Below are positions 1 through 64,000 of a stretch of DNA of 64,000 nt, one piece after another. Location: positions 62,001 through 126,000 of the forward strand of contig JADZBE010000038.1 in assembly GCA_020852275.1 (NCBI GenBank). The letters are read 5' to 3'. The notes beneath the pieces were generated by a model, which was not told where the DNA came from, ran no database searches, and saw only the letters and a program-made list of their open reading frames with translations. The DNA comes from Phycisphaerales bacterium. Lineage in GTDB: Bacteria > Planctomycetota > Phycisphaerae > UBA1845. A program made the translations under genes and the position numbers. Each line of letters opens with the position of its first letter. The stretch's first letter is position 1.

Positions 1-949
1 GCCGCAACTCCAAGGGCGCGCTGGTCTGTCCGTCGGACCACCAGTCAGGCCAGGGACCTGTGTGTTCCGGGAAGGGCGCCCCGCACTGCTCCAGGGCGTC
101 GAAGAACTCATCGATGGAGGCGGAGACGAACTCAAGTGATTCGACCGTGAGGGGCTCGCCATCCTGCAAACGCGGCGCGCCAGTCCGCGCGCCGCCGCTG
201 CCTGCAGCGGTCGCTCCGCGCCTGGCGCTGTTCTCACGCCATGCGCGGCTCATCTCGGCCATCCACGGAGCGGCCAGACCGTTGTCGTCGAAAGTGCCAC
301 ACCCTTGGAGAAGGCACACGGGCAAAGCGTAGTTTGTGCGACGCAGGTCATCCACAAGTTTCTGGGCGCCGCCGCAGAAGGCCTCAAAGCCGCGGTGCAT
401 CCCATACACGTTGGCGCGGAGGTACTCATATCCGTTGAAGACGAGAATGCGCCCGCCGCCGGGCCCGCGCCAGGAGAACGCGTTGGGTCGCGCGAACGGC
501 GTGCCGCCGCGCTCGTCGTTGATGGCGAAGGCCATGCGTTTCACACCCACTTCGCAGAGCAGATCGGGCATGCAGGCGTTGACGCCGTTGACGTCGCATT
601 GCATGGCCGATCGCAGCGGGATGCCGTGCGCATCGCAGAACGCGCGGGCGTAACGCAACATGCGGCGGAAGTCCTCGGCGTCGAGGTGGTCCGAGCCGTT
701 GAGGAAGGTCGCGGTCAAGGCGATGCGGCCCTGACGGGCAAGTTCGAGGAAGCCATCCGGCAACGGCGAGCCGCGGCGCAGCGCTTCGTCGATCATCCAG
801 AAGCACTCGACGTTCCAGCGGTATTCCGGGTCGCGCCGCGCGAACCCGACGGACCGCTCGATGTTGCGAATCTGGTGCCGCCCGACCTCGTCGCGCGGAT
901 GCGTGTAGCCGGGGTCGCTGTGCGAATGCTGGATGAGAAAGACCTTCAT
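1..949 (-). CDS. GH38 alpha-mannosidase-like glycosidase, N-terminal part (truncated by window edge)
   Basis: The frame is open from an ATG at 949 to the first base of the window, giving the first 316 residues of a longer protein. It begins MKVFLIQHSHSDPGYTH, which resembles the HSHxDPGW metal-binding start of GH38 alpha-mannosidases. WNVECFWMIDEAL and an LNGSDHLD stretch follow. Near the visible end is a WPDWWSDG motif that I associate with GH38-like catalytic domains of this type. There is no signal peptide at this start, so the visible part looks cytosolic. The catalytic nucleophile region and the C-terminal beta domains would lie outside the window. It follows the regulator gene at 1180-2814 on the same strand after a 230-bp gap. 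Assignment to the GH38/GH57-like fold is fairly safe; the substrate is unknown. Confidence 0.7.
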   Translation of the reverse strand, partial: MKVFLIQHSHSDPGYTHPRDEVGRHQIRNIERSVGFARRDPEYRWNVECFWMIDEALRRGSPLPDGFLELARQGRIALTATFLNGSDHLDAEDFRRMLRYARAFCDAHGIPLRSAMQCDVNGVNACMPDLLCEVGVKRMAFAINDERGGTPFARPNAFSWRGPGGGRILVFNGYEYLRANVYGMHRGFEAFCGGAQKLVDDLRRTNYALPVCLLQGCGTFDDNGLAAPWMAEMSRAWRENSARRGATAAGSGGARTGAPRLQDGEPLTVESLEFVSASIDEFFDALEQCGAPFPEHTGPWPDWWSDGQTSAPLELR

Positions 950-1179
950 GGCGAATCGTTGCGGATGATAGGGGAAGGTCGCGAAGGGGCAAGGCGACGT
1001 CGAAAGACGCGTATTCGTTGCGTCCGACGGCGCATGAAACCGGCGACCCAGCAGCTCCGCAATGAGTACAGGGCAACGCACGCGGGCGGGCAACCGCTTC
1101 GTTGCAAGTGCCTCGAAGGCGGTGTGCGGAACTCGCTTCCTTACGGGCGCGTCTCAGAAAGACCCGGTCGCCCGATCGC

Positions 1180-2814
1180 TCAGGACTGAAGAGAGGGCAA
1201 CTGGAAGAGGTCCACGCTCTCGTCGATGCGCGCCTGCCACTTGTCGCAGTCCCTCTCCAGCACCTGCTCCAGCGCGAGCACGGCGCGGACGTCGAACTGC
1301 CGACCGGCTCCGCCCTTCAACTCCGCCACGGCTTCCTCGATGGAGCGTCGCTGGCGATAGACGCGGTCGGTGGTCATGGCGTCGAAGGCATCGGCCACGA
1401 GCAGGACGCGCGCGCCGATGGGGATCTGGTCCGCCAGAAGTCCGTCGGGCATTCCGGAACCGTCGAAGTACTCGCGCTGGTGTCGGATGATGAGCACCTC
1501 GGATTCGAGGATGCGCAGACATTCGACGATGCGCGTGCTGATGAAGGGCACTTGCGCGATGATGGTCTGCTCCAAGGGCGTCAGCGGTCCGCGCTTCAGG
1601 AGGACGCGATCGGGGATGCCGACCTTGCCGATGTCGTGCAGCAGGCCGGCGTTGCTGACGGATTTGACCGTGCCCTGTGCGCACCCGAGCTGCCGCGCGA
1701 TTTCGCCGGCGTAGAAAGAGACGTTGACGGAATGCCGGGCCGTGTAGGGATCCTTTTCGACCAGAGCCTGACCCAGGCAGGTGATGCTCTGACCGTACAC
1801 GTCACGCGCGAGCGCCTTGAGCACGGCGATGCGCTTCTGAAGCGATTCAATCTGGTCGGCTTGCAGCGGCGCCGGCTCATCCTCCGCGTCCAAGCCGGCG
1901 GCGGCGCAGACGACGGTGTTGCGCCCGCGTCGCTTGGCGGTGTACATGGCGCGATCGGCCAGATCGAGCAGGTCCGCGGCGTTCTGCACGCGTGCATCCT
2001 CCGTGTCAGCGATGCCGAAGGAGGCGCTGACGGAGTGTTCGCCCAGGGCTGAGACATGCAGCGTTTCGCTTACCGCGTGCTGGATTCGGACGGCCAGTTT
2101 CTCCGCGTCGGCGGAAGTGGACTCGGGCAGGAGGATGACGAATTCTTCGCCGCCGAAGCGACCGACGACGTCCGCGTCGCGCGCGTTGTCGCGCAGAATC
2201 CGGGCCAATTCCTCGAGCACTTCGTTGCCCACCAGATGTCCAAAGGTGTCGTTGATGGCCTTGAAGTGGTCGATGTCGAGGACAATCAGGGCCAGCGGAC
2301 GACCGTAGCGGCGGGCGCGGCTCAGCTCGCGGTCCAGCAGTCGGTTGAAATGATCGTGGTTGCACAGCCGCGTCAGCCCGTCCGTCACGGCGGCGGCGCG
2401 GAGCTTCTCCTGCAATCCCCACATGCGCAGCCCGACCTTGACCCGCGCCACCAGCTCGTTGGGATCGAAGGGCTTGGTGATGTAGTCGTCCACCCCGATC
2501 GCCCATGCGCGCTCTTTCAGCTCCCGATCCGCTTGCGCGGTAACGAGGATGAAGTAGGTTTCGGTGATGGCGGGGTCATTGCGCACGCTTGAGCAGAGGG
2601 CAAGACCGTCCTCGCCCGGCAGATTGTAATCGCAAAGCACAACCTTGGGGTGCTCGGATTTGATGACGGCGAGACCCGACGCGGCGTCATGGACCTCGAT
2701 CGCGCGATAGCCCGCGCGGCTGAGGATGCCTTGGGCCAGCTTCCGCTGGACGGAATCATCCTCGATCAGGCAGACATCGACGGAACTGGAAGCCACGCGC
2801 TCACTCCGAAGCAT
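1180..2814 (-). CDS. response regulator with REC, GGDEF and HD-GYP domains
   Basis: A 544-residue cyclic-di-GMP signalling protein. The receiver domain (about 12-130) has the acidic pocket LIEDDS, phospho-acceptor Asp62 (LCDYNLPGEDG) and Lys114. The GGDEF domain (about 140-300) has an intact GGEEF signature at 221-225 and an RDAD inhibitory-site motif five residues before it, so diguanylate cyclase activity is plausible. The C-terminal HD-GYP domain has the HD pair at 393-394 (LLHDIGKVGIP). However, the HHE..DGxGYP signature reads HQREYFDGSGMP, and the usual HPxxG histidine is replaced in VPFISTR. The phosphodiesterase half may therefore be weakened. I chose ATG 2814 because the longer frame starts with a TTG at 2859. 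The gene reads toward the glycosidase. The input signal is unknown; no sensor kinase is in view. Confidence 0.88.
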   Translation of the reverse strand: MLRSERVASSSVDVCLIEDDSVQRKLAQGILSRAGYRAIEVHDAASGLAVIKSEHPKVVLCDYNLPGEDGLALCSSVRNDPAITETYFILVTAQADRELKERAWAIGVDDYITKPFDPNELVARVKVGLRMWGLQEKLRAAAVTDGLTRLCNHDHFNRLLDRELSRARRYGRPLALIVLDIDHFKAINDTFGHLVGNEVLEELARILRDNARDADVVGRFGGEEFVILLPESTSADAEKLAVRIQHAVSETLHVSALGEHSVSASFGIADTEDARVQNAADLLDLADRAMYTAKRRGRNTVVCAAAGLDAEDEPAPLQADQIESLQKRIAVLKALARDVYGQSITCLGQALVEKDPYTARHSVNVSFYAGEIARQLGCAQGTVKSVSNAGLLHDIGKVGIPDRVLLKRGPLTPLEQTIIAQVPFISTRIVECLRILESEVLIIRHQREYFDGSGMPDGLLADQIPIGARVLLVADAFDAMTTDRVYRQRRSIEEAVAELKGGAGRQFDVRAVLALEQVLERDCDKWQARIDESVDLFQLPSLQS

Positions 2815-2964
2815 ACGGTCGGTCCGGGCGTCCTGCGACCGGTCCGCTCGACGATTCAAGTATGCGGTTCAATCCGTAGAATTGCGGTGCAGGATCGGCC
2901 CGATCTCCTTACTAGGACGCCGGCGCGATTCGAGGCGCGGTCGGCGGCGCGAATCGCGGACGGA

Positions 2965-4464
2965 TCAACAGGCTCCCCGAAGAAACGTCCCCATCGTGCG
3001 AAGCAGGATCATGGCGTCCAGTTCGAGGCACTGGTGCTTAAGGTAATAGAGGTCGTACTGCAGCTTGCGCCGAGCGTCCTCCACGGAGGCCCCGTACTTG
3101 TAGTTGATCTGCGCCCAGCCGGTCAGCCCCGGCTTGATCAGGTGGCGTTCATCATAAAACGGCAAAACCTGCGCGAGCTTCGCGACCAGATCGGGTCGCT
3201 CCGGCCGGGGACCCACAATGGACATTTGCCCTCGAATAATGTTCAAGAGCTGCGGCAGCTCGTCGAGGCGAGTCTTGCGCAGCACGCGTCCGACGCGCGT
3301 GACGCGAGGATCATTGGGGGACGCCCAGACGCTTTCGCCGCTTTCGGAATCGGTTTTCATGCTGCGGAACTTGTACAGGCGAAAAGTGCGCCCGCGCTCC
3401 CCGACGCGCTCCTGAGAATAAAAGACCGGTCCGCCGTCCGCGGCTTTGATGAGCAGGGCGATCAGCGCCCAGCACGGAAGGGTGATCGCCAGCCCGATGG
3501 TGGAGACGAGCAGATCGATGACCCGCTTGAGCGAAATCGACGCGGCATTGGAAACCTTCAGATCCGCAAAGAGAAACCAGTCCGGCGTCAGGCGCTCCAC
3601 GAGGATCTGGCCGGCGGCTTTCTCATAAAACGTGGATTCGTTGGTGACGCGCAGCCCGCCGTGAAGACAGTTGACCATTCTTCCCATGATGGAGGCGTCG
3701 CGCGAGGCATCCGTGCCCACCACGATGTCGGTGATGTGATGCTCCTCGCACAGCGATTCGAGGTTCGCCGCGCTGCCGAGAGACTGGGGCTCGCGTTCAC
3801 GCGGAGCGACCGTTTCTCCGGGCGTGGCAAACCCGACGAGCCGGTATTCGGCCAGAAGTTCCTGGTCCTGCGCGCGGCGGAAGGAGTCGAACAACTCGCT
3901 CGATCCGACGACCAGGAGCGATCGTCGAACGCGGTGCACCAGCCACCAGGTCCACGTTCGCACGGAGGTTCCCACCACGAAGTAGAACCCCACGCCCCAG
4001 CAGACCATGCGGCGGCTGATGACTGAATAGAGCAGGACGTAGATCACCGCATAGGCCAGCACGATGGCGGCGGCCGCGGTGAGCAAGGTGCGCGTCAGGA
4101 TGCGCGAGCGGCTCCAGAACGTCTCACGCTCGTACAAGCCGAACACCATCCCCGCCAGCATGAACGAACCCACGAAGACCAGATGCGCCTTCCACGTTTC
4201 AACGTGTTCGACCATCGCGCCGGTGGAGACGGCGCCAACGAGGCGGTGTCCGATGGCCAAACCGACCGCGACCAGCAGCGCGTCGAGCACCATCCAGGAG
4301 GATTCGGGCAGCTCGAGCACGAATTGCCCGATCCGCGATGCCGTTCGTCGGCGTGCCTGCATGTGCGGCGCGCTGCGCCGGCTCCATGCGAAGGGCGCCG
4401 TCGAGCCGCCGAGGGCTGAGGAAGTTGCGCTGCCGGCCGTCTGTACCGCGAGCGGTGCATCCAT
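2965..4464 (-). CDS. exopolysaccharide-type sugar transferase (polyprenyl glycosylphosphotransferase)
   Basis: A 499-residue membrane protein of the WbaP/CpsE type that transfers a sugar-1-phosphate to undecaprenyl phosphate to start surface polysaccharide synthesis. Hydrophobic segments occupy about residues 50-190. A CoA-binding-like Rossmann region (LLVVGSSELFDSF) follows, then another membrane segment near ISLKRVIDLLVSTIGL. The C-terminal catalytic domain carries the family motifs KAADGGPVFYSQERVG, FRLYKFRSMK, VGRVLRKTRLDELPQLLN, MSIVGPRPERP and PGLTGWAQINYKYG. Start ATG 4464 is preceded by AGGGGG about 8-13 nt upstream; the longer frame to 4737 crosses a repeat-containing intergenic region. 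It is divergent from the lipoprotein gene at 4868. Together with the aminotransferase and dehydrogenase at 36-39 kb it points to extracellular glycan production. Confidence 0.92.
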   Translation of the reverse strand: MDAPLAVQTAGSATSSALGGSTAPFAWSRRSAPHMQARRRTASRIGQFVLELPESSWMVLDALLVAVGLAIGHRLVGAVSTGAMVEHVETWKAHLVFVGSFMLAGMVFGLYERETFWSRSRILTRTLLTAAAAIVLAYAVIYVLLYSVISRRMVCWGVGFYFVVGTSVRTWTWWLVHRVRRSLLVVGSSELFDSFRRAQDQELLAEYRLVGFATPGETVAPREREPQSLGSAANLESLCEEHHITDIVVGTDASRDASIMGRMVNCLHGGLRVTNESTFYEKAAGQILVERLTPDWFLFADLKVSNAASISLKRVIDLLVSTIGLAITLPCWALIALLIKAADGGPVFYSQERVGERGRTFRLYKFRSMKTDSESGESVWASPNDPRVTRVGRVLRKTRLDELPQLLNIIRGQMSIVGPRPERPDLVAKLAQVLPFYDERHLIKPGLTGWAQINYKYGASVEDARRKLQYDLYYLKHQCLELDAMILLRTMGTFLRGAC

Positions 4465-4867
4465 ACGAAACCTGACCCCCTGTTGCTTCCTGTGGATCGG
4501 CACGTCGGCTGCGTGGTTTGAGTTATCGGGGGCGAGCTGGGGCGTTTCGCGCGGGAATCCCCGGGGAGTTTCGAGTCGCCTGACAGACGCAGAGGTCGTA
4601 CATGTCCCGCAATTCCGGCGCGTCGGCACCCATTCACCGAGCTTGCGTGAGTGAAGGGTCGGAACATCCGATATTAGATTGCGCCGTGCCGGAATGTCCG
4701 CCGCGGAAACTGGGACCCAAAGCGCTGCGGAGCGCACCGGACTGTTGCAAGAGGGGTGGCACGGACCTCCGGAACGTGTTTTCTTCCAATTAATTCCGCT
4801 GCCGAACCACGCGATTCAAAGTTTCGCTACGGGCTGGCAGGCGATGCTGGGTGCGATCGATAGGGGC
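4465..4867. other. divergent intergenic region with a dispersed repeat
   Basis: These 403 bp lie between the divergent sugar transferase and lipoprotein genes and must hold both promoters. No convincing -35/-10 pair could be picked out. The part from 4747 to 4830 is a copy of a repeat also found at 59668-59758. No gene or RNA is visible. Confidence 0.5.
4747..4830 (+). repeat. dispersed intergenic repeat, copy 1
   Basis: About 85 bp resembling 59668-59758. The core GGTGGCACGGACCTCCGG is identical in both copies. ACGTG(T/C)TT(T/G)CTTCC follows, then, after a variable centre, CCGAACCA(C/T)GCGA. This copy ends 38 bp before the lipoprotein start codon. Confidence 0.6.
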
Positions 4868-5638
4868 ATGACAAACATGCGAGCGATAAAACTGCCCGTC
4901 CTGGTCACCGCCGCGGCGACGGCGCTGTCCTGTGGGTGCGCCGGGCCGGAAACCAGGAAGCCGTGGGTCGCGCCGCAGCGCGTGACCTGGAGCGACGTGG
5001 CCACGGAGCCGGTGGAGGCGGTGGAGAACGGATACCGGATCGTGCAGTCCGGCGCAACCGAAGGCGTGTTTCCCTGCGCGCTCGCGGTAAGCCGGATCGC
5101 GGCGGAGACGCCTCGAACCAACGCGGGCGGATCGCTTGCAGCACCCTCTACGCCGCACAATGAGTTTCTGATCTGGAATACGTCGTTCGACAACCTACCG
5201 GCGGTTTCGGAAGCGTTTCCCGTGGTGGAGCGCGACCTCGGCGAGTACGCGGTCGAGCCGCAACTGATCCTCTCCGCGGCGCGGGCGTTTCACGCGGGGC
5301 TCAGCCTGATCTACGCGGTCAATCAGCTTGCGCCGGAAAAGTACGAGATGCTCGGCGTGCTGCACGACACGAAAACAGGAAAACCCATCGCGGTCTTTCA
5401 CACCGTCAACGAGACCATCATCCGCCCCGAGAACGCCAAAAAGGCGCATAACAACGTGGACGCATGGGAATATGAAGCGCGAGCCCTCGCCAGAACCCAG
5501 TTCAAGCGCCTCGCGCTCGCCTGCTTTCGTGAGCTGATTGCGCAGGACGTTCCCCAACGGCAGGAGCCGCCCGAAGGCTGGACGCCCAATCGACCGCTCG
5601 CGCCCATGCACTGGCCTCCACGTTATTACGGCCCATGA
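4868..5638 (+). CDS. putative lipoprotein of unknown function
   Basis: A 256-residue protein whose N-terminus MTNMRAIKLPVLVTAAATAL is a short lipoprotein signal ending in a Cys-containing box (LSCGC). It is probably lipidated by the Lgt encoded at 53.5 kb and held in a membrane facing the periplasm. I do not recognise the mature domain. It contains a tract with QLAPEKYEMLGVLHDTKTG and a Pro-rich C-terminus. The start is ATG 4868, with AGGGG just upstream (GATAGGGGC); ATG 4877 is an alternative. Extending upstream to 4679 would run through the dispersed repeat. The stop codon overlaps the ATG of the VanZ gene (ATGA), so the two are very likely co-transcribed and translationally coupled. Confidence 0.72.
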   Translation: MTNMRAIKLPVLVTAAATALSCGCAGPETRKPWVAPQRVTWSDVATEPVEAVENGYRIVQSGATEGVFPCALAVSRIAAETPRTNAGGSLAAPSTPHNEFLIWNTSFDNLPAVSEAFPVVERDLGEYAVEPQLILSAARAFHAGLSLIYAVNQLAPEKYEMLGVLHDTKTGKPIAVFHTVNETIIRPENAKKAHNNVDAWEYEARALARTQFKRLALACFRELIAQDVPQRQEPPEGWTPNRPLAPMHWPPRYYGP

Positions 5639-7254
5639 CCCGCACGCGACTGGATCGACTGGCGGACGCGCTGCTGCGCCACTGGGTAGAAACCCTGTCG
5701 GTCCTCTGCATCCTGTTTATCCTGGCCAACACGCTGGTGCCGCTGGATTTCGGCCGGACCCTGCCGCAGTCGCCGAAGTCCCGCCTGCTTCAGGTCACGT
5801 TCAGCCGGATTGCCTGGACGGATCTGTCAGCCAACACAGCGCTGTATGCGCCCCTTGGATTCTTCGGTGCGTGGGCGGCGCGACGCCGGCATCGCGGCGG
5901 AATTCGCTCGGCGATCCGGTTGGTCGCGGGCGCGGGCGGCATGAGTCTCGTGACAGAGGTCGCCCAGGCGTTCTCGCCGTCGCGCGTGTCTTCCATCGTG
6001 GACGTCGTCGCCAACGCGCTCGGGGCAGGCTTGGGGGTCGGTCTGTTCCACGCTGCCGCGCGGAGCGCGAACGCGCTGAGGCACGACGTGTCGGGCGAAT
6101 GGCGCGCAACACCCCTTCAGACGCGCGCGAAGGCGTATGTGCTCTTGTTGCTGGTGCTGGGCTCGCTGCCCTTCAGCGTGTCACTCGACGTGAACCGGAT
6201 GAAGGACGCATGGAAGAACGCGACTTGGGCTCCCTTCGCCGAATACACTCGCACGGTTGGCTCCAGACTCGCCGGCGCGCCGAACTCGGCTCTGTCCGCT
6301 GCGTTTGTGCAGCGCTTGCATTGGGAGCATGCGCTGGGCGACGCGGCAGAGGCGATCTCCTTCGGCGTGCTCGTGGCGCTCCTGTTGCCCATGCTGCGAA
6401 TCGAATACCAGTTCCGCCGGATCACCAGCGTACTGCTGACAATCTGGTTTTCCGTCTTGCTCGCTTCCATTCTCAGTGCCATTCAGTTCGTGGTCATCGG
6501 GCGCGGGTTTCACACCACGGACTGGTTGTTCAGAATGGCGGGCGCCGCACTCGCGCTGGTGTGGATGCACATTCGCCCCGGCCGTTGCGCAAAGCCGCAG
6601 TGCTCAATCATTCAACCCTGCACTCCGCAAACGGCTGCAATGTGGGTGATGCTGCTCTCGACGTTCATTATCTTGTCCGGGTTCTCTCCGTTCAAAACGC
6701 GCACCGGCGAAAGTGCGATCCAGCAGGCCGTTCGCTCGGAAGCCTTCCTGCCCTTCTTCGCATACTTCCGTGGGCGATTCGACTGGGCGATGCATGATCT
6801 GCTGGGCAAGGGGGCGGCGTATCTCCTCCTCGGCGCGAGCTGGGCGGCGATGCACCACCCGGATATCAACCGACGTTCGCTTCGACGACGGCGCCCGATC
6901 GAGTCAAGCATGATGATTGGCCTCACTTTGTCGGTGGTGATTGAGACCGCGCAGGTCTTCATTCTATCGCGCATCCCGAGCTTGACGGACGTGCTGATCG
7001 CGATGGTGGGCTGCCCATTGGGGGCCGTGGCGGCGATCGGATTCGCGCGGTTAACGCCGCGGGCATCGCAGGAGCGGGTTCCGTCGGATGCTCGTGGCGA
7101 AAGTGACAGCCGCATGCCCCTTGCCGACCAACTCGTGGGTCTCCTGCTGGAGGAAGCGCCCCATGCGCCGGCGGAGACGGCTCCCCCGCCATCTGACCGG
7201 AAACCGGTGGCACAGGGCGACTCCATGGCGGGCCTGCCCTCACGGGACCGATGA
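5635..7254 (+). CDS. VanZ-family membrane protein with two VanZ-like halves
   Basis: A 539-residue polytopic membrane protein. The first half (about 20-140) and second half (about 335-470) each show the VanZ pattern. An N-terminal helix is followed by a DKxxH-like region (here WTDLSANTALYAPLGFFG and WAMHDLLGKGAAYLLLG), then a helix ending in an E-AQ-F motif (EVAQAFSPSRVSSIVDVVAN and ETAQVFILSRIPSLTDVLIA). The paired motifs indicate an internal duplication. VanZ proteins are linked to glycopeptide resistance or cell-envelope processes, but the biochemical role is unknown. The gene overlaps the lipoprotein stop by 4 bp. The C-terminal 70 residues are Pro/Arg-rich and low complexity. Confidence 0.82.
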   Translation: MTRTRLDRLADALLRHWVETLSVLCILFILANTLVPLDFGRTLPQSPKSRLLQVTFSRIAWTDLSANTALYAPLGFFGAWAARRRHRGGIRSAIRLVAGAGGMSLVTEVAQAFSPSRVSSIVDVVANALGAGLGVGLFHAAARSANALRHDVSGEWRATPLQTRAKAYVLLLLVLGSLPFSVSLDVNRMKDAWKNATWAPFAEYTRTVGSRLAGAPNSALSAAFVQRLHWEHALGDAAEAISFGVLVALLLPMLRIEYQFRRITSVLLTIWFSVLLASILSAIQFVVIGRGFHTTDWLFRMAGAALALVWMHIRPGRCAKPQCSIIQPCTPQTAAMWVMLLSTFIILSGFSPFKTRTGESAIQQAVRSEAFLPFFAYFRGRFDWAMHDLLGKGAAYLLLGASWAAMHHPDINRRSLRRRRPIESSMMIGLTLSVVIETAQVFILSRIPSLTDVLIAMVGCPLGAVAAIGFARLTPRASQERVPSDARGESDSRMPLADQLVGLLLEEAPHAPAETAPPPSDRKPVAQGDSMAGLPSRDR

Positions 7255-7386
7255 AGCTCTCTGATTATGCGATTCTTTGGAATGGGAATTGCAAGGAGGA
7301 TCGGCGATTGCGGTGGCAAGCCTGCGGGTCGGGTTGCACGAATGAGCATGGGCCGCGGACCGAAGGAAGAGCGTGCATTCTGGCGC

Positions 7387-7413
7387 TTGACAAAGCCGAC
7401 GGTTCAATAGGAT
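7387..7413 (+). promoter_or_regulatory. weak candidate sigma70-like promoter
   Basis: TTGACA at 7387-7392 and TAGGAT at 7408-7413, separated by only 15 bp. It lies about 100 bp upstream of the membrane protein at 7510. The short spacing makes this tentative. Confidence 0.25.
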
Positions 7414-7509
7414 ACGGCCCCAGCCGGCTTGGGAGAATGGAGCGGGATCCCGCGCGGCGGCGGACGATGCGACGGCGGCATCCTGGGACAAGCCTCGCCA
7501 GCGACGCAG

Positions 7510-8112
7510 ATGACAGGGCGCAAGCATATCTTAAATCGATCTTCAAGCCGGCTTGCGCCGCCGCGGCGGCGAGGCGTTCCCGCGGCCGGCAACCGGCGGG
7601 TTCGGGTGTTCTGGGCCTCGGCGCTGCTCGTGCATTTGTGCGCCGTCCCCTCGATCCTTCGCCATTTTTCCATCGCATTTGTCGAAGGGGAGTACGCAGC
7701 GCCTGCCCTCAGAGCCCTGCTGCTGATACTTTCTGCGGCGTTTTTTGTCCTGAAGATTCTGGACCTGCCGGCGCTTCGCTTTCGTGGAGGGCCGCGATCG
7801 CTGTTCTGTGCAGGACTGATCGTCGCCCTGCTTCACCTGGGCATTCTTGAGCGGTCGCAGGAATCGCAAAACCCGCTTTTGCCCGTTCGTGCCGGCGTCG
7901 TCCTGTTTGCAACGGGAGCTTCCGGTTGGGCGCTGTCCGCTGAGCGTCGTCCTTCCGGCGAACTGCGCGACCGCGTGCGCGGAATTCTACAGGTGCTTCG
8001 CCTGCAGACGCGCCGCGCATGCTTTGATTGGATTCACCACGCCGTTTCCAGACGCGCCTCCGCTTGGGTCTTCCTCAATGTGCATGGCCTGCGCGCTCCG
8101 CCCGCGATCTGA
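7510..8112 (+). CDS. hypothetical membrane protein
   Basis: I do not recognise this 200-residue protein. A basic N-terminus (RKHILNRSSSRLAPPRRR) is followed by about four hydrophobic segments between residues 35 and 140 (for example VFWASALLVHLCAVPSIL and LRALLLILSAAFFVLKILDL). The C-terminal 60 residues are basic and soluble. The start at ATG 7510 gives a signal-less integral membrane protein; the frame continues upstream to 7429 without a better start, and the ribosome-binding site is weak. It stands alone between the VanZ gene and the secreted protein at 8372. It could be part of the same surface-related cluster, but nothing in the sequence shows its function. Confidence 0.5.
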   Translation: MTGRKHILNRSSSRLAPPRRRGVPAAGNRRVRVFWASALLVHLCAVPSILRHFSIAFVEGEYAAPALRALLLILSAAFFVLKILDLPALRFRGGPRSLFCAGLIVALLHLGILERSQESQNPLLPVRAGVVLFATGASGWALSAERRPSGELRDRVRGILQVLRLQTRRACFDWIHHAVSRRASAWVFLNVHGLRAPPAI

Positions 8113-8269
8113 TCATCTCCTCGCACGCGCTTAAGTCCTGGATTGCGCAAGCTCCGCGCGCCGGCTTTCCGCGGACAAGGATGACAATTGCGGTTGCCAT
8201 AGGATGCGTCGGGGCCAACTCGCTCATGCGGGTCGGGCGCTTACGCGCAGTCTGAGTGTGAACGATCGC

Positions 8270-8287
8270 CGCTGAATCGGCTCAGCG
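8270..8287. other. stem-loop in intergenic region
   Basis: CGCTGA at 8270-8275 pairs with TCAGCG at 8282-8287 around a 6-nt loop. It lies between the membrane protein end (8112) and the secreted protein start (8372). There is no T-tract, so terminator function is uncertain. Confidence 0.3.
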
Positions 8288-8371
8288 CCGCGGCGCGATC
8301 GCTATGTGCCCATTTCCTCAGGTCAAGACGAACACAATACGATCCACTTCGGATCGACAAGGAAACTAGGT

Positions 8372-9550
8372 ATGTTTACATTTCGCATTTCAACCACCAT
8401 CGTGCTTGCATTGTTCACGTCGCTCAGTGCGGCGCAGATCACAATTGACACGCCGTCGGATGACCGTTGGTTCTATCCCTTCAACTTCAATCCGTGTGCC
8501 CGCACAATCGGCTCCTGCTTTGGCGCCGCCGGATTGAACGGGTTCAACGACCGCGACGGAACCTTGCTGGTCGTCTGGGACACGGGCGAACTTGTCCCCC
8601 CCGGTCAGGGCGCTGAGAATTATGATATTTCCGCTCTCCGCGTCACCGTCCGCAACATCGCCGACGCTGATTGGGCCGTCGATTTGACGCCCGACGAGTG
8701 GTACACGTTTGACATCAACCAGGATGGCTTCATCAATGCCGACGGCATTCCTCGCGGCGAGGAAGGCGACACGGACGGCGAGAGCAGCGACGCCGATCCG
8801 GGGCGTCCTCTCGAACTCTTCGGCGTTGCCTTTGGTCCGCAGAGCGATTATGCGACTTGGACGGAGTGCTCCACCTACTACGGCTCCGACTCGCAGAACA
8901 ACCTGCCGCGCGATCCATTTCCGTTTGTGTATCAAGATGCCACGAACGACCTCCTGCACTGCGAGGACAATGTCAAGGGGCTTCACAATGACGGCTTGTC
9001 AATCCCAGTGTTCGAGTTTACACCGGTTTCCTGGACGGTGGGTGTGCCCGTGGGATATACGCCCGGCGAACAGACCACTCCCTTTGACATCACATTTGAT
9101 CTCGCCCTGAGCCGCTCCGACGCTCGCGTCCTGCGGTATTTCCAGGAGCAGCTCAACGGCGGGCGGGTCTTCATCTACATCAACTCCCTGGCCGACACGA
9201 GCATGGGCGGTGGACAATCCGAGTTTCCAACGATCTACATGAAAGAATCCACGGAGCAGGGCGCGGCGCCGGCAAAGCTCGAGCTCTCGTTTAATGAGCC
9301 GATTCCCTGCGATGACGTCAAGAAGCTCACGGCGCGCTGCCGCGACGGCACGCTCAAGTCGAAGGTCGTGCTCACGGACGAAACGCACGACGGCCAGCCG
9401 GTCACGATCGAAGTCAATGGCGATCCCTACGAGTTGACCATCTCAGGTCGGCGCGCGAACTTGAAATTGCGGAATCAGACGGGCAGTCAGACCGCGTGTT
9501 TGTCACAGCCTGACTGCGGGCTTTGCAAGCCCGTGGACTGCGGAGCGTAG
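8372..9550 (+). CDS. secreted protein with EF-hand/dockerin-like loop and Cys-rich C-terminal tag
   Basis: A 392-residue exported protein. A signal peptide covers residues 1-21 (MFTFRISTTIVLALFTSLSA, then AQ). The body is Asp- and Gly-rich, with a calcium-loop-like DINQDGFINADG at 114-125. The last 85 residues form a separate module starting near CDDVKKLTARCRDG and ending ACLSQPDCGLCKPVDCGA. The ending matches the end of the otherwise different protein at 62972-64000 (CGLSKPVDCL), which suggests a shared sorting or anchoring signal. The start ATG 8372 has AAGGAAACTAGG upstream; the longer frame from 8306 lacks a signal peptide. A pseudopilin gene follows 79 bp downstream on the same strand. 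The biochemical function of the body is not recognised. Confidence 0.78.
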   Translation: MFTFRISTTIVLALFTSLSAAQITIDTPSDDRWFYPFNFNPCARTIGSCFGAAGLNGFNDRDGTLLVVWDTGELVPPGQGAENYDISALRVTVRNIADADWAVDLTPDEWYTFDINQDGFINADGIPRGEEGDTDGESSDADPGRPLELFGVAFGPQSDYATWTECSTYYGSDSQNNLPRDPFPFVYQDATNDLLHCEDNVKGLHNDGLSIPVFEFTPVSWTVGVPVGYTPGEQTTPFDITFDLALSRSDARVLRYFQEQLNGGRVFIYINSLADTSMGGGQSEFPTIYMKESTEQGAAPAKLELSFNEPIPCDDVKKLTARCRDGTLKSKVVLTDETHDGQPVTIEVNGDPYELTISGRRANLKLRNQTGSQTACLSQPDCGLCKPVDCGA

Positions 9551-9568
9551 TTTGGGCGAAGTTTTTAC

Positions 9569-9598
9569 GGGGGGGCGCGTCTTGGCGCGCCCTCCCCG
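9569..9598. other. GC-rich hairpin between secreted protein and pseudopilin genes
   Basis: GGGGGGGCGCG at 9569-9579 pairs imperfectly with CGCGCCCTCCCC at 9587-9598. It has a terminator-like shape without a following T-run. It could attenuate transcription or protect the upstream mRNA end. Confidence 0.4.
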
Positions 9599-9629
9599 GC
9601 TTTCTCGCTCCATGCAAGGAGACAGGAGA

Positions 9630-10436
9630 ATGACTCGAATACAACGCAAAGCTCGCGCGTTTACGCTCATTGAGTTGATGGTGGTCATCGGCATCATCAG
9701 CGTACTTACCGCCATGCTCATGCCCTCCCTGAGGGACGCGCGCGAGCAGGCCAAGACGCTTGTCTGCCGCAACAACCTTCGTTGCATGTGGACGGGGATT
9801 CTTGCGTATGCGCTGGAGTTTCATGAGCGCGTGCCCTATCTGGAGGATCCCAATCTTCACAATCCCAACCGGGATCCGTTTGACCCGACGTTCCCTACAG
9901 GCGTCGGCAGCGTGCTCGCATCCTATGTGGAAAGCGGCAGTTGGCGCTGCCCGGCGGCGGTGGCGGGCTTTCCTGACAAAGGCGGCGCGGAGGGCTGGAA
10001 GCTCACCTACACGTTCAGCACGGCCGACCGGCTTGGCGATCCTGTTCCCTATGATGATCACCCGGACGCCTACACTGGAAACCCGGAGGATCCAGCCATT
10101 CGCAATTACGTTCACTTCGACGGACGCCCCCTGCGACTGCTGGACGGCCGGCGATACGTGCGTTCCGGCGTGAACCACAATGAGAAAGGGCAATGGAACA
10201 TCCGGTTCGGCTTCATCACGGACAGCCTGGCCGGCGCGCCCATGGCCGGTCAGCCGAAATATCCTCACCGAGGCACGATGGAGCCGCGCTTGGATCTGCA
10301 GAACGCGCGAAACTCGTTTGAGGAAGCGTCATTTGCAATTGGCAAAAAGCCGGCCTACCTGGAGCTGCACGCCGACGCGGAGAAGGTTGACGTATTGCTG
10401 ACGAGATTCTGGGTCCCGCATCAGAAGGGGTATTGA
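9630..10436 (+). CDS. type II secretion/type IV pilin-like pseudopilin
   Basis: A 268-residue protein with a prepilin-type N-terminus: basic leader MTRIQRKARA, then FTLIELMVVIGIISVLTAML. The peptidase cleavage and methylation site falls before Phe11, and the conserved Glu5 of the mature protein is present. The rest is a soluble domain with paired cysteines (LVCRNNLRCMW) typical of the abundant planctomycete pseudopilin-like proteins. The start ATG 9630 has a strong AGGAGACAGGAG ribosome site. It follows the secreted protein with the Cys-rich tag. A second pseudopilin at 61167 also lies near a protein carrying that tag. Which pilus or secretion system it serves cannot be told from here. Confidence 0.85.
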   Translation: MTRIQRKARAFTLIELMVVIGIISVLTAMLMPSLRDAREQAKTLVCRNNLRCMWTGILAYALEFHERVPYLEDPNLHNPNRDPFDPTFPTGVGSVLASYVESGSWRCPAAVAGFPDKGGAEGWKLTYTFSTADRLGDPVPYDDHPDAYTGNPEDPAIRNYVHFDGRPLRLLDGRRYVRSGVNHNEKGQWNIRFGFITDSLAGAPMAGQPKYPHRGTMEPRLDLQNARNSFEEASFAIGKKPAYLELHADAEKVDVLLTRFWVPHQKGY

Positions 10437-10442
10437 ACTGAA

Positions 10443-10478
10443 GCCGCGGTCGGTCCAACGGCGTGCGGCGACCGCGGC
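10443..10478. terminator. putative bidirectional terminator hairpin
   Basis: A perfect 10-bp inverted repeat: GCCGCGGTCG (10443-10452) and CGACCGCGGC (10469-10478). It sits in the 71-bp gap between the convergent pseudopilin and naxE genes. The position fits a shared terminator, although there is no clear T-tract. Confidence 0.5.
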
Positions 10479-10507
10479 GGCGCCGACCGTCACAATCGTA
10501 CGGAGAA

Positions 10508-11218
10508 TTACGCCGATTCAGTGCCGCTGAGCGCTTCTTCAATAAGCTCGACAGGCGCGCCAATGTCAGCGACGAACACGCGCCCCAGAAAGAGCTGTGC
10601 CTCGCCGGAATCAAAGCCGACTTTCTCGGCCACGAATGTGATCGTGAAATCCGCTTTGACGATCGCACTGCCTCTAAAGCCCGTGTCCGCATCCAACCCG
10701 GAGGGCACGTCGATGGACACGACGGTGCGCGGACGGGTCATCAGGATCGCGCGGATGGCGCCGTCGATCGGCGGCCGCACGGCTCCGGAGAATCCCGTGC
10801 CCAGCAGCGCGTCCACAACAACCTCGCCCTCCGGCCCGGAACTCAGGAATGCGTGACATTCCATCCAATCCGTGGTGACGCATTGCGGAAGATTCATGGC
10901 GCCCAGGATCTTGTAGTTCGCCGCAGTGTCCGGCGTCATGCGGGACGGATCGCCCACGACGATCACGCGCACTTTCCATCCCACGTTATGCAGGTGTCGC
11001 GCGATGACCAGCCCGTCGCCGCCGTTGTTGCCCACTCCGCAGACGACGGTCGCCGTACGGACGACGGCGCATTCACGATGGATGATGTGCGCGGCATTGC
11101 GGCCCGCGTTTTCCATCAGAACAAGCCCGCTGACGTGGTATTTCACGATAGCCAGCCGATCGACGCGGCGGACCTGGTCGCGGGTCAGTCGAAGCGGCGT
11201 AACGCGGTCAGGGTTCAT
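10508..11218 (-). CDS. naxE: NAD(P)H-hydrate epimerase (YjeF N-terminal domain)
   Basis: A 236-residue cytosolic repair enzyme that interconverts R- and S-NAD(P)HX. Family motifs are present: VDRLAIVKYHVSGLVLMENA near the start, VCGVGNNGGDGLVIARHL (substrate-binding loop), VVDALLGTGFSGAVRPP and VVSIDVPSGLDADTG. There is no fused C-terminal dehydratase domain. ATG 11218 overlaps the end of nuoN (stop at 11208) by 11 bp, so it is the last gene of the nuo transcript. Damaged NADH is a by-product around NADH-using enzymes, so location next to complex I is sensible, though this link is inference. Confidence 0.93.
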   Translation of the reverse strand: MNPDRVTPLRLTRDQVRRVDRLAIVKYHVSGLVLMENAGRNAAHIIHRECAVVRTATVVCGVGNNGGDGLVIARHLHNVGWKVRVIVVGDPSRMTPDTAANYKILGAMNLPQCVTTDWMECHAFLSSGPEGEVVVDALLGTGFSGAVRPPIDGAIRAILMTRPRTVVSIDVPSGLDADTGFRGSAIVKADFTITFVAEKVGFDSGEAQLFLGRVFVADIGAPVELIEEALSGTESA

Positions 11219-12794
11219 GTGCGGCAAGGGACGTTTCAGCGGAAGTCGCCGATCCGCGCGGGCCGGGATCCACGGCAGTGGCAATCGACGAGGATCGGCT
11301 GCGCGCCTGCGAAGCAGCCCCAATACGCGCCTTGGTCAGCAGCGGACCCGGCGCAACGAACAGCACGAGCATGGCGAGGCCCGCGATGTTCAACCCCAGG
11401 CGCTCGGTCATGCCCGGGACTGAGGCGACCTCCTCCCTCGGACGGTTCATCCAGCATGCGCCCACGATTCGCAGGTAGTACGCGGCGCCGATCGCCGAGT
11501 TGATTACGCCGATCACGGCCAGCACGATGAGCGGCATTCGAAACGCATGATCCGGCGCGAGCGAAAACGCCCCGGAGAAGATGTAGAGTTTCCCCAGAAA
11601 TCCCGCCGTGGGCGGAAACCCCATCAGGCTGAACGCGCAAACGCTCAGCGCCAGCGCCGGCCACGGCTGCGAACGGGCCAGTCCCGAAAGGTCGTCGAGC
11701 GTTTCCAGTGTGCGATCGCCGCGCTGGAACGACGACAGGGCGGCGAAGGCGCCGAGATTCATCACGCCGTACACCGCGATGTAGAACAGCAGGGCCGTCA
11801 CGCCGTTGCTCATCGGCCCCGCGCCCAGAGCGGGTCCTACCAGCAAGGCCAGCAGCAGGTAGCCGCTGTGCGCAATGCTCGAGTACGCCAGCATGCGCTT
11901 CACGTTGGTCTGCAAAAGCCCCAGCACGTTGCCCACGGTCATGGTAAGCGCGGCGACGATCCAGATAAGCCACATCACGCTCGCAGGCAACTGCCAGTGC
12001 ACCGTTTCCATAATGCGAATCAAAGCGATAAACCCCGCGAGCTTCGGCACGAAGCCGAGCAGGGCTGTCACCGGAGACGCGGCGCCCTCATAAACGTCCG
12101 CCACATACGCGTGAAATGGAACGGCCGCGATCTTGAACGAAAGCCCGGCGAATGCCAGCAGAAAACCGATCAGCACAAGCATGTCCGCGCCCGCGATCGA
12201 CGCGGGCTGGAGCCGCGATGCCCAAACGCCCGCCATGCTGGCGAGCGACGTCGTCCCGCTCGCGCCATAGAGGAATCCAAGCCCATAAGCGAGCAGTGCC
12301 GCCGAAAGTGCGCCGAGGAAGAAGTACTTAACCGCCGCCTCGGACGCGCGCACGTCGCGCCGGCTCAGCGCCACGAGAATGTAGGTCGGCACACTGACCA
12401 GTTCGATGGCAAAGAACAGCACCACGACGTCGCTTGCCGAAGCCGTAAGCAAAATCCCCAACATCGCAAAAAGAATCAGCGCAAGATATTCGCCCTGTTC
12501 CGACGGTTCGGCCTGCCGCCAGTTGAGTAGAATCAGCAGCAGTCCGACCGTCAGCGTCAGCCAGCGAACATAAAACGTCAGCGGTGAAAGCGCCAAGCCG
12601 GGTAAGTCGCCGACCTCCGCAGGAATGCCGATAAGCAGCGTCGCAACCAGCGCGCCGGCAATCATCCCGCCCGCAAGGAGCGACAAGGCGCTGGGCGTCT
12701 TGGCGAAGCGCGTCAGACCGACGATCAGCAAGGCGCACGCGCCGGTAAGAAGAATCAGTTCCGGCAGAAGGTGTCCAAGGGACGAGAAGGTCAT
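11208..12794 (-). CDS. nuoN: NADH-quinone oxidoreductase subunit N
   Basis: A 528-residue antiporter-like membrane subunit of complex I that helps pump protons. It shows about 14 hydrophobic segments and the family core LSRRDVRASEAAVKYFFLGA, the transmembrane Lys region (FAGLSFKIAAVPFHAYVADVYEGA) and NVKRMLAYSSIAHSGYLL. The start ATG 12794 overlaps the nuoM stop (ATGA). The C-terminal tail after the last helix is Ser/Arg-rich and overlaps the naxE start. It is the last complex I subunit of the operon. Confidence 0.96.
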   Translation of the reverse strand: MTFSSLGHLLPELILLTGACALLIVGLTRFAKTPSALSLLAGGMIAGALVATLLIGIPAEVGDLPGLALSPLTFYVRWLTLTVGLLLILLNWRQAEPSEQGEYLALILFAMLGILLTASASDVVVLFFAIELVSVPTYILVALSRRDVRASEAAVKYFFLGALSAALLAYGLGFLYGASGTTSLASMAGVWASRLQPASIAGADMLVLIGFLLAFAGLSFKIAAVPFHAYVADVYEGAASPVTALLGFVPKLAGFIALIRIMETVHWQLPASVMWLIWIVAALTMTVGNVLGLLQTNVKRMLAYSSIAHSGYLLLALLVGPALGAGPMSNGVTALLFYIAVYGVMNLGAFAALSSFQRGDRTLETLDDLSGLARSQPWPALALSVCAFSLMGFPPTAGFLGKLYIFSGAFSLAPDHAFRMPLIVLAVIGVINSAIGAAYYLRIVGACWMNRPREEVASVPGMTERLGLNIAGLAMLVLFVAPGPLLTKARIGAASQARSRSSSIATAVDPGPRGSATSAETSLAAHEP

Positions 12795-14587
12795 GGCGAG
12801 TCGTGCTCCTGCGGAACGAACCGCGCGCTCGTCACCCATTCGAGATCATCCGCCCCCGCTGCCACGGTCGCAGGAGGCCCCTCCTGTTGAGCAACTGCAA
12901 GCATGGGAATCCCGATTTCCGAACCCATCGCCACAAACGGGGCGGCATCGCCCAGCGCGCCGGCTGAGGCCTGTCGCACCTCGATGGGCTGGAACACGTT
13001 CGCCTGCGCCGCGGATTGAATGGACGAAAGCATCGGTTTTGGATAAACGCCGAGCAGCAGGCAGGCCAGCGCGATAGGTGCGAGGATGCCTACTTCCCGC
13101 CGCGTCAGGTCATGAGAAAGTCCATGCGAGGTGTCAGGCGTGTGCGCCGGCTCCACCAGTGGACCGAAAAGCACCCGCCCGCACATATACAACATATAGA
13201 CGGCGCCGAGGATGATCCCCACCGCGGCGGCGGCGGCATACGAAAAACCCAAGGGTCCGGCGGCCAATCCATCCGTCACCTGATTCGACGTGGCGGCGCC
13301 GAGCAGAACGAGAAACTCGCCCACAAAACCGTTCAATCCCGGCAGCCCGATGCTGCTGAGTGTAAATACGATCAAGAAGAAGGCCGCGACCGGCATGCGC
13401 CTTGCAAGTCCGCCGAGTTTGTCAAACTCCCGCGTGTGATATCGCTCGTAAACACAGCCGACCACAAGGAACAGGGCGCCGGTGGACAGGCCGTGATTGA
13501 CCATGTACATCACCGCGCCGTTCATTCCGGCGAGTTTCATGCTGAAGAGGCCCAGGATGCAGAAACCCAGGTGCGACACGGAGGAGTAGGCGATGAGCTT
13601 CTTGACGTCGCGCTGCACCCAGGCGGCAAGGGCGGTGTAGATAATGCCCGCAATGGCGAGGACCGCCAGCGCCGGCGCCCACGCGCGCGAGGCGTCCGGC
13701 AGCAAGGGAATGCTCAGTCGGCAGAAGCCATACGTGCCCAGCTTCAGCAGGACGCCGGCGAGGATCACGCTCCCCGCGGTCGGCGCCTCCGTATGCGCCA
13801 GAGGCAGCCACGTATGCAACGGGAAAAGCGGAACCTTGATGGCGAAGCCCGCCGCCAGAGCAAGAAAGACCCACCATTGAACATTCGGGGGAAATGCTCC
13901 TCCACGGGCCAGCCGCATCAGCTCTTCGATATTCAGCGTAAACTTGCCCGCGCCGTGGGCATAGGCGTAATACGCGGTAAACAGCACGCCGGCGAAGGTG
14001 AGAACGCTGCCGCCAAGCGTGTAAATAAAGAACTTGTTGGCGGCTTTTCGCTTTTCCGGGCCGCCCCAGATGCCAATCAGGAAATACAACGGCACCAGTG
14101 TAAACTCAAAGAAAACGTAAAACAGCAGCAGATCCAGCGAGCAGAACACGCCCAGCATCCCCACTTCCAACAGCAGGAGCAGTATGTAGTATTCCCGCAC
14201 CCGCTCGCGAATGGCCGTGAAGCTCGAAGCCAGCGCCAGAGGCGTGAGGAACGCCGTCAGGAGCAGGAGCCAGATGCTGATGCCGTCCACGCCGACGCGA
14301 TACGCGACGTCGATCCCGGCGCCGGCGAGTGGGTTGCCCGCCTCTCGCAGGTCTGCCCCCTCGCCCGTTCCACCCAGCCAGCTCGCCGCAAGCTTCAGTG
14401 CAAACCCACCGTCCGTTGGATGCCGGAAGAACAAGACCGCGGCAACGACGGTCAGCAGCAAGGTCACGAGCGAACCCCATAGCGCGATCCGCTCAATGAC
14501 TCGCCGGTTTTCGGCCCGCGGCAGCAACAGCAGGGCCGCCCCGACAAGCGGCGAAGCAATCACCAGTGTTAGAATCCATGCCGTCAA
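12791..14587 (-). CDS. nuoM: NADH-quinone oxidoreductase subunit M
   Basis: A 598-residue antiporter-like subunit of the complex I membrane arm. Recognisable blocks are LLLLEVGMLGVFCSLDLLLFY, then FYVFFEFTLVPLYFLIGIWGG with its conserved Glu, FAIKVPLFPLHTWLPLAHTEA and DVKKLIAYSSVSHLGFCILG. The frame opens with a TTG at 14587, preceded by GAGAGG about 10 nt upstream; no in-frame ATG precedes the first helix, so TTG is the likely start. The C-terminus extends about 90 residues past the last helix and is longer than usual. It overlaps nuoN by 4 bp and starts 43 bp after nuoL. Confidence 0.96.
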   Translation of the reverse strand: MTAWILTLVIASPLVGAALLLLPRAENRRVIERIALWGSLVTLLLTVVAAVLFFRHPTDGGFALKLAASWLGGTGEGADLREAGNPLAGAGIDVAYRVGVDGISIWLLLLTAFLTPLALASSFTAIRERVREYYILLLLLEVGMLGVFCSLDLLLFYVFFEFTLVPLYFLIGIWGGPEKRKAANKFFIYTLGGSVLTFAGVLFTAYYAYAHGAGKFTLNIEELMRLARGGAFPPNVQWWVFLALAAGFAIKVPLFPLHTWLPLAHTEAPTAGSVILAGVLLKLGTYGFCRLSIPLLPDASRAWAPALAVLAIAGIIYTALAAWVQRDVKKLIAYSSVSHLGFCILGLFSMKLAGMNGAVMYMVNHGLSTGALFLVVGCVYERYHTREFDKLGGLARRMPVAAFFLIVFTLSSIGLPGLNGFVGEFLVLLGAATSNQVTDGLAAGPLGFSYAAAAAVGIILGAVYMLYMCGRVLFGPLVEPAHTPDTSHGLSHDLTRREVGILAPIALACLLLGVYPKPMLSSIQSAAQANVFQPIEVRQASAGALGDAAPFVAMGSEIGIPMLAVAQQEGPPATVAAGADDLEWVTSARFVPQEHDSP

Positions 14588-14630
14588 GGAAGACCTCTCG
14601 CTGAGCGGACCCTGTCCGTCTTCTGCCCGC

Positions 14631-16763
14631 TTACCACGTCAACACCACGGTCACAACAATCGCCAGCCCCACGCCCATCGCCAGCCCATATCCTTGCAGC
14701 GCCCCTCGCTGCACTCCGCGCGCGCCATAGCCCATCGCCTGCGGAACAAACGCAATCAGCCAGACCAGACCGTCTACAATGTACTCGTCGAGCCAGAAAC
14801 ACAGGCGGCCCAATGCTCGCAGAGGCCGCACCAAGGCCAGATCATAAGCTTCGTCCACGTAGTACTTGTTCCATAGTAAGCCGTAAACTCGAGGCGCTGT
14901 TGCACGCACCGTGGCTGCGATCCATGGGTTCTTGCCATATACAACGTACGCCGCGAGAATCGAGAGAATGGCCAAGCCGCCGGACGCCAGCAGCAAACCA
15001 TACTCGGCCATGAATCCCGCGGCTGCGCCCGTGGAAATCGCGGCACCGGCGTGTCCAGCGGGCGCTGCCGCCACCACTTCATGCGCGCCATGGAGAGTGG
15101 ACGCAAGAAAAGTGTTGTGGAATACCGGCTCAAGAAACGCATGGAAGGGCCTGCCCACAAATCCCACACCCAGATAGCCCGCGAAGATGGCGCCGATCGC
15201 CAGCAGGCTCATGGGCAGTATCATCCACGAGCCTGACTCGTGCGGATGCACGCCCTCCGGCACGCGCAGCGGGCCCGCGAAGGCCATGAAAAACATGCGG
15301 AAGGTATAAAACGCCGTCAGCGCCGCCGTGACCAGACCCATGATTCCCAGCGCCGGATGCACGGACAGTGCATGATGCAAAATCTCATCCTTGCTGAAAA
15401 ATCCGGAAAACAATGGGACGCCTGCCAGAGCCAGCGAGCCGATCAGAATCAGCTTGCAGGTCTTCGGCAGCGCGTGACGCAGACCGGAGAACTGGCGCAG
15501 ATCGATCACGCCGCCCATCGCGTGCATCACGCTGCCGGCCCCGAGAAACAGGAGAGCCTTGAAGAATGCGTGAGTGAACAAGTGAAAGACGGCCGAATCC
15601 GCGGCGTAAACGCCCAGTGCAAGAAACATGTAGCCGAGCTGACTGATCGTGGAGTAGGCGAGGATGCGCTTCATGTCCGTCTGGACGAGCGCGATGGTCG
15701 CGGAGAAGATCGCCGTGCAGCCGCCGATCACCGCGACGACAAGCATGGCCGTTTCCGAGTGTACGAAGATGGCGCCGCAGCGGGCAATCATGTACACGCC
15801 GGCGGTCACCATCGTGGCGGCATGGATCAGCGCTGACACCGGCGAAGGGCCTTCCATGGCGTCGGGCAGCCACACGTAGAGCGGAATCTGTGCACTCTTG
15901 CCGGCCGCGCCGCAGAACAGAAGCAACGCAAGGGTGGTCAGTTTCGAGGGGTCGAGCGCCGCGCCCGTGACGTCCACGTTGCGCGCGATCATGTCGAAGA
16001 CGTCGTGATAGCTCAAAGTACCGAACGTGATGTAGATAAGCAGAATGCCCAGCCCAAAGCCGAAATCCCCCACGCGGTTTACAAGAAATGCCTTCTTCGC
16101 GGCGGCGGCGGCGGAGGGCTTGCCGTAATAAAACCCGATCAGCAGATAACTGCAAAGGCCGACGGCTTCCCAGCCCAGGTACAGCAGCAGGAAGTTGCCG
16201 CCCAGCACGAGGGCGCACATGGAAAACACAAACAGCGCCAGGTAGGCGAAGAATCGCTCGTAGCCGCGCTCGGCGTGATCGTGATGGCGCATGTAGTCGC
16301 GCGAGTAGATCACAATGAGAAGCGCAATGCACGTCACCGTGGCGAGCATGATCGCGGACAGAGGATCGACCAGGAACTCGACGCGGAACCAGGATGGGCT
16401 TGAAAGCTCCATCGGGGCGTGAGGCAGGCGCGCATCCTCGCGGGGCAGACCCTTAATGGGCGCCGCCACCGGCGGACTGGCGGATGGCCGAGCGCCGGTG
16501 GCAATCCAGTCGTACACTGGAATAGTGGCCGATACGTGGGATCCACCCGCTTCATGCCCGGAGGTCTGGGAGGTTCTCACCGCGCCCACCACCTGCGTCA
16601 GAAGCGCCAGCGCGGCAGCCGCGGCCGCACCCACGCCGAAAATGCTCGCCCAGTGCGTGCGGTCCTTCAGTCTGCGCGGACCGAGCGCGCCGCAAACCAA
16701 CGCGCCGCCCAACGGCGCCGTGAGAATGACAATGCCAAGCAGCTTAAGAAACGCAATGTCCAT
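14631..16763 (-). CDS. nuoL: NADH-quinone oxidoreductase subunit L
   Basis: A 710-residue subunit, the largest antiporter-like part of complex I, with the long lateral helix expected at the C-terminus. Signature blocks are VIYSRDYMRHHDHAERGYERFFAY, split over LALFVFSMCALVLGGNFLLLY, then GWEAVGLCSYLLIGFYY, AAGKSAQIPLYVWLPDAMEGP and HAATMVTAGVYMIAR with the conserved Lys, His and Glu. The length exceeds the E. coli protein (613) because of extra loop residues near positions 65-115 and 560-600. ATG 16763 is the start. It is separated from nuoK by 95 bp that contain a heptamer repeat array. Confidence 0.96.
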   Translation of the reverse strand: MDIAFLKLLGIVILTAPLGGALVCGALGPRRLKDRTHWASIFGVGAAAAAALALLTQVVGAVRTSQTSGHEAGGSHVSATIPVYDWIATGARPSASPPVAAPIKGLPREDARLPHAPMELSSPSWFRVEFLVDPLSAIMLATVTCIALLIVIYSRDYMRHHDHAERGYERFFAYLALFVFSMCALVLGGNFLLLYLGWEAVGLCSYLLIGFYYGKPSAAAAAKKAFLVNRVGDFGFGLGILLIYITFGTLSYHDVFDMIARNVDVTGAALDPSKLTTLALLLFCGAAGKSAQIPLYVWLPDAMEGPSPVSALIHAATMVTAGVYMIARCGAIFVHSETAMLVVAVIGGCTAIFSATIALVQTDMKRILAYSTISQLGYMFLALGVYAADSAVFHLFTHAFFKALLFLGAGSVMHAMGGVIDLRQFSGLRHALPKTCKLILIGSLALAGVPLFSGFFSKDEILHHALSVHPALGIMGLVTAALTAFYTFRMFFMAFAGPLRVPEGVHPHESGSWMILPMSLLAIGAIFAGYLGVGFVGRPFHAFLEPVFHNTFLASTLHGAHEVVAAAPAGHAGAAISTGAAAGFMAEYGLLLASGGLAILSILAAYVVYGKNPWIAATVRATAPRVYGLLWNKYYVDEAYDLALVRPLRALGRLCFWLDEYIVDGLVWLIAFVPQAMGYGARGVQRGALQGYGLAMGVGLAIVVTVVLTW

Positions 16764-16802
16764 GCGCTACGCTTGTCCCCCGTCAACCCGTCTCCACACT
16801 CG

Positions 16803-16837
16803 GCATTCCGCATTCCTCATTCTGCATTCCGCATTTC
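16803..16837. repeat. heptamer tandem repeat (GCATTCC family) between nuoL and nuoK
   Basis: Five consecutive 7-bp units: GCATTCC, GCATTCC, TCATTCT, GCATTCC, GCATTTC. They are related to the CATTCG heptamers at 57.5 and 58.9 kb. The array sits in the 95-bp nuoK-nuoL gap. Confidence 0.8.
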
Positions 16838-16858
16838 CAAGCTGAATGCAAAAACCCC

Positions 16859-17161
16859 TCACCCGCGCATCACCGACCAGACCTCTGTATCCAGTGTTCC
16901 TCGACGGCGGTAAAGCAGCACGACAAGACCCAGCGCCAACCCCGCCTCGACGGCCGCAATCACCAGCAGAAACAGCGCATACGCCTGGCCGTCGAGATGG
17001 CTCCACATGCGGGAGAAAGCCACGACCGTCAAGACCACGCCTTGAAACATGACCTCCGTGCAGAGGAACATAATGATGAGGTTGCGCCGGGCAAAGAACC
17101 CGACCAGCCCGAGGGCGAAGAGCACAGCGCCAAGAATAATGTACTCCGCAGGACTTGTCAT
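16859..17161 (-). CDS. nuoK: NADH-quinone oxidoreductase subunit K
   Basis: A 100-residue subunit with three transmembrane helices; the length equals the family norm when ATG 17161 is used (upstream in-frame codons to 17233 give a non-homologous extension). It has the conserved Glu in FLCTEVMFQGVVL and a second in VIAAVEAGLALGLVVLLYR, both part of the proton path of complex I. It lies between nuoJ and nuoL in the standard order. The gap to nuoJ is 94 bp. Confidence 0.95.
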   Translation of the reverse strand: MTSPAEYIILGAVLFALGLVGFFARRNLIIMFLCTEVMFQGVVLTVVAFSRMWSHLDGQAYALFLLVIAAVEAGLALGLVVLLYRRRGTLDTEVWSVMRG

Positions 17162-17255
17162 ACCATCCATTCCATAGACCGGATGCCCGCCATCCACGAA
17201 ACCCGACCCTGCGCACAACCAGAAAAACTCCACTCGGTCCCGGCGCCGCCGACCC

Positions 17256-18074
17256 TCAAAACGGCGCCACCTCCCGCCCGGCCTGTCCGAGCGGCGCGCG
17301 CGGCGGAGTCACACCCTCCTGCGGCACGCGCTTGCGCGACATGGCCACGGCTCCGATCATGGCGATCAGCAGCAACAAACCCGAAAGCTGCAACACGACC
17401 ACATACCGAGTCATCACCGCCCCGCCTATCGTCGACACCTGCCCCTGGAGCACCGACGGATTCGAAACCGCCTCGTCTCCTGCGGCGACGGATGTTACAT
17501 GCTCCGCATGGTGGGCAAGGGCCGCGTTTGCACGGTTCGCATCTGAGGTCGCGTGCCGCTGAGGCGTCGCCTGCGCCGCATGAACCGAGATGACCGCCAG
17601 GGTGAGAAAGCCCGCGGCCACTGACAGAAACGGCTCGCGCGAACGAACGTCAGCAAACGAGGATCCGCCCTGCTGCGCCAGCATGATGACGAATACATAG
17701 GTCACCAGAATGGCGCCGGCATAAATGATGACCATCGCCACGGCTACGAACTCTGCGCTTTGCAGCAGGCACAGCGCGGCGGTCGCCAGCACGACGATCA
17801 CAAAATACAAGGCGCAATACACCGGCTTGGGATGGGTAATGACTCGCACCGCGCACGCAATGGCCACGCTTGCCAATATGTAGAAGAAAACGCCGGACGA
17901 TCCCGCCGGGTTTAATCCCGCAAGCCATACGACCAGCAGCGCCGCCAGTCCCAGCAGACCCAGCGCCGCTCCCGCGAGCGGCTTGCCGCGCGAAGGATTG
18001 GGCAGCATCAAGTACAGCCCGCACCCGCCGAGTACAAATGCGGCGTACAACGTATATACCGCCCAGGCTGTCAT
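17256..18074 (-). CDS. nuoJ: NADH-quinone oxidoreductase subunit J
   Basis: A 272-residue membrane subunit. The family core lies in the middle: [40 protein letters not shown] and [13 protein letters not shown]. It has an N-terminal extension of about 75 residues with two additional hydrophobic segments compared with the usual form, and a loop of about 70 residues before the last helix. ATG 18074 overlaps the nuoI stop (ATGA), so translation is coupled. Confidence 0.94.
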
Positions 18075-18664
18075 GAGTGGCTCGTCTCCGCCGCCTCTCC
18101 ACCCGCATCCGACTGTTCGGGCCTCGATCCGGAGTTGGGGTATCCGGTAATCCGAGGGTCCTTTCGCGGCTTAAGCCGCTTCGTCTGATCAAAGACGGAC
18201 AGCAGCTCCTCCTTGCCCAGGATCATCTCATCCCGGCTGCGACCCACGAGCGAAAAATCCGGAGTCAATTCAATCGCGTCCACGGGACAGGCCTCTTCGC
18301 ACATGCCGCAGTAAATGCAGCGCAGCTCGTCAATGTCAAACTTGACCGGATATTTTTCCCGGTCCTGCCAGGGCGACTCGCCCGCCTCGATGTGAATGCA
18401 GTGCGCCGGGCAGGCGGTGGAGCACATATAACAGGCGACGCACGCGACGCGGCCGTCATGGTCGCGGTTGAGCCGGTGCACGCCACGATAGTTCTCCGTG
18501 CGGAGCGGGCGCTTCTCCTCCGGATATTGCACCGTCCGCCGCAGGTTGCGCGAAACCAAATGCCGCAGCGTCGTCGCCATGCCGTCCACGATCTGCGGAA
18601 GAAACAGTCGCTCCGCGGCACGCAGCGCCGGCGCTTCAATCTGAATGATGTCTTCGTCACGCAT
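18071..18664 (-). CDS. nuoI: NADH-quinone oxidoreductase subunit I (two 4Fe-4S clusters)
   Basis: A 197-residue peripheral-arm subunit carrying clusters N6a and N6b. Cysteines 75, 78, 81, 85 ([12 protein letters not shown]) and 116, 119, 122, 126 ([12 protein letters not shown]) form two canonical ferredoxin motifs. The N-terminal amphipathic region precedes the domain as in the family. The C-terminus ([20 protein letters not shown]) is a low-complexity extension. I chose ATG 18664 over the frame start at 18679. A nucleotidyltransferase-like gene ends 14 nt upstream, the first foreign gene met on going up the operon. Confidence 0.96.
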
Positions 18665-18678
18665 CCTGATTTCCCACA

Positions 18679-19269
18679 CTACTCCAAGCCCGGCAGCCCG
18701 GCTTCGCGCGCCGCCTGCTCAACCTGGTCCAGTCGAACGCGTAGATCCTCAGGCAACGAATCCCGCACTCTGCTGTCGATCAGTCCCACTCGCAGCATGT
18801 CCGCCACATGCACCCGGTCCAAGTCGCGAAATGACGTTAGTTTCATTCGCACCAGCGCCGGCAGGTCCAATACCCAGAAGCCATCTGCGTCAAACACGGA
18901 CTCATCGACATCCGGCGCCGGCACGGTGTTCGAGGGCCAAACTTTCTGGCCGGCCCAGACCAAATGCACGCCCGCGCGACGCTGAGGTTCTTGGGGATCA
19001 AGAAAAATAACCCAGCCGCGCAGATCCTCCCGTATGAACCCGATCCCGGCCATGGCGGCTGAGACCAACTCGACGTCTATCTTGCGCACGAGCAGATCTA
19101 CGTCTTTCGTGGTGCGCGTCGCGGAAGGATCCCTTCGAGCAATCCAAGTTGCCACGGCATTCCCGCCAATGACGGCATAGGATACTCCAGCCTCGTTCAG
19201 CGCCGCCGTCACGACCCTGAGTCGCTCTTGGACTCTGTTCATCGCTTCCACATAGGCTGAAAAGGACAT
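18679..19269 (-). CDS. nucleotidyltransferase-fold protein (AbiEii/DUF6036-like), inserted between nuoH and nuoI
   Basis: A 196-residue protein. [13 protein letters not shown] is followed by [12 protein letters not shown], with the GG and D-x-D spacing of polymerase-beta-type nucleotidyltransferases. A C-terminal helical part ([20 protein letters not shown]) resembles AbiEii/DUF6036 proteins, which in some bacteria act as toxins or antitoxins. It is clearly paralogous to the protein at 30533-31144 (same motifs and same LPEDLR near the end). No partner gene is adjacent here. The start ATG 19269 is used because the longer frame begins with TTG 19296. It ends 14 nt before nuoI and starts 30 nt after nuoH, so it is embedded in the operon. 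The substrate is unknown. Confidence 0.7.
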
Positions 19270-19299
19270 CGGTTCACCCACAGCATTGCAGATCAATCA

Positions 19300-20547
19300 T
19301 CATCCGACGGAATACGCACCAGTCGACTTGCTGCGATGCTCGTCCTGCAACCCTTCGCGCAACAGATTCGCCTGTCGCCCGGTGATCGGCGCTTTCGATC
19401 GCGCGGCTACGATCAGAGCCCCGACCAGCACCGTCGTATTGGTCGCCAGACAGGCCGGAATTGACCTGTGCCATCCGAAGTACAACAACCCCGCCGCCGA
19501 CACGAACAGCCCCAGCGAAAGCGGCACCAGACTCTTCCAGGCAAGCCGCATCAACTGATCGAAGCGGAAACGCGGAAGCGACCAGCGAATCCACATGTAC
19601 ACAAAAATCATGACGGCGACCTTGCCGCCGAATACGAGCAGCTTGGCGAGCACCGCGCCGGCGGACGCGGCCTGCGGGGTCAAGAGGCCAAGAAACCAGA
19701 CGTGCCATCCACCGAAGAACAACACCACAATGAGCGCACTGGTCGTGATCATGGACGCATACTCGGCAAGAAAGAACAGGCCGAATTTCAGCGCGCCATA
19801 CTCCGTGTGGTACCCGCCCACCAGTTCCTGCTCCGCCTCCGCGAGGTCGAACGGCGCGCGATTCGCCTCCGCCAGCGCCGTGATAAACAGGATCAGCGCG
19901 GCCAATGGGTGGCGGAAAACGTTCCACACACCGGTCGAGGCCTGGTCCGCGAGAATCTCCTCCAGCCGCAGACTCCCCATCGTCAGGGCGACGACGAGGA
20001 TCGCCAGTCCCATCGGAATCTCATAAGCGAGCATCTGCGCGCACGCTCGCATGGCGCCGTAAAACGAATACTTGTTGTTGCTTGACCACCCGCCGAGGAC
20101 CACGCCATACACGGAAAGCGACATGACGGCCAGAATGTACAGCAGTCCCACATTGAGACTCACGACCTGCACGTCAAGCACGCGCTCGCCGGGCTTATAT
20201 GCGTCGCCAAGCCAGGGCAGCGTCGAGACATCGAGCCGCCCGCCCCAAGGTATCACCAGAAATGCAATGCCGGCAATAAGAAAAACCAGCCCGGGAGCGA
20301 GCACGAACAGCACCCTGTCCACATGCCCCGGGATGTAGTCCTCCTTGAACAAAAACTTCAGCCCGTCGGCGAACGGCTGAAACAGACCCAGTGGACCCGC
20401 ACGGTTGGGTCCGTAGCGGTCCTGCGTCCAGGCCGCGATCTTGCGTTCCAGCAGAATGCAATACGCCACCGCGCCCTGGATCGTCCCGTAGACGACCAGC
20501 GCCAGCAGCAGGCTGAAACCGAATTGACTGGTGAAGAAATCCCGCAT
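19300..20547 (-). CDS. nuoH: NADH-quinone oxidoreductase subunit H
   Basis: A 415-residue membrane subunit at the junction with the peripheral arm, forming part of the quinone cavity. Family blocks are visible: ERKIAAWTQDRYGPNRAGP, GLFQPFADGLKFLFKED, YSFYGAMRACAQMLAYEIPMG, ALAEANRAPFDLAEAEQELV and GYHTEYGALKFGLFFLAEY. The C-terminal ~35 residues after the last helix are charged and variable. Start ATG 20547. A small hypothetical gene ends 1 nt upstream. Confidence 0.96.
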   Translation of the reverse strand: MRDFFTSQFGFSLLLALVVYGTIQGAVAYCILLERKIAAWTQDRYGPNRAGPLGLFQPFADGLKFLFKEDYIPGHVDRVLFVLAPGLVFLIAGIAFLVIPWGGRLDVSTLPWLGDAYKPGERVLDVQVVSLNVGLLYILAVMSLSVYGVVLGGWSSNNKYSFYGAMRACAQMLAYEIPMGLAILVVALTMGSLRLEEILADQASTGVWNVFRHPLAALILFITALAEANRAPFDLAEAEQELVGGYHTEYGALKFGLFFLAEYASMITTSALIVVLFFGGWHVWFLGLLTPQAASAGAVLAKLLVFGGKVAVMIFVYMWIRWSLPRFRFDQLMRLAWKSLVPLSLGLFVSAAGLLYFGWHRSIPACLATNTTVLVGALIVAARSKAPITGRQANLLREGLQDEHRSKSTGAYSVG

Positions 20548-20548
20548 G

Positions 20549-20788
20549 TTATCGGCGCCGGGCCTTTCGTCCGCGGCCGTTTCGGAAGTTCAAGGTTGAG
20601 ACCCGAAGCAGATCCATCACCTGACAGGTGCCGTCCTCGTACGCCACCACAAAAGTCCGCTGAGCCGTGGGCGGAACGAAGAGGAACTCCGGATGATCGA
20701 CGCCGATGCGCTGCCCATCCGCGGTGCAAATCTCGAAGGCCTCGAACGGCCTCGCGTCCTTCGCGCGCCTCAGTTGTTCCAAGGTCAT
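20549..20788 (-). CDS. small conserved hypothetical protein between nuoG and nuoH
   Basis: A 79-residue protein starting MTLEQLRRAKDARPFEAFEI and containing DGQRIGVDHPEFLFVPP, VVAYEDGTCQVMDLL and a basic tail. The pattern (a short beta-rich protein with DG..I.V.HPEF) resembles a small family I recall from planctomycetes and verrucomicrobia with no known function. It is tightly packed: 15 nt after the nuoG stop and 1 nt before nuoH. It is one more accessory gene inside the operon. No catalytic residues can be named. Confidence 0.65.
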   Translation of the reverse strand: MTLEQLRRAKDARPFEAFEICTADGQRIGVDHPEFLFVPPTAQRTFVVAYEDGTCQVMDLLRVSTLNFRNGRGRKARRR

Positions 20789-20803
20789 GTAGAAGGTCCA
20801 AGG

Positions 20804-22438
20804 CTAATGGCTGTGCTCCGGCATCGGCGGCGGCGTGTACGGCTCTCCGAATGCAGGCATCTGCTCGGCCATCAACTCACGAACTCTCTCGCCGTCGGCC
20901 AAACCCACGTACCCCGCGACCTCGAACAGCAACTGCTCATCCCGCAGGGCGCCCTCCGGCGGTTGGATCGCGCGGTCGAACGGCTGAATCAGACCGTCCG
21001 CGTTCACGAACGACCCCGACCGCTCCGCCCAGCTTCCCGCCGGAAGCACGATGGCCGCGCCCTCGACCAGCGGGTTCGGCAATATATCCGCAACCACCAG
21101 CAGGCGGAACTGCGCGGCGATCTTGGCCGTGTTCGCATCGACCCACGGCTTGGGATGGCCCCCGACGACCCAAGCGGCGCTGAACTCCCCCTTCATGCTT
21201 CGTGCCACGAACTGATCGAAGGTCGCCGTTTCTCCGCCCATCGCCGCGACGATCATCTCCACGCCGCGACGGTTGGGGGCTTTCTCCTTGAGGATCGCAA
21301 ACCGCAGCTTCGCGCCGTCCCCGTTGACGCCGACCGGAAACCGCTGGTCCTCGCCTTCATGCGGCGTCGGACCCAAGGCAAGCACCGCCTTCGGATCGGC
21401 CTCGCGCACGAACTTCGCCAGCAGCCACGCCTCCTCGCACGACATGAACGGCGAGAGCAGCGCCGCCGCCCGCTGACCCTTGCCCCCTTCTTCCTGCATG
21501 TGCTCGACGAAGCGGAAGCGGATCATCCGCGCAAGCTCACCGTTGTCCGGCGTCACGCTGTCCATGCCGCGGCGCACGATGGGACGGGTGATGCGCTTCG
21601 GATCCTGCACGTATTTCCACCCGAAGCGCCCCTCGTCACACATCCACCAGTCGTTCACTTTGGGGTTGAACCGCGGCTTGACGCGCTGAATCGTCTCGTC
21701 GGCCTGGTCGATCCGGATCGTGCAGCCGCGAGCGCAACCCGGACAGACCGAGTCCGCGCTCCGCAGCTCCCACACGCGCCGCTTGAACAGGAAATCCTTG
21801 TCCAGCAGACAGCCGACCGGACAGATATCCACCACGTTGCCTTGAAGCGCATTGTCGAGCGGATACCCCGGAAATACGTCGATCTCCGCCTTGGAGCCGC
21901 GGTTGACAACGCACAACTCGTGCGTCCCCGACACCTCGTGCGTGAACCGCACGCAGCGCGTGCACGTCACGCAGCGATCCTGGTACAGCAGCGTTTTAGG
22001 CCCGATGTCCTTCTTCGGGTTCTTCCACTTGGCGTCCACCATGCGCGACTCGGCATGGCCGAATTTGTAGCTGTAATCCTGCAGATAGCACTCGCCCGCC
22101 TGATCGCAGACGGGACAATCCAGCGGGTGATTCAGCAGGAAATACTCCATGCAGTCCGCCTGATTGTCTTTCACCGCCGGCGAATCGAACCGCACTTCCA
22201 TGCCGTCCTTCACCGGCGTCTGACAACTCGGCACCAGCTTCGGCGCCCAGGCCAGCTCGCCCGTCTTCGGGTTGGGCATCTTCATTTCCATCAGGCACAG
22301 GCGGCACGACGCCACGATGGAAAGACCCGGGTGATAACAATAATGAGGAACATCCCAGCCGGCTTCGAGCGCCGCCTGAAGCACCGGCACGCCGTCGCGG
22401 CACTGGATTTCCTGGTTGTCAATGATGATTTTCGGCAT
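20804..22438 (-). CDS. nuoG: NADH-quinone oxidoreductase subunit G (short form)
   Basis: A 544-residue Fe-S subunit of the peripheral arm. The N-terminal 2Fe-2S domain has Cys34, 45, 48 and 72. The His/Cys cluster motif HPLDCPVCDQAGECYLQDY follows, then 4Fe-4S ligands in DRCVTCTRCVRFTHE, NVVDICPVGCLLDKDF and CPGCARGCTIRID. The molybdopterin-like part is short (E. coli NuoG has about 900 residues) and keeps the segment GSWAERSGSFVNADGLIQ. ATG 22438 is chosen because the retropepsin-like gene ends 8 nt upstream and translation from 22504 would overlap it. All cluster ligands appear intact. Confidence 0.95.
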   Translation of the reverse strand: MPKIIIDNQEIQCRDGVPVLQAALEAGWDVPHYCYHPGLSIVASCRLCLMEMKMPNPKTGELAWAPKLVPSCQTPVKDGMEVRFDSPAVKDNQADCMEYFLLNHPLDCPVCDQAGECYLQDYSYKFGHAESRMVDAKWKNPKKDIGPKTLLYQDRCVTCTRCVRFTHEVSGTHELCVVNRGSKAEIDVFPGYPLDNALQGNVVDICPVGCLLDKDFLFKRRVWELRSADSVCPGCARGCTIRIDQADETIQRVKPRFNPKVNDWWMCDEGRFGWKYVQDPKRITRPIVRRGMDSVTPDNGELARMIRFRFVEHMQEEGGKGQRAAALLSPFMSCEEAWLLAKFVREADPKAVLALGPTPHEGEDQRFPVGVNGDGAKLRFAILKEKAPNRRGVEMIVAAMGGETATFDQFVARSMKGEFSAAWVVGGHPKPWVDANTAKIAAQFRLLVVADILPNPLVEGAAIVLPAGSWAERSGSFVNADGLIQPFDRAIQPPEGALRDEQLLFEVAGYVGLADGERVRELMAEQMPAFGEPYTPPPMPEHSH

Positions 22439-22445
22439 AACGAAC

Positions 22446-22865
22446 CTACATCTGCCTGCGAACCGAGGGCGAGCCGGCAGCGCCGGGCAGCCACATGGAG
22501 GCATCCGCCATCAACGTCATCTGGAGCGGGTAAAGCTCTCGCTTCAGGGGATTCAGCGCCAAGCCCATGGCCTCGAGCGTCGTGGCCCCGAGCAGGGCAG
22601 TATCGGTCTTCTCGCCAAACACCACCGGCGCGCCGCCTTCGTGATCCTTGTAAACAAAGTGAGCCGTGCCGATTTCGCGCTCGATCTCGCCCCCGTTGGC
22701 CAGGATGAAAGACGCCTTCTTGAAGGGTTTGACCCCGATGGCGCGCAGCACCTCGCGGGGTACGACTGTATGGACGGCGCCGGAATCGATGAGGAATTGC
22801 AACTCACGCTCCGCTTTCGACTGAGCGTCCTTCTTGATCTTCAGTTTCAGTCTTGTCAGACCCAT
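22446..22865 (-). CDS. retropepsin-like aspartic protease, immediately upstream of nuoG
   Basis: A 139-residue protein with the retropepsin catalytic loop FLIDSGAVHTVVP (D-S-G in place of D-T-G) and a second core motif LLGATTLEAMGLALNP (flap and hydrophobic-hydrophobic-Gly part). It is a single-domain form that would act as a homodimer. It is paralogous to 29981-30355: both share LGAT(T/A)LEAMG and the same spacing. ATG 22865 has GAGGA upstream. The stop lies 7 nt before nuoG ATG, so the nuoG ribosome site is inside this gene's end. No signal peptide; cytosolic. The substrate is unknown. Confidence 0.72.
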   Translation of the reverse strand: MGLTRLKLKIKKDAQSKAERELQFLIDSGAVHTVVPREVLRAIGVKPFKKASFILANGGEIEREIGTAHFVYKDHEGGAPVVFGEKTDTALLGATTLEAMGLALNPLKRELYPLQMTLMADASMWLPGAAGSPSVRRQM

Positions 22866-23125
22866 CGAGTCCTCATCCTCGAAGTTCGACGATCGGCTTT
22901 GAGTGCGACGAAACGAGATCGTCCACGGTGCGGGGTCAGGCCCGACCCCCGCTCCGTCAATTGAATGCCCCGCCCCTTCGCGCCGTCCGAGCAAGCTCGA
23001 TGCATGGAGCCTGGAAGCAAGCTCCATGCCCCATCCGCATTGGCGCGGATTCTAGTCGAACCGCCCCCAACTCGAAACTTCGCGCTTCCGGAGCGCCGCC
23101 GCGACCAGCCCCCGGTCCGCTTTCC

Positions 23126-24874
23126 TCATCCCGTCGGGTCCGCGTTTCTGGCGACCCTGGGCGGCCGTTGCTTTGTTACCATGAACGGCCCCAGCGCCAG
23201 ATGCTCCAGCCCAGAGTTCTCGAACACGTGCAGCGCCTCCTTCGGACCGGCGCAGATCGGGTAGCCGTGCAGGTTGAACGACGTGTTCAGCATCACTCCC
23301 CGCCCGCTGAGCCGCTCGAAGTGCTTCAGGCAGCGGTGCAGGTCCGGGTTGTGCTCCGGCTCCAGAAGCTGTGCCCGCGCCGTCAGGTCCGCGTTGTGCA
23401 CGGCCGCGAGAAACTCGGGGAACGTCTCGCGGCTGTCAAACGTGAGCATCATGTGCGGGCTGGGAAGGTGCTTCGGATTGTGGATGTACTCGTCCGACCG
23501 TTCGCGCAGCATGATCGGCGCAAACGGCATCCAGAAGTCGCGCTTCTTGACCATCTGGTTGATGACCCGCACGCTGTCCAGCTTGCTCGGATCGGCCAGG
23601 ATCGACCGGTTTCCCAGCGCCCGCGCGCCAAACTCCATCCGCCCCCGGCACCGCGCCACCGGATGGCCGGCGTGAACCAGCCGGGCAATCTCCAGCTCGA
23701 TGTCCGCAGGCCGGCTGAACGCCCACTGCCTTTCTTCCAGCAAGTTTCGCGCCGCGGATTCGTCCACGTCCGGACCAAAGTAGATCGGCCCCCACGGCTC
23801 AAGCTCCGCCGCGTCCGCCAGCTCCGCGTGCGCCAAGGCCGCGGCGCCGTACGAGAGCGACTCATCCCCGCACGAAGGCAGCACGCCCAAGTGCGACACC
23901 TCCGGCAGCTCCATCAGCCGCTTGTTGGCCTTGACGTTCATGAACACGCCGCCGCCGCCGACCACTTTCCCCAGCCGCGTGTGCCGGACGCAGTTCTGCG
24001 CCCACTGCACGATCAGGTCTTCGGTGAACTTCTGAAGCCCGGCGCAAATCGCGTCGAAACGCCGCAGCCGCATCGCCCGCAAGAGGCTTGGCCCCTGCAT
24101 GTGCATCGGCAGAAGCGTTTTCTTCGCGAAGCCCAGCCCGTCGGGGCGCAGCTCGACGTAGCGGTGGAAGATCCGGGCGGCCTCTTCCGCGCGGCGCGCG
24201 TCGTGGTACGGCGCCATGCCCATCAGCTTGTACTCGTGGTCGTAGGGGATGAAGCCCATGAGGTACGTGACGAAGGCGTAGATCGTGCCGATGCTGTGCG
24301 GGATCGTGGTCGCGGCGATGCGCTTCAACGTGCCTTTCGAAGCGATCGAGACCGTCGCGCAGTGATGCTCCCCGGCGCCGTCCAGCGTGAGCACGAGGTG
24401 ATCGCTGCCCGCATCCGTTCGCATCGCGTAGTACGCTGAAGCCGCATGGCAGGCGTGATGCCCGTAAGCCTTCACGTCGCCGCCGACAAGCCCGCACTCT
24501 TCCAGCAGCGCGCGCCGCAGCTTCATGTTGTGCTTCAGCCGTGCATACGGCATCTTGCCGATGAGCCGGATCAGCGCCATCCGCGCCAGCCCCGACGGGC
24601 GAAGCAGCCGCTCGAACGCGTACAGCGTCGCCTTCAGGTCGCGCCGCCGCGGCACGCCGGAAATCGTCGAGAATGCCACGCGTTCGATGTCGCCCGCGGC
24701 AAGCCCCAGGTACTTCAGCGCGTGCTTGACGGCCTCGGAGGGAAACCCCCAGTAATTCTTCTCGTACCGGATGCGCTCCTCCTGCACGAGGTACGCCACC
24801 TTGCCACCGACGAGCGCGCACACGGAGGCGTTGTGCCCGTCGTGGATGCCGAGGATGACCTTGCCCTTGTCCAT
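23126..24874 (-). CDS. NodU/CmcH-family carbamoyltransferase
   Basis: A 582-residue protein. The N-terminal ASKHA domain begins VILGIHDGHNASVCAL and contains HHACHAASAYYA, LTLDGAGEHHCAT and PYDHEYKLMGMAPYHD, the metal- and carbamoyl-phosphate-handling motifs of NodU/CmcH/TobZ enzymes. The C-terminal YrdC-like/Sua5-like part includes MEFGARALGNRSILADP and GVMLNTSFNLHGYPI. Such enzymes transfer carbamoyl groups to hydroxyls of sugars or antibiotics. It is followed upstream by a methyltransferase gene, so the pair may decorate a glycan or metabolite. Both lie between nuoF and nuoG, which has no obvious functional logic. Length and motifs are typical. Confidence 0.9.
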   Translation of the reverse strand: MDKGKVILGIHDGHNASVCALVGGKVAYLVQEERIRYEKNYWGFPSEAVKHALKYLGLAAGDIERVAFSTISGVPRRRDLKATLYAFERLLRPSGLARMALIRLIGKMPYARLKHNMKLRRALLEECGLVGGDVKAYGHHACHAASAYYAMRTDAGSDHLVLTLDGAGEHHCATVSIASKGTLKRIAATTIPHSIGTIYAFVTYLMGFIPYDHEYKLMGMAPYHDARRAEEAARIFHRYVELRPDGLGFAKKTLLPMHMQGPSLLRAMRLRRFDAICAGLQKFTEDLIVQWAQNCVRHTRLGKVVGGGGVFMNVKANKRLMELPEVSHLGVLPSCGDESLSYGAAALAHAELADAAELEPWGPIYFGPDVDESAARNLLEERQWAFSRPADIELEIARLVHAGHPVARCRGRMEFGARALGNRSILADPSKLDSVRVINQMVKKRDFWMPFAPIMLRERSDEYIHNPKHLPSPHMMLTFDSRETFPEFLAAVHNADLTARAQLLEPEHNPDLHRCLKHFERLSGRGVMLNTSFNLHGYPICAGPKEALHVFENSGLEHLALGPFMVTKQRPPRVARNADPTG

Positions 24875-24956
24875 TGCACGAATGTCTGACCGTTGCCGAG
24901 CCGCACCCGGAAAGCAGTCGGTTCTTCAGAGCCGCGCCCGTACGGAAGCGAACTTC

Positions 24957-25991
24957 TCAGCACCGCGCCAAGCGCGAAGCGGATTCCGTCGCGTCGCCGA
25001 CGACTTCCGCCGGTCGAAGGAAAAACGTCCACCCCGCCGCACGATAATGGAACGCCAGCAGATCACACAAGACCGCCGGCGGCAGCGCGCGCAGGGCCTC
25101 CAGCGCCTGCGGATCGCGCGTGTGCTCCTCGGGCGTGACGGGTAGCCCGCCGCGCTTCGCCAGCCCCGCGAAATCCCAACCGGTCCTCGCGAAAATCGCC
25201 AACAATTCCTCGAAAAGAAACGAGTGCTCGCAGGGATTCGAGAAAGTGTCCGACACGTGCGTCAGTCGGTTGCGGCGCAGCGCCACCCGGATGATCTCCA
25301 TCAGGCGAAACGGCGGGCCGAAGCGCAGCCGCCGGCGCAGCGTTTGCAATCCGTCGATCAGCGTGTGCTTGCGGGAGAGCCGCAGCACGCGGACGGTTCG
25401 AGCGCGCCGGTCAAACGCATCCGCCGGCAGGAAGCGATCTAGCAAGTCGCGCACCGCAAGCACTTCCCGCCGACCCGTGCGTGAGTAGACGTACACTTGA
25501 AACAGCCCGTCTTCACGGATGATGCTCCGCACGTGGGAGAAGCCCGCCGCGGGGTCGGCAAGGTGGTGCAGGACGCCCATCGACGTGACCACGTCGAACC
25601 GTTCGGCGGGATTCGAAGCGGCATTGCGGCCCAAGACGCTCGCGGCGCACAGCGCGTCCAACACCGGCTCGGAAATGTCGCACCGCACAAACGTCAGGTT
25701 CAGCTTCGAGCGATCGGCCAGCCGCCGCGCCAGCTCCAGGCTGGCGGGATTGACGTCGATGCCCACGATGCGGGCGTTCGGGAAGATCCTCGCCAGCCCC
25801 GCCGTCGCCTCGCCCGTGCCGCATCCGACGTCGGCGATGCGCAAATCGGCTTTGCTCAAGAGTGCGGGCGCGAGGCGGCGCATCCCCTCGCGGAGAATCC
25901 GCGCCGAAGTGGTGCGCACGACCCCGTCGCCGGGATAAGGCAACTGAGTGTACAACGGCGCGGTAGAAGAACGGTTGGTCGGCTCGCCCAC
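24957..25991 (-). CDS. class I SAM-dependent methyltransferase
   Basis: A protein of about 344 residues. The Rossmann SAM-binding motif ADVGCGTGEATAGLAR is followed by an acidic strand-2 end (IVGIDVNPASLELARRLAD) and VVTSMGVLHHLADPAAGF. The C-terminal half (about 170-340) is a helical domain of unknown use. The start is uncertain. The frame continues to 26084, but bases 26003-26080 are a duplicated piece of the nuoF 3' end read in another frame, so the true start must be downstream; GTG 25991 is used here and gives VGEPTNRSSTAPLYTQLPYP. It ends 82 bp before the carbamoyltransferase start and is likely co-transcribed with it. Confidence 0.78.
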   Translation of the reverse strand: MGEPTNRSSTAPLYTQLPYPGDGVVRTTSARILREGMRRLAPALLSKADLRIADVGCGTGEATAGLARIFPNARIVGIDVNPASLELARRLADRSKLNLTFVRCDISEPVLDALCAASVLGRNAASNPAERFDVVTSMGVLHHLADPAAGFSHVRSIIREDGLFQVYVYSRTGRREVLAVRDLLDRFLPADAFDRRARTVRVLRLSRKHTLIDGLQTLRRRLRFGPPFRLMEIIRVALRRNRLTHVSDTFSNPCEHSFLFEELLAIFARTGWDFAGLAKRGGLPVTPEEHTRDPQALEALRALPPAVLCDLLAFHYRAAGWTFFLRPAEVVGDATESASRLARC

Positions 25992-26002
25992 GGAGAATGA
26001 TC

Positions 26003-26080
26003 TCAATTCACGACCGCCAGCGCCCGCTTCACCGCGTCCGGCGATTCGCGGCGGATGTGCTCCTCCAGCCCGGTGTGGAA
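26003..26080 (-). repeat. duplicated nuoF 3' end (direct repeat copy 1, vestigial)
   Basis: These 78 bp match 26666-26743, the true end of nuoF, at all but about five positions. Read on the minus strand they still encode the NuoF tail (EEHIRRESPDAVKRALAVVN) and its TGA stop, but an in-frame stop lies directly upstream, so it is a relic. Together with the nuoF copy it brackets the toxin-antitoxin pair. Confidence 0.9.
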
Positions 26081-26096
26081 TCACCCTTCCACATTC

Positions 26097-26402
26097 TCAA
26101 ACAGAGAGCCGCGAAGCTGAGAAGGAAGTCTCATCCTTGGTTATCGATACACATCTCTCCGATGTCCGACGCCATATACATACAAGCAAGCGCTTCCGGG
26201 AGTCATCGATCCGGTAGAGGATGCGGTAGCCGCCGCTACGCACGCGATACGCATGGGTCAGACCCTTGAGTTTCTGCACGCCGTGCGCCCTTGGATCGTC
26301 GCGCAGCGCCGCGATTTTTTCCAGAAGACGCCGCACGTCCGCACGGGGAATGCGCGCCAATTCCCGCTCGGCCGAAGGAAGCACGAGAACGTCATACGAC
26401 AT
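26097..26402 (-). CDS. RelE/ParE-family toxin
   Basis: A 101-residue protein of the type II toxin fold. It starts MSYDVLVLPSAERELARIP, continues LLEKIAALRDDPRAHGVQKL, and ends with the strand signature YRVRSGGYRILYRIDD and LLVCIWRRTSER. RelE/ParE proteins cleave ribosome-bound mRNA or poison gyrase. ATG 26402 follows the stop of the partner gene by 3 nt, the usual antitoxin-first order. The module lies between nuoF and the methyltransferase and is flanked by two copies of the nuoF 3' end. Confidence 0.85.
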   Translation of the reverse strand: MSYDVLVLPSAERELARIPRADVRRLLEKIAALRDDPRAHGVQKLKGLTHAYRVRSGGYRILYRIDDSRKRLLVCIWRRTSERCVSITKDETSFSASRLSV

Positions 26403-26405
26403 GCG

Positions 26406-26618
26406 TCACTCGCTCCGCTTCTTGAGCAGGCGGCGTCTCACGGTCGATATCGGAGAAGCGGCCCGCTCCTCGTGCCGGCGAGCGTGAAACACGGCGGCGT
26501 CAATCTGATCCCACGAGACCAGGACTTCCGCCATCCGGGTCGCGATTTCGCCCAGGAATTCCATCTGATCGGCGGTATCGAGTCTGTCGAATGCCTTTCT
26601 CACCGCAGTCTTCGTCAT
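26406..26618 (-). CDS. putative antitoxin partner of the RelE-like toxin
   Basis: A 70-residue protein, MTKTAVRKAFDRLDTADQME onward, with a long amphipathic helix and a basic tail (RRRLLKKRSE). It has no clear DNA-binding family that I recognise. Gene order (upstream of the toxin), size, and 3-nt spacing support an antitoxin role. Start ATG 26618 has GGGAA upstream. It begins 47 bp after the nuoF stop, within the segment bounded by the direct repeats. Confidence 0.65.
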   Translation of the reverse strand: MTKTAVRKAFDRLDTADQMEFLGEIATRMAEVLVSWDQIDAAVFHARRHEERAASPISTVRRRLLKKRSE

Positions 26619-26665
26619 TTCCCGATTCACCTTGTCTATGTATCCCCCCAAATGCCTGCCAGCCT

Positions 26666-26743
26666 TCAATTCACCACCGCCAGCGCCCGCTTCACCGCCT
26701 CCGGCGATTCGCGGCGGATGTGCTCCTCCAGCTCGGCGCGGAA
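26666..26743 (-). repeat. nuoF 3' end (direct repeat copy 2, in the functional gene)
   Basis: These 78 bp contain the last 25 codons and stop of nuoF and are repeated at 26003-26080. The distance between repeat starts is 663 bp; the toxin-antitoxin pair occupies the interval. Confidence 0.9.
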
Positions 26744-27973
26744 CTTCTTCACCACCGTCTCGATCGGGTACGTCGCCCCATCGGGCAGACCGCAGATCGA
26801 CAAGCCCGGCATCATGCCCATGTTCCGCGCCGTCTGCGTAAGAAGGTCGAGGTCTTCCAGTCGCCCCGCGCCGCGCGCGATGCGGTCGGCGATCTTGTAC
26901 ATCCAGCTCGTCCCCTCGCGGCACTGCGTACACTGGCCACAGGATTCCATCGCATAGAACCGCGCGAGGTTCCGCAGCACGACGCGGATATCCACGCTCT
27001 CGTCAATCACCACCGCCGCGGCCGTACCCAGACCCAGCAGCCCGAACTTCCGCGGGTCCTCGAAGTCCATCTTCATGTGCAGCTCGCTGGCGGTCAGCGC
27101 GCCCATCGAAATGCCGCCGGGCAGGACGCACTTGACCTTCCTGTCGTCGCGCATTCCGCCGCCGAAGCGCGGATCCTCAATCAGCTCCTTGACCGTGATA
27201 TCCATCGCCGCCTCATAGCAGCCCGGCCTCTTCACCGGGCCGCTGACGCACATCAGCTTCGGACCGCTGGAGTGCGCCGGGCCGACGGACGTGAACCACG
27301 CCGCGCCGCGCTCGATGATGTGCGGCACGTTGCACAGCGTCTCCACGTTGTTGACGATCGTCGGCTTGCGGAACAGACCCTCGATCGCGGGGAACGGCGG
27401 CTTGATCCGAGGCCAGCCGCGCTTCCCCTCCAGCGACTCGATCAGCCCCGTCTCCTCGCCGCAGACGTACGCACCCGCGCCGCGGTGGACGTACACATCC
27501 ACGCTGAATTCGCTGCCGAAGACCTTCTTGCCGAGGTAGCCCCTGGCATACGCCTCGTCCACCGCGCGCTGCAAAATGTGAAACGGCTCGTGGAACTCCA
27601 CGCGCAGGTACACGTACGCCACCTGCGCCTGCACCGCGTAGGCCGCGATCACGATCCCCTCGATGAGCTGATGCGGGTCGTTCTCCATCAACACGCGATT
27701 GGAAAACGTCGGCGGCTCGCTCTCGTCGCCGTTGACGCACAGGTAGGTCACCTTGCGGTCCTTGGGCAGGAAGCTCCACTTCATGCCCGCTGGGAAGCCC
27801 GCGCCGCCGCGACCGCGGAGGTTCGCCTTCTTGACCTCCTCGATGATCTCGTCCGGCGTCATCTTCAGCGCCTTGCGCACGGCCTGGTATCCGCCGCGCG
27901 CCTCGTACACGCTGAGCGAACGCGAGCCTTCAACGCCGACGTTGCGCAACAGGATGGGTTCGTAGTTCGACAT
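26666..27973 (-). CDS. nuoF: NADH-quinone oxidoreductase subunit F
   Basis: A 435-residue subunit that binds NADH, FMN and a 4Fe-4S cluster. The nucleotide loop RGRGGAGFPAGMKW is at 53-66. FMN-site blocks are CVNGDESEPPTFSNRVLME and GAGAYVCGEETGLIESLEGK. The cluster ligands are Cys345, 348 and 351 (SCGQCTQCREGT) and Cys394 (GLSICGLPDG). ATG 27973 is used; eight in-frame codons lie upstream. Its final 78 bp are duplicated downstream beyond a toxin-antitoxin pair. The upstream neighbour is a membrane protein gene ending 28 bp away. Confidence 0.97.
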   Translation of the reverse strand: MSNYEPILLRNVGVEGSRSLSVYEARGGYQAVRKALKMTPDEIIEEVKKANLRGRGGAGFPAGMKWSFLPKDRKVTYLCVNGDESEPPTFSNRVLMENDPHQLIEGIVIAAYAVQAQVAYVYLRVEFHEPFHILQRAVDEAYARGYLGKKVFGSEFSVDVYVHRGAGAYVCGEETGLIESLEGKRGWPRIKPPFPAIEGLFRKPTIVNNVETLCNVPHIIERGAAWFTSVGPAHSSGPKLMCVSGPVKRPGCYEAAMDITVKELIEDPRFGGGMRDDRKVKCVLPGGISMGALTASELHMKMDFEDPRKFGLLGLGTAAAVVIDESVDIRVVLRNLARFYAMESCGQCTQCREGTSWMYKIADRIARGAGRLEDLDLLTQTARNMGMMPGLSICGLPDGATYPIETVVKKFRAELEEHIRRESPEAVKRALAVVN

Positions 27974-28001
27974 GTTCAGATCCACAAGCCCTCGCACCCG
28001 C

Positions 28002-29291
28002 CTACACCGCGATCAGCCGGCAGAAGTACACCGCACTCCACATCACGCACGCGGCCCCGATCCATTTCCATCGTCCCCATTCGACCTGGGGAGCGAGCGC
28101 CGCGAACAGGGCCGGCAGATAGTCGAGCGAATAACGGTTGTGACCATACTGCGAGCGCCCCGTCGCGTGATACAACGTCAGCGCGGCGAAGGCAAACGCC
28201 GCGGCCGCCAGCAGCACGCGATGCTCCGGCCTCCGCCAGATCGCTCGCGCCCGCGCCAGCAGAAGCACCAGGATCGGCGACGTCCACCAGACGCCCGTGC
28301 ACTCGCTGTTGGCTTCGAGCTGGTCGCCGCGCGGATAATGACGGATCACCGGCAGACCGAGGTTCATGTAGTACAAGTTCCGCGGAATGAACCGCGGCGC
28401 GAAAATGCCGTGGGCGGCGTCCTGCGCGATCGGGTCGTCCCGTTCGACGTAGAGATACCGGTAGCCGGACTCCAGCGGATGCCCGAATTTCAGCGTGTTG
28501 AGCGTCATCGGCAGCGCCGCGGCCACAGCGCTCCACCCCGCCGCCGCGATCATGCGCCGCCATCGCGCGCCCTCTCCATGCCACGCGGCCCAGGCACACG
28601 GCAGGAAGTAGAACACGGTCAGTTGCCGCGCCCACGTCGAGACGGCCAGCGCCGGTCCCATCAGCCAGACCCGACGCTTCCCGAAGAACTCGCCTAGAAA
28701 TATGAGCTGGCAGATGGCCGAAATCGCCACGTTGACCGCATACACGTTCCCGTTGCTGAGCGACTGAACCAGCACGGGCGCCAGCGACGTGCCGCATACC
28801 AGCCCGATGGTCAACACGACCGCGGTCGTAATTCGCACCACGCGGCGCCGAAACAACGCGAATGCCAGCGCCGGCGCGGATAACCCGAGCACCAGCACAA
28901 AGACCCACCGTGGCACGCCCTTCGGCGACCATGGCAACACTGCTGCAGCCAGGAAGGAGTACGCCGGCGGTTGGACCGCATACACGCGCTCGTTGAACAG
29001 CGCTGTGTCCCACAGCCGCTGGGGAAGATCCAGCCGCCCTGACCACCACGCCTGCGCCTGCGCGACGAGGGGATTCTCTTCCGCCTCGAAGACGCGAGTC
29101 ACCGAAGTGAACGGGTAGCTCGGGAAGAGAATGCAGAATGCGTAAATGCTCGCCAGCGCCACCCACGCCGGCCGTGCCTTCAACCCCGTCAGCACGTCTG
29201 GCACCGACCAGTCCCGACGCCACCAAGGCGGCGAATGCTTCACGGGCGGCCGCGGCGCGCCGTCCGGTTCGATTCCGCCCGCCCCGCTCAT
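28002..29291 (-). CDS. multi-pass membrane protein, glycosyltransferase-39/PMT-like, between nuoE and nuoF
   Basis: A 429-residue membrane protein with about ten hydrophobic segments. The first luminal loop FPSYPFTSVTRVFEAEENPL has the acidic residues expected of GT-C type transferases. Other loops include YLYVERDDPIAQDAAHGIF and the C-terminal HATGRSQYGHNRYSLDYLPA. The pattern resembles dolichyl- or lipid-phosphate-dependent mannosyltransferase-like proteins, but the family match is weak and I would not name a substrate. Start ATG 29291. It lies 27 bp after nuoE and 28 bp before nuoF. It may belong with the carbamoyl- and methyltransferase as glycan functions that entered the operon. Confidence 0.65.
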   Translation of the reverse strand: MSGAGGIEPDGAPRPPVKHSPPWWRRDWSVPDVLTGLKARPAWVALASIYAFCILFPSYPFTSVTRVFEAEENPLVAQAQAWWSGRLDLPQRLWDTALFNERVYAVQPPAYSFLAAAVLPWSPKGVPRWVFVLVLGLSAPALAFALFRRRVVRITTAVVLTIGLVCGTSLAPVLVQSLSNGNVYAVNVAISAICQLIFLGEFFGKRRVWLMGPALAVSTWARQLTVFYFLPCAWAAWHGEGARWRRMIAAAGWSAVAAALPMTLNTLKFGHPLESGYRYLYVERDDPIAQDAAHGIFAPRFIPRNLYYMNLGLPVIRHYPRGDQLEANSECTGVWWTSPILVLLLARARAIWRRPEHRVLLAAAAFAFAALTLYHATGRSQYGHNRYSLDYLPALFAALAPQVEWGRWKWIGAACVMWSAVYFCRLIAV

Positions 29292-29318
29292 CGCGCCTCG
29301 TCCCATCGTCGCTGCCGG

Positions 29319-29969
29319 TCATGTTTCGCGCATCTCTTGAACGTCACTGGTCTGCCCGATCGCCGAGGGCTTCGACCGCGAAACGTCCACCCCGACCCCT
29401 GCCGCGGGCGCATCGTACAGCTCGCTGCGCGGCGCCGTGATCCGACTGTTGAACTCGTCCGCCAGCAGCTTCGGCACCTCCTCCGCCTTGACCTGCTTGT
29501 GCAGCCGCTCACCGATCAACAGGCAAGGCGCGTGATCGCACCCCGCAAGGCACTCCTCAGTCATGAAGCTGTACTTCCCGTCGGCGGTCGTGCCGTGATC
29601 CGCCACTTTCAGATGCCCTTTGACCGCGTCAATGACCTTCTGCCCCCCCAGCGCTTCGCACGAGATGCTGCGGCAGGCGACGATCACCTTCTCGCCCTTC
29701 GGATGCGTCCAGAAGTGAGTGTAAAATGAGATCGTGTCCATCACCTCCGACGGATGGATCTCCAGCAGCTCGGCGATTTCTTTCATGGCCTGGTGCGGCA
29801 CGTGCCCCAGCGCGTCCTGCACCACGTGCAGCGCGGGCAGGAGCACGGCGCGCTTCGTCGCGTAGCGCGGGAAGAATAAACGGATCTTCTCCCGCACGGC
29901 CTCGCTCAGCAGCGGCGACGCATCCTTGGGAAACGCGGGCTTGTTACGATCGAGCGTGGTCCAGGACAT
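29319..29969 (-). CDS. nuoE: NADH-quinone oxidoreductase subunit E
   Basis: A 216-residue subunit carrying the 2Fe-2S cluster N1a, with ligands Cys99 and Cys104 (VACRSISCEALGG) and Cys140 and Cys144 (EECLAGCDHAPC). The N-terminal helical domain ALHVVQDALGHVPHQAMKEI is typical. The C-terminal 50 residues after the domain are an extension rich in Ser and Asp. ATG 29969 is 12 nt after the stop of a retropepsin-like gene. Its natural partner nuoF is separated by the membrane protein gene, an unusual split because NuoE and NuoF form one module. Confidence 0.96.
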   Translation of the reverse strand: MSWTTLDRNKPAFPKDASPLLSEAVREKIRLFFPRYATKRAVLLPALHVVQDALGHVPHQAMKEIAELLEIHPSEVMDTISFYTHFWTHPKGEKVIVACRSISCEALGGQKVIDAVKGHLKVADHGTTADGKYSFMTEECLAGCDHAPCLLIGERLHKQVKAEEVPKLLADEFNSRITAPRSELYDAPAAGVGVDVSRSKPSAIGQTSDVQEMRET

Positions 29970-29980
29970 AGGTCATTCCG

Positions 29981-30355
29981 TCAGGGTATCGAAAGTCGTG
30001 CCAGCATGGCGGGCAATGGCCTCAGGCTCCTCGACAGCGGATCGATCATCATCCCCATCGCCTCCAGTGCCGTGGCGCCGAGCAGGTTCGCGTCTCCCCC
30101 CTGACCAAAAAGAACCGGCGCGACGCCGCCGACGCCCTGGTACTCAAAATACGCGCCTCCCATCGGCCGCGACGTCTTGGAGCCGTCCGCCAGCGTAACC
30201 GTCAACGATCTGTGCGGCTGAATCCCGAGGCGCGCAAGGACGTCCCCCGGCGCCAGCGTGTAGGTCGCGCCGGTGTCAACCAGAAACTCCAGCGTTTCGC
30301 CCACCGCGTCCGAGGGCAGCCGTTTGACCATGATGTCAAGGTAGGTGATCCCCAT
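29981..30355 (-). CDS. retropepsin-like aspartic protease, immediately upstream of nuoE
   Basis: A 124-residue single-domain aspartic protease-like protein. The catalytic loop is FLVDTGATYTLAP (canonical D-T-G-A) and the second core motif LLGATALEAMGMMIDP. It is a close paralogue of 22446-22865, sharing order, length and the terminal L.PL pattern. There is no signal peptide. ATG 30355 starts MGITYLDIMVKRLPSDAV. It ends 11 nt before nuoE, so the nuoE ribosome site overlaps its 3' end. The target protein is unknown. Confidence 0.75.
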   Translation of the reverse strand: MGITYLDIMVKRLPSDAVGETLEFLVDTGATYTLAPGDVLARLGIQPHRSLTVTLADGSKTSRPMGGAYFEYQGVGGVAPVLFGQGGDANLLGATALEAMGMMIDPLSRSLRPLPAMLARLSIP

Positions 30356-30532
30356 GATCGTCCCTGCTGGCCACGTCGATCCTCGCGGTGAGGACCGCGG
30401 TCGTCAAAACTCCGGTCGCGGCATCACCGTTCCATCACTCAATGAGTGCAGCGCAAGCGATCCAGCGCAGCGGCGTAAGCCGGTACCGCCCGAAGGCTTG
30501 TCCTCCCCCGCATTCTGACTCAGCGGTCGCTA

Positions 30533-31144
30533 TCAGCCCTGTTCCCGCTCGAACGCTTCAAGCACCTGCACAAATCGCGGGCGAAGGTCCTCCGGCAGCC
30601 GGTCCTGCCAACTCGCGTCCAGCAAGCCGATCGAGAGCATGTCCACCAGATGCGTCTGGTCCCGCAATCGGAATGCCAGGAGCTTCATCTTCACCAGCCC
30701 CAAAAGAGGAACCACGCGAAAACCGGCGATACCCGGTGCGGCGTCGGCCACATCCGGTGCAAGCGTCGAGTCCAACTCGCGAATCGCCTCGTTGGCAAAG
30801 ATCAGGTGGACTGCGTTCTTCGGGGACGGGTCGCGGGTCTCTACAAACATCGTAACACCAAGCACCTCCGCCGGTTCCAGACCGATCGGTCGCAATGCCT
30901 CGGTGATTCGATCGAGGTCGGCCCGACGAACCAGCAGGTCCACGTCCTTCGTCGTGCGCACAGCATGTGGATCGATCGTGGACACCCACGCCGCAACGGC
31001 GTTTCCTCCTATGACCGCGTAGTCCAGACCCGCGGCATCCAGCGCTTCCGTCGTGCGTCGGAGTAATTCCTCAACCTTGCTCACGGCGCGAAGGTGCCTC
31101 GCAAAATCCTCATAGGTTGGCGGTCGCAGCTCGGTTGAATGCAT
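30533..31144 (-). CDS. nucleotidyltransferase-fold protein (AbiEii/DUF6036-like), between nuoD and nuoE
   Basis: A 203-residue paralogue of 18679-19269. [13 protein letters not shown] and [12 protein letters not shown] carry the GG and paired Asp motif, and the C-terminal half has LVKMKLLAFRLRDQTHLVDML and LPEDLRPRF. The two proteins align over almost their full length, so they are duplicates or independent arrivals of one family. ATG 31144 is used. It starts 59 bp after the nuoD stop; 177 bp follow before the retropepsin-like gene. No adjacent antitoxin-like partner. Confidence 0.7.
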   Translation of the reverse strand: MHSTELRPPTYEDFARHLRAVSKVEELLRRTTEALDAAGLDYAVIGGNAVAAWVSTIDPHAVRTTKDVDLLVRRADLDRITEALRPIGLEPAEVLGVTMFVETRDPSPKNAVHLIFANEAIRELDSTLAPDVADAAPGIAGFRVVPLLGLVKMKLLAFRLRDQTHLVDMLSIGLLDASWQDRLPEDLRPRFVQVLEAFEREQG

Positions 31145-31203
31145 CGCGCACATGCCCCACCGTCATGAAGAGGATTCCCCCTTGCCGATGCGCCAACCGC
31201 CCA

Positions 31204-32463
31204 TCAGCGATCCAGCTCCGCCGCAATGATATTGAGCGATCCCAGAATCGCCACCACGTCGCTGATCTGATGGCCTTCCACAAGCTTCGGGAAGCACTGA
31301 TAGTTGATGAAACTCGGCGGCCGGCAGCGGGCGCGATAGGCGCAGTTGCCGCCGTCGCTGACGAGATAGAACCCCAGCTCGCCGTTGGCCGTCTCCTGGC
31401 AGCCGTAGGCCTCGCCGATCGGCGGGGTGAACCCGCGGTTGGTCATGATCGTCTCGAAGTGGTGGATCAGCCCCTCGATGCTGAAATACACCTCGCGCTT
31501 GTCGGGCAGCGTCTTCTTGTCGTCGGGGAGCACGTTGATCGGACCGGGCGGGATGTTATCCGCGAGCTGCTCTAAGATGGCCAGCGATTGCTTGATTTCC
31601 TCCACGCGCACGAGGTATCGCGCGAGCACATCGCCCTCGGAAGCAATGGGGACCTTGAACTGCACGGGCGAGGCCCCCTTGCCGTCCCAGTTGTCCGCGT
31701 AGCACAGGTACGGCTCGTCCTTCCGCAGATCGCGCCGCACACCCGCCGACCGCGCCAGCGGACCGGTCAGCCCCCAGTTGATCGCGTCGTCGTGCCCGAT
31801 CACGCCGACGCCGCGCGTGCGCTCGATGAAAATCCGATTGCGGTTCAGCAGCGTCTCCACGTCGCTGATGGCCTTGGGAAGGTGCTTGCAGAATGCCTTC
31901 ACGTGCGCAGGCCATTCCGGCGAAACGTCCTGCATGAGCCCCCCGACGCGCGTGTAACTGACCGTGAACCGCGCCCCGCAGATTTCCTCGAACAGGTCGT
32001 AGATCATCTCCCGTTCGTTGAACCCGTAGAGAAACGCCGTGAACGCCCCCAGGTCCAGCGCCGCCGCGCCCGCGCACAGCAGATGATCCTGGATCCGCGC
32101 CAGCTCCGCGCACATCGTGCGGATCACCTTGCAGCGGGGCGTGATCTCGATGTCGAACAGACTCTCGCAGGCATGGTGCCACGCCAGGTTGTTGGCCATC
32201 GGCGAGACGTAGTTCATCCGGTCCGTCACGACGACGTACTGGTTGTAGTTCAAGTGCTCGCCGAGTTTCTCGAACCCGCTGTGCAGGTAGCCAATGTGCG
32301 GCGTGCACCTCAGCACGCGCTCCCCGTCCAGCTCGAGCACCAGGCGCAGCGTCGTGTGCGTGGCCGGGTGCTGCGGCCCGAAGTTCAGCGTCCACAGGTC
32401 GCCGCCGGGTTCTTCCGGGGCGAAGGTGGCGGGCTCGGGGGGAATGTAGGTTGCAGTGGTCAT
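31204..32463 (-). CDS. nuoD: NADH-quinone oxidoreductase subunit D
   Basis: A 419-residue subunit that lines the quinone pocket. Family motifs are NFGPQHPATHTTLRLVLELDG with the conserved His pair, HIGYLHSGFEKLGE, RMNYVSPMANNLAWHHACE, ELARIQDHLLCAG and, at the end, CQETANGELGFYLVSDGG and DVVAILGSLNIIAAELDR (carrying the conserved final Asp-Arg). It is not fused to NuoC. ATG 32463 is used; five in-frame codons upstream belong to a longer frame. A 155-bp gap separates it from the upstream nucleotidyltransferase gene. Confidence 0.97.
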   Translation of the reverse strand: MTTATYIPPEPATFAPEEPGGDLWTLNFGPQHPATHTTLRLVLELDGERVLRCTPHIGYLHSGFEKLGEHLNYNQYVVVTDRMNYVSPMANNLAWHHACESLFDIEITPRCKVIRTMCAELARIQDHLLCAGAAALDLGAFTAFLYGFNEREMIYDLFEEICGARFTVSYTRVGGLMQDVSPEWPAHVKAFCKHLPKAISDVETLLNRNRIFIERTRGVGVIGHDDAINWGLTGPLARSAGVRRDLRKDEPYLCYADNWDGKGASPVQFKVPIASEGDVLARYLVRVEEIKQSLAILEQLADNIPPGPINVLPDDKKTLPDKREVYFSIEGLIHHFETIMTNRGFTPPIGEAYGCQETANGELGFYLVSDGGNCAYRARCRPPSFINYQCFPKLVEGHQISDVVAILGSLNIIAAELDR

Positions 32464-32618
32464 GGAAACCTCATCCACCAGATGTCATCAAACAGCACAT
32501 AAAGGGAGACTCCCTCACCAGCTTCAGTCTTTCGCCGGAGTTGCTGCTCCGTTGCCTATTACATTGCAACCCATCGTCAAGAGACTTCCTGGCAAGACGA
32601 CAAGCTGAGTGGGTTCGA

Positions 32619-33116
32619 TCATTTCCTTTTGCTTTTCTTGCTGCGAGCCCGTAATTGCGAAAGCGCCTTCGGTTTTGTTCGGAGTGTCGCCACGTCCAGC
32701 AAGTCCTGCGGTCGACCCGCCGCGAGCTTCGCTTTGATGAGATCCGGTCTCGAAGGCACCGCGATCGCAACGTCGCCATAGGTCGTGCGTACGCGATGGC
32801 TCCATGCCGCGTCGAACTTCAACCCGTCAATGCTCATCAGAATGTCGATTCGGTGCGGCTCGACGCCAATCGCATACACGACGTCCTCATTCATGAACTC
32901 GGACTCCGGCACGTCCCTGACCGGAGCACCAAAAACTCTCAAAGCTTCCCAGACCCGAGCCGCGTTCGCGGCCGTAGGCTGTACCCAGACGTCCAAGTCC
33001 TTCGTGTAGCGGGGTTCAGTGTAGTACATCACGGCGTGTGCGCCGACGACGAGAAACCGGGCTTTCTCGTTTCTCAAAGCGAGCAACAGATCTCTGAAGT
33101 CTGGGGATATTTCCAT
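32619..33116 (-). CDS. nucleotidyltransferase (DUF6036-like), partner of small upstream gene
   Basis: A 165-residue protein beginning MEISPDFRDLLLALRNEKAR, with FLVVGAHAVMYYTEPRYTKDLDVWVQP holding the GxHA and D-x-D motif of the DUF6036/AbiEii-like nucleotidyltransferase group. The C-terminus DLIKAKLAAGRPQDLLDVATL and a Lys/Arg tail are typical. It differs from the other two NTase genes in the operon. It overlaps the small upstream gene (33016-33285) by about 100 bp, an arrangement seen for toxin-antitoxin-like pairs. The function is inferred only from fold. Confidence 0.78.
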   Translation of the reverse strand: MEISPDFRDLLLALRNEKARFLVVGAHAVMYYTEPRYTKDLDVWVQPTAANAARVWEALRVFGAPVRDVPESEFMNEDVVYAIGVEPHRIDILMSIDGLKFDAAWSHRVRTTYGDVAIAVPSRPDLIKAKLAAGRPQDLLDVATLRTKPKALSQLRARSKKSKRK

Positions 33117-33285
33117 CGCCGCCTCGCATCAAATCAAACTCCCTCAACATCTGCCATGCCGCCGCGAATCTTCCCTCGGCGCCCACACAGCGCCAGAAAA
33201 CGAGATCGAAGCTGCGGTCGGCGTGCTTCTTGGCAATCAGCGCCGCCATAACCACGGGCCTGCGTTTGCGCTTTCTCTTGGCCAT
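33016..33285 (-). CDS. small hypothetical protein paired with DUF6036 nucleotidyltransferase
   Basis: An 89-residue basic protein (MAKRKRKRRPVVMAALIAKK) with DLVFWRCVGAEGRFAAAWQM and IPRLQRSVARF. I recall the FW..VG.E..FAAAW pattern from short proteins encoded just upstream of DUF6036-type nucleotidyltransferases, so this is likely its partner, perhaps an antitoxin. The last ~33 codons overlap the next gene in another frame. ATG 33285 is chosen; a longer frame starts at 33330. Confidence 0.6.
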   Translation of the reverse strand: MAKRKRKRRPVVMAALIAKKHADRSFDLVFWRCVGAEGRFAAAWQMLREFDLMRGGDGNIPRLQRSVARFEKRESPVSRRRRTRRDVLH

Positions 33286-33335
33286 CCTGCCAGGCTCGCC
33301 ATCACAACCAGCAACCGGAGTTCTCGCCAAACCTC

Positions 33336-33806
33336 CTACTTCTCATACTCCTTCAGAAACCCCACAAACTCTCTTCGATGCGTCTCCTCGTCCTCCATCA
33401 AGGTAATGCACAGATCCTGCGTCCCGTAGTCATAACCATCGCAGAGCTTGATGATCTTTCGATACTGGTGAATCGCACCGTCTTCCGCGTTGATCACGCC
33501 CTTGATGACACTGGCGACGTCCGTCGAGTCCTTGGGAGGTTGCAGCGTTCTCTGTGAGGGCTTGAATTCCATGCTTCCCGGAACCCGGCCTCCCAGGACG
33601 CGAACCCGCTTGGCGAGTTGCTGCGCATGCCCAAGCTCCGCCACGATGTCCGCAGCCAGCGCCTTCTTGATCTCCTCCGCGCGAACGCCGTCAAGGTTCT
33701 CCGAGTTCGCCAGGTAATTCTGGATCGTCTCCGTTTCCATCCAGTACGACACGATCAGTTCCCGCACGATCTCGCCGGTCTTTTGAGGATCGTCAAACAG
33801 ATTCAT
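33336..33806 (-). CDS. ferritin-like four-helix iron-binding protein
   Basis: A 156-residue protein with a ferritin/bacterioferritin-type helical bundle. Helix 1 has SYWMETETIQNYLANS, helix 2 AADIVAELGHAQQLAKRVRV with Glu and His ligands, helix 3 GVINAEDGAIHQYRKIIKL and helix 4 LMEDEETHRREFVGFLKEY. The E..H and E-D-E-E-x-H motifs fit a di-iron centre. It could store iron or act as a peroxide/oxygen scavenger. It sits between nuoC and the nucleotidyltransferase pair. A role in supplying iron to the Fe-S clusters of complex I is possible but not shown by the sequence. ATG 33806; 184 bp separate it from nuoC. Confidence 0.8.
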   Translation of the reverse strand: MNLFDDPQKTGEIVRELIVSYWMETETIQNYLANSENLDGVRAEEIKKALAADIVAELGHAQQLAKRVRVLGGRVPGSMEFKPSQRTLQPPKDSTDVASVIKGVINAEDGAIHQYRKIIKLCDGYDYGTQDLCITLMEDEETHRREFVGFLKEYEK

Positions 33807-33990
33807 GCCTGCCCTCCAGACTTCTCCGGCCCGTGGATCACGCCGGCTGCCTCGCCCGTCGACCTAAGCTTCAAGCTGCCGGCAAAACAGCTTTGCTCCA
33901 TAGGAAAATTCGGCCACACGCGGCGTTCGCCTCGACACGGCGCTCGCGCGGCGGATCCGCGCGATCGGTGTGCCGTGAGGACGGCGGCGC

Positions 33991-34527
33991 CTAAGCGCTT
34001 TCAGTTGTAACCACCTCGAAGTTCTCCCGCTCGCCCCGCCCGCGCAGCGGATAGTCCTTCCTCAGCGGATGCGCCGTAAACCCCTCCCACGTCATGATCC
34101 GCCGCAGGTCCGGATGCCCCGTGAAGCGCACGCCGAACAGGTCGTACACTTCGCGTTCCATCCACTCTGCACCCTTCCAGATCCCGGTCACGCTCGGCAC
34201 TTCCGGGTTCGGATCGTTGACGAAGCACTTGACCCAGATCCGCTGCTCCAGCGAAAGCGACAGCAGCGAGTACGTCACGGCGAATCGGTCGCGTGCTTTC
34301 GGAAAGTTCAGGTAGTCCACGCACGTCAGATCGCAAAGCTGCTCGAACCGGCAGCGAGAATCCGCGTAAAGAAACTCCATCACCTCAACGAGTCGCTCTG
34401 CCGGCACGCGCACGCACGTTTGCTCTTGCTCGGCGTTCTTCCGGGTCGCCATCGCGAACGGCGCGAAATCGATGTCGGGGAATCGAGCCGCCAGCGCTGA
34501 CGCAACCTGTTGTGATTTTGCGTTCAT
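33991..34527 (-). CDS. nuoC: NADH-quinone oxidoreductase subunit C
   Basis: A 178-residue peripheral subunit. The diagnostic block EVYDLFGVRFTGHPDLRRIM is followed by HPLRKDYPLRGRGE, and the middle region has LCDLTCVDYLNFP. It is unfused to NuoD, which lies 1.5 kb further down because of the inserted genes. ATG 34527 is 19 nt after the stop of a retropepsin-like gene. Confidence 0.96.
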   Translation of the reverse strand: MNAKSQQVASALAARFPDIDFAPFAMATRKNAEQEQTCVRVPAERLVEVMEFLYADSRCRFEQLCDLTCVDYLNFPKARDRFAVTYSLLSLSLEQRIWVKCFVNDPNPEVPSVTGIWKGAEWMEREVYDLFGVRFTGHPDLRRIMTWEGFTAHPLRKDYPLRGRGERENFEVVTTESA

Positions 34528-34546
34528 GATCCCCGTGAGAGAGCGG

Positions 34547-35002
34547 CTACTTGACCTTTGTGACCGGCTGGTCGGGATGCGCCGGATTCGGAATCAGCCG
34601 GCGTCCCGAGCAATCTGCGAGGAGATCGAGCTTCTCAAGGACGGTTTGGCCGATCAGCACTTCGTTGCCGAGTCCCAAGGCGTCCTCCATGGTGTCACGG
34701 CCTTGAAGCTCAAAAAGAATGGGCTCCGAAATACCCGCCGTATCGCAACGACCGTCCGCGTACTCTGCCACCCTTTCACCCCTGATTTCCACACCCAGAC
34801 GTTGGAGCACGTGGATCGGGACGACGGATTGAACCGCGCCGGTATCCACCATTGCGTCAGCCTCGTATGCTCGAACATCCTTATCTGAAAGCCTCCCGCG
34901 ACGCGCAAGCGACTCGTCCATGGCGTTCGTCAGCTTCACCTTCACCCTGATCTCGCCCCTTCGAGGCTCCCTGGTGTCGTCTGAAGCCGCGACCCTTCGC
35001 AC
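34547..35002 (-). CDS. clan AA retropepsin-like aspartic protease, between nuoB and nuoC
   Basis: A protein of about 151 residues. RVKVKLTNAMDESLARRG leads to the catalytic loop MVDTGAVQSVVP, and EVLIGQTVLEKLDLL provides the second core motif. NPAHPDQPVTKVK at the end is characteristic of a family of bacterial retroviral-type aspartic proteases. It is more distant from the other two retropepsin-like proteins in the operon. The start is probably GTG 35002, one nucleotide after the nuoB TGA; GTG codons at 34945 and 34939 are alternatives that would fit the family start better. The third protease gene lying directly upstream of a nuo gene. Confidence 0.76.
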   Translation of the reverse strand: MRRVAASDDTREPRRGEIRVKVKLTNAMDESLARRGRLSDKDVRAYEADAMVDTGAVQSVVPIHVLQRLGVEIRGERVAEYADGRCDTAGISEPILFELQGRDTMEDALGLGNEVLIGQTVLEKLDLLADCSGRRLIPNPAHPDQPVTKVK

Positions 35003-35003
35003 C

Positions 35004-35603
35004 TCAGTTTACTGCCCTCTCCACGTTCAGCGCCACCGGCACCTGCACCGGCGCATCCACCGTCAAGCCCAGCCCGCGCCCGCGCTGCGTGCTGCCCTTC
35101 ACGCCGTCGTTCTCGACGATCCGCTGGATCGCCATCAGCCCTTCAAGAATCGTCTCCGGGCGCGGCGGGCAGCCGGGAATGTACACATCCACCGGCAGGA
35201 ACTGGTCAATCCCCTGCACCACGGCGTAGGTGTCGAACACACCGCCCGTACTCGCGCAGGCGCCCATGCTGATGACCCACTTCGGCTCGGACATCTGCTT
35301 GTACGTCCGCTGCAGCACCGGCAGCATTTTGATCGCCACGCGCCCCGCAACAATCAGCAGATCGCACTGCCGCGGCGTAAAGCGCATCGCCTCCGCGCCG
35401 AAGCGGCCGATGTCGTAACGCGACGCGCCCACCGCCATCAGCTCGATCCCGCAGCACGCCGTCCCGAACGGCATCGGCCACAGCGAGTACTTGCGCGCCC
35501 AGTTAATGCCGTACTTCTTGAACAGGTCGGTGAAGTAGTCGAGCCGGCTGAGCGAGAACTCCGACCCGCGCGTGAATGATGATTCGACGGGCTCTAGTCC
35601 CAT
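35004..35603 (-). CDS. nuoB: NADH-quinone oxidoreductase subunit B
   Basis: A 199-residue subunit carrying cluster N2. The ligands are adjacent Cys50-Cys51 ([11 protein letters not shown]), Cys116 ([10 protein letters not shown]) and Cys145 ([10 protein letters not shown]). The N-terminal [15 protein letters not shown] precedes the domain. ATG 35603 overlaps the end of nuoA. The C-terminus extends about 20 residues beyond the usual end with a VDAPVQVPV tract. Confidence 0.97.
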
Positions 35604-36001
35604 TCGAACGCCCCTTTCTTCCACTCGTACACCAGACCCAGCAGCAGCAGCGCGAAGAACATCCCCATGCCGAACAGCAGAAACCCCTTTGTCGCCACCG
35701 TGCCGTCATCCACCACCACCGCGCCATTGGCGCTCACGCAGCTCTGGTAGAACGCCTCCGCCCAAGGCCACATAAAGACGATTTCCACGTCGAACAGCAG
35801 GAAGAGCATCGCAATGATGTAGAAGCGGATGTTGAACCGGCGCTGCACGTCGTGAACAACGGGCATTCCCGACTCAAAAGGCTGGTCCTTGACGCTGCCG
35901 TGGCGCGACGGACCGATGACATGCGCGGCAATCAGCGCCGCCGCCGAGGCCAGCGCGACGCCGAGGATGCAGATGGCGATGATCTGGTACGATTCAAGCA
36001 T
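35594..36001 (-). CDS. nuoA: NADH-quinone oxidoreductase subunit A
   Basis: A 135-residue membrane subunit with three transmembrane helices. The conserved block YDIGRFG-like region is absent as expected, but [20 protein letters not shown] (the E/S-G loop between helices 1 and 2) and [19 protein letters not shown] are present. ATG 36001 is used. First gene of the nuo operon; 376 bp of non-coding sequence lie upstream. It overlaps nuoB by 10 bp. Confidence 0.95.
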
Positions 36002-36143
36002 GGCTGACCAAACCACCCTATTCTGAAAACAGCGAGGCTGGCCCGAACACCGCTGCGCGGGATCCTACAACGGCAGCACGCTGTTGTACACACCTTGCCG
36101 ACAGATTTTGAGAAATTTTTCACGAAGTCGGCGCAACATCCAT

Positions 36144-36155
36144 CGTGTCAACACG
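36144..36155. promoter_or_regulatory. palindromic operator-like site upstream of nuoA
   Basis: CGTGTCAACACG is a symmetric 12-bp site (5-bp arms, CA centre) 143 bp before the nuoA start. Candidate regulator site or part of a -35 element; no regulator can be named. Confidence 0.3.
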
Positions 36156-36319
36156 TTAAACGCTGATGGTTCGGCCCAGGATTCTCTAGCATGACAGCCA
36201 CCCGTGGGATGCTTGGTGCCGGTGCCGTACCAAAGCTCAAGCCCCCCACTTGCGTGGGGCGCTCTGAAGCCGTCTCCCGTCCTGCGTCGCGCGTCAACCG
36301 CGTCAGCACGACACAAGGA

Positions 36320-36375
36320 ACGATGCACGATGTCCGACGCACGATGCACGATGCACGATGCACGACGCACGATGA
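36320..36375. repeat. heptamer tandem repeat (ACGATGC family) upstream of nuoA
   Basis: Eight in-register 7-bp units: ACGATGC, ACGATGT, CCGACGC, ACGATGC, ACGATGC, ACGATGC, ACGACGC, ACGATGA. It ends 2 bp from the stop codon of the aminotransferase gene. The same family in reverse orientation occurs at 40480-40507. Confidence 0.85.
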
Positions 36376-36377
36376 CC

Positions 36378-37547
36378 TCACCCGCCCAAGGCGAGCTTGA
36401 GCGTTTCGCAGACGTACGCCAACTGCGCCCGCGTCAACTCATGATGAAACGGCAGCGCGATCGTTCTGGCGGCCACGTGTTCGCAGGCGGGAAAGTCGCC
36501 GGGTTTGAAGCCGAACTGCTCGCGGTAGAACGGTTGCAGGTGGATCGGCGCGAAGTAGTTGCTGCAGCCGATGCCGGCGGCGCGGAGGGTTTGCAGGATG
36601 CGGTCGCGATCCTTCTCGCTGAACCGATCGGCCAGCCGCACGACGAACACGAACCAGCTCTGGCAGGTGCTTGAAAGTTGGCGCTGCGTGAGGAGTCCGG
36701 GCACCGCAAGGGGGGACGCAGATTTCGGATCTCGGATTTCGGATTTCGGCGGCAGCAGCGGTGCGAGGGCGTCAAGGTACGCAGCGGCGATCTCCGCTCT
36801 CGCGGCCAGCAATTCGTCGAGCCGCTGAAGCTGCGCCAGGCCCAGCGCGGAGTTGATATCCGGCAGGCGGTAGTTGAAGCCCATGCGCGGGTGGGCCAGC
36901 CAGCTTGAGCCTGCGTCGCGCCCCTGATTCCGCAGCGAGCGGCACAGGTCCGCCAGCGTGCCATCATCCGTCGTGATCATGCCGCCTTCGCCGGTGGTGA
37001 TCTGCTTGTTCGGGTAAAAGCCGAACACGCCCGCGTCGCCCAGCGACCCTGCGCGGCGACCCTTGTACGTGGCCCCCAACGCCTCGCACGAATCTTCCAG
37101 CACAAAAAGACCATGCCGTAGCGCCAGGTCACGGATCGCGTCGAAGTCGGCCGGCTGCCCGAAGGCGTCCACCGGGATGATCGCTTTCGTGCGTGGGGTG
37201 ATGGCGGCTTCGATCTTCGACGGGTCGATATTCCACGTGTGCGGGTCGATATCCGCGAACACCGGCGTCGCTCGTTCGTACAGAATGCAGTTGGCGGATG
37301 CGACAAAGGAAAACGGTGTCGTGATGACTTCGTCACTCGGACCCAACCCGAGGGCGCGGATAAGGATGTGCAAGGCCGCGGTTCCGCTGGAGACGGCGAT
37401 GGCCTCGCGCACTCCCACGCGTTGCGCGAAGGCGCGCTCAAACTCCACCACCTTCGGTCCGAGCGAGAGGTTGGGAGTGCGGAGGACCGCGACGACGGCG
37501 TCGATCTCCGCCTGCGAGATGTTCGGTCGCGCAAGCGGGATGTCCAT
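36378..37547 (-). CDS. DegT/DnrJ/EryC1-type sugar aminotransferase
   Basis: A 389-residue PLP enzyme. Family blocks are IPLARPNISQAEIDAV, SSGTAALHILIRALGLG, EDSCEALGATYKGRRAGSLG and, for the PLP-binding site, GVFGFYPNKQITTGEGGMI with Lys181. It most likely aminates a keto-sugar nucleotide. Next to a nucleotide-sugar dehydrogenase it could take part in synthesis of a UDP-2,3-diamino- or related uronic acid. Residues around 266-275 (KSEIRDPKSA) are encoded by a heptamer repeat (GATTTCG) inserted in a surface region between two normal family segments. ATG 37547; it is divergent from the dehydrogenase. Confidence 0.92.
   Translation of the reverse strand: MDIPLARPNISQAEIDAVVAVLRTPNLSLGPKVVEFERAFAQRVGVREAIAVSSGTAALHILIRALGLGPSDEVITTPFSFVASANCILYERATPVFADIDPHTWNIDPSKIEAAITPRTKAIIPVDAFGQPADFDAIRDLALRHGLFVLEDSCEALGATYKGRRAGSLGDAGVFGFYPNKQITTGEGGMITTDDGTLADLCRSLRNQGRDAGSSWLAHPRMGFNYRLPDINSALGLAQLQRLDELLAARAEIAAAYLDALAPLLPPKSEIRDPKSASPLAVPGLLTQRQLSSTCQSWFVFVVRLADRFSEKDRDRILQTLRAAGIGCSNYFAPIHLQPFYREQFGFKPGDFPACEHVAARTIALPFHHELTRAQLAYVCETLKLALGG
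36721..36748. repeat. heptamer tandem repeat (GATTTCG) inside the aminotransferase gene
   Basis: Four units: GATTTCG, GATCTCG, GATTTCG, GATTTCG. On the coding strand they encode KSEIRDPKSA-like residues, a tract not expected in DegT-type enzymes. Confidence 0.8.
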
Positions 37548-37952
37548 GCGAGCCGCGGATTCCAGCCCGCGCGGATTCTGCGATTGTAAACCCTTCCCCA
37601 TCATCCCAAGCTCCCGCCGCGCAAAGTCTGCCTCCTCGAGACAACTCCTCGTCGAATCTGGGCGAGTCCCGGCGTGCGGGTGGGTGGCATGGTCTACGGT
37701 ACTCCGTTGACCATGCTCTTGCCCCCTGCGCCACAGTCAGGCGAGCACGCCGGCCCATGTCCCCAGTCGCCACGGTCAGGCAAGGGCGCCAGATTGTGCC
37801 ACCCCGTTCCCTTTCCGCGAGCCTCCATTTGTGCTTGGCTGGATTGTATCGGCGACGACCGAGGGTCGATACCAAGACATGGGAGCGAAGGGTCCGCGCG
37901 GACTGAAGTTCGCGGCTCGCTCCCCGCAACTGCGAAACTGGAATCCCGCACC
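37548..37952. other. divergent intergenic region with TACT-loop hairpin
   Basis: These 405 bp separate the aminotransferase and dehydrogenase genes. The only clear element is the hairpin at 37688-37715. No promoter could be assigned with confidence, and the open frame upstream of the dehydrogenase start has no protein-family features. Confidence 0.5.
37688..37715. repeat. TACT-loop stem-loop element, copy 1
   Basis: CATGGTC (37688-37694) pairs with GACCATG (37709-37715), and ACGG with CCGT, around the loop TACT (37700-37703). A related element with the same loop lies at 40516-40543. Confidence 0.7.
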
Positions 37953-39350
37953 ATGTCCGCCACCCATTGCAGTCAGGCAACTTCTGCCGCTACGATCCCC
38001 GCCTCCAAGACACGGAGATCAACCTTGGCTGCGTCTGACACCGCGTTGCAGGACAAGATCGCGAAGAAGCAGGCCGTCGTCGGCGTCATCGGGCTGGGAT
38101 ACGTCGGGCTGCCGCTGGTGCGCACGTTCAGCAAGGCCGGCTTCCGCTGCGTCGGCTACGACGTGGACGAGGCGAAGGTCCACGCGCTCAACGCCGGGCA
38201 GAGCTACATCAAGCACATCGCCTCCGAGACGGTGGCGGACCTGGTCAAGAAGAGCGGCTTTCGCGCAACGGCCAACCCGTCCGACCTGCGAACCTGCGAC
38301 GCCATCCTCATCTGTGTGCCCACGCCGCTGAACAAGACGCGCGACCCCGACATGAGCTACGTCGAGCAGACGGCACAGATGATCGCGCAGCACCTCCAAC
38401 CCGGCCAGCTCATCGTCCTCGAGAGCACCACCTATCCTGGCACGACGAAGGAGCTCGTCCAACCCATCCTCGAAGCCGGCGGGCTGCGCGCCGAACACGA
38501 CTACTTCCTCGCCTACTCGCCGGAGCGCGAAGACCCCGGCCGCAAGGACTACTCGACGGAGACAATCCCCAAGGTCGTCGGCGGCATCGGTGAGAAGAGC
38601 ACGAAGCTGGCCGCCGCGCTCTACGCCAGCGCCATCAGCAAGGTCGTGCCCGTCGCCAACTGCGAAGTGGCCGAGGCCGCGAAGATTCTCGAAAACGTGT
38701 ACCGCTGCGTGAACATCGCGCTGGTCAACGAGTTGAAAGTGCTCTTCGACCGCATGGGCATCGACGTGTGGGAAGTGATCCGGGCGGCCTCGACGAAGCC
38801 GTTCGGGTTCCAGGCGTTCTACCCCGGTCCGGGTCTGGGCGGGCACTGCATCCCGATCGACCCGTTCTACCTGACGTGGAAGGCGCGGCAGTATGAGTTG
38901 AGCACGCGCTTCATCGAGCTGGCGGGCGAGATCAACCGCGCCATGCCGGAGTACGTGGTGAACCGCCTGGCCGAGGCGCTCAATGGCGCGAAGAAACCCA
39001 TCAACGGCTCACGCATTCTGGTGTTGGGTCTCGCTTACAAGAAGGACGTGGACGACCTTCGTGAGTCGCCGTCGATCCATTTGATCGAAATGCTCAAGTC
39101 CCGCGGCGCGCACGTCGATTACAACGATCCGCACATCCCGCGCACCCACCGCCAGCGCGAGCACAATCTGCAGATGGAAAGCGTCGAGCTGACGCCGAAA
39201 TCGCTGGCGTCCTACGACTGCGTCCTCATCGCCACGGATCATTCGTCCTACGACGCGCAGATGATCGTCGATCACGCCAAGCTCGTCGTGGACACGCGCA
39301 ACGCCACAACCGCCTGCCGCAACACCGCAGGAAAAGTCGTCCGGGCATAG
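37953..39350 (+). CDS. nucleotide-sugar (UDP-GlcNAc-type) 6-dehydrogenase
   Basis: A 465-residue NAD-dependent enzyme of the UDP-glucose/GDP-mannose dehydrogenase family, probably oxidising C6 of a UDP-N-acetylhexosamine. The NAD loop VGVIGLGYVGLPL is at 43-55. ESTTYPGTTKE, YSPEREDPG and the catalytic Cys299 in PGPGLGGHCIPIDPFYL are conserved. The C-terminal domain has LGLAYKKDVDDLRESPS. EDPGR with the GGHCIPIDP pattern favours the WbpA/WecC subgroup over Ugd. ATG 37953 gives a ~38-residue N-terminal tail; a start nearer TALQDKIAKK is possible. It is paired divergently with the aminotransferase. Confidence 0.92.
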   Translation: MSATHCSQATSAATIPASKTRRSTLAASDTALQDKIAKKQAVVGVIGLGYVGLPLVRTFSKAGFRCVGYDVDEAKVHALNAGQSYIKHIASETVADLVKKSGFRATANPSDLRTCDAILICVPTPLNKTRDPDMSYVEQTAQMIAQHLQPGQLIVLESTTYPGTTKELVQPILEAGGLRAEHDYFLAYSPEREDPGRKDYSTETIPKVVGGIGEKSTKLAAALYASAISKVVPVANCEVAEAAKILENVYRCVNIALVNELKVLFDRMGIDVWEVIRAASTKPFGFQAFYPGPGLGGHCIPIDPFYLTWKARQYELSTRFIELAGEINRAMPEYVVNRLAEALNGAKKPINGSRILVLGLAYKKDVDDLRESPSIHLIEMLKSRGAHVDYNDPHIPRTHRQREHNLQMESVELTPKSLASYDCVLIATDHSSYDAQMIVDHAKLVVDTRNATTACRNTAGKVVRA

Positions 39351-39352
39351 AG

Positions 39353-39463
39353 CGCGCTTCAGCCCGCGCGCCGAGCCGCGGGCTTCAGCCCGCGCAAACC
39401 CCGAGCCGCGGGCTTCAGCCCGCGCGAACCCCGAGCCGCGGGCTTCAGCCCGCGCGAACCCCA
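39353..39463. repeat. 30-bp tandem repeat of perfect hairpins
   Basis: GCGGGCTTCAGCCCGC occurs at 39378, 39408 and 39438, exactly 30 bp apart, with an imperfect first copy near 39353. Each unit is a 7-bp stem with a TC centre. Located directly after the dehydrogenase stop, it may terminate transcription as well. Confidence 0.85.
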
Positions 39464-39764
39464 GACAGCCGCGCAGTTCCGCCCGCGCGCAAGCCAGCCG
39501 CCGCCCAGCGGACGCTGCCGAGGAAGGCATTATCCGCAGATGACCCAGATTGACGCCGAGAAGAAGGAGGAGGCACGATTATTCCCTTGCTCTGCTTCTT
39601 CTTGTTTCCTTTGCCTTCTTCGTTTGCTCACACATTGATTGTTCCAGAACCCGCGGGTTCCAAGGGAAACCCTAGCTCCCTCACGGTCGCGGCTCAGTTG
39701 TGCAACAGTGTCCGGGTTCTTGTTGCCCACTCTGGCTCGCCTCGCTGCCATGCATCCGCTGCCT

Positions 39765-39818
39765 TCTCTGCGTCCTCTGCGTCCCCGGCCTCCTCTGCCT
39801 CCTCTGCGTCCTCTGCGG
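39765..39818. repeat. 9-bp tandem repeat (TCCTCTGCG)
   Basis: Six 9-bp units in register, four of them TCCTCTGCG or one base different, one diverged (TCCCCGGCC). Confidence 0.8.
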
Positions 39819-40018
39819 ATATCCCTTTCCCCCGGCCCGGTGTGCAGCCCGCCATTCCTTGACGCGGGTAGGGTCGAAATGTGGCGCAGTGGTTCGTCAC
39901 TGCGTGACGAACAGGGTCATCGTGGCTCCTCGACGGAACGCCCTTCCAGCCTTCGGGGTCACGAGGTGATGTGCGAACCCTGAATCCCCGGCTGCGCGGG
40001 TGTGACCTGATCCCGCGC

Positions 40019-40426
40019 TCAATGCCCTTCGGCCACAAGGTTGCGATTCCAATCCGGGATTTCGACAACGATATCCACCGACCCGTCCGGCACCGCTTGA
40101 CATGCGAGGCGGCTGGTGGGTCGCAAACCCGGCGCGTTGTCCAGTTGGTCCAGCTCCGCGTCGGCCGGCTCGTTGGTCGATTTCATGCCTTCCTTCACGA
40201 GGCAGTGGCAGGTCGAACAGGCGCACACGCCGCCGCAGGCATGGTCGATCTCGATGCCGCTGCCTAGAGCGATGTCGAGGATGCTGCCGGGCAGGCCGTT
40301 GTGCTCGTAGGGAATCTTCGCCGGGTCCACCTCGACCGTCACGTTCATCGGCATGAACGTGATCCGGTACTTGCGCGTGGGGAGGCGGACCTCCGCTTCC
40401 TTGATGTATGGATTAACGCCGCCCAT
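40019..40426 (-). CDS. fdx: 2Fe-2S ferredoxin of the ISC system
   Basis: A 135-residue adrenodoxin-type ferredoxin that supplies electrons for cluster assembly on IscU. Ligands lie in DHACGGVCACSTCHCLV (Cys64, 70, 73 or the alternatives 68 and 75) and LACQ (Cys109). The spacing C-x5-C-x2-C...C is that of the ISC Fdx family. It is the last gene of the isc cluster, 212 bp after hscA, and reads toward a repeat-rich gene-free region. ATG 40426. The N-terminal ~18 residues (GGVNPYIKEAEVRLPTRKY) are an extension relative to E. coli Fdx. Confidence 0.92.
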   Translation of the reverse strand: MGGVNPYIKEAEVRLPTRKYRITFMPMNVTVEVDPAKIPYEHNGLPGSILDIALGSGIEIDHACGGVCACSTCHCLVKEGMKSTNEPADAELDQLDNAPGLRPTSRLACQAVPDGSVDIVVEIPDWNRNLVAEGH

Positions 40427-40479
40427 GACAATCTCCGTGGGTCCGTGTATTTCGGTCAGTGTGCATTGTCAGTCGTTTT

Positions 40480-40507
40480 CGTGCATCGTGCTTCGTACAT
40501 CGTGCGC
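40480..40507. repeat. heptamer tandem repeat (CGTGCAT, reverse complement of ACGATGC family)
   Basis: Four units: CGTGCAT, CGTGCTT, CGTACAT, CGTGCGC. Located between fdx and hscA, immediately before a TACT-loop hairpin. Confidence 0.75.
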
Positions 40508-40515
40508 CCGGGGGG

Positions 40516-40543
40516 CACGGTCTGGCGTACTCGCCAGGCCGTG
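40516..40543. repeat. TACT-loop stem-loop element, copy 2
   Basis: CACGG (40516-40520) pairs with CCGTG (40539-40543), and CTGGCG with CGCCAG, around the TACT loop at 40528-40531. Same architecture as 37688-37715. Confidence 0.7.
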
Positions 40544-40587
40544 GTCCTGCCCATCCGTGGACTTCCGCCACTCGCCACTCCTGCTGC

Positions 40588-40634
40588 CGTCCTTGCCACC
40601 TTCACCGTCCTTGCCGCCTTCACCGTCCTTGTCG
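40588..40634. repeat. 18-bp tandem repeat next to hscA 3' end
   Basis: About two and a half copies of CCGTCCTTGCCACCTTCA (with CC(A/G)CC variation). Adjacent to the hscA stop. Confidence 0.7.
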
Positions 40635-40638
40635 CATG

Positions 40639-42498
40639 TCACTTCAGGCTGGCCGCGATGGCTTTCTCTGCCAGCGGAATCGTCAGCCGGTTGAATTGCT
40701 CCCGCTTCTCGTTGATCTCCCTGGCGTCGGTGCTGGTGCGCGCCAACCGGCGCAGCGCGGCCGCGTCGCGCTTCAGCCGGTCCCGCTCGTTGGCATCGAG
40801 CAGGTCGCCGTATTGCTCGATCATGCGCTCGGCCTTGCCGAGGTCGAACTCGACGGTGGTCCGCACGTCAATCAGATGGTGCGCCGACATGTCCTCGCGC
40901 GCGTGCTCGACGGCTTCAAGCTGCATCCGCCGGACTTCCTCCCGCGTCAGCCCGTGCGACGGGACGATTTGAATGCTCGCCGTCTGCCCGCTGCGCAGCT
41001 CCTTGGCGAAGACGTTGAGGATCCCGTTCGAGTCGATCAGGAACGTAACCTCGATTTTCGGAATGCCCGCGGGCATGGGCGGAACGCCGCGCAGCTCAAA
41101 CACGCCCAGGCAGCGGCAGTCGCGCGCCAGCTCCCGCTCGCCCTGAAGCACGTTGATCTTCACCGCCGACTGCCCGTCCTGAAACGTGGTGAACATCTCG
41201 ACGGCCTTGCACGGCACGCGCGTGTTCGCCGTGATCAGCTTGCCCACCGCTCCGCCGAGCGTCTCGATGCCCAGGGACAGCGGCGTGACATCCATCAGCA
41301 GCAGGTCCTGCCGCATCCCCGCAAGGATCGACCCTTGCACGGCGGCGCCGAGCGCGACCACCTGCTCGGGGTTCAATGCGGTGTACGGACGCCGCCCGAA
41401 GAGCTCGCCCACCTGCCGGCGCACGTACGGAATTCGCGTCGAACCGCCCACCATCACCACTTGCTGCACCGCCGACGCCTCCAGACCCGCCGCGCGCAGT
41501 GCCCGGCGGCAGGCCTCCAGCGTTCGGTCCACCAGCGGCGCGATCATCGCCTCGAACTCCTGCCGGAGGATCGTGCGCCGGTACGTGAAGTTCGCGCCGA
41601 CGGCGATCTCCACGTGGGCTTCGGCGTCCTCGCTGAGCCGGATCTTCATCTGCTCGGCCAGGGTGCGGAGCTGCTGACGGATCGTCGGCGAGTCAATGTC
41701 GAGACCCGACTGCTCGCGGATTTCGCGCGTAAAGAGGTCCATGAGCGTGCGGTCGATGTCGTCGCCGCCGAGGTGCGTGTCGCCGTCCACGGAGAGCACC
41801 TCGAACAACCCTTCCTCGACGCGCAGGAGCGAGATGTCAAACGTGCCGCCGCCGAAGTCATACACCGCAATCGTTGCCGTTTCCGCGCGGTCCAGCCCGT
41901 AGGCGAGCGCCGCAGCCGTCGGCTCGTTCACGATGCGCACCACGTCCAGCCCGGCAATCTCGCCCGCGTCGCGCGTGGCCTGCCGCTGCGCATCGTCGAA
42001 GTGCGCCGGCACGGTGATGACAGCCTTAACGACGGGGCGGGCGAAATGCGCCTCCGCGCGGCGCTTGAGCTCGGCAAGGATGAGCGCGCTGACCTGCGGC
42101 GGCGTCAGGCGGCGCGAGCCCACGACGACCTCGACCACGTCGCGCCCCGTGCCGTCATCGCGCAGGCGTTCCACGCGGTAGGGCAGGCGGCGGACTTCCT
42201 CCTCCACCTCGGCGACGCCCTTGCCCATAAGCCGCTTGATGGAGTACAGGGTCGCCAGCGGTTTCTCCACCGCGTGACGACGCGCCTCCGAGCCGACGAC
42301 GATCCGTCCGTCATCCTCCAAGCAGACAAACGACGGGACCATGACGTCCTCCGCGCCGTTCGCCGCGCCAGCGCCAGCCGCCGCGAAACCGCCGCCCGCC
42401 CCGCTGATGAGCCGCGGCCCGGACGCGTCCGCCCACGCCACGAGCGAATTCGTCGTGCCCAGGTCGATGCCGATGATGATGTCGCGGCTTTCTGCCAT
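40639..42498 (-). CDS. hscA: Hsp70-family chaperone HscA
   Basis: A 619-residue ATP-dependent chaperone that helps transfer clusters from IscU. The ATPase domain has [31 protein letters not shown] and [17 protein letters not shown] plus [15 protein letters not shown]; the substrate domain follows with [13 protein letters not shown]. The phosphate loop and the linker to the substrate domain are intact. The start ATG 42498 is used; the 51 codons upstream lie outside the family. It follows hscB (124 bp) in the isc cluster. HscA rather than DnaK is chosen because of position and length (619) and the C-terminal lid without a GGF-rich tail. Confidence 0.93.
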
Positions 42499-42622
42499 GT
42501 TCACAGTCGTTCCCAGCCGGCTCGTCACGGCGATCCCGCAGCGCGGCAACCGTGGGGAAACGGGCTTGCAAGCCCAATCGACCACGAACCCGCGCCCCTC
42601 CCCCGGGCGAGAGTCGAAGGCC

Positions 42623-43234
42623 TCACGCGCGTTCCGCCAGTAGATTGTCAAAGTACTTCAGCGAGTTCAGCGCCCTGCGCATGCTCCGCCGGGTCCGTTC
42701 ATCCACCGAGTCGATTTCCCTGGCAACAACCGCGATCGTCTCCAGCGTCCGCCTTCGCCGCGTGCGCAGCGCCTGCTGCATCCGCTCCAGTGCCGTGCGA
42801 TCCCCCCGGGCGCGGGCCTGCTCCAGTTCCTCGCGCAGCTCCATCACTTCCATGAGCAGCTCGCCCGGCGCCTCCCGCTCCTCGGCCGCGCTGGGTCCGC
42901 CCGCCAGCTCCAGCAGGTAGTCCGCCCGCAGCACGGGATCGCGCAGCACCTGGTAGGCGCGGTTGACCTCGGCGGACAGCCGCGTCGCCAGCGTGCGCAT
43001 CTGCTCCGACTGGTCCGCGAAGCGGTCGGGATGCACGTTGCGCGCGATCGACCGGAACGAGGCCGCCAGTTCGCTTTCGTCGAGATCGTACTTCCGAGGC
43101 ACGCCCAGCAGCGTAAAGTGATCCGCGCTCTGCGGAACGGGGTACAGCGTGTGGCAGCCGATGCACACGATGGGCGTGTTCTGCTCAGCCTGGCAGCCGG
43201 TGCACTTCAGCGGAAGTGATTGCGCGGAGGACAT
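42623..43234 (-). CDS. hscB: J-domain co-chaperone HscB with N-terminal tetracysteine motif
   Basis: A 203-residue co-chaperone that delivers IscU to HscA. The J domain has NVHPDRF with HPD at 68-70 and the adjoining [20 protein letters not shown]. The C-terminal helical domain follows with [12 protein letters not shown]. The N-terminus carries Cys11, Cys14, Cys24 and Cys27 (CTGCQ...CIGCHTLYP), a CxxC-x9-CxxC zinc-finger-like motif known from eukaryotic HSCB but absent in E. coli HscB. ATG 43234. It lies between iscA and hscA. Confidence 0.93.
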
Positions 43235-43357
43235 GATTTCGATTCGTTCATCCTGGGTCTGCCACGTGAGCCGGCGCCGGCGACTCGCAACGCGTGGACG
43301 CACGCCCCGCAGCCTCCGCGGCGCGCCGCTGGACCTGAGCGCGTTCCCGGATCGCGC

Positions 43358-43370
43358 GGGCTTAAAGCCC
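43358..43370. other. palindromic hairpin between iscA and hscB
   Basis: GGGCTTAAAGCCC, a short near-perfect palindrome in the 174-bp gap. It is similar in form to the GGCTTCAGCC-type hairpins at 39.4 and 49.5 kb. Confidence 0.4.
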
Positions 43371-43408
43371 TCGGCTCAGTTTCGCGGTGCGCGAATCCCC
43401 CGCGCCTG

Positions 43409-43759
43409 CTAGACTGCGAAGCTGCTGCCGCAGCCGCACGAGCTGGTCGCGTTGGGGTTGGTGAACACGAACCCGCGCCCCATCAGTTCGTCGCGGAAGT
43501 CGATCACCGTGCCGTCCAGGTAGAGATTGCTCTTCGGGTCGCAGATGATGGCCACGCCGTCCTGCTCGCACTGCTCATCCAGCTCGCCGACGTTTTCCGT
43601 CAGGTCCAGCGAGTAGGAGAACCCGCTGCACCCGCCGCCCTTGACTCCGACGCGCAGGTACAGCGGCTTGAACTCTTCGCCGCTGTTCCTCGCCGACTCT
43701 TTCTGCTGGCCGATGATCCCGACCACTTCCTTCGCCGCTCGTTCCGTCAGTTTGATCAT
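43409..43759 (-). CDS. iscA: A-type iron-sulfur carrier protein IscA
   Basis: A 116-residue cluster carrier with the three invariant cysteines: Cys44 (VKGGGCSGFSY) and Cys108 and Cys110 (NATSSCGCGSSF). The domain core IKLTERAAKEVVGIIGQQ is typical. ATG 43759 is the family start; the frame extends upstream as an artefact to 44200. It lies between iscU and hscB. Confidence 0.95.
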   Translation of the reverse strand: MIKLTERAAKEVVGIIGQQKESARNSGEEFKPLYLRVGVKGGGCSGFSYSLDLTENVGELDEQCEQDGVAIICDPKSNLYLDGTVIDFRDELMGRGFVFTNPNATSSCGCGSSFAV

Positions 43760-43890
43760 AGATGTCGATCCACTCCAGCCCTCGCCGGGCGACCCGCGCC
43801 CGGCGACCCGCGCCGGGCGCTGCACTTCTCCCAAGGCGCTGCTCCGCATCCACGGGACGCGCCCCTCGAATAACCCTGCCTTGCCCGCTC

Positions 43891-44307
43891 CTACGACGGC
43901 GAGGACGCCGCGGCACTCGCCACGCGCGCCTCCTGCTTCTTGCGCACGTCCGCGATGGCCGCGCGGATGGCGTCCTCCGCCAGCACGCTGCAGTGAATCT
44001 TCACCGGCGGCAGCGCCAGCTCCTTGACGATGTCCGTGTTGCGCAGCTCCTCGGCCTCGTCGAGCGTGCGCCCCTTGACCCACTCGGTGGCGAGTGAGCT
44101 GCTGGCGATGGCGCTGCCGCAGCCGAAGGTCTTGAACTTGGCGTCGGTGATGCGCCCCTCGTCGTCCACCTTGATCTGCAGCTTCATGACGTCGCCGCAC
44201 TCCGGCGCGCCGACGATGCCCGTGCCCACGCGGGCGTCGCCCTGATCGAGCGAGCCGACGTTGCGCGGGTTCTGGTAATGATCGATGACTTTGTTGCTGT
44301 AGGACAT
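43891..44307 (-). CDS. iscU: iron-sulfur cluster scaffold IscU
   Basis: A 138-residue scaffold with ligands Cys37 (GAPECGDVMKL), Asp39, Cys63 (TFGCGSAIASS) and Cys106, and the HscA-binding motif LPPVK at 99-103 (LPPVKIHCSVLA). The last ~14 residues are an Ala/Ser tail. ATG 44307. A 131-bp gap with CGCCCGGCG-type repeats precedes iscA. Unusually, its partner iscS is separated by two small genes. Confidence 0.96.
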   Translation of the reverse strand: MSYSNKVIDHYQNPRNVGSLDQGDARVGTGIVGAPECGDVMKLQIKVDDEGRITDAKFKTFGCGSAIASSSLATEWVKGRTLDEAEELRNTDIVKELALPPVKIHCSVLAEDAIRAAIADVRKKQEARVASAAASSPS

Positions 44308-44333
44308 CTGGATTTCACTTCCTTTCGACCTGG

Positions 44334-44597
44334 TTAGTCGAACACCGGGCTCAATGCGACGTTTACGCCTAGCTTCTCGAGAATGAATGCTTCGACATCC
44401 GCAAGGACTTCAGCGATTTTTCCCGCATTCTTCTGATCGGTCGACACCACGCAGAACCAAGCGCCGCCCATGAGCGATATATTGTGGGCGCTGATCTGCG
44501 CGACGTTCTTTCTCTTGTCCAGTTCTTTCTGGATAAGCTCAAAGAGATCCTTCGCGTCGACCAACTTTGGCTTCTTACGAGACGTTTTCGTGATCAT
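44334..44597 (-). CDS. small protein paired with HEPN protein, between iscS and iscU
   Basis: An 87-residue protein, MITKTSRKKPKLVDAKDLFE onward, with a lysine-rich start, a helical middle (LIQKELDKRKNV) and a C-terminal part with KIAEVLADVEAFILEKLGV. I do not recognise a domain. The ATG overlaps the stop of the HEPN gene (ATGA) so the two are coupled; size and context fit a toxin-antitoxin partner. It starts 26 bp before iscU (iscU start 44307) in the isc transcript. Confidence 0.6.
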   Translation of the reverse strand: MITKTSRKKPKLVDAKDLFELIQKELDKRKNVAQISAHNISLMGGAWFCVVSTDQKNAGKIAEVLADVEAFILEKLGVNVALSPVFD

Positions 44598-44974
44598 GTT
44601 CCCACAAACCTCTCCACCGACCGTAACGCCTCAAACGCTACTTCCCCGTCCAACCTGACGGTAGGTCGATGGTCGGCCAACTCTCGCAATCGCTTCATCC
44701 GTGTCAGCGTCAACCTGATTTCCCTTGCTCTTCTCAAGCCCAGCGGCTTGGTCAGATGGGACGCAACAAGCGCCGGCAGCGCTTGATGCGACCACGTTCC
44801 CAAGCCGCCTCGCGGAGACTGTCCCGCTTCGAGCAATCGACCGTGAACGTGAGCGAAGATCGAATAATAGGCTCGGCTCACGAGGCTACGGGGATGGCTC
44901 TTGGTAATCCTTCGCGCAGCCCGGATCGCGTCTCTAGCCATTTCAAACCACGCGTCCGATTCAGCACGAACCAT
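44594..44974 (-). CDS. HEPN-domain protein inserted between iscS and iscU
   Basis: A 126-residue protein. The helix-loop SRAYYSIFAHVHGRLLEAG is the signature of UPF0332/HEPN proteins, and a C-terminal RELADH matches the RX4-6H motif seen in HEPN ribonuclease toxins. HEPN domains occur as toxins with MNT-type or other antitoxins and in stress systems. ATG 44974 is 13 nt after the iscS stop with GGGGAG upstream. It would be transcribed together with the isc genes. Functional HEPN toxin activity is inference from the motif. Confidence 0.75.
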   Translation of the reverse strand: MVRAESDAWFEMARDAIRAARRITKSHPRSLVSRAYYSIFAHVHGRLLEAGQSPRGGLGTWSHQALPALVASHLTKPLGLRRAREIRLTLTRMKRLRELADHRPTVRLDGEVAFEALRSVERFVGT

Positions 44975-44987
44975 CCGCTGCTCCCCG

Positions 44988-46205
44988 TCAATGATGCTGC
45001 CACTGCACCTTCGACAAGTCCACTCCGGCGAGCGCCATCTCGTACAGCGGGCTCATCGCCCGCAGATGATTCACCGACTTGACCACAAGGTCCACCGTGT
45101 AGTCGATATCCTCCTTCGTCGTAAAACGCCCGAGCGAAAACCGGATCGAGCTGTGCGCCAGCTCGTCGCCCAGGCCGATGTTCTTCAGCACGTAGCTGGG
45201 TTCCAGCGAGGCGCTCGTGCAGGCGCTGCCCGAGCTGACCGCGATGTCCGAGAAGCCCATCATCAGGCTCTCGCCCTCGACGTAGAGAAAGCTGATGTTG
45301 ACGATGTTCGGCAGGCTGTGCTCCGGATCGCCGTTGCGCGCGATGTCCGTCAGGTGCTCGGAAAGACCCGCCCAGAGCCGGTCGCGCAGCGCCGCCAGGC
45401 GCTTCGACTCCTGCGGCATCTCCTCCCGCGCGATCCGGGCCGCTTCGCCAAAGCCGACGATGCCCGGCACGTTGAGCGTCCCGCTGCGCATCCCGCGTTC
45501 GTGCCCGCCGCCGTAGATCACCGGCTCCAGCCGCACGCGGGGTTTCTTCCGCCGAACGTACAGCGCTCCCACGCCCTTCGGTCCGTAGATCTTGTGCGCC
45601 GACGCGCTGAGCAGGTCGATCTTCATCGCCTCGACATCGATGGGGGTCTTGCCGAACGCCTGCGTCGCGTCCGTGTGAAACAGGATGCCGCGCTCGTGGC
45701 ACAACGCGCCGATCTCGCCGATCGGGTGGATCGTCCCGATCTCGTTGTTGGCGAACATCAGCGACACGAGGATCGTGTCCTCGCGCATCGCCTCGCGCAC
45801 CTGCTCGACACTGACCCGGCCCTGACCGTTGGGCTGAAGAAACGAGACGTCAAAACCCTGGGTCTGGAGAAACTTGCAGGGGTCGATGACGGCCTTGTGC
45901 TCGATCAGCGAGGTAATGATGTGCCGTCCCTTGTCGCCGTACATGCGGGCGGCGCCGAGGATCGCCAGGTTGTTGCTCTCCGTGGCGCCGCTGGTCCAGA
46001 TGATCTCCTTGGATTCGGCGCCGATGACAGCGGCGACGTGCCCGCGCGCCGCCTCGACCGCCTCCTCTGCGACCCAGCCGAACTTGTGGCTGCGGCTGGC
46101 GGCGTTGCCGAATTCTTCGCGGAAATAGGGCAGCATCGCCTCCAGGACGCGCGGATCGACCGGCGTCGTGGCGGCGTTGTCGAGATAGACGTTTCTGGAA
46201 CCCAT
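44988..46205 (-). CDS. iscS: cysteine desulfurase IscS
   Basis: A 405-residue PLP enzyme that releases sulfur from cysteine for cluster assembly. The PLP lysine is Lys205 in [14 protein letters not shown] and the active-site Cys329 sits in the loop [17 protein letters not shown]. Other blocks are [29 protein letters not shown] and [13 protein letters not shown] 46205. It follows iscR by 17 bp. Standard length, no fusion. Confidence 0.97.
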
Positions 46206-46222
46206 CTGATCCTCGTTTCGAG

Positions 46223-46678
46223 TCAGGCGCCGACAGTGGCGCGCACCAACGGCGTCACCGCCGGCCGCGCAGCAATATCAGCAACACTTATTTTTTCCAA
46301 GTATTCTCGTAAACCTTCGTGCAGCCGCTGAATCGGCGACCGAATCGGGCAGTGGGCTTCCAGCCCACAGGCGCCGAACGACGAATTCGTCGCCGACAGC
46401 ACGCACTGTACCAGCCGCAGCGGCCCCTCCAAGCTCTCGATGACGGAAAGCACACTGATGTCCGCCGCAGGCAAGGACAGCTGGTAGCCTCCCCGAGACC
46501 CCCGCTCGCTGGCGATAAACCCGCTGCGCAGCAGGGTTTTCAAGATGTTGGTCACCATGGCGAGCGGCATCTTGTAGCGGTCCGCGATTTCGCGGGCGCT
46601 GCAAAACTCGCCGCGATGCTCCGCCAAGTGGACCAGCACGATCAGGCCGTAATCGGTTTTTCGAGTGACCGCGAGCAC
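46223..46678 (-). CDS. iscR: Rrf2-family Fe-S regulator IscR
   Basis: A 151-residue winged-helix regulator. The start is GTG 46678, giving [19 protein letters not shown], the normal Rrf2 beginning; the longer frame to 46738 begins with TTG and overlaps the promoter. DNA-binding residues lie in [21 protein letters not shown]. Three Cys ligands for a 2Fe-2S cluster are Cys92, 104 and 110 (QCVLSA...[12 protein letters not shown]). First gene of the isc cluster, so it probably autoregulates according to cluster supply. Confidence 0.93.
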
Positions 46679-46703
46679 GCTTGATTCCACTTGCTGGAAG
46701 TGT

Positions 46704-46752
46704 CGTCCAAAGACTCGATTGAATATAGCACCGATCAAGTCCTATTTCAAGT
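46704..46752 (-). promoter_or_regulatory. isc promoter upstream of iscR
   Basis: On the minus strand TTGAAA and TATATT are separated by exactly 17 bp (CACTTGAAATAGG...GTGCTATATTC). It lies about 45 bp upstream of GTG 46678. This is the best sigma70-type promoter in the window and supports the shorter iscR start. An IscR-binding site is likely here but no consensus could be fixed by eye. Confidence 0.6.
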
Positions 46753-46895
46753 GATTATTAGCCAAGGTTCCATCCCGGGCTTCGTCGCCGATCTAAGGTC
46801 ACTCCCCTGCCGCCTCCGATAGGAGAGTTGAATGTCGGACACCTCGGGACTGGGCGGCCCGATGCGGTCCCATTTCGGTTCCCGCAACGCGAGGA

Positions 46896-47423
46896 ATGCG
46901 GGTGGAGACAATCTCGGTGGACGTACGCTTCATCAACCCGTTTATTCGCTCGGTTCACAACGTCTTCAAGACCATGTGCAGGCTGGAGCCGCGCGTCGGC
47001 AAGCCGTATGTCAAGGTCAGCGAAGAACCGTACGCCGACGTATCCGGCGTGATCGGATTCTCCGGCGACGCTTCCGGCAGCATCGTGTTGACGTTCATGT
47101 TTGACGCGGCCTCCAAGATCGCCACCGCCTTCGCCGGGGTGCCGATCACCCCAGAGCATCGCGACTTCGCCGACGCCATCGGCGAGCTGGCGAACATGGT
47201 GGCCGGAAACGCGAAGAAGGAATTCGGCGAAGGGCTGAGCATCTCCATCTCGCTGCCGAACGTCATTGTGGGCAGCCACCACGCGATCTCCCCGTCCAAG
47301 TCCCACTCGATCATCATCGTGCCGTGCGAGACCGACATGGGTTCGTTCAACGTCGAGGTCAGCATGGTCATGGAAAAGAAATCCGTCGCCGCCAAGGCGC
47401 AGCCCGTCGGAGCCGCGGTATGA
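46896..47423 (+). CDS. CheX-like chemotaxis phosphatase
   Basis: A 175-residue CheX/CheC-type protein that dephosphorylates CheY-P. Markers are the central helix FADAIGELANMVAGNAKKEF, containing the E..N phosphatase motif, and VSGVIGFSGDASGSIVLTF and SISLPNVIVGS. ATG 46896 follows GAGGA directly. The stop overlaps the start of the cheY gene (ATGA). The two form a small regulatory operon divergent from iscR. Confidence 0.88.
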   Translation: MRVETISVDVRFINPFIRSVHNVFKTMCRLEPRVGKPYVKVSEEPYADVSGVIGFSGDASGSIVLTFMFDAASKIATAFAGVPITPEHRDFADAIGELANMVAGNAKKEFGEGLSISISLPNVIVGSHHAISPSKSHSIIIVPCETDMGSFNVEVSMVMEKKSVAAKAQPVGAAV

Positions 47424-47800
47424 AAGTGATGCTCGTTGACGATTCCCGCACGATCCGAAACATCCAGCGCAACGTGCTCAGCCAGCTCGGCTACACCGAC
47501 ATCGTCGAGGCCGGCGACGGCGTGGAAGCGCTCGCCAGGATGGCCGAGGGGATGCCCGAGCTGATGCTGATCGACTGGAACATGCCCAACATGGACGGCA
47601 TCACGCTGGTGCGCAAGATCCGCGAGACGAACAAGACGATTCCCCTGATCATGGTGACGACGGAGGCGGAAAAAACCCGCGTCATCGAGGCGATCAAAGC
47701 CGGCGTCAACAACTACTGCATCAAGCCTTTCACGGTCGAGTCCCTTGGCGAGAAGATCAACCAGACGCTGGGCAAGGCGACCGCCGCGGCCACGGCGTAG
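47420..47800 (+). CDS. CheY-like single-domain response regulator
   Basis: A 126-residue receiver protein with acidic residues Asp7 and Asp8, phospho-acceptor Asp52 in LMLIDWNMPNMDG, Thr80 in IMVTTEAEK, and Lys102 in CIKPF. It has no output domain, so it acts by protein interaction, and the coupled CheX-like protein is the obvious phosphatase. ATG 47420 overlaps the cheX stop. No flagellar or receptor genes are in view; it may control a pilus or other motor. Confidence 0.93.
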   Translation: MKVMLVDDSRTIRNIQRNVLSQLGYTDIVEAGDGVEALARMAEGMPELMLIDWNMPNMDGITLVRKIRETNKTIPLIMVTTEAEKTRVIEAIKAGVNNYCIKPFTVESLGEKINQTLGKATAAATA

Positions 47801-47876
47801 CCGCGTCCTCAGGATTCCCTGGCCGATGACGGCTTCCTGAAGTTCGCCCGCGAAACGTCCGAAAACTCAAGCGGAC

Positions 47877-49496
47877 GTGGACACCCATTTCCCAAGCACA
47901 GGCACGCACCACCGGCGCCGCGCCATCATCGACGCGTCGCTGATCGCGCTGATGGCGCTGGCGGCGGAGGCCGGCCACTTCGTCGTGCGCCACGGCCGTG
48001 CGGTGACCTGCGCCGATTCGATGCAGTACCTCGACAACGCGCTGGCGATTCTCGACCCGGACGTCAGCGCGGATTTCGCCTTCCGCAAGCCCGGCTACTC
48101 ATTCCTGATGGCGCTTTGTCTCGCGGTCAGCGGTGGCGCCGGATGGGCGGTCGTGGCGGTCAATCATCTGCTGGCTGCCACGCTTGCTCCGCTGGCGTAC
48201 GCGCTGGGGCTTCGCCTCTCCGGAATGCGTGGCGTCGGGTGGATCGCCGGGCTGCTGGCCCTCGCCCGGCTCCAGACGTTCCTCTGGAGCGATCGGATTC
48301 TCGCGGAGCCGCTGTTCGCAGTGCTCGTCACGGCGGCGCTGCTGGCGACGGCGGGTGTTGCGGGATCATCCCCATCCCGGCGATGCGCGTCGATGGGCGG
48401 CGTGGCGCTGGCGGCGGCGTGGCTGGTCCGCGCCTCCGCGACGGCGGTGATTCCGGCGACGCTCGTCTGGATGGCGTGGCGCTGCCGCAAGAACGGTGTT
48501 CGACGACTTGCGGTCACGTGCGGGTGTTTTTTCGCTCCGGTGATGGGTGCGTGGCTGCTGGAGTGCTCGCTCAACCTCGCGGGCACGGGCGATTTTCGAC
48601 CTTGCACGGGCACGCTGGGGCCGATGCTCGTCATGCGCGCCTGTTCCTTGCAGGGAGCGCCGCTCAGCGCTGGGGCGTCCCAGCAGGAATGCCTCTCCCT
48701 GCTCCCTGAGCGCGCGGCCGATGAGGCCTACCGGGTGAACAAACTCGATGCGTGGGTCGCCCGCGCGCGTGCCGTCCGCGACCGCGGGCTAAGTGAATGG
48801 GAGACGGATGCGCTGATGCGACAGGCGGGGTGGGACACGCTGATGGACCACGCGCCCGCCTATGCGCGCACCACCGCTGAGCTGACGGCGCTGCAACTCT
48901 GGCGGGGGGGCGATCAGTGGCTCTCGGATGCCTTCATTCGCGAGGACGCTCTGCCGGTCATTTCCACTTCGACGGAAGCGTCTCCGTCCCGCGAGCCACC
49001 GGCGTGGTTCGTCGGGTGCGCTCTTCCGCATCGCAGCGAAGCCCGCGCCACCGAGGTCGCGCGGATGCTGCAGGATTTTGAGACTAGGAAAGCGGGGTTC
49101 TCCGGCTCGCAGCCCTGGAACACGCTGCGCTACGCCGTCATGCACCGGGTCGCCAAGGCGTGCTTCGCTGCGGCGGCGGCGCTGGGACGCATCCCTCCCC
49201 TCCTGTCGCTGCTGCTCTGTTTCTGGTTGTGCCGCGATCGCGGACTCTGCGCGTTGCTTGCCCTGGTTTACGTCGTCGACGCGCTGCTTGCCGCGGCCAC
49301 GTTGACGAGTCTCGACGTGGTGCCACGGATGCAGGACGTGTGGCTGGGCGCGGACAGCGCTCTCGCGGCGACGGCGCTGGGGCTTTCGCTTGTCGAGCTG
49401 CGTAGAACCGCAGAAAGTCTTGCTTTGCTGCGCATGCGCCAGCTGCGCATGCGCCAACCGATGGATGCCATCGGCCACGGCTCATCGCACGCGTGA
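47877..49496 (+). CDS. large membrane protein, GT-C/PMT-like
   Basis: A 539-residue protein starting GTG 47877 (VDTHFPSTGTHHRRRAIIDA). An N-terminal part with a luminal loop (CADSMQYLDNALAILDPDVSADFA) and FRKPGYSFLMALCLAVSGGAGW has the spacing of oligosaccharyl- or mannosyl-transferase-like membrane enzymes. About nine further hydrophobic segments follow. A long soluble stretch (about 260-405) contains many Trp and Asp. The C-terminus (RMRQLRMRQPM) comes from a 15-bp duplication. The family assignment is weak; function unknown. It starts 76 bp after cheY. Confidence 0.6.
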   Translation: MDTHFPSTGTHHRRRAIIDASLIALMALAAEAGHFVVRHGRAVTCADSMQYLDNALAILDPDVSADFAFRKPGYSFLMALCLAVSGGAGWAVVAVNHLLAATLAPLAYALGLRLSGMRGVGWIAGLLALARLQTFLWSDRILAEPLFAVLVTAALLATAGVAGSSPSRRCASMGGVALAAAWLVRASATAVIPATLVWMAWRCRKNGVRRLAVTCGCFFAPVMGAWLLECSLNLAGTGDFRPCTGTLGPMLVMRACSLQGAPLSAGASQQECLSLLPERAADEAYRVNKLDAWVARARAVRDRGLSEWETDALMRQAGWDTLMDHAPAYARTTAELTALQLWRGGDQWLSDAFIREDALPVISTSTEASPSREPPAWFVGCALPHRSEARATEVARMLQDFETRKAGFSGSQPWNTLRYAVMHRVAKACFAAAAALGRIPPLLSLLLCFWLCRDRGLCALLALVYVVDALLAAATLTSLDVVPRMQDVWLGADSALAATALGLSLVELRRTAESLALLRMRQLRMRQPMDAIGHGSSHA

Positions 49497-49921
49497 ATCC
49501 GTTTCGTGCGGGGTGGCGTTGGGCCGGCTTCAGCCGGGCGGCTCTTGCCACCGCCTTGAGGCGGTGGGGAACATGGCGACAACGCGCCGCCAGTTGGGCT
49601 TCAGCCGGCTTGCGCTACCCAGAAGGCAAAACCGGCTGAAGCCGGCTCGACGGTTGCGCCAAACGCCCGCCCCACCCGCTCAAGCGGGTGGCAAGCGCTG
49701 GTCGGCTGAAGCCGACCCTCTCTCGGCTCGTACATGGATCGATGCGACTGCAACACTGCTTGGAGCGTTCCCGGCAGTGGACCATGCGCCGGACAACGGG
49801 AGGGACGGATGCGCGGTTCTACTCATCTGCTTGGCTCAACGGCGAACCCTGCGACGCCCGCGATCCCATGCCGACGAGCGAAGCTCACGGTATCTGGCGC
49901 AGACGATCGCCCCGCCCGGCG
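49497..49921. other. intergenic hairpin array between convergent genes
   Basis: These 425 bp lie between the membrane protein and the histidine-fusion genes, which converge on it. No gene is visible. The first 220 bp hold at least six palindromic stem-loops. Confidence 0.6.
49524..49716. repeat. cluster of short palindromic stem-loops (CCGGCTTCAGCCGG type)
   Basis: Palindromes at 49524-49537 (CCGGCTTCAGCCGG), 49548-49567 (CCACCGCCTTGAGGCGGTGG), 49598-49607 (a shorter GGCTTCAGCC), 49632-49645 (CCGGCTGAAGCCGG), 49672-49691 (CCACCCGCTCAAGCGGGTGG) and 49701-49716 (GTCGGCTGAAGCCGAC). The five longer ones have 6-9 bp stems; centres are TC, TG, TC, GA, CA and GA. Confidence 0.85.
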
Positions 49922-51154
49922 CTACGGCTTGAACCGGGCGCGCAGTTCGCTTTCCACGTCGCCCATCGAGATGCCCGCCGCCTGCATCCGCGCCATCAGG
50001 TGATACAACACGTCCGCGCATTCCCATACGACGTGCGACCGCTCCGACGCCTCGATCACTTCCTCCGTTTCCTCGCGGAGCTTCGAGGCCAGCAGCTCGG
50101 GATCGTGGATGAGTTTCGCCGTGTAGGATTTCGAAGGCGGCTCAGTCCTGCGCTGATCCAGCGTGCGCTCCAGCTCGCCCAGCGGATCGCCCGTCGGCAC
50201 GGCGAAGCACGATCGGACATCCCGGTGACAGGCCGGTCCCCGCTGGCGCACGCGAAAAAGTACGGCGTCGCGATCGCAGTCCCAGCGCGCTTCGACAAGC
50301 TCCTGCACGTTCCCGGACGTATCGCCTTTCCGCCAGATTTCCCGCCGCGAACGCGACCAGTACACACCGCGCCCAGTGCTCAGCGCCTCGCGCAAGGATG
50401 CCGCGGAGCTGTACGCGAACATGAGCATCTGGCCGCTGTCGGCATCCTGCACGATCGTGGCGATCAGGCCGTCCCCGTCGAACCGCAGGACGGATGTCCA
50501 CACGTCGGCGAGGTCGAGCTTGTGCTCGTACAGCGCCCGCCCCACCTGGCTGTGGCAGCCCAGCTCCTCGAGTTGCTTCACGTCATCCGACGTCGTGATG
50601 CCTCCCGCGATGGTGATCGGGACGCGGACCGCTTCGCGCAGGGCACGCGCGGTCTCCGCGTCGAATCCGCCCAACATGCCTTCCTTCTCAACCTGCGTGA
50701 ACAGGAATTCGCCGCAGAAAGGTTCGAGCGCCCGGGCTTTTTCAAGGACATCCGCCCCGGTGGATTTCGTCCAGCCCTCGACGACGACATCGCGTCCGAC
50801 GGCATCGAGGCAGGCGATGGTCCACTCGCGCGGAAAGAGCCGCAGAAAATCCGGCGCGGCGCGCGTGCCGATCATGACCTTGCTCGCGCCGCGGCGGATC
50901 CAATTGCGCACGTCTTCCTCAGTGCGGATGCCGCCGCCGACGCGACACTCCGCCACGCGGCAGCACCGCGCGATCAGCGCGGTGTTCTCGCCCTTGCCCA
51001 TCGCCGAGTCGAGATCGACCACCGCCACCGGACCGAAGCGGTTGAATGTGCGCGCCAGCTCGACCGGATCGCGCGGATCCGTCAGCACCCGCTCGCGCCC
51101 CCGTCGAAGCTGCACGGCCTTGCCGCCCATGATGTCGATACTGGGAAGGATCAT
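49922..51154 (-). CDS. HisA-HisI-HisE triple fusion (histidine biosynthesis)
   Basis: A 410-residue multifunctional enzyme. HisA-like (1-220) has PSIDIMGGKAVQLRRGR and the phosphate loops RVGGGIRTEEDVRNWI and TIAGGITTSDDVKQL. HisI-like cyclohydrolase (225-318) has DADSGQMLMFAY, then GDTSGNVQELVEARWDCDRD with the Mg and Zn ligands Asp292, Cys293, Asp294 and Asp296, and Cys309 and Cys316 (ACHRDVRSCF). HisE-like pyrophosphohydrolase (325-410) has LREETEEVIEASERSHVVWE. So steps 2, 3 and 4 of the pathway are on one chain. ATG 51154 is used (the longer frame begins with TTG). It starts 2 nt after the uvrB stop. Confidence 0.9.
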   Translation of the reverse strand: MILPSIDIMGGKAVQLRRGRERVLTDPRDPVELARTFNRFGPVAVVDLDSAMGKGENTALIARCCRVAECRVGGGIRTEEDVRNWIRRGASKVMIGTRAAPDFLRLFPREWTIACLDAVGRDVVVEGWTKSTGADVLEKARALEPFCGEFLFTQVEKEGMLGGFDAETARALREAVRVPITIAGGITTSDDVKQLEELGCHSQVGRALYEHKLDLADVWTSVLRFDGDGLIATIVQDADSGQMLMFAYSSAASLREALSTGRGVYWSRSRREIWRKGDTSGNVQELVEARWDCDRDAVLFRVRQRGPACHRDVRSCFAVPTGDPLGELERTLDQRRTEPPSKSYTAKLIHDPELLASKLREETEEVIEASERSHVVWECADVLYHLMARMQAAGISMGDVESELRARFKP

Positions 51155-51156
51155 CC

Positions 51157-53199
51157 TCAACCTCGGTGCCCCGCGACCCTGGACTTCTTCGGCTTTGCGC
51201 CGGTTGCGCCCGCGTCCGGCTTGCCCAGCGCCGGCAGGCTCTTGAGTTCCTTGATGCGGTCCCGGAGCTTGGCGGCGCGCTCGAACTCCAACCCCTCGGC
51301 GGCCTGCATCATCTCTTCCTCCAACATGCGGACCAGCTCGATGCGGTCCATCTCGCCTTCGGAGGCGCGGACGGCTTCGGCGGCAATCTTGCGCGCGTTG
51401 ATGTCGTTGAGCAGGCTGGCGCGGACGGCCTTCTTGATGGTTTCCGGCTTGATGCCATGCTGCGCATTGTACGCGACCTGCAGGGCGCGGCGGCGGTTGG
51501 TCTCGTCGATGGCGCGCTTCATGCTCGGCGTTTCGCGGTCGGCGTAGAGCACGACCAGCGCGTTCACGTTGCGCGCGGTGCGCCCGATCATCTGGATCAG
51601 CGACGTCTCGCTGCGCAGGAAGCCCTCCTTGTCGGCGTCAAGGATGGCCACGAGCGAGACCTCCGGCAGGTCCAGCCCCTCGCGCAGAAGGTTGACGCCA
51701 ACGAGTACGTCGAACTCGCCTTCGCGCAGCCCCTTGAGCACCTGCACGCGCTCCAGCGTGTCGATGTCGGAGTGCAGGTAGCGCCCGCGCAGCCCTTCCT
51801 GCTGAATGTACGCGGAGAGATCCTCCGCCAGCCGCTTGGTCAGCGTGGTCACGAGCACGCGCTCTCCGGAGGCGGCGCGCTCCGCGATCCGTTGCAGCAA
51901 ATCCGGCACTTGCCCGCGCGCGGGGCGCACGAGGATCTCCGGATCGACCAGGCCCGTCGGGCGGATGATCTGCTCAACCACTTCGCCACCGGTGGTGCGC
52001 AGCTCGTAGGGACCGGGCGTGGCGGAGACGAAGAGCGCGCGGTTCCACATGCCCTCGAACTCCTCGAAGCGCATCGGACGGTTGTCCAGGCAGCTCGGCA
52101 GGCGGAACCCGTGCTCTACCAGCGTCGCTTTGCGCGCCCGGTCGCCGTTGTACATCGCCCCGATCTGGGGGACGCTGACGTGCGATTCGTCGAGAATGAG
52201 CAGCAGGTCTTTCGGAAAGTAATCAACGAGCGTGAACGGCTTGGCGCCGGGCGCCGTCCCCGCCAGGTGCCGCGAGTAGTTCTCGATGCCCGAGCAATAC
52301 CCGGCCTCGCGGATCATCTCGACGTCGTACTTGGTGCGTGCCGCCAGACGCTGCGCTTCCAGCAGCTTGCCGAGGCGGCGAAATTCCTTCAGGCGCTGAT
52401 CCAACTCCTCAAGGATGGATTTGCACGCAGAGTCGATGCGCTCGGCAGGCATGACGTAGTGCACGGCGGGGAAGATGAAGGTCTTATCCAACATGCCCAG
52501 GGACTCGCCCGTCAGCGGATTGATCATCTCAAGCCGCTCGATCTCGTCGCCGAAGAGGTCGATGCGATACACGAAATCCTCGCCGGCGGGGTACACCTCG
52601 ACGACGTCGCCGCGCGCGCGGAACGTCTTGCGATCCAGCGAGAGGTCATTGCGCGTGTACTGCAGCTCGACGAGGCGGCGCAGCAGCTCGTCCCGGTCAA
52701 ACTGCCGCCCGACCTCGAGCATGATCACGCTGCGCTTGAAGTCCTCGGGCGAGCCGAGGCCGAAAATGCACGAGACGCTGGCGACGATGATCGCGTCGCG
52801 CCGCGAGACCAGCGAGCTGGTGGCGCGGAGGCGCAACAGGTCGATGTCCTCGTTGCGCGACGCGTCCTTTTCAATGTAGATGTCGCGCTGCGGGATGTAG
52901 GCCTCCGGCTGGTAGTAGTCGTAATAACTGACGAAGAACTCGACGGCGTTGTGGGGGAACAGCTCGCGCATTTCCTCGAAAAGCTGGGCGGCGAGCGTCT
53001 TGTTGTGCGAGATGATGAGCGTGGGGACGTTGAGCCGCTCGATGACGTGGGCCATGGTGAACGTCTTGCCGGACCCGGTGACGCCGAGCAGGCACTGACG
53101 CGTCTTCCCCTCGTCGAGAAAGCCGCGCGTCAATGCCTCGATCGCGCGCGGCTGATCGCCGGCGGGCACGAGCGGAGTCTGAATGCGGAAGCGGTCCAT
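51157..53199 (-). CDS. uvrB: excinuclease ABC subunit B
   Basis: A 680-residue DNA repair helicase-like subunit. LGVTGSGKTFTMAHVI is the Walker A loop. Other blocks are PTLIISHNKTLAAQLFEE, the beta-hairpin region FVSYYDYYQPEAYIPQRDIY, the Walker B equivalent LLLILDESHVSVPQIGAMY and, in the helicase half, VGVNLLREGLDLPEVSLVAI and QMIGRTARN. A C-terminal UVR motif (MLEEEMMQAAEGLEFERAAK) binds UvrC/UvrA. Full length. It is followed by the histidine fusion gene with a 2-nt gap. Confidence 0.98.
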   Translation of the reverse strand: MDRFRIQTPLVPAGDQPRAIEALTRGFLDEGKTRQCLLGVTGSGKTFTMAHVIERLNVPTLIISHNKTLAAQLFEEMRELFPHNAVEFFVSYYDYYQPEAYIPQRDIYIEKDASRNEDIDLLRLRATSSLVSRRDAIIVASVSCIFGLGSPEDFKRSVIMLEVGRQFDRDELLRRLVELQYTRNDLSLDRKTFRARGDVVEVYPAGEDFVYRIDLFGDEIERLEMINPLTGESLGMLDKTFIFPAVHYVMPAERIDSACKSILEELDQRLKEFRRLGKLLEAQRLAARTKYDVEMIREAGYCSGIENYSRHLAGTAPGAKPFTLVDYFPKDLLLILDESHVSVPQIGAMYNGDRARKATLVEHGFRLPSCLDNRPMRFEEFEGMWNRALFVSATPGPYELRTTGGEVVEQIIRPTGLVDPEILVRPARGQVPDLLQRIAERAASGERVLVTTLTKRLAEDLSAYIQQEGLRGRYLHSDIDTLERVQVLKGLREGEFDVLVGVNLLREGLDLPEVSLVAILDADKEGFLRSETSLIQMIGRTARNVNALVVLYADRETPSMKRAIDETNRRRALQVAYNAQHGIKPETIKKAVRASLLNDINARKIAAEAVRASEGEMDRIELVRMLEEEMMQAAEGLEFERAAKLRDRIKELKSLPALGKPDAGATGAKPKKSRVAGHRG

Positions 53200-53371
53200 G
53201 AGACATCCCGATACCCAAAGCCCGCGAGGAAATCAAAGCCCATGAGCCGGGCAGAACTTGTCAGCGCGCGATCCCCGCGGCTTGCAGACGGGACCCGTAG
53301 CGCCGGCGAGGGTCAACGCACGCACGGTCCCGGACGTGCGCGGGTCCCGCTCGGCCTACGGCTGAGCATTC

Positions 53372-53390
53372 CGTCGCGCGCTGCGCGACG
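53372..53390. terminator. possible terminator hairpin downstream of lgt
   Basis: CGTCGCGC (53372-53379) pairs perfectly with GCGCGACG (53383-53390), loop GCT, about 70 bp downstream of the lgt stop. There is no T-tract; a second inverted pair GGGACCCG/CGGGTCCC lies just below it. Confidence 0.4.
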
Positions 53391-53459
53391 CGCTTGGAAC
53401 CACGCCGCTGCGCCGGCCCGATTCCATGCCCTCCGGCCGGGCGGCAGGTCGAGGCGCGA

Positions 53460-54725
53460 TCAGGAGGCGGAAGGCGCCGGTTCTTCCGGCGGAACAAACG
53501 CTTTGGCGTACGGCGAAAGCTGCGGCAGGCGCTTGCAGACGACGTACACGTACGCCGCGCCCGTCAGGAAGATCAGGACGCTGATGAACTGCGAAATGGT
53601 CAGCCCGCCAACGTCTCGCGGGTTGTCGGTGCGGATGATCTCCTCGAACAAACGCATCACCGGGTACAACAGCAGCATCACGCCGAACACCGTGCCGTGG
53701 CGCTTGCGCTGGTAGAACAGCGAGGAGAGCAGGAAGGAAAGCAGCAGACCGCCGAGGGTGGCGTAGAGCTGCGTCGGATGGACCGGCAGCGACCGCAGCC
53801 CCGCCGCAAGCTGCTGCAACTCGCTCAGCGACGTGCGCGCCGTATCGGGCGGAAACTCGGGCATGGGGAACCGTTCCGGATGCTCGCGCGATGGAAACGA
53901 TTGCGCGCGGTGCAAGTGCTTCACGTCCGTCGGAATCTGCACACGCTTGGATTCTTCGATGACCCGTCGCTCCTCGTCCTCCAGCGATTTCAGCTCCTTC
54001 GCCAGGGCGGCAGGATTCAGGTCGCCCGCGCCGGCCTGCAATGCCTGACGGCTGTCCTTGATGTCACTCAGCCGCCGCTTGAGTTCTCCGATCCTGGCCG
54101 TGGGACCCTGCACCTTGTCGATCGGCAGGTGGAGCGCCGTCGCCGGCAGGAGCGAGGGCGCGAGCATGTCCGCCTGCGTCAGGATGAACTCCGCCGGAAC
54201 GGCAAGCTGCCGCTCCTCCCACTGGCGGATGAACGCGGGGCTTCCATAGGGAAAACGCACCGCCCACGCAACGTCCGTCGGCCCACCGAAGCAGCAGCCG
54301 TTCAGGAAGCACCCCACGCGCCCGAACGCCAGCCCCCACATCAGCCCGGGCGCCACGATGTCCAGATACAGCCGGATCGACTGCTTCTTCATCCACAGGT
54401 ACACGCCCACGGCCGGCACCGCGCCGATCACGGCGCCGAGGAATTCAAACCCGCCGGAGCTGACGTCGAAGATCGCCGTCAGCTTGTTCGGCGCGGAGGC
54501 GAAGACGGACTTCCAGTAGTGAATGACGTAGAAGACGCGCGAGCCGACCATGCCGAAGATCAGCCCGATGAAGCACATGTTCAACACGAGGTCCGGGTCG
54601 CACTTCACGCGCGTCGCCCGCCGCATGGCGAACCACGCGGCCGACAGAAAGCCCACCATTACGCAAAAGCCGTAGCTCTTGACGCTGTAGTTGAAACCGG
54701 GAATCGTGAACAATTCAGGGTGCAT
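53460..54725 (-). CDS. lgt: prolipoprotein diacylglyceryl transferase with a large soluble insertion
   Basis: A 421-residue version of a family that is normally about 260-300 residues. The core motifs are present: MVGSRVFYVIHY, GGFEFLGAVIGAV, and the catalytic Arg region GLAFGRVGCFLNGCCFGG. After GGP..DVAWAVRFPYGSPAF a segment of about 150 residues (165-313) with heptad-like charged helices (LKRRLSDIKDSRQALQ, LKSLEDEERRVIEESKR) precedes the conserved VHPTQLYATLGG. The insertion probably faces the periplasm. ATG 54725 is used. It would lipidate proteins such as the lipoprotein at 4868. Confidence 0.92.
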   Translation of the reverse strand: MHPELFTIPGFNYSVKSYGFCVMVGFLSAAWFAMRRATRVKCDPDLVLNMCFIGLIFGMVGSRVFYVIHYWKSVFASAPNKLTAIFDVSSGGFEFLGAVIGAVPAVGVYLWMKKQSIRLYLDIVAPGLMWGLAFGRVGCFLNGCCFGGPTDVAWAVRFPYGSPAFIRQWEERQLAVPAEFILTQADMLAPSLLPATALHLPIDKVQGPTARIGELKRRLSDIKDSRQALQAGAGDLNPAALAKELKSLEDEERRVIEESKRVQIPTDVKHLHRAQSFPSREHPERFPMPEFPPDTARTSLSELQQLAAGLRSLPVHPTQLYATLGGLLLSFLLSSLFYQRKRHGTVFGVMLLLYPVMRLFEEIIRTDNPRDVGGLTISQFISVLIFLTGAAYVYVVCKRLPQLSPYAKAFVPPEEPAPSAS

Positions 54726-54832
54726 GGACCGCCTGCCCCATGAGTCGCACGGGCGGGACACGCGCCGCCGCCTCCGCGCCTTTCTGCGAGCAGTCTAGCA
54801 GCCCGTTGCGAAAGGCGAAACTCGTCGTGCCC

Positions 54833-54945
54833 GCGAAAGCGAGAATCCGACTCCGTCATTTCCGGGCAGGCAAGAATCCGATCCCGGTTGATAGCCGCGC
54901 AGCCGGAACCCGACTCCGTCATGACCGCGCAAGCAGGAATCCAGC
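54833..54945. repeat. degenerate 'CCGTCAT...GGAATCC' short interspersed repeats
   Basis: About four copies of a unit resembling the palindromic repeat at 58017-58140, for example CCGTCATGACCGCGCAAGC followed by AGGAATCC. Confidence 0.6.
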
Positions 54946-55067
54946 GGACTGCCGTCACGCTTGGGACCCCCTCCGGCACGGGGGCGACTATCCGAACGCT
55001 CAATCCAGAGCTTCCTCGTTGTATCCTGTGGGCAGCCGGCAGCGGCGGCGACGGTGCGTCCCGGTTC

Positions 55068-55079
55068 GGCGTACTCGCC
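55068..55079. repeat. TACT-loop stem-loop core, copy 3 (weak)
   Basis: GGCG-TACT-CGCC, the same core as 40524-40535, without well-paired outer arms. Confidence 0.5.
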
Positions 55080-55476
55080 TGCCCGTCGCGCGCGGGGAAA
55101 GACCCTGGCGGGAGGAGTACCGCTGACCCTGCCGTCCGCGCTCAGGAATTCGTTCACCTTCAACGAGAGTGATTTTGAGCGCCGCCCGCGTAGTTCCGTT
55201 GCTCCGCGCATCGGGTGCGAAGCACGTTTTGAAAAGACCAGGAACAGCGGTATCCGGATTGGGACGTAATATCCCGCCCTTCGCCGCTCCCCCGCTCCAC
55301 TTCAGGCAGGCCACCGGAGGCGAACTTGTACGTATTCGAGCTCGACCCCGTGTGGCTCCTCACCGTGAGGGCGCCACTTCGATTCGACGCGCGCGGTGCG
55401 CAGCCCCTTGAGGCGCCGTTCGATCCTCTCCTCACCAGGCCGTGGCACGCGCTTGCAACAGCCTGGGGACGGTCGA

Positions 55477-56049
55477 TCAGTCGCGCTCGCCCGTGCTTAC
55501 CACTTCCAGCAGTTGCACTCCCTCGCGGCCGTTGCAGTGAATTACGCCCACGCGCCCAAACGCCTGGGTCGTGGCCGGTCGTCCGAAGCACGCCAGGATC
55601 GGGGAAGGTGACGCAATGCGGTAGAAGAAGCGCGCGTCCACGCGGCGCAGGACGTTATGCGAGATGAGCACCTCGCCCAGCGGTTTTCGCCCCGCGAGGA
55701 TCTCCGTCCTTACGGCCTCATCCACCGAGTCGAGCGCGATGCGCGCTACCCCCACTTCGACCACGTCTTCTCGCGTCAAGGGTCGAAGCGCGATCTTGCG
55801 CGCGTAGGAATTGGAATCCCGGCGGGTATCGAGAACTTCCAATCGCACCGGCTCACCGCAGTGACGTTGCAGAACAGTGGTCATGTGATCCTGGTGCACC
55901 AGCAGCTCGCGGTAGTCGGCGGGCACGGCATCGGCCGACATGGGTTCCACACAGCGTCTCACCGCCTGGACGTCGAAGAAGCCGGCGCAGACTTCCAGAA
56001 GGGCCGCCATGGCCTTCGACCGTTCCACGATGTTGCAGCCTGCGTGCAT
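55477..56049 (-). CDS. chorismate lyase/DUF98-like protein
   Basis: A 190-residue protein. YRELLVHQDHMTTVLQRHCG, then RKIALRPLTREDVVEVGVAR and EILAGRKPLGEVLISHNVLR, resembles the chorismate-pyruvate lyase (UbiC-like, DUF98) fold as I recall it in planctomycetes. The Arg/Glu positions are compatible with ligand binding but I cannot confirm catalysis. Similar proteins are often seen next to isoprenoid or radical SAM genes. A radical SAM gene does lie upstream on the same strand, after 205 bp with a large inverted repeat. ATG 56049. Confidence in the precise function is low. Confidence 0.5.
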   Translation of the reverse strand: MHAGCNIVERSKAMAALLEVCAGFFDVQAVRRCVEPMSADAVPADYRELLVHQDHMTTVLQRHCGEPVRLEVLDTRRDSNSYARKIALRPLTREDVVEVGVARIALDSVDEAVRTEILAGRKPLGEVLISHNVLRRVDARFFYRIASPSPILACFGRPATTQAFGRVGVIHCNGREGVQLLEVVSTGERD

Positions 56050-56088
56050 GTTTCATTCCGCTCGAACTTGCCTCGCACAGCGCAATGC

Positions 56089-56177
56089 GTAGGGCGGGCT
56101 ATGCCCGCCTTCCGCTGCCGAGCGACGTCTGCCCCCCCGCACGTCGCGGTACACCTGGCGGGCATAGCCCGCCCTAC
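56089..56177. repeat. large nested inverted repeat (BIME-like)
   Basis: GTAGGGCGGGCTATGCCCGCC (the left arm, 56089-56109) is repeated inverted at 56157-56177, 21 of 21 bases. Each arm is itself a hairpin. An inner pair GCGACGT (56122-56128) and ACGTCGC (56141-56147) nests inside. Located between two minus-strand genes. Confidence 0.9.
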
Positions 56178-56254
56178 GGCCGCGCGGTCGAGGGCAGCGA
56201 TGCACTCGGCGTGGGCGTACCGCTTCCTCGCGGGCGCGGCGCTGGAAGACACGG

Positions 56255-57766
56255 TCACGTGTAGCGCACGCCGCGATGCTCCGGCTCGAAAAACCTGGGC
56301 AGCAGTCCGTCCACGCGGAGGACGCCCGCGCGCGTCAGTCGCACCTCGTCAACCGTCGTCTCGGCGTATCCCGCCTCGACGAGCGACGTGAAGACCTCAG
56401 CGAAACGCCGCGAAATCTCGACACCGAACTTGTTTCGGAAGTACGCCGCGTCCAGCCGTCCCAGCTTCAACTGCAGGATCATCTCGCGGATGAGGCTCTG
56501 ATCGCCGCTCAGCGGCAGGGCGCGCGACAGCGGCAATTCCCCACGCGACAGAGACGCGAGATAATCGTCCCACTGGTCCACGTTCTGAAAATGAACGCCG
56601 CCCACGTGCGAGAACGAGGCCACCCCCGTCCCCACCATGTCCGATCCATGCCAGAGCGAATCCCGGTACAGGAATCGCGAATGCTCGCTGGGTCGCACGA
56701 CGGTGTACGCGCTGGAGACGACGTACCCTGCGTCCTCGAATCGCCGAAAGGCCAGGTCCACCCAGGCGCGTTTCGTCGCCCAGCCGGCCACCGGCGGCGC
56801 GTCGCCCTCGCGCTTCGCCTCGCGCGCCAGCGTCGTGTTGTGTGGAACTTCCATCTGGTAGATGGTCAGGCAATCCGGTTGCAGCGCCAGCGCCTGCTCC
56901 ACCGTTGCTTCCCACTTCGACGGCGTGTCGCCCACCATGCCCGCGATGAGGTCGATGTTGACGTTCGGGAAACCGACCTCGCGCGCCCACTCGTACGCTC
57001 GGAAGATTTCCGGCGCGTGATGAGCGCGGCCATTCAGGGAGAGGACCTCGTCGTCGAAGTGCTCGACGCCGAGGCTCAGCCGCGTGGTGCCGAACCTGCG
57101 GATGGTTTCGAGCTTGCCCTTCTTCAGCGTCCCCGGCTCGCACTCGAAGGTGACCTCGCGCGCGTGGTCCCAGCGCCAGTGGCGGTTGATGCGCTCGACC
57201 AGGCGATCAAGCTGCTCGCTCGACAGGAAGGAGGGCGTGCCGCCGCCGAAATACACGAACTCGAACTCGCGCCCGTCGAACGCCTGCTTGTGCGAGTACA
57301 GCTCGATCTCCTTCGCCAGCGCGTCCATGTACGCGTCCACGTCGGACGAGTTCTTGTCGGTGTACACGCGGAAGTAGCAGAAGTGGCAGCGCTTGCGGCA
57401 GAAGGGGACGTGGATGTAGAGACCCAAAGGGGGAAATGCCGAATGCTGAATGTCGAATGTCGAAAGTCGCCCGTCAGTTTCCGCGCCGCGCCTGCCGGCA
57501 GCATCGACATCGCTTGTCGCGTCATCTTTGCGTGTCGGGCTGCATTCGGCATTCGGCGTTCGGCATTCAGCATTCGTCGCCTGGCATTCGCCATTCGCCA
57601 TTCGCCATTCGCCATTCACTATCCGGCGTTCAGCATTGGGCGTCTCCAGCGCCCGAAGCGCCGCCGGAACGTGGTGCGGCGACCACGCCGAGAAGGGCGG
57701 GTAGTTGGAGATGAAGTAGCTGCCCACCTCCGTCGTCGGCTTGTCGCTAAGCACGTCGAGCTGCAT
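56255..57766 (-). CDS. radical SAM coproporphyrinogen III oxidase-like protein with in-frame repeat insertion
   Basis: A 503-residue protein. VGSYFISNYPPFSAWSPHHV at the N-terminus and IHVPFCRKRCHFCYFRVYTD (radical SAM CxxxCxxC) belong to a HemW/HemN-like family. FVYFGGGTPSFLSSEQLD and NIDLIAGMVGDTPSKWE are further signatures. Between them residues 42 to about 111 (PNAERRIVNGEWRMANGECQ and so on) are not homologous to anything expected; they are encoded by heptamer repeats (57434-57468 and 57542-57639). Without the insertion the protein would be about 430 residues. It may act in heme metabolism or as a heme carrier. ATG 57766; catalytic motifs are intact, so the protein may still work. Confidence 0.85.
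   Translation of the reverse strand: MQLDVLSDKPTTEVGSYFISNYPPFSAWSPHHVPAALRALETPNAERRIVNGEWRMANGECQATNAECRTPNAECSPTRKDDATSDVDAAGRRGAETDGRLSTFDIQHSAFPPLGLYIHVPFCRKRCHFCYFRVYTDKNSSDVDAYMDALAKEIELYSHKQAFDGREFEFVYFGGGTPSFLSSEQLDRLVERINRHWRWDHAREVTFECEPGTLKKGKLETIRRFGTTRLSLGVEHFDDEVLSLNGRAHHAPEIFRAYEWAREVGFPNVNIDLIAGMVGDTPSKWEATVEQALALQPDCLTIYQMEVPHNTTLAREAKREGDAPPVAGWATKRAWVDLAFRRFEDAGYVVSSAYTVVRPSEHSRFLYRDSLWHGSDMVGTGVASFSHVGGVHFQNVDQWDDYLASLSRGELPLSRALPLSGDQSLIREMILQLKLGRLDAAYFRNKFGVEISRRFAEVFTSLVEAGYAETTVDEVRLTRAGVLRVDGLLPRFFEPEHRGVRYT
57434..57468. repeat. heptamer tandem repeat inside radical SAM gene, part 1
   Basis: Units AAATGCC, GAATGCT, GAATGTC, GAATGTC, GAAAGTC in register; reverse-complement relatives of the CATTCG family. 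Confidence 0.8.
57542..57639. repeat. heptamer tandem repeat inside radical SAM gene, part 2
   Basis: Fourteen 7-bp units, mostly GCATTCG, CCATTCG, GCATTCA and GCGTTCG (one diverged TCGCCTG, one CTATCCG). Together with part 1 they encode the NAEC/NGEW-like insertion in the radical SAM protein. Confidence 0.9.
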
Positions 57767-58229
57767 CGTTTGACCTGAAATCCTCTCCCGCTGCGCTTGC
57801 CGAAATCTCCACCCTCGCCGGGTGCGCTTCGACCTCGCCGCTTCGTCGGTGCATGCGCCAGTATAGTCGGCCGCTGCTGCGGGCCGAATGTCACAACCTG
57901 TCCTGACGGCCCGTGGTGGAACTCGAGACCAAGCGTAGAGCCCGTCACCCCCGCGCAGGCGGGGGCCCAGTCTGCCCCGGAAAACCGCTGGATTCTAGCT
58001 TCCTCGCAGGCCACCGGCTGGGTTCGCGCCTGCGCGGGAATGACGGAGCTGGGTTCCGGCCTGCGCGGGAATGACGGAGCTGGGTTCCCGCCTGAGCGGG
58101 AATGACGGAGCTGGGTTCCCGCCTGAGCGGGAATGATGCGCGTCGCCTTTCACCAAGGGCTGTTAAGGGCTCCCAATGTCCACAAAGTCCTCTCGTGGAA
58201 AAACCCGCGGCTCGGCATAGGATTGGCTC
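57767..58229. other. divergent intergenic region with 31-bp tandem palindromes
   Basis: These 463 bp separate the divergent radical SAM and acetyltransferase genes. The right part is a 4 x 31-bp repeat (58017-58140). No other feature is apparent. Confidence 0.55.
58017..58140. repeat. 31-bp tandem repeat of dRS3-like palindromes
   Basis: Four units of exactly 31 bp starting at 58017, 58048, 58079 and 58110: GCTGGGTTCCCGCCTGAGCG, then GGAATGACGGA (centre variants CGCCTGCGCG and CCTGCGCG). TTCCCGCCTGAGCGGGAA is a palindrome, as in neisserial dRS3 and similar repeats of other bacteria. Confidence 0.9.
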
Positions 58230-58775
58230 GTGGCCTTCCGCATCATTGAAGCCGTTGACCCGCCGCACATGGATGCCGCCCGGACTCTCTTTATGGAGTA
58301 CGCCGGCGGGCTGGGGTTTGATCTTGAATTCCAGAATTTCGAGAGGGAATTGAGCACGCTTCCCGGCGCGTATGCGCCGCCGAGGGGCTGCCTCCTCCTG
58401 GCGCTTGCGGCTGACGGAGCGCCCCGCTGGATTGAAGATTCAGCGGGAGACGCACCCGCGCGCGTCCCCGCGGCGAGCGCTGCCGATTCCGCGTGGGCCG
58501 GCTGCGTCGCTCTGCGCCCGTTCGACTCAGGAATCTGCGAATTGAAACGCATGTATGTCAGACCCGCGCACCGCGGCAGGGGACTGGGGCGAATCCTGGC
58601 AGAAGAGATCATCGCCCGCGCAAGAACGTACGGCTATGCGCGAATGAGGCTCGATACCATCGGCGCGCGGATGATGCCGGCGGTGAAGCTCTACCGTTCG
58701 CTGGGTTTTGAGGCGATTGCCGCGTACCGCCCGAACCCGATCCCCGGCGCAGAGTTCTACGAGCTGCGGCTGTGA
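58230..58775 (+). CDS. GNAT-family N-acetyltransferase
   Basis: A 181-residue acetyltransferase. The acetyl-CoA loop is ELKRMYVRPAHRGRGLGRIL (R-x2-G-x-G/A) followed by AEEIIARARTYGYARMRLDT and SLGFEAIAAYRPNP. Residues 50-85 are an Ala/Pro-rich low-complexity insert. The start is GTG 58230, with AGGA about 10 nt before it. Substrate unknown. It is divergent from the radical SAM gene and convergent with the next gene. Confidence 0.88.
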   Translation: MAFRIIEAVDPPHMDAARTLFMEYAGGLGFDLEFQNFERELSTLPGAYAPPRGCLLLALAADGAPRWIEDSAGDAPARVPAASAADSAWAGCVALRPFDSGICELKRMYVRPAHRGRGLGRILAEEIIARARTYGYARMRLDTIGARMMPAVKLYRSLGFEAIAAYRPNPIPGAEFYELRL

Positions 58776-58874
58776 AGGCGCGATGGCGACGCACCCGCTG
58801 CGACAGGAGGCGACCGGTCACTCCTCCTCACTGCCAGGCGCTGTCCCTCACTGGCGTGAGCGGTTCTGATAGCT

Positions 58875-58944
58875 GCATTCGCCATTCGCCATTCGGCATT
58901 CGCCCTTCGCCATTCGCTATTCGCTATTCACTCTTCGGGCTTCG
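58875..58944. repeat. heptamer tandem repeat (CATTCG family) between convergent genes
   Basis: Ten units in register: GCATTCG, CCATTCG, CCATTCG, GCATTCG, CCCTTCG, CCATTCG, CTATTCG, CTATTCA, CTCTTCG, GGCTTCG. Confidence 0.85.
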
Positions 58945-58984
58945 CGCTCGCCCTCGCTGGCGCTGCGGGTTCTGAAGCCGCGTC

Positions 58985-59548
58985 TTACGCCTTCGGCCAC
59001 AGCCAGCCGAACGTGCCCGCGGTCACCAGCCCATAGAGGACGCCGTCGAAGATGAACTTCGTGGTTGTCCACCAGCTCGCGCCTTTCCAGATCGAATCCG
59101 GCACGTGACTGAGGGCGTATCCCAGCATCGCGGCCGTGCCGGTGACGCGGAAGACCGTGAGGTAGTGTGCTCCGGCCCCAAGCGAGTGCCAGCCCACGTA
59201 AGCCGTCAGCGCGCCGACGACCAGCGCGAACACGAACCAGCAAATCAGGCTCGTGCCCATGTTGCAGCCGCCGGGCGGCAGGACCATCATCCACCCCACC
59301 GGCCCGCGCTTCCGCCGCTCCAGCATCTCCGGCGAGCCCATGTCCTTCATCGACTCGCAGGCCGGAAACATGTACGCGCCGGGGGGCACGCCGTTGGCGC
59401 GAAGCGCCTCCAGCACGGCCTCTTCATTCGGCAGCTTCCGCACATCGCCCTTGTGCATGGGCGTGGCCATGTGGATCACGGAGCTGACCACGAAGACGAA
59501 CACCGCGGACAGGATGATCGGCAGCCACAATTGCGTCAGGAACTCCAT
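58985..59548 (-). CDS. conserved hypothetical membrane protein
   Basis: A 187-residue protein. An N-terminal helix (LWLPIILSAVFVFVVSSVIH) is followed by ATPMHKGDVRKLPNEEAVLEAL, GAYMFPACESMKDMGSPE and VGWMMVLPPGGCN. Then come three hydrophobic segments. I have seen similar membrane proteins annotated as hypothetical in many bacteria and do not know a function. ATG 59548. It converges with the acetyltransferase gene and lies downstream of the repeat region 59591-59758. Confidence 0.6.
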   Translation of the reverse strand: MEFLTQLWLPIILSAVFVFVVSSVIHMATPMHKGDVRKLPNEEAVLEALRANGVPPGAYMFPACESMKDMGSPEMLERRKRGPVGWMMVLPPGGCNMGTSLICWFVFALVVGALTAYVGWHSLGAGAHYLTVFRVTGTAAMLGYALSHVPDSIWKGASWWTTTKFIFDGVLYGLVTAGTFGWLWPKA

Positions 59549-59590
59549 GTTGAATCTCCGGTTTATGAGATCGTTGCAGACCCCGTGTGG

Positions 59591-59639
59591 CCCCGGTTTT
59601 CAACCGGGGGAATGCCGCACAGGCGTCCGCCCTGTGCCG
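59591..59639. other. two hairpins upstream of the hypothetical membrane protein
   Basis: CCCCGGTT/AACCGGGG at 59591-59609 and GCACAGG/CCTGTGC at 59617-59637. Located 43-91 bp before the start of the 58985-59548 gene, so possible leader structures. Confidence 0.5.
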
Positions 59640-59667
59640 GTCTTGAAACTCCGACTAACAGGCCGCT

Positions 59668-59758
59668 GCAAAAGGAGGTGGCACGGACCTCCGGGACGTG
59701 CTTGCTTCCGGGAAGTCCCTGTACCGAACCATGCGAATCGAAATCTTGCAACATACGG
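59668..59758. repeat. dispersed intergenic repeat, copy 2
   Basis: The second copy of the repeat at 4747-4830, with the same GGTGGCACGGACCTCCGG core and CCGAACCA(T)GCGA end. Confidence 0.6.
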
Positions 59759-59804
59759 TAAGCCCCGCCGCGGCCCGTTGCGACGTGCCTTCAACCGGCA
59801 GGTG

Positions 59805-60947
59805 TCAAGATTTCAGCAGCATCGGGGCATATTCCTTGATGTACCCCTTGGCGTGGAAAAAGTTCATGAGGTCGTCCACCGCGGGGAAAACCCGCGTGGC
59901 CGTCTGCGTGACGAACGGCGACGGCTCCACCTCCGGCTTCCACACGACGTACACTTCCTTCGTGCCCTCGAAAGCGTGCTGCAGCTCGCGCTCCACGCCG
60001 CTGGACAGCGCCGGCTTGCCGTTGGGCATGGCGGGGATGAAGCTGACGATCATGTCTGACTGGTCGATGAGCTTGAAGTCGCGGGCGTAAATCTGCCCGT
60101 CGATGTCCGCCGCAACCTGCGTCACGTCCGACGCCCGCAACGTCAGCTCGCGCCCGTTCACCCGGATGGGGAACGTCAGCTCGCCGCGCTGCGTGGCCGC
60201 CCCCGCGTCGAACAGCAGCCGCTTTTCGTCCAGATCGCCGGGGTCGAAGGTGATGAAGTAGTCCGCGAGCGCCGTGCGGAAGGCGTTGATCTCGGCCAGC
60301 GTGTCGGGCATGTCGAGCACGTGCGTCATGGGGAACGACGGGTACACGCGCTTGCGGTGCGGCTCGAACATGAGACGGTACATCATCAGCGCGGCCATCT
60401 CCTCTTTCTCCCCGCGCGAGATGATGTAGTGCGAGCCGTAGCCTTGAATGGCCTCGGCGATGGTGGCCGTGACGACGATTTCCTCCTCGCGCCAGACGAG
60501 GATGTCCTTGAGCGTGTGCGGAATGTCGTGCTGGCGGAGCAGGCGCTCGTGCACGGCATCGACGTTGTCCACCAGCGTGACGTACAAGTCGGCGGCGAGC
60601 GCCTGCATCTGATCGTGGTCGTACGCGTGGAACAGCCCGTGCCGCCAGCGGAACGTGGCGTGCGTATTGACGACGAGGTTTTCGACCTTCTCGGCGAGCG
60701 CCAGCCCGTCCTTGAACACGCTGCGGCGCAGGCTGTCGAGCCGCTTCTTGGGCAGGTCGAGGATGCGCCCGGGGCGCACGTCGGGCGCTTCGACGTACAT
60801 ACGGTCGCCGACGTGGAACAGCGTCAGCTCCTTGCCCTTCGAGCTTGCGATCTCCGCCACGCGGTCGAGGAACGGCTTCTTCTCAACACCGACCTGCCCC
60901 GTGACCACGACGCGAACGCCCTTGTGCCTTCGGTTGGGAAACAGCAT
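59805..60947 (-). CDS. P-loop-like nucleotide-binding protein of unknown function
   Basis: A 380-residue protein. VVVTGQVGVEKKPFLDRVAE at the N-terminus looks like a Walker A strand and loop with a degenerate GxxGVEKK in place of GxxGxGKS/T. The middle has HGLFHAYDHDQMQALAADLY and YHI-type segments. The C-terminal part (IDQSDMIVSFIPAMPNGKPA, then SGVERELQHAFEGTKEVYVV) resembles nucleoside deoxyribosyltransferase-like folds. It could be an archaeal-type adenylate-kinase-like ATPase fused to a nucleoside-handling domain; this is a guess from shape. ATG 60947 follows a TATACT box by 6 nt and has no ribosome site, so the mRNA may be leaderless. Confidence 0.6.
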   Translation of the reverse strand: MLFPNRRHKGVRVVVTGQVGVEKKPFLDRVAEIASSKGKELTLFHVGDRMYVEAPDVRPGRILDLPKKRLDSLRRSVFKDGLALAEKVENLVVNTHATFRWRHGLFHAYDHDQMQALAADLYVTLVDNVDAVHERLLRQHDIPHTLKDILVWREEEIVVTATIAEAIQGYGSHYIISRGEKEEMAALMMYRLMFEPHRKRVYPSFPMTHVLDMPDTLAEINAFRTALADYFITFDPGDLDEKRLLFDAGAATQRGELTFPIRVNGRELTLRASDVTQVAADIDGQIYARDFKLIDQSDMIVSFIPAMPNGKPALSSGVERELQHAFEGTKEVYVVWKPEVEPSPFVTQTATRVFPAVDDLMNFFHAKGYIKEYAPMLLKS

Positions 60948-60953
60948 GAGCGT

Positions 60954-60959
60954 AGTATA
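60954..60959 (-). promoter_or_regulatory. candidate -10 box (TATACT) next to start codon
   Basis: TATACT on the minus strand lies 6 nt from ATG 60947; -35 is not convincing. A transcript would start at or near the start codon. Confidence 0.35.
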
Positions 60960-60994
60960 AGCAGGGCGGTGGGCGGTGGAAGCGGAGGGTGGAG

Positions 60995-61050
60995 GGTCCA
61001 GGGTTCAGGGTTCAGGGTTCAGGGTGCAAGGTGCAAGGTGCAAGGTGCAA
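60995..61050. repeat. heptamer tandem repeat switching unit (GGTTCAG then GGTGCAA)
   Basis: Eight units in one register: GGTCCAG, GGTTCAG x3, GGTGCAA x4. Two unit types are joined without loss of phase. Confidence 0.9.
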
Positions 61051-61055
61051 GGTGG

Positions 61056-61102
61056 GGCTGCTCTCCGAGCAGCCACCGGTCCGCCGGCTCTCCGAGCCGG
61101 CG
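61056..61102. repeat. twin hairpins with CTC-TCC-GAG apex
   Basis: GGCTGCTC-TCC-GAGCAGCC (61056-61074) and CGCCGGCTC-TCC-GAGCCGGCG (61082-61102). Both have perfect 8-9 bp stems and an identical TCC loop closed by CTC/GAG; adjacent to the heptamer array. Confidence 0.8.
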
Positions 61103-61166
61103 CGTCCGATCAGGAGCCGAGTCCGATGTTGGAGTCTAGTCGCCGCCAGGAAGGCTACCCCGCCCC

Positions 61167-62312
61167 TCAGGGCACCACATAATTCTGCGGTACGAGCGTC
61201 ATGCCTTCGTTGGGCTTCTTAACGACGCCTCCGCGAGGATACCAATACGTGATCTCTCTGGATTCTCGGTTGGACAACGCTTCGATATGTCCATCGAAAA
61301 ACAGCGCGTTGATGCTCTTCTGCCACACGTCGCGCGATGTTCCATGCCGATACGACCATTTCATGTTTTCGCCATTGGTCGGGCTGGGATAACTGATCGG
61401 CCGGCCATCGTTGGTTTGGTCATCGGGGGCTACGCCGTACTCGCGCGAGCCGGTCCACCACGCGGGCTGGGAGGTGAAGGCCCCGAACAGACTGCTCTTC
61501 CACGGATGCGCGTCGATGTCCAGAACCAGGCCGCCATTGGTGATGCCCAAGAACCGCGTACCGTCGGCGACGGCGATCTTGTTGGCGGGGGTCCCCACAC
61601 GGCTGACCAGTGATTTGTAGTCATCGACCACGACCTCCCAAGAAGCCGCGCCAACCACGGCGTCAAACTCCTGTCCGTTCCCTTTGTAGCGGCCGATGAC
61701 CTCGCTCGCCTGCTTCTGACCCCAGTATTGGAACATCGCCGGCATAAGATAACTGACGCACTGCAACGGAAACGGCTCTTTCTCAAAATCCTCAATATCC
61801 GGCGGGAGGTTGCCGGAGTAAATCTCCGGGCTTTCCTGGGGCACGGACGGGCACTGCCAGTAATCCAGCAGCATGTGCACTCGGGTGGAGCGACGGTCGG
61901 GAAGCGTCGTCATCTTCGTGAAGATCGGCGTCATCCAGTCAAAATGCTGCACAGGAATGTCCGCGTGGTGCCAGTCCTCATCGAAGCGATGTTGCGTCAA
62001 CGTCGGTCCGCTGGTGTTGACGCCGGGGATCCACTCGTTTTCCTCACTGAAGTACGACGCCATGCCGCTGCCCATGTCCCGCATCTGAGAGCCGCACTTG
62101 ACTTTCTTCGCCTGCTGGCGGGCGCTTTGGAGACTTGGAAGCAGAATGGAAATCAACAGCGCGATGATGGCGATGACGACGAGCAATTCGATGAGCGTGA
62201 ACGCGCCGCGACGCGGTCCGCTGTAGCGTCGCCATCGTCCAACGATGCTCGCGGGAAGAGTCAGGCCAGCGTCAAGGGGATGCTTTGACTTCGAGGGATT
62301 TGGGATCCACAT
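61167..62312 (-). CDS. prepilin-type pseudopilin with H-X9-DG-like C-terminus
   Basis: A 381-residue pseudopilin. After a long basic leader (WRRYSGPRRGA) comes FTLIELLVVIAIIALLISIL, the processing site and hydrophobic helix, then SARQQAKKVKCGSQMRDMGS. The C-terminus has the planctomycete H-X9-DG-like pattern (SINALFFDGHIEALS). ATG 62312 overlaps the end of the preceding gene by 41 bp. It is one of the many related proteins of this phylum. It lies two genes downstream of a secreted protein with the CGLxKPVDC tag. Confidence 0.85.
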   Translation of the reverse strand: MWIPNPSKSKHPLDAGLTLPASIVGRWRRYSGPRRGAFTLIELLVVIAIIALLISILLPSLQSARQQAKKVKCGSQMRDMGSGMASYFSEENEWIPGVNTSGPTLTQHRFDEDWHHADIPVQHFDWMTPIFTKMTTLPDRRSTRVHMLLDYWQCPSVPQESPEIYSGNLPPDIEDFEKEPFPLQCVSYLMPAMFQYWGQKQASEVIGRYKGNGQEFDAVVGAASWEVVVDDYKSLVSRVGTPANKIAVADGTRFLGITNGGLVLDIDAHPWKSSLFGAFTSQPAWWTGSREYGVAPDDQTNDGRPISYPSPTNGENMKWSYRHGTSRDVWQKSINALFFDGHIEALSNRESREITYWYPRGGVVKKPNEGMTLVPQNYVVP

Positions 62313-62706
62313 AGCGATTGGCCTCTCCAAAAGCGCTGACGGCGTCCCGGTAGTGCGCGTCCACCACCCACTTGCCGTCGGCGTTCTGTCCGCAGGGAAT
62401 CAAGGTCCGTTGGCCCGTCTTTGGATTCTTGGCGGGGATGACGCGGATCGACTGAAGGTCTATGTCCATGCGTTCGCCGCTGGTCACATCGATGAACACC
62501 AGTTGCCTGGCGAGCGGCGCGGGACTTGATGGGTTGCGGAAGTACCGAAACGTCAACACCCCGCCGGAGGCCAGCGCGAGTATGGCCGCGAGCGTAAGGA
62601 CGAGCTGCTTGTGGTCTTGGCGGCCCAATTCCGATGATCTCGGATATCCGGATCCGTTCCGCGCCAGTGCGGGTATGGCGGCTTCTCGCGAGGGGAAGAC
62701 CGCCAC
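62272..62706 (-). CDS. hypothetical membrane-anchored protein
   Basis: A 144-residue protein. After a basic N-terminus (SELGRQDHK) comes one helix (LVLTLAAILALASGGVLTF), then a soluble part with VFIDVTSGERMDIDLQSIRV and CGQNADGKWVVDAHYRDAV. The start is GTG 62706. The 3' end overlaps the pseudopilin start, so the two are translated together; it may be an assembly partner of that pseudopilin. Function unknown. Confidence 0.55.
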   Translation of the reverse strand: MAVFPSREAAIPALARNGSGYPRSSELGRQDHKQLVLTLAAILALASGGVLTFRYFRNPSSPAPLARQLVFIDVTSGERMDIDLQSIRVIPAKNPKTGQRTLIPCGQNADGKWVVDAHYRDAVSAFGEANRYVDPKSLEVKASP

Positions 62707-62758
62707 AACCGGGCGCTCTCATCCGTAAGCCGTTCTTGGCATCCTGCCGCAAGCGTGA

Positions 62759-62786
62759 AGTATAGCAAGCTGGCGAACTACCGCCA
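62759..62786 (-). promoter_or_regulatory. candidate promoter with inverted repeat
   Basis: A TATACT -10 box at 62759-62764 (minus strand) lies next to a TGGCG/CGCCA inverted repeat at 62771-62786, 53 bp upstream of GTG 62706. The -35 region is weak. Confidence 0.35.
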
Positions 62787-62971
62787 GTGAAAAAAGTAGA
62801 ACATTGCAACCAATAATTTCACAGGCGCCGGACCGCAGACCGTTCCCCTGTCGGACGGCGCCCCATGCCGCCTGCCATGCGCCAACAAGGAACCCGCCAC
62901 ATGCGCGGTCCAGCGCGGCGCCCGCAACGAGCGCCGCGCCGGACGCATGACTTCTTGCCCGGCTGCCCGGC

Positions 62972-64000
62972 TTACAGGCAGTCCACCGGTTTGCTCAATC
63001 CGCACGACTCCACGCTCGCCGTGCCGTCCTGGCTTGGGCATTCCTTGACCACGACCTTGCCGCGGTCATTGGCGGCCTTGCGGACGCACTCGCCCATCGG
63101 TGTCGTGATGCCGTAGATCGCGCCCGGCGTGGCGTTGGTGATCGTCATCTTCGCCTGGCAGCCGCAGGACTTGGCGCGGGTCTTGGCTTTCAGCGCTTCA
63201 TTGCCGTTGCACGCGTCGCTCTCGCAGCCCCCGCCGCCCCCGCCCTGCGCGGTGACCACCAGCCGCGGCGCCCGACGCACCAGGCCGAACGGGCTTTGAC
63301 CGCGATACGTGGCGGCCACGTCCGGGTCGCCTTCGTTGACCACGAGCGTGAAGAAGCTGTCCGCGGGCCAGATGTCCGTCACATCCGGACCTGCGCCCAG
63401 GTCCACCGTGTCCACGTCGCCGGTCACGCCCGGTGTGAAGAAGGTCTGCGTGATAAACGCGATCGGAAGATCCGAAATGCTGTTCTCGATGAGCGGATAC
63501 GTCAGCCCGCCGCCCGTGGTTTTCACGTCCGTCGTGTCGTCCGTGCTGGTATACCAGTCCACGAAGCCGTCGAGACTGAACGCCGCGACTTCCTGCGGGA
63601 GCTTCACGGACACGTTCGTCGTGGTCCAGTTGCCCGCGCCATAGGCTGCGTCCAGCGTCGAAACGACTTCGCTCATGTCGAACCGCAGCACGCCGTAGGA
63701 CGCGAACGTGCCGTTGTTCAGCCCTTCCACGTTGAAGAAGCGATCGCCGTTGCACGGACCGCGTGGGCCGCCCTGCTGGATCGTGCCCGACTCCTCGGCG
63801 GAGGCGGCCACTTCGAGCGTCGTGGTCGGCGAGACGTTGCCCTGCGCCGTCAGCACCAGCCGCGCGGCGCGATAGTTGATGGCGTTGGTGCGGTCGTTGA
63901 ACGGATCCTGCCCGCGGTGGGAAGTGGCCACGTCCGGGTCACCGTCCACGAGTACGATCGTCGCCACGCCGTCGCCCGAGGCGAGGTCCGCAAGAAGCGA
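62972..64000 (-). CDS. secreted DNRLRE-type repeat protein with C-terminal Cys tag (truncated by window edge)
   Basis: The frame runs open to the right edge, so only the C-terminal 342 residues are seen. It contains two repeats, each ending in a VATxxRGQxPF...RAPRLVxTAQ pattern (SHRGQDPFNDRTNAINYRAA and TYRGQSPFGLVRRAPRLVVT), typical of DNRLRE/carbohydrate-binding-like domains of secreted proteins. A Gly-rich linker GGGGGCESD leads to a Cys-rich module of about 80 residues that ends ESCGLSKPVDCL, matching the terminus of the protein at 8372-9550. The gene reads toward the pseudopilin. Confidence 0.75.
   Translation of the reverse strand, partial: SLLADLASGDGVATIVLVDGDPDVATSHRGQDPFNDRTNAINYRAARLVLTAQGNVSPTTTLEVAASAEESGTIQQGGPRGPCNGDRFFNVEGLNNGTFASYGVLRFDMSEVVSTLDAAYGAGNWTTTNVSVKLPQEVAAFSLDGFVDWYTSTDDTTDVKTTGGGLTYPLIENSISDLPIAFITQTFFTPGVTGDVDTVDLGAGPDVTDIWPADSFFTLVVNEGDPDVAATYRGQSPFGLVRRAPRLVVTAQGGGGGGCESDACNGNEALKAKTRAKSCGCQAKMTITNATPGAIYGITTPMGECVRKAANDRGKVVVKECPSQDGTASVESCGLSKPVDCL

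Follow-up and report, generated by a model that had tools for sequence, protein, structure and literature searches.

The window analysed here is a stretch of 64,000 nt from a Phycisphaerales bacterium (contig JADZBE010000038.1, positions 62,001 to 126,000), and it carries on its minus strand an isc operon in the order iscR, iscS, HEPN, partner, iscU, iscA, hscB, hscA, and fdx, with all genes co-directional. The HEPN gene starts 13 nt after the iscS stop codon (CGGGGAGCAGCGG), its stop codon and the start of the partner gene share an ATGA (4-nt overlap), and 26 nt separate the partner stop codon from the iscU start. The initial annotation had reported this tight packing, and its coordinates and spacing were exact. 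The HEPN and partner genes are each single-copy in the genome, and together they form a small, tightly coupled two-gene operon of the kind that characterizes type II toxin-antitoxin systems. The features of the locus are as follows.

40019-40426, minus strand: fdx, assigned from sequence (translation)
40639-42651, minus strand: hscA, assigned from sequence (translation)
42623-43303, minus strand: hscB, assigned from sequence (translation)
43409..43759, minus strand: iscA, assigned from sequence (translation)
43891..44307, minus strand: iscU, downstream flank of the cassette
44334..44597, minus strand: partner gene (87 aa), predicted antidote; leave-one-out profile match and structure model
44594..44597, minus strand: ATGA overlap of HEPN and partner genes, seen in the sequence; probable translational coupling
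44594..44974, minus strand: HEPN gene (126 aa), HEPN-T / PF05168, AF0298-like; predicted RNase toxin
44669..44671, minus strand: HEPN His102 codon (the H of RELADH), Tyr in 40/41 homologues
44684..44686, minus strand: HEPN Arg97 codon, conserved in 41/41; aligns with catalytic R122 of the retron-Kva2 HEPN
44786..44788, minus strand: HEPN His63 codon, conserved in 40/41; aligns with catalytic H64 of the retron-Kva2 HEPN
44864..44869, minus strand: HEPN Tyr36-Tyr37 codons, aligning with RNA-positioning Y41-Y42 of the retron-Kva2 HEPN
44988..46205, minus strand: iscS, flanking the cassette upstream; native, clusters with empty-site genomes of the same genus
46223..46738, minus strand: iscR-type Rrf2 regulator (PF02082), head of the isc operon

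The HEPN protein scored 21.1 bits against PF05168, slightly under the gathering cut-off of 22; the same model was matched by 36 of 37 homologues (E<=0.01), and a leave-one-out profile of the family recovered the window protein with E=1e-31 (Z=5000). Its AlphaFold2 model (pLDDT 95.8) has six helices arranged in the all-helical HEPN bundle, and the best fold match was 2hsb (AF0298) with Z 16.8, followed by other HEPN proteins. The initial annotation had also pointed to an RX4H motif, RELADH. The letters are present and the protein does belong to the HEPN family, but only Arg97 of the Arg-His pair is invariant: across 41 HEPN sequences R97 and D101 are conserved in 41/41 and H63 in 40/41, whereas His102 is found in the window protein alone and is replaced by Tyr in the other 40/41. 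Thus RELADH is not the active-site motif of the family, and a canonical RX4H active site was ruled out by conservation. The protein lacks the Rx4-6H signature of canonical HEPN RNases and instead keeps the motif Arg (R97) with an alternative His N-terminal to it (H63). The same arrangement defines the HEPN-T type (AF0298-like), in which the motif His is missing, the Arg of Rx4-6H is kept, and a conserved His lies upstream (Anantharaman et al. 2013, PMC3710099).

The family profile also matched the HEPN of retron-Kva2 (36ht_I), and Y36-Y37, H63, R97, and D101 of the window protein align with its Y41-Y42, H64, R122, and D126. Taken alone, the segment containing R122 aligns weakly (3.3 bits), yet it joins the same motif, R-x3-D-Y. 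The conserved residue set of the family is R97 together with the upstream H63 and Y36-Y37. H64A, R122A, and a Y40-42A triple mutant of the retron-Kva2 HEPN each abolish defence, and its dimer reportedly degrades tRNA (PMC13405049, preprint).

The partner protein was recovered by its own leave-one-out profile with E=5e-7 (Z=5000), and its 87-aa model has the order alpha-beta-beta-alpha-beta (pLDDT 81.9). Searches of Pfam, NCBIfam, and PADLOC with the partner returned no convincing family match and no nucleotidyltransferase family. Its fold matches were KH-like domains, RbfA, and metal-transporter C-terminal domains, a mixture of families at Z 8.6 or lower, and assignment of a function from the fold was dropped because these matches were unspecific. 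Subfamily HEPN genes at three Armatimonadota loci (L054, L056, and L060) stand with a longer partner of about 165-175 aa, composed of the partner domain and a C-terminal extension. An apparent natural fusion of HEPN and partner (L071) proved to be a frameshifted HEPN gene and was rejected.

Distribution was assessed in a class sample of 397 genomes of Phycisphaerae and by outward searches, and almost all genomes behind the data are metagenome-assembled. Some 45 related HEPN-partner pairs were found overall. All 30 subfamily HEPN loci in the class sample adjoin a partner gene, none standing without one. The subfamily separates cleanly by score, with 29 HEPN proteins at 109 bits or more and one (G682) at 70 bits, all beside a partner; the next scores belong to a frameshifted copy (G561) and then to other HEPN proteins at 58 bits or less. 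Gene order is constant, HEPN first and partner second, and the 4-nt overlap was present in 15 of 20 modules measured. Partner genes in which no HEPN was detected occur in two Sumerlaeota genomes.

The initial annotation had proposed a toxin-like pair inside a core Fe-S operon, and this was borne out: both genes are real, both have homologues, and six further genomes carry the pair in their iscS|iscU slot, although the partner in one of them (G222) gave no significant leave-one-out match and was assigned by position. When the two stacked modules of G008 are counted once, the class contains 35 module loci, of which 27 lie in three core-gene slots (19 in rpoB|rpoC, 7 in iscS|iscU, and 1 in rpsL|rpsG) and 8 elsewhere. 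Outside the class, modules were found in gltB|gltD of a Planctomycetota genome (another such genome has a second, degraded copy flanked by gltB and gltD), in atpG|atpD of a Sumerlaeota genome, and directly 3' of sufB in an Armatimonadota genome. The control set comprised 39 other HEPN genes from the class, all lacking a partner, and none (0/39) lies in the five core slots tested. Six or more core hits would have a probability of ~2e-6 given ~14 acquisitions and core-complex junctions amounting to 3% of slots; the inputs are estimated, and the figure is a rough guide. The suggestion that such pairs are not placed by accident held, given that one family recurs in rpoB-rpoC, iscS-iscU, rpsL-rpsG, gltB-gltD, and atpG-atpD and the control HEPN genes are absent there. 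A specific link to Fe-S operons did not hold, as the commonest site is RNA polymerase, and because rpoB-rpoC is the commonest slot an Isc-specific function was ruled out. In a literature search of incomplete coverage, no paper describing HEPN pairs within core operons was found.

Occupancy of a given slot is patchy. In family f108 the rpoB-rpoC slot is occupied in genus g377 and contains remnants in two g350 genomes; most sister genera have gaps of 43-230 nt with no recognisable module, and three further gaps of 315-602 nt gave no assignable content. In the survey of related isc operons that had been proposed as a check, the iscS-iscU gap is empty (20-159 nt) in 17 of 17 same-family genomes with an intact junction, two of them of the same genus, and the pair is present there in the six genomes mentioned above. 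GC3 of the window pair is 0.62/0.68, as against 0.89 for iscS and 0.95 for iscU. A tree of IscS and IscU places the window among its empty-site congeners; in the module tree, by contrast, its module groups with that of a genome from another family (G583), and holding the three f102 modules together was disfavoured (AU p=0.027). Because the relatives are empty, GC3 is low, and native IscS and IscU contrast with a module that groups elsewhere, the window pair is best explained as a horizontal gain, into the same slot that its nearest relatives occupy. Transfer of the cassette along with long iscS and iscU flanks was not observed, and the flanks are native. Plasmid and phage records searched for the HEPN-partner pair gave no match and hence no mobile vehicle, an IMG/VR scan returned distant HEPN proteins only, and the first search of genome contigs with the window protein as query gave no match.

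Isc-located modules from four families form one clade (95/98), and rpo-located modules require several origins (parsimony 7), a single vertical origin and single clade for the rpoB-rpoC location being rejected (AU p=0.00015). The rpoB-rpoC gap of G008 (L059 5977-7852) contains two distantly related modules separated by a GNAT acetyltransferase gene. A similar GNAT gene lies 3' of the HEPN-partner module in G045. Within genus g377, rpoB/rpoC of G504 and G538 share ~91% DNA identity and their modules 52-59%, while for G504 and G523 the flanks are 81% and the module ~80% identical; alleles have therefore been exchanged with sharp borders.

Possible footprints of entry were also recorded. A degraded second rpoB 3' end (55 bp, 80%) lies 74 nt 3' of the partner in G045, and a second sufB 3' end (267 bp, 84%) lies 3' of the partner in an Armatimonadota genome (L066), these two being the only core-gene loci with such duplications beside HEPN modules; at two further module loci the flanks carry direct repeats (199 and 62 bp). 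No integrase was visible at module loci. End duplications and repeats would be expected if cassettes entered by recombination in conserved core-gene ends, and these few cases suggest that the cassettes spread by recombination at core-gene ends. Speculatively, the modules may even belong to an integrase-less class of mobile cassettes for which the 3' ends of essential genes are landing pads, such that a donor end and cassette recombine in together and the old end is left as a remnant; rpoB-rpoC and iscS-iscU would then be sockets at which immunity modules, tied to core transcription, are exchanged as alleles. We regard this extension as tentative and rather improbable in its full form. In a congener (G011, L234 951-1061) 37 codons of the nuoD 5' end are present a second time (81% protein identity) upstream of nuoD, beside small accessory genes, a core-gene-end duplication of the same sort as those at HEPN modules.

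The concentration in core slots might alternatively reflect insertion anywhere followed by retention only in strongly expressed, undeletable operons, so that core location would record survival and not targeting. The 8 of 35 class loci that lie elsewhere, several with a decayed HEPN gene, and the empty slots of other genera are what this explanation would predict. It is nevertheless doubtful, given that distant lineages have entered the same two slots repeatedly (AU p=0.00015), that two unrelated modules are stacked in one rpoB-rpoC gap, and that duplicated core-gene 3' ends lie beside modules; these observations point to targeted or homology-driven entry.

Decay of the modules is uneven. The HEPN gene has been lost with the partner intact through clean deletions in G514 and G451 and a frameshift in G561, and the partner of G514 still has a dN/dS of 0.10. 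Assembly errors could account for some intact partners without HEPN, although the G514 and G451 deletions are clean. In the HEPN of G523 (L119) the RNA-positioning Tyr pair reads Tyr-Asp (SRSYDAAF), which suggests that this HEPN is inactivated while its partner stays intact. Within f108, dN/dS is about 0.10-0.20 for HEPN, 0.09-0.11 for the partner, and 0.01-0.02 for rpoC, with dS near saturation in several comparisons. On these estimates the pair is functional but fast evolving, and conflict modules tend towards fast evolution.

Strict pairing, coupling, and loss of HEPN with the partner intact are the grounds for the predicted antidote role, and most likely the partner is an antidote that holds the HEPN in check; a co-factor role would also fit its small size and coupling. 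In most type II modules the toxin gene is not first, and it counts against the toxin-antidote reading that the HEPN gene, the putative toxin, precedes its partner here. Decay that removes the toxin first and keeps the antidote would also be expected of a purely selfish addiction cassette with no host benefit, in which the host dies when the antidote is lost and any deletion extending into the flanks damages essential genes. Horizontal spread, allele swaps, and insertion beside essential genes agree with such a cassette, and purifying selection in genus g377 argues against it; sequence data cannot separate it from a defence role, and we consider it unlikely.

A different possibility is that the pair is a domesticated operon regulator in which HEPN and partner bind or cut the mRNA of their own operon and set the ratio of the flanking genes with no toxicity involved; mRNA-level operon regulation has been suggested for MtlR-type HEPN proteins. 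This role would suit a pair that lies between subunits of one machine, is tightly spaced and co-transcribed, and evolves under purifying selection. A regulator of one operon should, however, be stable in that operon, and the same family occurs in unrelated operons, its location is patchy even inside genera, alleles at one slot are swapped wholesale with unchanged flanks, and HEPN has been lost with no visible change to the operon. Regulation of this kind is thus the least probable of the alternatives.

The nuo operon of the window also contains accessory genes, and the isc pair had been described as a repeat of the nuo pattern. The habit of insertion into core operons is shared, but the nuo inserts belong to other families (NTP_transf_5, DUF6036, ParE, and aspartyl protease), and several are conserved in the genus, unlike the isc pair. 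Nucleotidyltransferase-like genes (NTP_transf_5 twice, DUF6036) lie between nuo genes at 18679-19296, 30533-31153, and 32619-33116 (minus strand). The nuoD-nuoE insert of this type is found at the same place in three congeners and another genus, and the nuo nucleotidyltransferase-like inserts are for that reason older than the isc pair. ParE-type toxin and retroviral-type aspartyl protease genes occur between nuo genes at 26097-26402 and 29981-30355 (minus strand), and G043 has the same kind of protease gene in its nuo operon, while another adjoins the HEPN module at a gltB-gltD locus (L052). A carbamoyltransferase-like gene within the nuo gene run (23126-24874, minus strand) was assigned by eye from sequence. 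A nucleotidyltransferase gene resembling, by eye, those in the window's nuo operon lies just 3' of the HEPN-partner module in G519 (L132 2265-2861).

The preferred reading, with a probability of roughly 0.6, is that a HEPN RNase toxin and a new, small antidote protein have lodged in the isc operon and are co-transcribed with it, the pair serving growth arrest or abortive infection and having spread by recombination at core-gene ends. RNase activity, toxicity, antidote role, tRNA target, trigger, and benefit are all predicted properties of the pair. The HEPN would work as a dimer, with an active site built from R97 and H63 of both subunits and with Y36-Y37 holding the RNA in position; analogy with retron-Kva2 makes tRNA its likely target. 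The partner, usually coupled by the ATGA overlap, most likely restrains the HEPN. The pair would be read together with iscRSUA-hscBA-fdx, there being no room for a promoter of its own, so that its supply would depend on transcription of the core operon. If host expression were disturbed, the antidote would run short, and growth arrest or abortive infection would follow as the most likely benefit. Horizontal transfer, with recombination in the ends of conserved core genes, would bring the cassette into such slots.

Several known systems resemble the pair in part. The HEPN of retron-Kva2 (type IX, PDB 36ht) is likewise of the HEPN-T type without the canonical motif, with an aligned Tyr pair, His, Arg, and Asp, and as an RNase kept inactive by partner components it resembles the predicted RNase and putative antidote described here. 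The window pair differs in having no reverse transcriptase, msDNA, or winged-helix gene, with only iscS and iscU flanking it, and so falls outside type IX; its partner is an unrelated 87-aa protein, and its site lies between iscS and iscU. AF0298-like HEPN-T proteins (2hsb, matched at Z 16.8) and AbiV also keep the Arg of Rx4-6H, lack its His, and have an upstream His, but PMC3710099 gives MNT fusions and clustering with R-M systems, and neither the partner of the window nor placement in core operons. Type VII HEPN-MNT modules (HepT/MntA) share the two-gene HEPN organization and a related helical fold (Z about 9-10), but the window pair has no nucleotidyltransferase as partner, lacks the RX4HXY motif, and has the HEPN gene first; HEPN-MNT membership was ruled out by the absence of a nucleotidyltransferase in the partner. 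Core defence hotspots of Pseudomonas aeruginosa (PMC10250203) similarly exchange accessory defence-type genes between conserved core genes, whereas the insert here is a 0.65-kb pair with no integrase that sits within co-transcribed operons, in the interval from the stop codon of one core gene to the start codon of the next. In both its partner family and its genomic niche the pair departs from what the HEPN literature searched describes.

The usual places to look for toxin modules are mobile elements and defence islands. The present family lies inside operons for RNA polymerase, the ribosome, Fe-S assembly, glutamate synthase, and ATP synthase, and its partner is not represented in Pfam, NCBIfam, or PADLOC. 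Its repeated occurrence between core genes suggests that conserved housekeeping genes are docking sites for such modules. The sockets offer a route to further modules through scans of rpoB-rpoC or iscS-iscU gaps, and through the end duplications a mechanism of insertion that needs no integrase becomes testable. Should the predicted toxicity and neutralisation hold, the pair would provide a directly testable link from core-gene transcription to growth arrest.
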